Made by a program: the position numbers and the translations under genes
Source of the DNA: Desulfobacteraceae bacterium
GTDB lineage: Bacteria; Desulfobacterota; DSM-4660; Desulfatiglandales; Desulfatiglandaceae
Reading direction: 5' to 3'
Length of the DNA stretch: 13,317 bases
NCBI GenBank assembly: GCA_030589225.1
Contig: JAUUWD010000010.1
Span: 1 to 13,317, forward strand
In this document: piece after piece, positions 1-13,317 of the stretch
How the letters are laid out: every line of letters begins with the position of its first letter
How positions within the stretch are numbered: position 1 is the stretch's first letter
Notes under the pieces: generated by a model
The model's database searches: none
The model's input: the letters and a program-made list of their open reading frames with translations, nothing else
What the model was told of the DNA's origin: nothing

Positions 1-58
1 GTTAATATTTAACATTTTCAAATTGTCTAAAGTCCTCGATCAAGATCTTGGCTGAAGT

Positions 59-241
59 CTAAGAAAATACAGGGTGGAATGATATCTCTCTAAAATCATT
101 TGGTTTTCCTCTTAATTCAACGGGCAACTGACAACGATCAACAGACATCGCTAAAAGCCTTTCGCATTGATTTAAAGAACACCTGTTCAATCTATATATT
201 TTAACACCATCAACTTCAAGCCTAACCTGTTCAGGGAAACG
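59..241 (-). pseudogene. Possible decayed C-terminal gene remnant
   Basis: On the minus strand, a frame stays open for 60 codons from 241 and ends in TAG at 59-61. It has no good start codon near its beginning and is preceded directly by TGA (242-244). The translation looks protein-like, with segments such as EQVRLEVDGVKIYRLNRC, LAMSVDRC and ELRGKPNDF. An overlapping frame just upstream also reads plausibly (DFLDRIQSDFDVSLNRL), so one frameshift near 230-245 could join them. The inverted-repeat element at 268-410 begins immediately upstream and could have cut the gene. I do not recognise the family. A chance open frame of this length is quite possible, so this is tentative. Confidence 0.28.
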
Positions 242-267
242 TCAAAGTCAGATTGAATCCGGTCAAG

Positions 268-410
268 AAAATCCCCCCGTCCGCCACACTCCGCTTAGCT
301 GGAGGGCGGGCCTAAATCCCCCTTTAATAAAGGGGGACTTGATGTTTACCCCTTTAATAAGGGGGGACTTAATATTTCCCCCCTTTGAAAGGGGGGTTAG
401 GGGGGATTTT
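268..410. repeat. 143-bp inverted-repeat element with three nested C/G hairpins
   Basis: The ends form a perfect 11-bp inverted repeat: AAAATCCCCCC at 268-278 and GGGGGGATTTT at 400-410. Inside are three hairpins of the form C4-6 TTT / (A)AA G5-6, at 318-336 (CCCCCTTT-AAT-AAAGGGGG), 349-366 and 378-396. They are linked by related spacers (ACTTGATGTTTA, ACTTAATATTT), so the interior is a diverged tandem. There is no ORF and no clear target-site duplication. It resembles a MITE/REP-like non-autonomous element, but the mobility is inferred. Confidence 0.6.
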
Positions 411-478
411 GAAACTAAAGGCATTTCATATTATAATCATTATATTAGATGCAACTTTGACTCAGTCTTGCTAACCTG

Positions 479-508
479 TTGACCACAAACCCGTTTTATG
501 AATAGAAT
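479..508 (+). promoter_or_regulatory. Candidate sigma-70 promoter for the kinase/regulator operon
   Basis: TTGACC (479-484), an 18-bp spacer, then TAGAAT (503-508). This is a reasonable -35/-10 pair and predicts a start near 515 and a leader of about 90 nt before the kinase gene. It was found by eye only, and the surrounding AT-rich DNA makes chance matches common. Confidence 0.38.
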
Positions 509-604
509 AACAACGAAACACCGCTTCAAACCAACGAGTGGAGAAAAAATATTCCTTATTCCATCCCAGCTAAAGGCGAAATTTAACATTGTGATTTTCG
601 TGAT

Positions 605-2116
605 ATGTTCCAGATAAAAAAATTTTTTGTGGCCAAAAAAACACCAATTGTATTGCTAAAGACTAAAATGGTAGCCCCTAAAGACAACACAAAATCAGAG
701 GGAAAGCAATTTAGGCTCGTAAAATTTTTTGCCTATGCGAGCTTTTTTGTCCTTATTATAGTCAGTTTCCCCTTCTCAATGGTCATTTCCCAACAGGCCA
801 AGGATATTCTGATGAAGAGTTATGAGAACTATGCCTTACTTCTGGGCGAGAATCTAAACCACCAAGTTTTTCAAAATTTTGTGATACCTGTCAACAGACG
901 ATTTGGTTACATCAGACTGAGGGAAAAAGAGCAATCTGAGTGGATGGATCGGATCGTAAGGAACACGATCCACAGTTTCAATATAGACCTGGTCAACATC
1001 TATGAAACCGATGAGGCCGTGATCGCATACAGCACTGATCCCAGGCTGATAGGCAAGAAAGTAGAAGGAACTTCAGGGTATAAAAGGGCAGTCAAAGGTA
1101 ATCATTCCTCAGGGCTAATATCCGGGGGAGATTATCTTTGGGGGCTTGGTATAGAATGGATAGGGGGTGAAAAGAAACTCAGGACATATATTCCCTTCAG
1201 AGATGTGGACCCCTACACGGGTGACAAGGGATATGTTGGAGGTGTTTTTGAGTTGATCCAGGATCTGACCAAGGAATATGAGTCACTGGTCAAATTTCAG
1301 TATTTTATATTCGGACTTTCTAGTCTAATCATGGGCCTAATATTCGTGGCGCTTCTCCTGATCGTCCACAATGCCGAAGTGATCATAGAGGAGAGGGCTA
1401 AAGAGCAAAGGGAGCTTGAGTCTCAATTGAACCACGCTGAGCGCCTGGCCGCCCTGGGTCAAATGGTTGCCGGTGTTTCCCATGAGATCAGGAATCCCCT
1501 GGGGATCATTCGAAGCACAGCAGAGCTACTGGGCGGAATGCCTGATTCTACTGACGTACAAAAAAAACTTTCGAGCGTTATCACAGAGGAATCAAGCAGA
1601 TTAAACAATATTGTCACGGAATTCCTGGATTTTGCCCGTCCCCAGGAACCCAATTTCCAGGAATGCTACCTTGAAGAAATTATCAACAAAAATCTCCAGT
1701 TCCTCAGCCCCGAACTTGATAAGGAAAACATTTCTGTATATGATAATTTAGATGGCCGGCCTTTAAAACTCAGGGCTGACCCACAACTCCTTTACAGGGC
1801 TTTCCTCAATATTTTTATGAATGCTATTCAAGCCATGGAAAATGGCGGTAGCATGACCGTGGATGTGGCCGAGAAAAAAGACCATTATGTGGTAATTATT
1901 GAGGATACAGGCTGCGGGATTAGACAGGAAAACCTCAGCAAGATCTTTGATCCTTTTTTTAGCACCAAGGATAACGGAACCGGACTTGGGATTTCCATTG
2001 TCAGGAATATTATCGAAGGACATAAGGGTTCCGTATGGATCGAGAGCAAGGTCGGAGATACGCCGGGGCAATATGGCACAGGGACAAAGGTCTTTATAAA
2101 ATTGCCAAAGGGATAA
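605..2116 (+). CDS. Membrane-bound sensor histidine kinase (NtrB/ZraS-like)
   Basis: This 503-residue sensor kinase should autophosphorylate on a histidine and pass the phosphate to the response regulator encoded next. There is a transmembrane segment at about 41-62, a periplasmic sensor of about 168 residues (63-230; ETDEAVIAYSTDPRLIG is reminiscent of Cache/PAS-like sensors) and a second transmembrane segment at about 231-254. A short linker or coiled coil (259-280) leads to the HisKA H-box VSHEIRNPLG with phospho-acceptor His293. The ATPase domain has the N-box (N402, N406), G1 DTGCGI (434-439), F-box DPFF (449-452) and G2 GTGLG (458-462), so it looks catalytically complete. The start is uncertain: neither ATG 605 nor in-frame ATG 668 has a clear ribosome-binding site. 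Whichever is used, the added residues precede the first membrane segment. The ligand cannot be read from the sequence. Confidence 0.93.
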   Translation: MFQIKKFFVAKKTPIVLLKTKMVAPKDNTKSEGKQFRLVKFFAYASFFVLIIVSFPFSMVISQQAKDILMKSYENYALLLGENLNHQVFQNFVIPVNRRFGYIRLREKEQSEWMDRIVRNTIHSFNIDLVNIYETDEAVIAYSTDPRLIGKKVEGTSGYKRAVKGNHSSGLISGGDYLWGLGIEWIGGEKKLRTYIPFRDVDPYTGDKGYVGGVFELIQDLTKEYESLVKFQYFIFGLSSLIMGLIFVALLLIVHNAEVIIEERAKEQRELESQLNHAERLAALGQMVAGVSHEIRNPLGIIRSTAELLGGMPDSTDVQKKLSSVITEESSRLNNIVTEFLDFARPQEPNFQECYLEEIINKNLQFLSPELDKENISVYDNLDGRPLKLRADPQLLYRAFLNIFMNAIQAMENGGSMTVDVAEKKDHYVVIIEDTGCGIRQENLSKIFDPFFSTKDNGTGLGISIVRNIIEGHKGSVWIESKVGDTPGQYGTGTKVFIKLPKG

Positions 2117-2129
2117 GTGAATGATGGGG

Positions 2130-2155
2130 TCGGAAGTCGGAATACGGAATTCGGA
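2130..2155. repeat. Degenerate TCGGAA-type short repeat between kinase and regulator
   Basis: The 58-nt gap between the two operon genes contains a run of TCGGAA / TACGGAAT / TTCGGA units. It is one of several unrelated short-period phrases found in the gaps of this window. It ends just before the regulator's ribosome-binding site. Confidence 0.45.
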
Positions 2156-2174
2156 TAAAGAGGAGCCGTGAAAC

Positions 2175-3539
2175 ATGGAAACGATTCTGATCGTAGACGA
2201 CGAAAAAAATTATCTGTTAGTTCTTGAGGCCTTATTAGGGCCGCAAGGGTATGAAATCATTACAGTCAATAATGCTCATGACGCCCTGCGTTCAGTCCGG
2301 GAAGCAGACCTCGATCTGGTCATTACTGATGTGAAAATGCCGGGCATGAACGGGATGGAACTTCTTGAAAAATGCAAGAAAATTAAGCCCGAGCTTCCGG
2401 TTATTATTATGACCGCCTATGGGAGCATAGAAATGGCTGTGGAGGCCATGAAAAAGAATGCCTACGATTACATTACCAAGCCCTTCCAAAATGAACAGCT
2501 AAAGCTGACTGTTAAAAAGGGCCTTGATAACTACCGTCTTATCAAGCAAAACAAATTGCTGAGCCAGGCCCTTTCAGATCGCTTCCGATATGGGAATATG
2601 GTGGGAAAGAGCAAACCCATACTCAAGATCTATGATATCATTGAAAAGGTGGCTCAATCCAAGGCATCCGTGCTTATCACAGGACCTTCAGGCACTGGAA
2701 AGGAACTCATTGCCAAGGCTATTCACTATGGAGGATCACGAAGGGACCGCCCCTTTGTCTCTATCAATTGTGGTGCTTTGACAGAAACACTTCTTGAGAG
2801 CGAGCTCTTTGGGCATGAGAGAGGCGCCTTTACCGGGGCCGTAGCCTTGAAAAAAGGTCGATTTGAACTTGCAGACAGTGGGACACTCTTCCTGGACGAG
2901 GTAGGTAATATGCCTCCTCCCCTCCAGGTCAAGCTCCTAAGAGTGCTCCAGGAAATGGAATTTGAGAGGGTTGGGGGAACCAGGACTATTAAAGTGGATG
3001 TTCGTCTACTCTCTGCCTCAAACAGGGATATTAAAGACGATGTTGCTGAGGGCATATTTCGGGAAGATCTTTTCTATCGGCTCAATGTAATTCAAATCGA
3101 AGTTCCCCCTTTGCGTGAAAGAGTTGACGATATTCCTCTGCTTGTGAAGCATTTCATTGAAAAATATGTAAGTGATGAAGACAAAGCCAAGATTGAATTA
3201 AGCCCCGAAGTATGGAAAGCCTTTTATGCCTACTCATGGCCTGGCAACGTGAGAGAATTGGAAAATGTTATTGAACGAGCCATGGTCCTTAGTTCAGGAG
3301 GTGTTGTCACCGTTGAGGAATTACCTGAAGAGTTGATTGGGGCAGAAGCCGAATTAGACGTGGATAGGTTTATTCCTCCCGATGTGCCCCTGCCGACAGC
3401 ACTGGAGCGAATTGAGGAAAAGCTAATAAGAAGGGCCCTGAATCAGTGTAATAATGTTCAGGCCCATGCAGCCGAAATGTTAGGAATCACAAAAAGCTTG
3501 ATACAGCACAAAATGAAAAAGTACAACATCGCGGTATAG
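2175..3539 (+). CDS. Sigma-54-dependent NtrC-family response regulator
   Basis: This 454-residue enhancer-binding activator would remodel sigma-54 RNA polymerase once phosphorylated by the upstream kinase. The receiver domain (1-120) has acidic D8/D9, phospho-acceptor D52 (TDVKMPGMNG), T80 and K102. The AAA+ domain (about 140-385) has Walker A GPSGTGKE (170-177), an intact sigma-54-contacting GAFTGA loop (217-222), Walker B TLFLDE (237-242) and the conserved REDLFYRLNV segment (296-305). A Fis-type helix-turn-helix lies at about 426-449 (AAEMLGITKSLIQHKMKKY). The length is typical and all key residues are present. The start has a good ribosome-binding site (AGGAG at 2161-2165). It sits 58 nt after the kinase and is presumably co-transcribed. 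A palindrome and a sigma-54 promoter lie 80-210 bp downstream of its stop, making it the obvious candidate to activate that promoter; this is inferred. Confidence 0.96.
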   Translation: METILIVDDEKNYLLVLEALLGPQGYEIITVNNAHDALRSVREADLDLVITDVKMPGMNGMELLEKCKKIKPELPVIIMTAYGSIEMAVEAMKKNAYDYITKPFQNEQLKLTVKKGLDNYRLIKQNKLLSQALSDRFRYGNMVGKSKPILKIYDIIEKVAQSKASVLITGPSGTGKELIAKAIHYGGSRRDRPFVSINCGALTETLLESELFGHERGAFTGAVALKKGRFELADSGTLFLDEVGNMPPPLQVKLLRVLQEMEFERVGGTRTIKVDVRLLSASNRDIKDDVAEGIFREDLFYRLNVIQIEVPPLRERVDDIPLLVKHFIEKYVSDEDKAKIELSPEVWKAFYAYSWPGNVRELENVIERAMVLSSGGVVTVEELPEELIGAEAELDVDRFIPPDVPLPTALERIEEKLIRRALNQCNNVQAHAAEMLGITKSLIQHKMKKYNIAV

Positions 3540-3618
3540 AGGTAAAAAATATTGTATCCCTATTTTATCAATAAATTAAATATGATATCTGACGTGGCTC
3601 CTAACCTGGCATTTTTTG

Positions 3619-3634
3619 GTACAAAATTTTGTAC
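3619..3634. promoter_or_regulatory. Perfect 16-bp palindrome, candidate activator (UAS) site
   Basis: GTACAAAATTTTGTAC is a perfect palindrome lying in non-coding DNA 80 bp after the regulator gene. Its centre is about 131 bp upstream of the start predicted from the sigma-54 promoter at 3732-3747. That is within the usual range for enhancer sites of NtrC-type activators. Only one perfect copy is seen. That the adjacent regulator binds it is inference. Confidence 0.45.
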
Positions 3635-3698
3635 TTTTCATGCCCAGAAATTAAAAACTGAAAAAGCAAAGCCCAAAACAATATCTCAACAAAACAAA

Positions 3699-3715
3699 CA
3701 GTTACATACTAACTG
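3699..3715. promoter_or_regulatory. Dyad CAGTTA-N5-TAACTG near the sigma-54 promoter
   Basis: This perfect 6-5-6 inverted repeat (spacer CATAC) is centred at 3707, about 51 bp upstream of the predicted start. It does not resemble the 3619 palindrome, so it may be the site of a second regulator or a chance dyad in AT-rich DNA. Confidence 0.28.
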
Positions 3716-3731
3716 CGCGCAAGATCCATTT

Positions 3732-3747
3732 TGGCAAACAACTTGCA
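3732..3747 (+). promoter_or_regulatory. Sigma-54 (-24/-12) promoter
   Basis: TGGCAAACAACTTGCA matches the sigma-54 consensus TGGCACG-N4-TTGCA except at the two positions after TGGCA. The invariant GG (3733-3734) and GC (3745-3746) are separated by exactly 10 bp. The predicted start is 12 nt past the -12 C, at about 3758, within a GGG. No protein-coding start follows: a hairpin and then an intrinsic terminator come within about 63 nt. Confidence 0.62.
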
Positions 3748-3757
3748 ATAAAAATCG

Positions 3758-3820
3758 GGAAAGTAATTACTCTTTCCTCCTAAGAGCACCAGCCGCCTAT
3801 TTGAGCGGCTGGTTTTTTTT
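3758..3820 (+). ncRNA. Candidate sigma-54-dependent small RNA, about 63 nt
   Basis: From the predicted start, the transcript would begin GGAAAGUAAUUACUCUUUCC, which folds into a 6-bp stem (3758-3763 with 3772-3777, 8-nt loop). A single-stranded linker, UCCUAAGAGCA (3778-3788), follows, then a 9-bp terminator stem and eight U. This is the compact layout of known trans-acting small RNAs: 5' hairpin, open seed, Rho-independent terminator with a U tail. The seed region contains CCUCCUA, complementary to strong Shine-Dalgarno sequences. The sigma-54 promoter, its position next to a sigma-54 activator gene and the palindrome upstream all point the same way. The main alternative is that the terminator ends the kinase/regulator mRNA and that the 5' hairpin, read on the minus strand, helps terminate era. 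I know of no named family that matches. Confidence 0.45.
3789..3820 (+). terminator. Strong intrinsic terminator, plus strand
   Basis: ACCAGCCGC (3788-3796) pairs perfectly with GCGGCTGGT (3804-3812) around an 8-nt loop. The stem is followed by an uninterrupted run of eight T (to 3820). There is no matching A-run upstream, so it works in the plus direction only. It would end both the candidate small RNA and any read-through from the regulator gene before the convergent era gene (stop at 3825). Confidence 0.85.
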
Positions 3821-3824
3821 GGCC

Positions 3825-4709
3825 CTAATAACCTAAGCGCCTAAGTGCCCGTGTATCCCTGGTCCAGTTCTTTTCCACTCTCACTATCAGATCCAAATAT
3901 ATCCGCACCCCGAACATTTTCTCCAGCTCCAGCCTCGCTGAGCGACCGATTGCCTTGATCATTCGCCCCCTTTTTCCAATGAGTACCGCCTTCTGGGATT
4001 CTCTTTCCACATGAATACGCGCCGCAATGGCAAGAAGATTTTTCGCGGGTATCTCTTCCATTTTGTCCACTGAGACCGCTGATGAATAGGGCAGCTCCTT
4101 GCTTGTGTGAGAATATATTTTTTCCCGAATGATTTCAGATACCAGGGCAACCTCTGACTGATCTGTTTTCATATCAAGGGGGAAAAACTGAGGACCCGGC
4201 CTTAAACTCTCTTTTAGCCTGTCAAGAAGCCTGTCCAGGCCATCCCCCTTTATGGCAGAAACAGGAATAATGTCCTCAAAATCATATACTTGCCGGTAAT
4301 GGTCAATAATTGGCAACAGGTGCTCTTTTGCCATCATATCGATTTTATTAATGACCAGGATACAAGGTTTTCTCATTCTTTTAAGGTTTCCCACGATGGA
4401 TGAAATTTTGGGGTCATTGGGATGGCAGATTTCGATCATTAACAGTACCATGTCCACTTCACGACAGGCTGCACGCGCGGATGCCACCATGCTTTCGTGA
4501 AGGGCTGACTTGGTGTTGTGGATGCCCGGGGTATCCATAAATATAATTTGCAACCCCTCTCCGTGGTAAATGCCGAGGATGCGATTTCGTGTTGTTTGCG
4601 GCTTGGGGGACACGATGGCCAATTTCGTTCTTAGAATATGGTTTAAGAGGGTGGACTTGCCCACGTTGGGCGGGCCTATGATGCCTATGAAACCAGATAA
4701 AAAAGTCAT
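3825..4709 (-). CDS. era: GTPase Era, 30S ribosomal subunit assembly
   Basis: Era is an essential-type GTPase that binds the 3' end of 16S rRNA and helps 30S maturation. The protein has 294 residues, close to the usual ~300. The G domain has G1 GPPNVGKS (12-19), G2 TTR (39-41), G3 DTPG (59-62), G4 NKID (121-124) and G5 SA (151-152). The C-terminal KH domain has the RNA-binding GKRG loop (245-248), and the protein ends in the usual W-x8-LRRLGY tail. The ATG overlaps the upstream radical SAM stop in an ATGA tetranucleotide, so translation is probably coupled. It is the last gene of the rnc operon. On the minus strand, the GGAAAG/CTTTCC hairpin (3758-3777) followed by CGATTTTTATT could serve as a weak terminator. 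Confidence 0.97.
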   Translation of the reverse strand: MTFLSGFIGIIGPPNVGKSTLLNHILRTKLAIVSPKPQTTRNRILGIYHGEGLQIIFMDTPGIHNTKSALHESMVASARAACREVDMVLLMIEICHPNDPKISSIVGNLKRMRKPCILVINKIDMMAKEHLLPIIDHYRQVYDFEDIIPVSAIKGDGLDRLLDRLKESLRPGPQFFPLDMKTDQSEVALVSEIIREKIYSHTSKELPYSSAVSVDKMEEIPAKNLLAIAARIHVERESQKAVLIGKRGRMIKAIGRSARLELEKMFGVRIYLDLIVRVEKNWTRDTRALRRLGY

Positions 4710-5740
4710 ATTTTTTCAATCCTTACCTGTCCGGGAATAATCGAATCATCCGGCTCGACGCTGATGACTCCCGCACCCGTTTTTCTCTTTATCAATTGGA
4801 GACCCTGATTTTTGTACCCCCTGACCAGGGAAATCTCCCTTTTGGGAGCCCTGATTTTGATCTGCGAAACCACGCCCCAACCGGGCAGGTCTTTCTGCAT
4901 ATTCTGGTGATGGATATGTGACCGTACAAGAAACCCGAAAGCAGTATGCCAGGGCCCGGCCACAATCTGTCCCTCTTCCAACAAGGTGGGAGAACTCATC
5001 AGCCCGATCCTGATGACAGGAATCCCCTGGTTTTCAAGTCGAACGCAGCCTTCCGCGCAAATTTCAACGGCCTCCTCAAGTCTCAAGGGTTCATATCGCC
5101 CCTTCCGGAACAAGTAAGCCAATTCTGTCCCACGGATAACGATTGCTGGATACAACCGGACCATATCCGGCCTCAATTTAATTATTTTTGTGATCGTTGA
5201 TCTAAACCTTTCCTTGGAATCTCCAGGCAGGCCTGGCATAAGCTGGATCCCCACTCTAAACCCATACCGCTTCAGCACCTGAACCGCTTTAACTGTATCC
5301 TCAGCGGTGTGCCCCCGGTTTGAAAGCGTCAATACATGCTCATCCATAGATTGTGCGCCCAACTCCACGGTTAAGACTCCATAGCCTTTCATTACCTCCA
5401 AACGGTTTTCATCAAGGGCGTCCGGCCGTGTAGAAATCCTGATAGACTGGAAAAAACCCTGTTTCACGTAATAGGCCGCTGCCTCAAGCAGTTCGTTCAT
5501 TAGATCCAACGTAAGTCGGGTAAAAGTGCCTCCATAAAAGGCCACTTCCGGTTTTCTCCGCAGATCGAAGTCCTTGGAATGGATAGCCTTATCAAGAATC
5601 CTCTCCACATGAGTTCTATTGATCGCTTCGCCGGGTTGTGAGGTTATTTTCTCCTGCTCGCAAAAGATACACCGATGAGGGCATCCCTGGTTGGGGATAA
5701 ATATAGGTACAATTAAAGGTTTTAACTTTCTTTCAGGCAC
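4706..5740 (-). CDS. Elp3-like radical SAM protein between rnc and era
   Basis: A 344-residue radical SAM enzyme. The [4Fe-4S]-binding motif C20-x3-C24-x2-C27 lies in NQGCPHRCIFCEQ. It is followed by FYGGTF (68-73, the SAM-binding GGE-like motif), STRPD (103-107), ELGAQSMDEHVL (126-137) and QLMPGLPGD (166-174), all typical of the Elp3/COG1243-like branch. It is shorter than true Elp3 and has no C-terminal acetyltransferase domain. The substrate is unknown; an RNA-modification role is suggested only by family likeness and by its neighbours, RNase III and Era. Translation starts at GTG 5740 with a good ribosome-binding site (GGGAGG, 7 nt upstream) inside the rnc coding region. It overlaps rnc by 19 nt and era by 4 nt, implying translational coupling. 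Confidence 0.9.
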   Translation of the reverse strand: MPERKLKPLIVPIFIPNQGCPHRCIFCEQEKITSQPGEAINRTHVERILDKAIHSKDFDLRRKPEVAFYGGTFTRLTLDLMNELLEAAAYYVKQGFFQSIRISTRPDALDENRLEVMKGYGVLTVELGAQSMDEHVLTLSNRGHTAEDTVKAVQVLKRYGFRVGIQLMPGLPGDSKERFRSTITKIIKLRPDMVRLYPAIVIRGTELAYLFRKGRYEPLRLEEAVEICAEGCVRLENQGIPVIRIGLMSSPTLLEEGQIVAGPWHTAFGFLVRSHIHHQNMQKDLPGWGVVSQIKIRAPKREISLVRGYKNQGLQLIKRKTGAGVISVEPDDSIIPGQVRIEKI

Positions 5741-6432
5741 AAGAAAGCCTCCCTGGCCACTTTTTGTTCGGCCTCTTTTTTGCTCTTCCCTTCTGCTTGT
5801 CCTAATATTTTTCCATTGAGGGTCAATACTATGGTAAAGGTTTTGTCATGGGCCGGGCCACTTTCCCTTACCAGGCGGTATTTGGGAAGTGTTTTACAAT
5901 TTTCTTGCGTGTATTCCTGGAGCAGGCTCTTGAAATCATGGACCATTTCCTGGGTCTCTACTCTGTCCAATAAAGGTGCAAACAATCTGGTAATGACCTC
6001 CATGGTCTTATTGAATCCCGCATCAAGATAAACGGCACCCAAAAGTGCTTCAACTGTATCTGCCAGTATAGAAGGTTTTTCCCTGCCACTGCTTTGTTCT
6101 TCACCTTTACCAAGGAGAAGATAGTTCCCCAATTGCAACGTCAAAGCAACACGGTAAAGCCCTAACTCGTCAACCACGAGGGCCCTGTACTTTGACAGCG
6201 TCCCTTCTTCGGCATCTTGAAATCGCTCCATGAGTAAATGACTGATAACCAGGTCCAGGACCGCATCTCCCAAGAACTCTAATCGCTCGTTATCTTCCAC
6301 ATTTGCATCGTCCTGTTCATTTACATAGGAAGCATGACGAAGCGCCTGAAAGAGCAATTCAGGCCTCTTGAAAGTGTACCCCATTCTTTTACTCAGCTCA
6401 TCAAATACAAATTTTTCCGATGTAGTGCCCAT
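5722..6432 (-). CDS. rnc: Ribonuclease III
   Basis: This endonuclease cleaves double-stranded RNA and processes rRNA precursors and structured mRNAs. The protein has 236 residues, within the normal range. The catalytic domain has the signature NERLEFLGD (48-56), with metal ligands E49, E52 and D56, plus E76, D125 and E128 (ADTVEAL), which correspond to the E. coli active-site residues. A double-stranded-RNA-binding domain follows (about 165-233; KSKKEAEQKVAREAF). The ATG has a ribosome-binding site (AGGTGGA) 6 nt upstream. It is the first gene of the rnc / radical SAM / era operon, from which Era and the radical SAM protein would also be made. A good promoter lies just upstream. Confidence 0.97.
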   Translation of the reverse strand: MGTTSEKFVFDELSKRMGYTFKRPELLFQALRHASYVNEQDDANVEDNERLEFLGDAVLDLVISHLLMERFQDAEEGTLSKYRALVVDELGLYRVALTLQLGNYLLLGKGEEQSSGREKPSILADTVEALLGAVYLDAGFNKTMEVITRLFAPLLDRVETQEMVHDFKSLLQEYTQENCKTLPKYRLVRESGPAHDKTFTIVLTLNGKILGQAEGKSKKEAEQKVAREAFLCLKES

Positions 6433-6453
6433 TGTCCATCCACCTATTATTTT

Positions 6454-6482
6454 ATTCTATTAAAGTACCTATTCATTTTCAA
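6454..6482 (-). promoter_or_regulatory. Sigma-70 promoter for the rnc operon
   Basis: On the minus strand, TTGAAA (6482-6477), a 17-bp spacer, then TAGAAT (6459-6454). The start would be near 6447, giving a very short leader of about 15 nt that just includes the AGGTGGA ribosome-binding site. Such a short leader would leave little room for the RNase III-cleaved stem known from E. coli rnc autoregulation. Confidence 0.5.
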
Positions 6483-6523
6483 GTTGAGAAGCAAGCATAA
6501 TTCAATTCAATTTCACAATTTGT

Positions 6524-6552
6524 TTGACTTATTTTCAGTAGCTTATTAGAAA
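6524..6552 (+). promoter_or_regulatory. Candidate sigma-70 promoter for the divergent 398-residue gene
   Basis: TTGACT (6524-6529), a 17-bp spacer, then TAGAAA (6547-6552). The predicted start is near 6559 and the leader is about 100 nt. It lies about 40 bp from the divergent rnc promoter. Confidence 0.4.
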
Positions 6553-6657
6553 TTTAAAATACAAGCGATTAAGAACCTGTTGCCATAAAAAAATAGTTGT
6601 TTTAAACGAGGGCTTTCACAATCATGTGGGTAATGAGGGAAAAAAGGCGGCCTGATC

Positions 6658-7854
6658 ATGCGGCGCAATAAGAAGCCCAAGAAGAAGAAAACTGATCATC
6701 CATCCCTGCTGAAGTCAGAGGAAACCCTTGTCACTTCCCTCCTTGAAGATTTCAAAAATGTCGACCCCGCAGAGATTGTGGCCAGGATTCCCCACTCGCA
6801 CCTTGCCGGAATCTTTTTAGAGCGTTTACCCCTCGATAATGAGTTTCCTGTCCCGTTGCTGTTAGCGCTCGATGAGGCTTTCAAGGATAAAAAGGTCCAT
6901 AAGCTGGTTAAACGGATCCTCTTCAGGCTCAAGCAAAAAGGAGTTCCCATTGATGAGAGTTTCCCCCAAAGGGCGAGTCATGATACGATCTTGACACAAA
7001 CTCAAAAGGAAGAGCCTGTTGCCTATATTGGACCTATTGCAGGCACAATTGGTTCCAGGGCAGTCCTTATCGTATTGCAAAGTACTGTAAAAGGCTATCA
7101 AGCTGGAATAGGTCTTGTTTCGGAGGCAGAGGGAATTCTTCAGTTTCTCTACGGTCCCTTCAGTAAAAAACGAATAAAGGAAATCAAAGGCTCCCTTTCA
7201 CAAGAGGCCGGACCACTTGTGGAAACATCTTTGCCCCATGCTGCCACTATTCTCGAGATCGCATACCGGCGTCATATGGAACTGCATTCTGACGTCCCCT
7301 CACAATATCCTGAGCTTAGGCCACGGTTATTGGAAAACGTTACCATACTCGATCGCCCGATTATCTATGACTTTGTGTCGGAGATCCCTGGTGATGGCAC
7401 ATTGACGGATAGTCAACTTGGGGAATTGTTCGCCCACAATTTAATGGAATCATGGCTCATTGACTTTGAAGACCTAAAGCCTTTTATGGAAGATATCCTA
7501 AAGGTGGAGGGCAGCCCAATCGTTCTTTCGGACGCACAAAAGGCCGATCAGGTCAGGCAGATAAAAGATAAAAGTATAGAGGAACTATTTCCGGGACCCA
7601 GGAGAGCCCTACTGAAGCATAATTTAGAGGAAATGGCCTACTTTTTTTTCAAATTGGACCAGGATGAATATTCCAGGATGGCCCTGACTGCGGCCCGAAA
7701 CCTGGACGAGGAAGACACCATCTTAAGGAAAAACATGGTAGTTGAGTTTCTGCTGGAGCGAAGTATGCAGTATTACATGGACTTGGCGGGGAAAGAGGGT
7801 GCGGAAGATGAAACCTTGGAACCTGATGATTCCCCCCGTATTATATTGCCATAA
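6658..7854 (+). CDS. Conserved-looking protein of unknown function, cysteine-free
   Basis: I do not recognise this 398-residue protein. It begins with a strongly basic stretch (RRNKKPKKKKT, 2-12) and ends in an acidic tail (EGAEDETLEPDD, about 380-391). There is no signal peptide, membrane segment, nucleotide-binding motif or cysteine. Much of it reads as alternating amphipathic helices (for example LLEDFKNVDPAEIVARI near 27-43 and the C-terminal third), with a more beta-like patch at VAYIGPIAGTIGSRAVLIVL (about 120-139). The basic start would suit binding to RNA, DNA or ribosomes, but that is only a guess. Codon use and length argue for a real gene. The ATG at 6658 has purine-rich GAGGGA and AGGCGG upstream. 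It is transcribed away from the rnc operon and is monocistronic, with a repeat-rich gap after it. Confidence 0.82.
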   Translation: MRRNKKPKKKKTDHPSLLKSEETLVTSLLEDFKNVDPAEIVARIPHSHLAGIFLERLPLDNEFPVPLLLALDEAFKDKKVHKLVKRILFRLKQKGVPIDESFPQRASHDTILTQTQKEEPVAYIGPIAGTIGSRAVLIVLQSTVKGYQAGIGLVSEAEGILQFLYGPFSKKRIKEIKGSLSQEAGPLVETSLPHAATILEIAYRRHMELHSDVPSQYPELRPRLLENVTILDRPIIYDFVSEIPGDGTLTDSQLGELFAHNLMESWLIDFEDLKPFMEDILKVEGSPIVLSDAQKADQVRQIKDKSIEELFPGPRRALLKHNLEEMAYFFFKLDQDEYSRMALTAARNLDEEDTILRKNMVVEFLLERSMQYYMDLAGKEGAEDETLEPDDSPRIILP

Positions 7855-7867
7855 ATCGTAATTAATC

Positions 7868-7884
7868 CACCGGTTATACCGGTG
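7868..7884. repeat. REP-like hairpin, first copy
   Basis: CACCGG-TTATA-CCGGTG, a perfect 6-bp stem with a 5-nt loop, 13 bp after the stop of the preceding gene. No T-run follows on the plus strand, so it is a poor intrinsic terminator. It is related to the hairpin at 8160-8180. Confidence 0.5.
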
Positions 7885-7949
7885 AGAAATGAAAAGTTTT
7901 TACCGTTTCAGGCGTTTTTTGAGTTATATTAAATCCGAAATCCGAAGCA

Positions 7950-7965
7950 TCCCGCTTTAGCGGGA
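7950..7965. repeat. Small hairpin TCCCGC-TTTA-GCGGGA
   Basis: A perfect 6-bp stem (7950-7955 with 7960-7965). Nearly the same stem recurs at 13278-13294 with loop TGTAA, so it probably belongs to a dispersed repeat family. Confidence 0.45.
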
Positions 7966-7969
7966 AAAC

Positions 7970-8107
7970 AAATTCGAAATTCAAATTTTTCAATGTTCAA
8001 AACGGGTACGAAGAAGCCAGTTATATATAGACGATGTAAACACAAGGGTTTTAGTCATTGGGATTTTGGTCATTTGGTATTGTTTCGAATTTCGAATTTC
8101 GAATTTT
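7970..8107. repeat. MITE-like stretch bounded by 12-bp inverted repeats
   Basis: AAATTCGAAATT at 7970-7981 is the exact reverse complement of AATTTCGAATTT at 8088-8099, and the latter continues as a TTCGAAT tandem (8084-8107). No ORF lies between. The gap from 7855 to 8261 has no gene, and this stretch and the hairpins around it make up most of it. Low complexity may explain part of the match. Confidence 0.4.
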
Positions 8108-8134
8108 AAATTCACTATCGCTGACTATTTCAGT

Positions 8135-8151
8135 GGCCCCTTTTAGGGGCC
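8135..8151. repeat. Hairpin GGCCCC-TTTTA-GGGGCC
   Basis: A perfect 6-bp GC-rich stem with a 5-nt loop, followed by TTCCTCAT rather than a T-run. It lies 9 bp before the second REP-like hairpin. Confidence 0.45.
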
Positions 8152-8159
8152 TTCCTCAT

Positions 8160-8180
8160 ACCACCAGTTCTACTGGTGGT
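8160..8180. repeat. REP-like hairpin, second copy
   Basis: ACCACCAG-TTCTA-CTGGTGGT, a perfect 8-bp stem with a 5-nt loop. Compared with the hairpin at 7868-7884, one G-C pair in the stem is replaced by A-T with both sides changed, so the fold is kept. Confidence 0.55.
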
Positions 8181-8249
8181 CGCTGATTGAAGATTTTCGA
8201 AAGCTCCCTATGAGGAGTGAATTCTTTACTTTCAAATTCGATCTTTATA

Positions 8250-8256
8250 TAGGAGG
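8250..8256 (+). promoter_or_regulatory. Strong ribosome-binding site of the YjbQ gene
   Basis: TAGGAGG lies 5 nt before the ATG at 8262. This fixes the start. It is the longest Shine-Dalgarno match I noticed in the window and is complementary over 7 nt to the CCUCCUA segment of the candidate small RNA at 3776-3782. Confidence 0.75.
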
Positions 8257-8261
8257 TTGCC

Positions 8262-8651
8262 ATGCCCATTACTATTTCCGTGAAGACACATACAAGAATT
8301 GATATGGTAGATATTACCTCGTCGGTTCAGAACGAAATTTCAAAGGCAGGCGTAACAGATGGCATTTGTGTGGTCTATGTCCCCCATACTACGGCGGGTA
8401 TGACAATCAACGAAGGTGCTGATCCTGCTGTTTGCCAGGATATGATTAAGAAATTCACTGATCTGGTGCCCCCTGATGCCGGCTATCGACACATGGAAGG
8501 AAATTCCGACAGCCATATCAAGACATCAATGATTGGCAGCTCTGTCACCGTGATCGTTGAAGGTGGTCGCCTGGTCCTTGGCACCTGGCAGAAGATCTTC
8601 TTTTGTGAGTTTGATGGCCCGAGATCACGAAAGGTCTATGTCACTGTCTAA
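8262..8651 (+). CDS. YjbQ / UPF0047 family protein
   Basis: A 129-residue single-domain protein of the YjbQ family (COG0432), which has been linked to a secondary thiamine-phosphate synthase activity in E. coli. The true cellular role is not settled. The family hallmarks are all present: PHTTAG (41-46), NEGAD (50-54), H77 with EGNSDSH (79-85), GTWQ (107-110) and DGPR (118-121). The conserved histidines and acidic residues form the presumed active or metal site. It is cytoplasmic with no signal peptide, and the length is normal. It stands alone between two repeat-bearing gaps. No thiamine genes are nearby to support that pathway. Confidence 0.93.
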   Translation: MPITISVKTHTRIDMVDITSSVQNEISKAGVTDGICVVYVPHTTAGMTINEGADPAVCQDMIKKFTDLVPPDAGYRHMEGNSDSHIKTSMIGSSVTVIVEGGRLVLGTWQKIFFCEFDGPRSRKVYVTV

Positions 8652-8715
8652 CGGGTAAGGTAGAAGCACACCCAAATTTCTGCTGTGGATCCACCTTTTT
8701 GGGGTTTACCCACAA

Positions 8716-8790
8716 ATTGACTATTTTCGATTGGCGATTGACGATTTCGGGGAGTTTAGTTTTTTTGGCTCATGTTTTTCAATAGTCAAT
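8716..8790. repeat. Inverted repeat and GATTG-type phrase in a convergent gap
   Basis: ATTGACTATT (8716-8725) is the exact reverse complement of AATAGTCAAT (8781-8790). The stretch also holds degenerate CGATTGGCGATTGACGATT units. It lies between the convergent yjbQ and ATP-grasp genes, where a terminator would be expected. The long loop makes it a weak one. Confidence 0.4.
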
Positions 8791-8796
8791 AGTCAA

Positions 8797-9654
8797 TCAG
8801 ATAAGCCTAACGGACTTCGGGTTCAGTCCGATCTCCAGTAGCCAATCCTGAACTGCCTGGTAGAGAAGCCTATAATAGTTTTCCGTGCCCCCCAGGCCCC
8901 GCCTGCCAAAATAATAATTGATCTCAAGAAAAAAGGGGGCTGGCCGTTTCAAAGAAAGAGGGAACACAAAGTCAACGGCTGCCAGATTGATCCCGGTTTT
9001 TTTAGAGAAGTTCCGGGCCTGCTCCTTACCTTTTGCCTGAAGATCCGGCTCCCAGTCATGATCAATAATTGCATCCCGGCTTATGGTGGTGATGACCTGC
9101 CCCGGTTTATTGGGGCGCTTCCAGTAAGTAATAATCTGCTTTCCAATAATCACTGCCCTGAGCACATTCCCGCCTGAAGGCACAAATTCCTGGGTAACAA
9201 ACCCTAACATACCGGACCTTTCCCGGAGGATCAGATAATCCAACGCCTCTGACAGGGAGGACCTGTCTTCTATAAAGTATACACCCTCTGCCTCATGGCT
9301 TTTGTCGTCTTTGATTAAAAAGGGCAGGTTATGGGGAAAGAGCTCCGGGTCTGGATAGGTTTTCTTGAACTTATCGACCGTCGGCCAGCGCAACGTCACA
9401 GGGTGTGAGAACCCGAAATCTTTGAACAAAAGGCTCTGCCCCATCTTTCCCGGGTACTTGAAACGCGTTTCATAATTTGGAAATATGAGCGCATCAGACC
9501 TTGAACAGGCTTGAAAGAGATCCTCCGGGCACCCCTGCGGGAGGACAATGGCCTCTGCATCCCGGATCAATTCGAAATCAGGGGAATCAAGGCGGCGAGC
9601 CCCAAGAATCACTTGAACATGTGTTTCAAAACATGGATGAAAAGAAAGGATCAT
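8797..9654 (-). CDS. RimK-like ATP-grasp protein
   Basis: A 285-residue protein of the ATP-grasp type, which joins an acid to an amine or thiol through an acyl-phosphate. Visible parts are a pre-ATP-grasp region (1-90), ATP-binding lysine in FLIKDDK (K115), the QEFVPSGG segment with E156, R166, a conserved-looking D228, and FLEIN (E244, N246), the Mg/ATP ligand motif near the end. The substrate is unknown and there is no partner enzyme beside it. I take ATG 9654 as the start. The frame stays open to 9828 but would then run through the opposite-strand FmdB gene and its promoter. The ribosome-binding site is weak. It is transcribed divergently from fmdB, with 73 bp shared upstream DNA. Confidence 0.82.
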   Translation of the reverse strand: MILSFHPCFETHVQVILGARRLDSPDFELIRDAEAIVLPQGCPEDLFQACSRSDALIFPNYETRFKYPGKMGQSLLFKDFGFSHPVTLRWPTVDKFKKTYPDPELFPHNLPFLIKDDKSHEAEGVYFIEDRSSLSEALDYLILRERSGMLGFVTQEFVPSGGNVLRAVIIGKQIITYWKRPNKPGQVITTISRDAIIDHDWEPDLQAKGKEQARNFSKKTGINLAAVDFVFPLSLKRPAPFFLEINYYFGRRGLGGTENYYRLLYQAVQDWLLEIGLNPKSVRLI

Positions 9655-9661
9655 GAACGGT

Positions 9662-9690
9662 TTGACTTTGCCCCTTTCAGGAGTTATATT
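9662..9690 (+). promoter_or_regulatory. Sigma-70 promoter for the FmdB gene set
   Basis: TTGACT (9662-9667), a 17-bp spacer, then TATATT (9685-9690). This is a near-ideal -35/-10 pair, with a start near 9697 and a leader of about 31 nt. It overlaps the short divergent region upstream of the ATP-grasp gene, so the two genes may compete for polymerase. Confidence 0.62.
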
Positions 9691-9727
9691 TTTTGTGTAT
9701 TTTACATCAGGTATAAGGAGAGAGACA

Positions 9728-9973
9728 ATGCCAATCTTTGAATTCAGGTGCATGGACTGTGGTGATGTGTTTGAAAAGCTGTTTATTCGTTCAGATGAAG
9801 AAGTGAATATGGCATGTCCCCAGTGCAAATCCCAGTCACTTGAGCGGGTGGTCAGCAGGGCTAACTATGCCATGGGTGTGGGCCCGGGCGGAAATCAGCC
9901 GAAAATGACGACTAAACACTGCGGCCCTTCGAATCAATGTACGACCCTTGAACTGCCAGGGCATACCAAATGA
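9728..9973 (+). CDS. FmdB-type zinc-ribbon protein
   Basis: An 81-residue protein of the FmdB putative regulatory family. The N-terminal MPIFEFRCMDCG opening and the C8-x2-C11 / C30-x2-C33 (MACPQC) knuckles form a zinc ribbon at about 1-40. The C-terminal tail adds two more cysteines (C65, C71), possibly for further metal binding. The ATG at 9728 has a strong AAGGAG ribosome-binding site (9715-9720). An earlier in-frame ATG (9653) is upstream of the promoter and is not used. The stop overlaps the next start as ATGA, so translation is probably coupled. The family's role is poorly defined, and DNA binding has been suggested only by its zinc ribbon. Confidence 0.9.
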   Translation: MPIFEFRCMDCGDVFEKLFIRSDEEVNMACPQCKSQSLERVVSRANYAMGVGPGGNQPKMTTKHCGPSNQCTTLELPGHTK

Positions 9974-10227
9974 CTGGTGAAAAAACCCATACGGTCCTTC
10001 AACATGAACTTGATGATGATGATAAGGCGTTCATCACCGAGATTTTCTTTGAAGAGATAGTGAAAAAACTCAAAAGGATGGATGCGCGAATCGGAACGCT
10101 TAATTGTGATTTTGCAGGAGATCAATATAAAAGCTGGAATATACAGTTCAAATCAAAAGGGCAGGGTTTTGAAATTGTCGACTTTGAATATGATGAGGAT
10201 TCATGTGGTTTCAGCCTTGACCAGTGA
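9970..10227 (+). CDS. Small acidic protein of unknown function
   Basis: An 85-residue protein that I cannot assign. It opens with an acidic patch (HELDDDDKAF, 12-21), then a helix-like segment (ITEIFFEEIVKKLKRM) and a likely beta-rich second half (WNIQFKSKGQGFEIVDFEY). It has two cysteines (46 and 79) but no CxxC motif. It has no membrane segment. Its ATG overlaps the fmdB stop by 4 nt (ATGA), and its stop overlaps the GTG of the next gene (GTGA). This double coupling is the best evidence that it is real and that the three products work together. Confidence 0.75.
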   Translation: MTGEKTHTVLQHELDDDDKAFITEIFFEEIVKKLKRMDARIGTLNCDFAGDQYKSWNIQFKSKGQGFEIVDFEYDEDSCGFSLDQ

Positions 10228-11381
10228 AAGGCATCTCCACTGTGCAATACCTCCCCCTCGAGACATATCTTATGATTGAAACAAAATTCCTGGGAAGAGA
10301 TATTATTAAAGAACCCACATGTCCGTTCTGTGGAATGCTTGTCGAAAAGCCTAAGGAGCTAAGCACCCGAATGCCGGGGGAAATGCCGGTTGGGGCATGT
10401 TCGTGCGGCGCCGTCTATGCGTGCGATGAAACCGGGCACAACCTGGGCTCAGCCATGATCGAAGCGCTGGTCTTCGGGTGTGACATGGATTCTGACCTGG
10501 CCTGGGGGCTTTTGCCAGACGACGATTATGTGGAAGAAATAGTTGAGCATTACGACTATGTAAATCATTTTATTGTATCCGGTGGGGTTTTCGAAAGCCG
10601 TAGAATTTCAGGCGCTCTTTATTTTATACGATTGCATGACGATGTTCAAGAGGTCACTTCCGAGGGCGTGCAAAAAAGACTGGATAAGGCCACCTCTCCT
10701 GCTCCCAAACTTTTAAATAACCATACCGGAAAAAAATCTTTGTCCAAAAAAGAAATTGAGGGCCTTGTAAAAGACTTCAGGGTTGACTCTGTCGTCAGCG
10801 TAGCAGGGGAAGATAAAAGAATAATAAAAAACCTGCAGCGCTTGCTCTATTCCGGAGACGATCTGTTTCGCAAGAGGGCCGCAGAAATCCTGGGGCACGT
10901 ATCGGCAGTTATTGCTGAGAGTAACCCCGGGTCCATTTCCAGACTCCTCCAAACGTTGTTTTACGGTATTACGGATACGGCGGCGTCAAGCTGGGGTGCT
11001 CTTGAAGCGATCGGGGAGATCATCGGCAATAAAACCGAACTCTTTGCCGGCTACATCCCTCAGCTTTATCAATTTCTGCCTAATGAATCACTGCGGGCCC
11101 AGGTGCTCCAGACCATAGGGAGGATCGCAAAGTCAAGCCCGGATCTGATACGCAAGGTCACTTTTCGCTTTATCCCTTACCTGGGTGATTCTGATCCTAA
11201 GGCCCGTGGGTATGCTGCATGGCTCATGGGGAATCTAAGCGCTGCTGAAGCACAAGTTGACCTGGAGAAGCTCCGGGGGGATCCCCACGAGATCCATATC
11301 TATGAAAATGGAGAAATGGAGAAAAAGACAGTGGGTCAGGTGGCATCTGAGGCCTTGGGGAAGATAAGTGAACTAAAGTGA
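10224..11381 (+). CDS. Zinc-ribbon and HEAT-repeat protein
   Basis: A 385-residue protein with an N-terminal cysteine cluster (C33-x2-C36 in CPFCG, and C59-x-C61 in ACSCG) that should bind a metal such as zinc. A middle region of unknown fold follows (75-150), then a charged linker (about 155-180) and HEAT-like helical repeats (about 200-385, for example FRKRAAEILGHVSAVI and PKARGYAAWLMGNLSAA). HEAT repeats usually act as protein-binding scaffolds. It resembles a family that I recall being named after Desulfovibrio DVU0298, but I cannot verify this. The start is uncertain: GTG 10224 overlaps the previous stop (GTGA), while ATG 10272 lies closer to the cysteine cluster. Neither has a good ribosome-binding site. 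It is the last gene of the FmdB set. Confidence 0.83.
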   Translation: MKGISTVQYLPLETYLMIETKFLGRDIIKEPTCPFCGMLVEKPKELSTRMPGEMPVGACSCGAVYACDETGHNLGSAMIEALVFGCDMDSDLAWGLLPDDDYVEEIVEHYDYVNHFIVSGGVFESRRISGALYFIRLHDDVQEVTSEGVQKRLDKATSPAPKLLNNHTGKKSLSKKEIEGLVKDFRVDSVVSVAGEDKRIIKNLQRLLYSGDDLFRKRAAEILGHVSAVIAESNPGSISRLLQTLFYGITDTAASSWGALEAIGEIIGNKTELFAGYIPQLYQFLPNESLRAQVLQTIGRIAKSSPDLIRKVTFRFIPYLGDSDPKARGYAAWLMGNLSAAEAQVDLEKLRGDPHEIHIYENGEMEKKTVGQVASEALGKISELK

Positions 11382-11417
11382 CTAAAGTGAACTAGAGTGA
11401 GCTAAAGTTACTGAAAG
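11372..11417. repeat. Degenerate ACTAAAGTG tandem at a gene end
   Basis: About five diverged units (ACTAAAGTG, ACTAAAGTGA, ACTAGAGTGA, GCTAAAGTT, ACTGAAAG) start inside the last codons of the HEAT gene and run into the gap. The stop codon itself lies in the second unit. Confidence 0.6.
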
Positions 11418-11460
11418 CCGTTCCTGAACATTTTGATTCATAATAGAAACCCACTTTCTC

Positions 11461-11560
11461 TGAGCCCGCATCTCGACTCCGTCCCGTATAGGACTACGCC
11501 CCGGAGGTTAGACCTCACGGTTTGAGGAACTAGGTCATAGACCAATGGCTTTGCCTGTAA
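11461..11560. other. Fold-prone non-coding stretch of unknown nature
   Basis: The gap 11382-11616 has no convincing gene. This part is more GC-rich than its flanks and can form local stems: CTCCG/CGGAG (11477-11481 with 11502-11506) enclosing TCC/GGA, then GACCT/AGGTC (11511-11515 with 11532-11536) and GGTC-ATA-GACC. The strand is unclear. It could be a structured RNA, a mobile-element remnant or neither. No T-rich terminator is visible for either convergent gene. Confidence 0.2.
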
Positions 11561-11616
11561 AATTGTGAAGGAGCATCGAAATACGAGAGTGACAAATGCC
11601 AACCTGAAAAGCCATG

Positions 11617-12267
11617 TCAATCAACTATATCAGGCTGTTCAAAACTTCCATGTATAATATCTTCCAGCGGGGTTTCTATGGCCTTTGAGACGGATATTAA
11701 AAGCGATGCCCTTTCAGGGTCTCTCCTTCCAGCCTCCTTTAGTAATTCACCGGAAAGCAGAAAGAGTTCCTGATATACCCTATCCAGATCAAATATGGGG
11801 TAGGTTTTGCCGCTTTTAAACCCGGCCTTTCCGCACACCCGGGCCTTTCCCTGGATTGCTGTGGGGATCCCATAGACCCGGCATGTAATGGGCCTGTGGA
11901 AATAAAGGGTACAGACTTGATGATCGTCTAAGAGGGGGCACCTGATTCTCTCTCTTGCCAGGGATTCTGTTCCCATCTCAGGGGTCTTGCCGTTTATTTG
12001 CAGCCTTTTCTCAAGTTTCTTGAGCTCCTTGTCAGCCTTATTGCCCCGAAAAAGGGCTGCCCGCCTTTCTTTTCTGCCAAGTTTGTCAAAATGGCGCTTA
12101 AGGTAAACAGCTTCAATCAGGAAAAGGCCAAATAGGGCGTGGCAGCAATCGGAGCAGCGGGGCTTACACTTGATACACTCCGGAAATTCTTTTTTCATTT
12201 TTTGAAAGGCCTGGTCGGCTTTGGCCACTAAGAGTTCATAACGCTGTAATAGGTGGGTAATACTCAT
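11617..12267 (-). CDS. YkgJ-family cysteine-cluster protein
   Basis: A 216-residue protein of the YkgJ/CxxCxxCC family (putative zinc- or iron-chelating). The N-terminal cluster is C31-x2-C34-x3-C38-x2-C41-C42 (ECIKCKPRCSDCC). The second half has the family's typical CPLLDDHQVCTLYFHRPITCR with C110, C119 and C129, and C145 follows. Nine cysteines in this pattern fit one or two metal sites. The enzymatic role is unknown. The family is often linked to metal handling or maturation, but this is not shown by the neighbours. It follows the TPR gene by 63 nt on the same strand and may share its mRNA. The ribosome-binding site is weak (AGAGAA). Confidence 0.87.
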   Translation of the reverse strand: MSITHLLQRYELLVAKADQAFQKMKKEFPECIKCKPRCSDCCHALFGLFLIEAVYLKRHFDKLGRKERRAALFRGNKADKELKKLEKRLQINGKTPEMGTESLARERIRCPLLDDHQVCTLYFHRPITCRVYGIPTAIQGKARVCGKAGFKSGKTYPIFDLDRVYQELFLLSGELLKEAGRRDPERASLLISVSKAIETPLEDIIHGSFEQPDIVD

Positions 12268-12278
12268 TGAACTTAGTT

Positions 12279-12305
12279 CTCTGCGATCTCGGCGTGCTCT
12301 GCGGT
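12279..12305. repeat. Degenerate CTCTGCG-type phrase between two genes
   Basis: CTCTGCGATCT-CGGCGTGCTCTGCGGT holds two copies of CTCTGCG about 18 bp apart within the 63-nt gap between the TPR and YkgJ genes. It is another short-period intergenic phrase that differs from those elsewhere in the window. Confidence 0.5.
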
Positions 12306-12330
12306 AAAAAAGATGGGAATTCCTATACGA

Positions 12331-12969
12331 TCAATCTGCTCGGTGGGGTGCCAGTTTTTTCAGAAATTCCGGATGGGCCTTAAATCCAAGGGAGATGGCT
12401 TTGTCCACATGTTCGATGGCCTTTTCATAATCCTCATTGTTATAGTATGCAGACGCAAGATTATTGTGTCCTAATGCAAAATCAGGCGCCATATCTACCA
12501 ATTTTTTCCCTGTCTCGATGGCTTCCTTTGCATCGTCTTTCTGGAGATAGGCGTTCACCAGATTACTCCACGCCTGTACAATATCCGGGTTCAGCTCGAT
12601 TGCCTTTTTGAGGGCACCAATTGCTTCCTCTGTCTTAAGCATCTGCAAATAGGCAAAGCCCAGGTTTGCATAGCCTCTTGCATACCTCGGCTCTATCTCA
12701 ACTGCACGCTGGTTGGCCTCAACTACTCTTTCCAGGTCACCTTGTTTGAAATAGATGTAACCCAGATTTACATGGCCCTCAAACATCCGGCCGCTGTTGG
12801 CAATGGCGTCGTTGAAGGCGTCAATTGCCTCATCCAGTTTACCCTTTTGCATAAGGGCAACTCCAAGATTATAACTTGAATTGGCACATTCCGGGTTTTC
12901 TGACAACATCTTTCTTTGTTCGGCAATAAACTCTTCGGAACCCTGGGGCATTTTCTCCGGTGTCTTCAT
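12331..12969 (-). CDS. Tetratricopeptide-repeat protein
   Basis: A 212-residue soluble protein made almost entirely of five TPR units (about 30-62, 64-96, 98-130, 132-164, 166-198). Units show the usual spacing, such as NLGVALMQKGKLDEAIDAF and NLGFAYLQMLKTEEAIGAL, followed by PD or EP turns. There is no signal peptide, membrane segment or catalytic domain, so a protein-binding scaffold role in the cytoplasm is likely. The partner is unknown. The ATG 12969 has a GAGGAA ribosome-binding site 5 nt upstream. It precedes the YkgJ-type gene on the same strand. Upstream is a 350-bp non-coding, repeat-bearing region with no convincing promoter by eye. Confidence 0.92.
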   Translation of the reverse strand: MKTPEKMPQGSEEFIAEQRKMLSENPECANSSYNLGVALMQKGKLDEAIDAFNDAIANSGRMFEGHVNLGYIYFKQGDLERVVEANQRAVEIEPRYARGYANLGFAYLQMLKTEEAIGALKKAIELNPDIVQAWSNLVNAYLQKDDAKEAIETGKKLVDMAPDFALGHNNLASAYYNNEDYEKAIEHVDKAISLGFKAHPEFLKKLAPHRAD

Positions 12970-13005
12970 AGCATTCCTCGAACAGGATTAAGATAAAAGG
13001 TAAGC

Positions 13006-13032
13006 GTTCACAGGTTCAGGGTTCAACGTTCA
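13006..13032. repeat. Degenerate GTTCA phrase upstream of the TPR gene
   Basis: GTTCACAG-GTTCAGG-GTTCAAC-GTTCAG: four GTTCA units with a period of 7-8 bp. It lies 37 bp upstream of the TPR start codon. Confidence 0.6.
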
Positions 13033-13041
13033 GCGCCGCCT

Positions 13042-13061
13042 CTGACCGCCGAAGCGGTCAG
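13042..13061. repeat. Hairpin CTGACCGC-CGAA-GCGGTCAG
   Basis: A perfect 8-bp stem with a 4-nt loop; on the minus strand the loop reads TTCG, a stable tetraloop. No T-run follows on either strand, so it is not a classic terminator. It could be a REP-like element or part of the TPR leader. Confidence 0.5.
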
Positions 13062-13076
13062 TTTGATCGAAAAAGA

Positions 13077-13317
13077 GACTCCAGCTTTGCGGAGTCACAT
13101 ACGAGGGTTAGGGACAAGGACAAAATTGAAGACCCGAAGTCCTCGTAAAAAATGCTGGTTTTGCCACATAATTGCGAATGCGCCGCCAATTTACAAATTG
13201 GGAACGACGAAGCCGGGCGCTTCTCACATAAATACGCCTCTAAAATGGAGTCCTGGGACAAGAACGTAACTTTTGAATCCCGCTGTAAGCGGGAAACCTT
13301 TGAACTCGTGAACGGCT
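13077..13317. other. Non-coding end of window with dispersed-repeat pieces
   Basis: No convincing gene is present. Visible pieces are a GACTCC-N8-GGAGTC stem (13077-13096), CCAATTT-AC-AAATTGG (13187-13202 region), a TCCCGC-TGTAA-GCGGGA stem (13278-13294, related to 7950-7965), and two similar phrases, GGGACAAGGAC and GGGACAAGAAC. ACGACGAAGCC near 13204 resembles ACGAAGAAGCC near 8004 in another gap. Together these look like a dispersed intergenic repeat family. Confidence 0.35.

Follow-up and report, generated by a model that had tools for sequence, protein, structure and literature searches.

Gene context and features of the locus

The window, meaning the whole stretch of 13,317 nucleotides analysed here, is one contig (C149) of a 2.0-Mb assembly with a completeness of 65.7%. 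It carries a kinase gene and a regulator gene, followed by a gap, the convergent era gene, a radical-SAM gene and rnc. The features relevant to the present analysis are listed below, with their coordinates in the window.

605..2116, + strand: sensor histidine kinase (HisKA/HATPase_c, from Pfam domains)
2175..3539, + strand: NtrC-type response regulator (receiver, sigma-54 AAA+ and Fis-type HTH with segment GITKSLIQHKMKKY)
3542..3557, no strand: first enhancer palindrome GTAAAAAATATTGTAT, 13 of 16 positions matching GTACAAAATTTTGTAC
3619..3634, no strand: second enhancer palindrome GTACAAAATTTTGTAC, 77 bp past the first
3691..3704, + strand: conserved AAAACAnnnAGTTA block (near-invariant alignment columns, gap positions 152–164), which we take to be a possible IHF site
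3732..3747, + strand: sigma-54 −24/−12 box TGGCAAACAACTTGCA (GG-N10-GC)
3758..3820, + strand: predicted small RNA, with the start placed by its spacing to the −12 GC and the end by the U run
3769..3783, + strand: conserved anti-Shine–Dalgarno (anti-SD) core ACTCTTTCCTCCTAA, from the alignment of related loci
3788..3820, + strand: intrinsic terminator, a 9-bp stem followed by T8
3825..4709, − strand: era GTPase, a convergent neighbour given for context and outside the proposed mechanism

By their Pfam domains, the kinase and the regulator make up a standard sigma-54 two-component system. In NCBIfam the pair resembles AtoS/ZraS and AtoC/ZraR while staying below the cut-off of all families listed (best 25 of 65 and of 83). 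The N-terminal half of the kinase is a predicted alpha/beta sensor domain flanked by two long predicted helices; the best fold match of the whole structure model (mean pLDDT 71) is the cytoplasmic part of ZraS, and the matches listed are kinase cores. The closest named relative is Desulfobacteraceae bacterium 4484_190.2, with a regulator 98% identical. Elsewhere in the window, positions 6658–7854 encode a 398-residue protein without any Pfam match.

The small RNA gene

An earlier note, made from the sequence of the window alone, had proposed a sigma-54-dependent small RNA beside the gene of its activator, with a box at 3732–3747 in exact GG-N10-GC spacing. The box is present as described, but the chance expectation of 0.03 given for it under equal base use rises to 0.053 per window (both strands) in a first-order Markov model, against one occurrence of TGGCA-N6-TTGCA. 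The looser form TGGCR-N6-YTGC is likewise found once with 0.39 expected, so that the box by itself is just moderately unlikely. What makes the observation firm is that the order of box, core and hairpin is conserved across loci.

This conservation was established on relatives of the regulator taken from 61 genomes (30 loci) and from a collection of named genomes (80 loci), with 500–600 nt read past the stop codon; the loci with a gap of at least 250 nt give 84 non-redundant loci. A regular-expression search finds the box, then the core, then a hairpin with a run of at least three T in 63 of them, at a box-to-core distance of 18–40 nt (median 29). The 21 misses are L086, which has the same arrangement with the variant core ACTTCTTCCTCCTAA and is counted apart from the 63, and 20 loci with a regulator identity of 55–62% that lack the unit (records titled Desulfobacca, Syntrophobacter and Deltaproteobacteria, among others); the unit is present in L103 and L104 despite a regulator identity of 59–60%. 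In an alignment of 50 sequences, 19 columns are invariant: 18 within the box (TGGCA, TTGC) or the core, one in the terminator and none in the spacer.

The core of the RNA is ACUCUUUCCUCCUAA, with the consensus CUCUUUYCUCCU. The terminator, a stem of ACCAGCCGC and GCGGCTGGT in which 3788–3796 pair with 3805–3813, followed by T8 at 3813–3820, is as the earlier note gave it and is kept in relatives, where the hairpin folds at −8 kcal/mol or below in all 63 loci (median −18.3). A 5′ hairpin, also part of that description, can be drawn in the window (GGGAAAG...CTTTCC at about 3758–3778). The note had named loss of box and hairpin in relatives that keep the regulator as a ground for refutation. In such relatives the box and the terminator are retained, but this hairpin is not conserved, the 5′ region folding at −2 kcal/mol or below in only 24 of 63 loci and with differing pairings, and it was discarded as a defining feature. 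By these folds, what is conserved in the RNA is a leader carrying an anti-SD core, followed by the terminator, rather than two hairpins. Part of the core is covered by a local hairpin in the window and in its 98% relative (mean openness 0.43, versus 0.71 overall). The predicted length is 56–83 nt (median 70), and about 63–65 nt in the window. The core is fully doubled in the RNA leader of L048 and doubled in part in L069.

A covariance model (R1) was built from 50 of the 63 loci; the omitted ones include L071 and L081, with core CUUUUUCCUCCU. A search of the window against Rfam gives no family at gathering score, the best being Hrs13 with 21.7 of 52 bits, and no earlier description of this RNA was found in the open-access library searched. 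The palindromes and the core are conserved features that the earlier note did not contain. Comparative data support its central proposal, a probable sigma-54-dependent small RNA adjoining its own activator, and a real, conserved small RNA gene under the control of the adjoining regulator is very probably present.

Enhancers and the specificity of the regulator

Palindromes like GTACAAAATTTTGTAC typically lie 3 and 80 nt past the regulator stop codon, with a third at +157 in four loci (L033, L040, L043 and L054). The two nearest to the box are spaced by 77 bp in 33 of 63 loci and by 76–79 bp in 59 of 63, the loci outside this range being L022, L052, L103 and L104; the distance from the nearer one down to the box is 104–109 bp in 57 of the 63. 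Those of the window are 105 and 182 bp upstream of the sigma-54 box, which is a looping distance, and are predicted activator sites.

A search of the 61 genomes for the exact enhancer pattern GTACAANATNTTGTAC gives 34 sites, in 28 of them, versus 0 for the reversed control, and 33 of the 34 sites are at the RNA gene (sites in G010, G055 and G026 were inspected, the others matched by coordinates to covariance-model hits). The exception is in G026:C255, where positions 3020–3035 of L238 (G026:C255:8519) form the only perfect palindrome away from an RNA gene; the surrounding 6 kb hold no sigma-54 box with core. For the window palindrome GTACAAAATTTTGTAC, there is no second exact-pattern site in this incomplete genome. 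Near-exclusive placement of the enhancers supports the earlier suggestion of a self-contained signalling module, and the regulator looks dedicated to the RNA, given that 33 of 34 enhancers are there and that enhancer and recognition helix switch together. We infer a sole target rather than observe it, since the strict pattern would miss weak sites.

Two types of enhancers are found, exemplified by GTACAAAATTTTGTAC and GTTAAAAAATTTTAAC. GTTA...TAAC palindromes pair with the recognition segment SRHVMHYK or similar (MHYK type), and GTAC palindromes with TKSLIQHK or similar (QHK type). Enhancer type and recognition helix agree in 59 of 59 scored loci, out of 63 (L059, L078, L103 and L104 unscored), where L033 and L081 have GTGC on one side and are scored as GTAC, and L069 has KHK instead of QHK. 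Other types occur in more distant relatives: GTTCAAAATTTTGAAC goes with a GKSGLNQK segment in G119 and G457. On a regulator tree that leaves out the last 60 residues, both traits need six changes, at least four of them forced by starred branches, and the sister pairs L052/L073 and L062/L074 differ in both enhancer and helix. A sign test on four independent pairs gives p 0.125, too few pairs for significance alone. As the enhancers directly follow the end of the gene that codes for the HTH, one recombination can carry both. Such linked exchange as one piece may weaken the case for independent co-evolution of regulator and enhancers, and the linkage suggests a reason for the gene order.

Distribution across genomes

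Of the 85 genomes of the order, 74 give an R1 match to the unit; four of them (G010, G011, G022 and G037) have two copies and the other 70 a single one. Within the set of 61 genomes, the RNA is present in all 54 that have a close regulator ortholog (in G050 as just a cut piece) and in two of the seven that have none, namely G032, where the regulator is cut by the contig end, and G057. Tandem second RNA genes are seen in L236 (G010:C88; 2212 and 2775), with its own sigma-54 box and palindrome, and in L237 (G022:C49; 2307 and 2759), with its own sigma-54 box. In L230 (G055:C141) the RNA gene remains beside era with the regulator gene on a different contig, and in L232 (G057:C282) it remains beside era with no regulator found.

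A draw of 395 genomes from the phylum gives 61 R1 matches, of which 44 are outside the order (E-values 3e-9 to 0.01). Because R1 includes the promoter and the terminator, weak hits may be other sigma-54 RNAs. The 22 genomes searched among these 44 all have a regulator ortholog (51–62% identity), which the RNA adjoins in seven (G089, G160, G194, G093, G130, G119 and G457) and does not in 15. In families f94 and f42 (L314, L317, L318, L321, L323, L324 and L327), a core CUCUUUCCUCCUC accompanies a sigma-54 box, mostly with a similar terminator stem around CTAACCGG...CCGGTTAG that is absent in L314; these RNAs, which may be of the same family, do not adjoin the regulator, whose DNA-binding end differs there, the regulator match ending near residue 390–410. 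Exact 12-mer matches at genes in 20 genomes of f94, f42 and others amount to nine entries in six genomes: HU twice, a lipoprotein, a transaldolase and one barrel-like protein (assigned by eye), along with two other frames and the opposite strand of the RNA gene itself. Outside the order, the RNA is often away from the regulator and exact matches are mostly not porins.

Predicted porin targets

The reverse complement of the core and its flank is UUUAGGAGGAAAGAGUAAUG, that is, a Shine–Dalgarno sequence (SD) with a start codon, and the core is complementary over 12–20 nt to the ribosome-binding sites of outer-membrane barrel genes. Targets were searched in 55 genomes as GGAGRAAAGAG at most 8 nt before ATG (L134 and L118, which stem from the 13-mer search described below, being excluded from the counts). 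Among the matches listed, which extend to all but 13 of these genomes, 20 of the 27 open reading frames (ORFs) of at least 40 aa that start with GGAGRAAAGAGT..ATG encode apparent outer-membrane barrels, in at least 17 of the 55 genomes, as against 2 of the 18 remaining GGAGRAAAGAG..ATG genes (Fisher p 4.6e-5). A stricter rule, requiring a signal peptide and a C-terminal aromatic residue and applied by a crude script to the matches listed, gives 17 of 27 versus 3 of 18 (p 0.0027). The 27 ORFs are 26 plus L266 (64 aa, not a barrel), and the 20 barrels include three whose genes are cut or broken; L251, L253 and L261 have no ORF of at least 40 aa from the site, and G010:C81 is omitted. The comparison frames are one per genome, out of more listed; with unequal rules (23 comparison frames, five of them below 40 aa) the p-values would be 1.7e-6 and 3.5e-4, and the like-for-like values are used instead. 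By eye, the seven non-barrel exact matches are GroEL, a CstA-like and an RnfE-like protein, a lipoprotein, two metallo-hydrolases and a small HTH protein. The start of the GroEL-like gene, in L256 (G028:C365), has the exact match GGAGGAAAGAGTATG, and chaperone genes may also be targets. Three barrel genes with an exact match are found in G010.

The predicted target in the genome of the window (G000:C24:525-540, GGAGGAAAGAGTTATG) is perfectly complementary over 15 nt, UUAGGAGGAAAGAGU; this porin gene is cut by the contig end and falls below the Pfam cut-off. Four of ten tested barrels are above that cut-off (three Porin_4, one OprB), and barrel homologs bear porin names. L258 has a KdgM match below cut-off, and its AlphaFold2 model (pLDDT 83.5, pTM 0.78) matches AlgE, MOMP and OprD-type barrels; some of its homologs carry Porin_4, and the barrel families may be distant kin. 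A search of solved structures with one porin found nothing.

Porins were also collected independently of the motif, by protein similarity (18 places, 17 genes, 16 with an N-terminus). With respect to the exact 12-mer GGAGGAAAGAGT, eight of these 16 match exactly, four have one change, one has two and three have no match; in three of the four with one change, the changed base could still form a G-U pair with the common core. The predicted porin duplex is stronger than all 308 control starts in 14 of 20 cases, most of the 20 having been picked by motif, and the weakest one (G039) is equalled by eight controls. The controls are other gene starts with an SD and comprise no porin loci, many being orthologs of the same neighbours. 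In a set of 16 genomes with one porin each, RNA and porin from the same genome fit better than swapped combinations (40 of 20000 permutations as low); this result is driven by G019, G060 and G016, some genomes of the set are close kin, and G033 was omitted as a near-copy of G016. G016 and G033 show a clear compensatory change: the RNA reads UCACUC and the porin GAGTGA, where many others have UUACUC and GAGTAA. The 13-mer AGGAGRAAAGAGT occurs at 110 places in the 61 genomes, 46 of them at the RNA gene. The remaining 64 fall short of the 81 counted for the reversed control, so that complementarity which ignores the start codon is not enriched; the porin signal appears just when the start codon and an extra T are required. 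Taken together, control of porin translation by base pairing is quite probable, if a little less so on like-for-like counting.

RNA chaperones and known systems

Hfq (PF17209) was found in none of 61 genomes, 30 of them at least 90% complete, by a search positive for five of 14 controls (E. coli, B. subtilis, Caulobacter, Thermotoga and Methanocaldococcus). ProQ (PF04352) was found in none of 41 genomes, 25 of them at least 90% complete, where one control of 14, E. coli, is positive. Many of the genomes in these chaperone searches are incomplete.

RybB and MicA are Hfq-dependent, unlike the present case, where Hfq was not found in the 61 genomes. In Vibrio, the Qrr RNAs are driven by the sigma-54 activator LuxO and exist as several Hfq-dependent copies with quorum-sensing targets. 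The earlier note had drawn a parallel with Qrr, which holds for an activator of this kind driving a small RNA and is otherwise loose; GlmY with QseF/GlrR and CrcZ with CbrB are nearer. crcZ adjoins cbrB, and CrcZ acts on Hfq/Crc and has repeated CA-rich Hfq/Crc-binding motifs, unlike the RNA described here, which by eye has one pyrimidine base-pairing core (doubled in L048) and no CA-rich repeats, and which, reaching the gathering score of no Rfam family, is matched to neither the GlmY/GlmZ nor the CrcZ family.

GlmY with QseEF/GlrKR in Enterobacterales resembles the present unit in that a small RNA gene stands beside its own two-component regulator genes, with regulator sites in the RNA promoter, but glmY lies before and is co-transcribed with qseEGF and has other targets (PMC8745638). 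In Pseudomonas, the sigma-54 activator CbrB of CbrAB drives CrcZ/CrcY, as proposed here, from promoters with upstream sites and IHF, but CbrB has 61 ChIP-Seq targets and non-palindromic sites, in contrast to the palindromes and the near-single enhancer locus found here (PMC6296734). RybB and MicA of Salmonella lower omp mRNAs, comparable with the predicted complementarity to omp starts, but are driven by sigma-E instead of a sigma-54 box with a two-component system, and differ in core (PMC1804206). NfeR1/alpha-r14 of rhizobia shares a conserved unpaired anti-SD motif, and its Hfq-independence and occlusion of ribosome-binding sites are counted as likenesses; it has three hairpins each with CCUCCUCCC in 123 nt, versus one core and one conserved terminator hairpin, and is LsrB-activated and NtrC-repressed with ABC-transporter and ntrB targets, unlike here (PMC10746234). 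Each of GlmY, CrcZ, RybB/MicA and NfeR1 shares one aspect and, on the basis of the papers cited, none combines core, regulator and targets. The RNA most likely belongs to none of these systems, being GlmY/CrcZ-like in activation, MicA/RybB-like in its predicted targets and NfeR1-like in its anti-SD seed.

Alternative readings

The sigma-54 RNA could be real and its core a general anti-SD sequence that damps many strongly initiated mRNAs, among which porins just have the strongest ribosome-binding sites. CCUCC is indeed the anti-SD core, some exact matches are non-porin (e.g. GroEL) and porin 5′ regions are partly of common descent. Yet the match extends past the SD in both directions (UUUA upstream, AAAGAGUnAUG downstream), few controls are as strong (none for 14 of 20 porins, eight at most) and the match shifts along with the RNA in some lineages (the UCACUC–GAGTGA change of G016/G033, and G019), which makes this reading unlikely. 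Activation of the targets, or sponging of another regulator, is very unlikely given that the predicted pairing covers both the SD and the start codon. Pairing of that kind normally blocks initiation. It does so for NfeR1 (PMC10746234), to be set against GlmY, the nearest enteric arrangement, which activates cheA (PMC8745638).

It is most improbable that there is no separate gene, with the terminator ending the kinase–regulator mRNA and the box being a chance match: the terminator does lie past the regulator and the looser box has a chance expectation of 0.39 in the window, but box, enhancer spacing and core are conserved where most of the intervening sequence is not, and tandem or detached copies (e.g. 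in G010, G022, G055 and G057) keep box, core and terminator. An equally slight chance attaches to the core serving as SD for a small protein encoded on the opposite strand, or being part of a small plus-strand frame. The reverse complement of the core is AGGAGGAAAGAGT, and a minus-strand start codon lies at most 11 nt away in 36 of 63 loci, 16 of the 63 having at least 20 codons; against this, 27 loci have no such start, a plus-strand frame of at least 20 codons in the 5′ part occurs in just seven of 63, and the promoter and the U run define the plus strand. The small-protein readings were rejected, the frames not being conserved.

Proposed circuit and its significance

The preferred reading, a two-component system whose main direct output is a small RNA blocking porin translation, is given a probability of roughly 0.77. 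Sequence comparison supports the predicted gene unit, promoter, enhancers, regulator–enhancer match, core and porin-start complementarity. For the phosphorylation, transcription, looping, repression and signal, we infer the following course. The kinase would sense an envelope or periplasmic signal, a cue made plausible by its ZraS-like core and by the targets, and would phosphorylate the regulator, which would bind the two or three palindromes directly past its own gene, about 77 bp apart. By DNA looping, the bound regulator would activate sigma-54 RNA polymerase at 3732–3747, to yield a short terminator-ended RNA of about 63 nt. Translation of outer-membrane barrel genes would be blocked by pairing of the RNA core ACUCUUUCCUCCUAA with their ribosome-binding sites (UUUAGGAGGAAAGAGUnAUG), the pairing proceeding without Hfq or ProQ.

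Somewhat better than an even chance is given to a wider statement, namely that this phosphorelay has essentially one direct output, an Hfq- and ProQ-free porin-silencing small RNA, that it arose independently in Thermodesulfobacteriota (Desulfobacterota) as an equivalent of the sigma-E/MicA/RybB envelope circuit, and that recognition helix and enhancers are exchangeable as a cassette. Exchange of helix and enhancers as one cassette would be the reason why the small RNA gene stays beside the regulator.

If true, the finding would provide a sulfate-reducer-like order, known mostly from metagenomes, with a small RNA for which activator, enhancer, core and target class are predicted, and would mean that control of porins by a small RNA can arise with sigma-54 replacing sigma-E and without Hfq or ProQ. 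It would also make testable what chaperone-free base-pairing small RNAs need, and how the specificities of a regulator and its enhancers change together.
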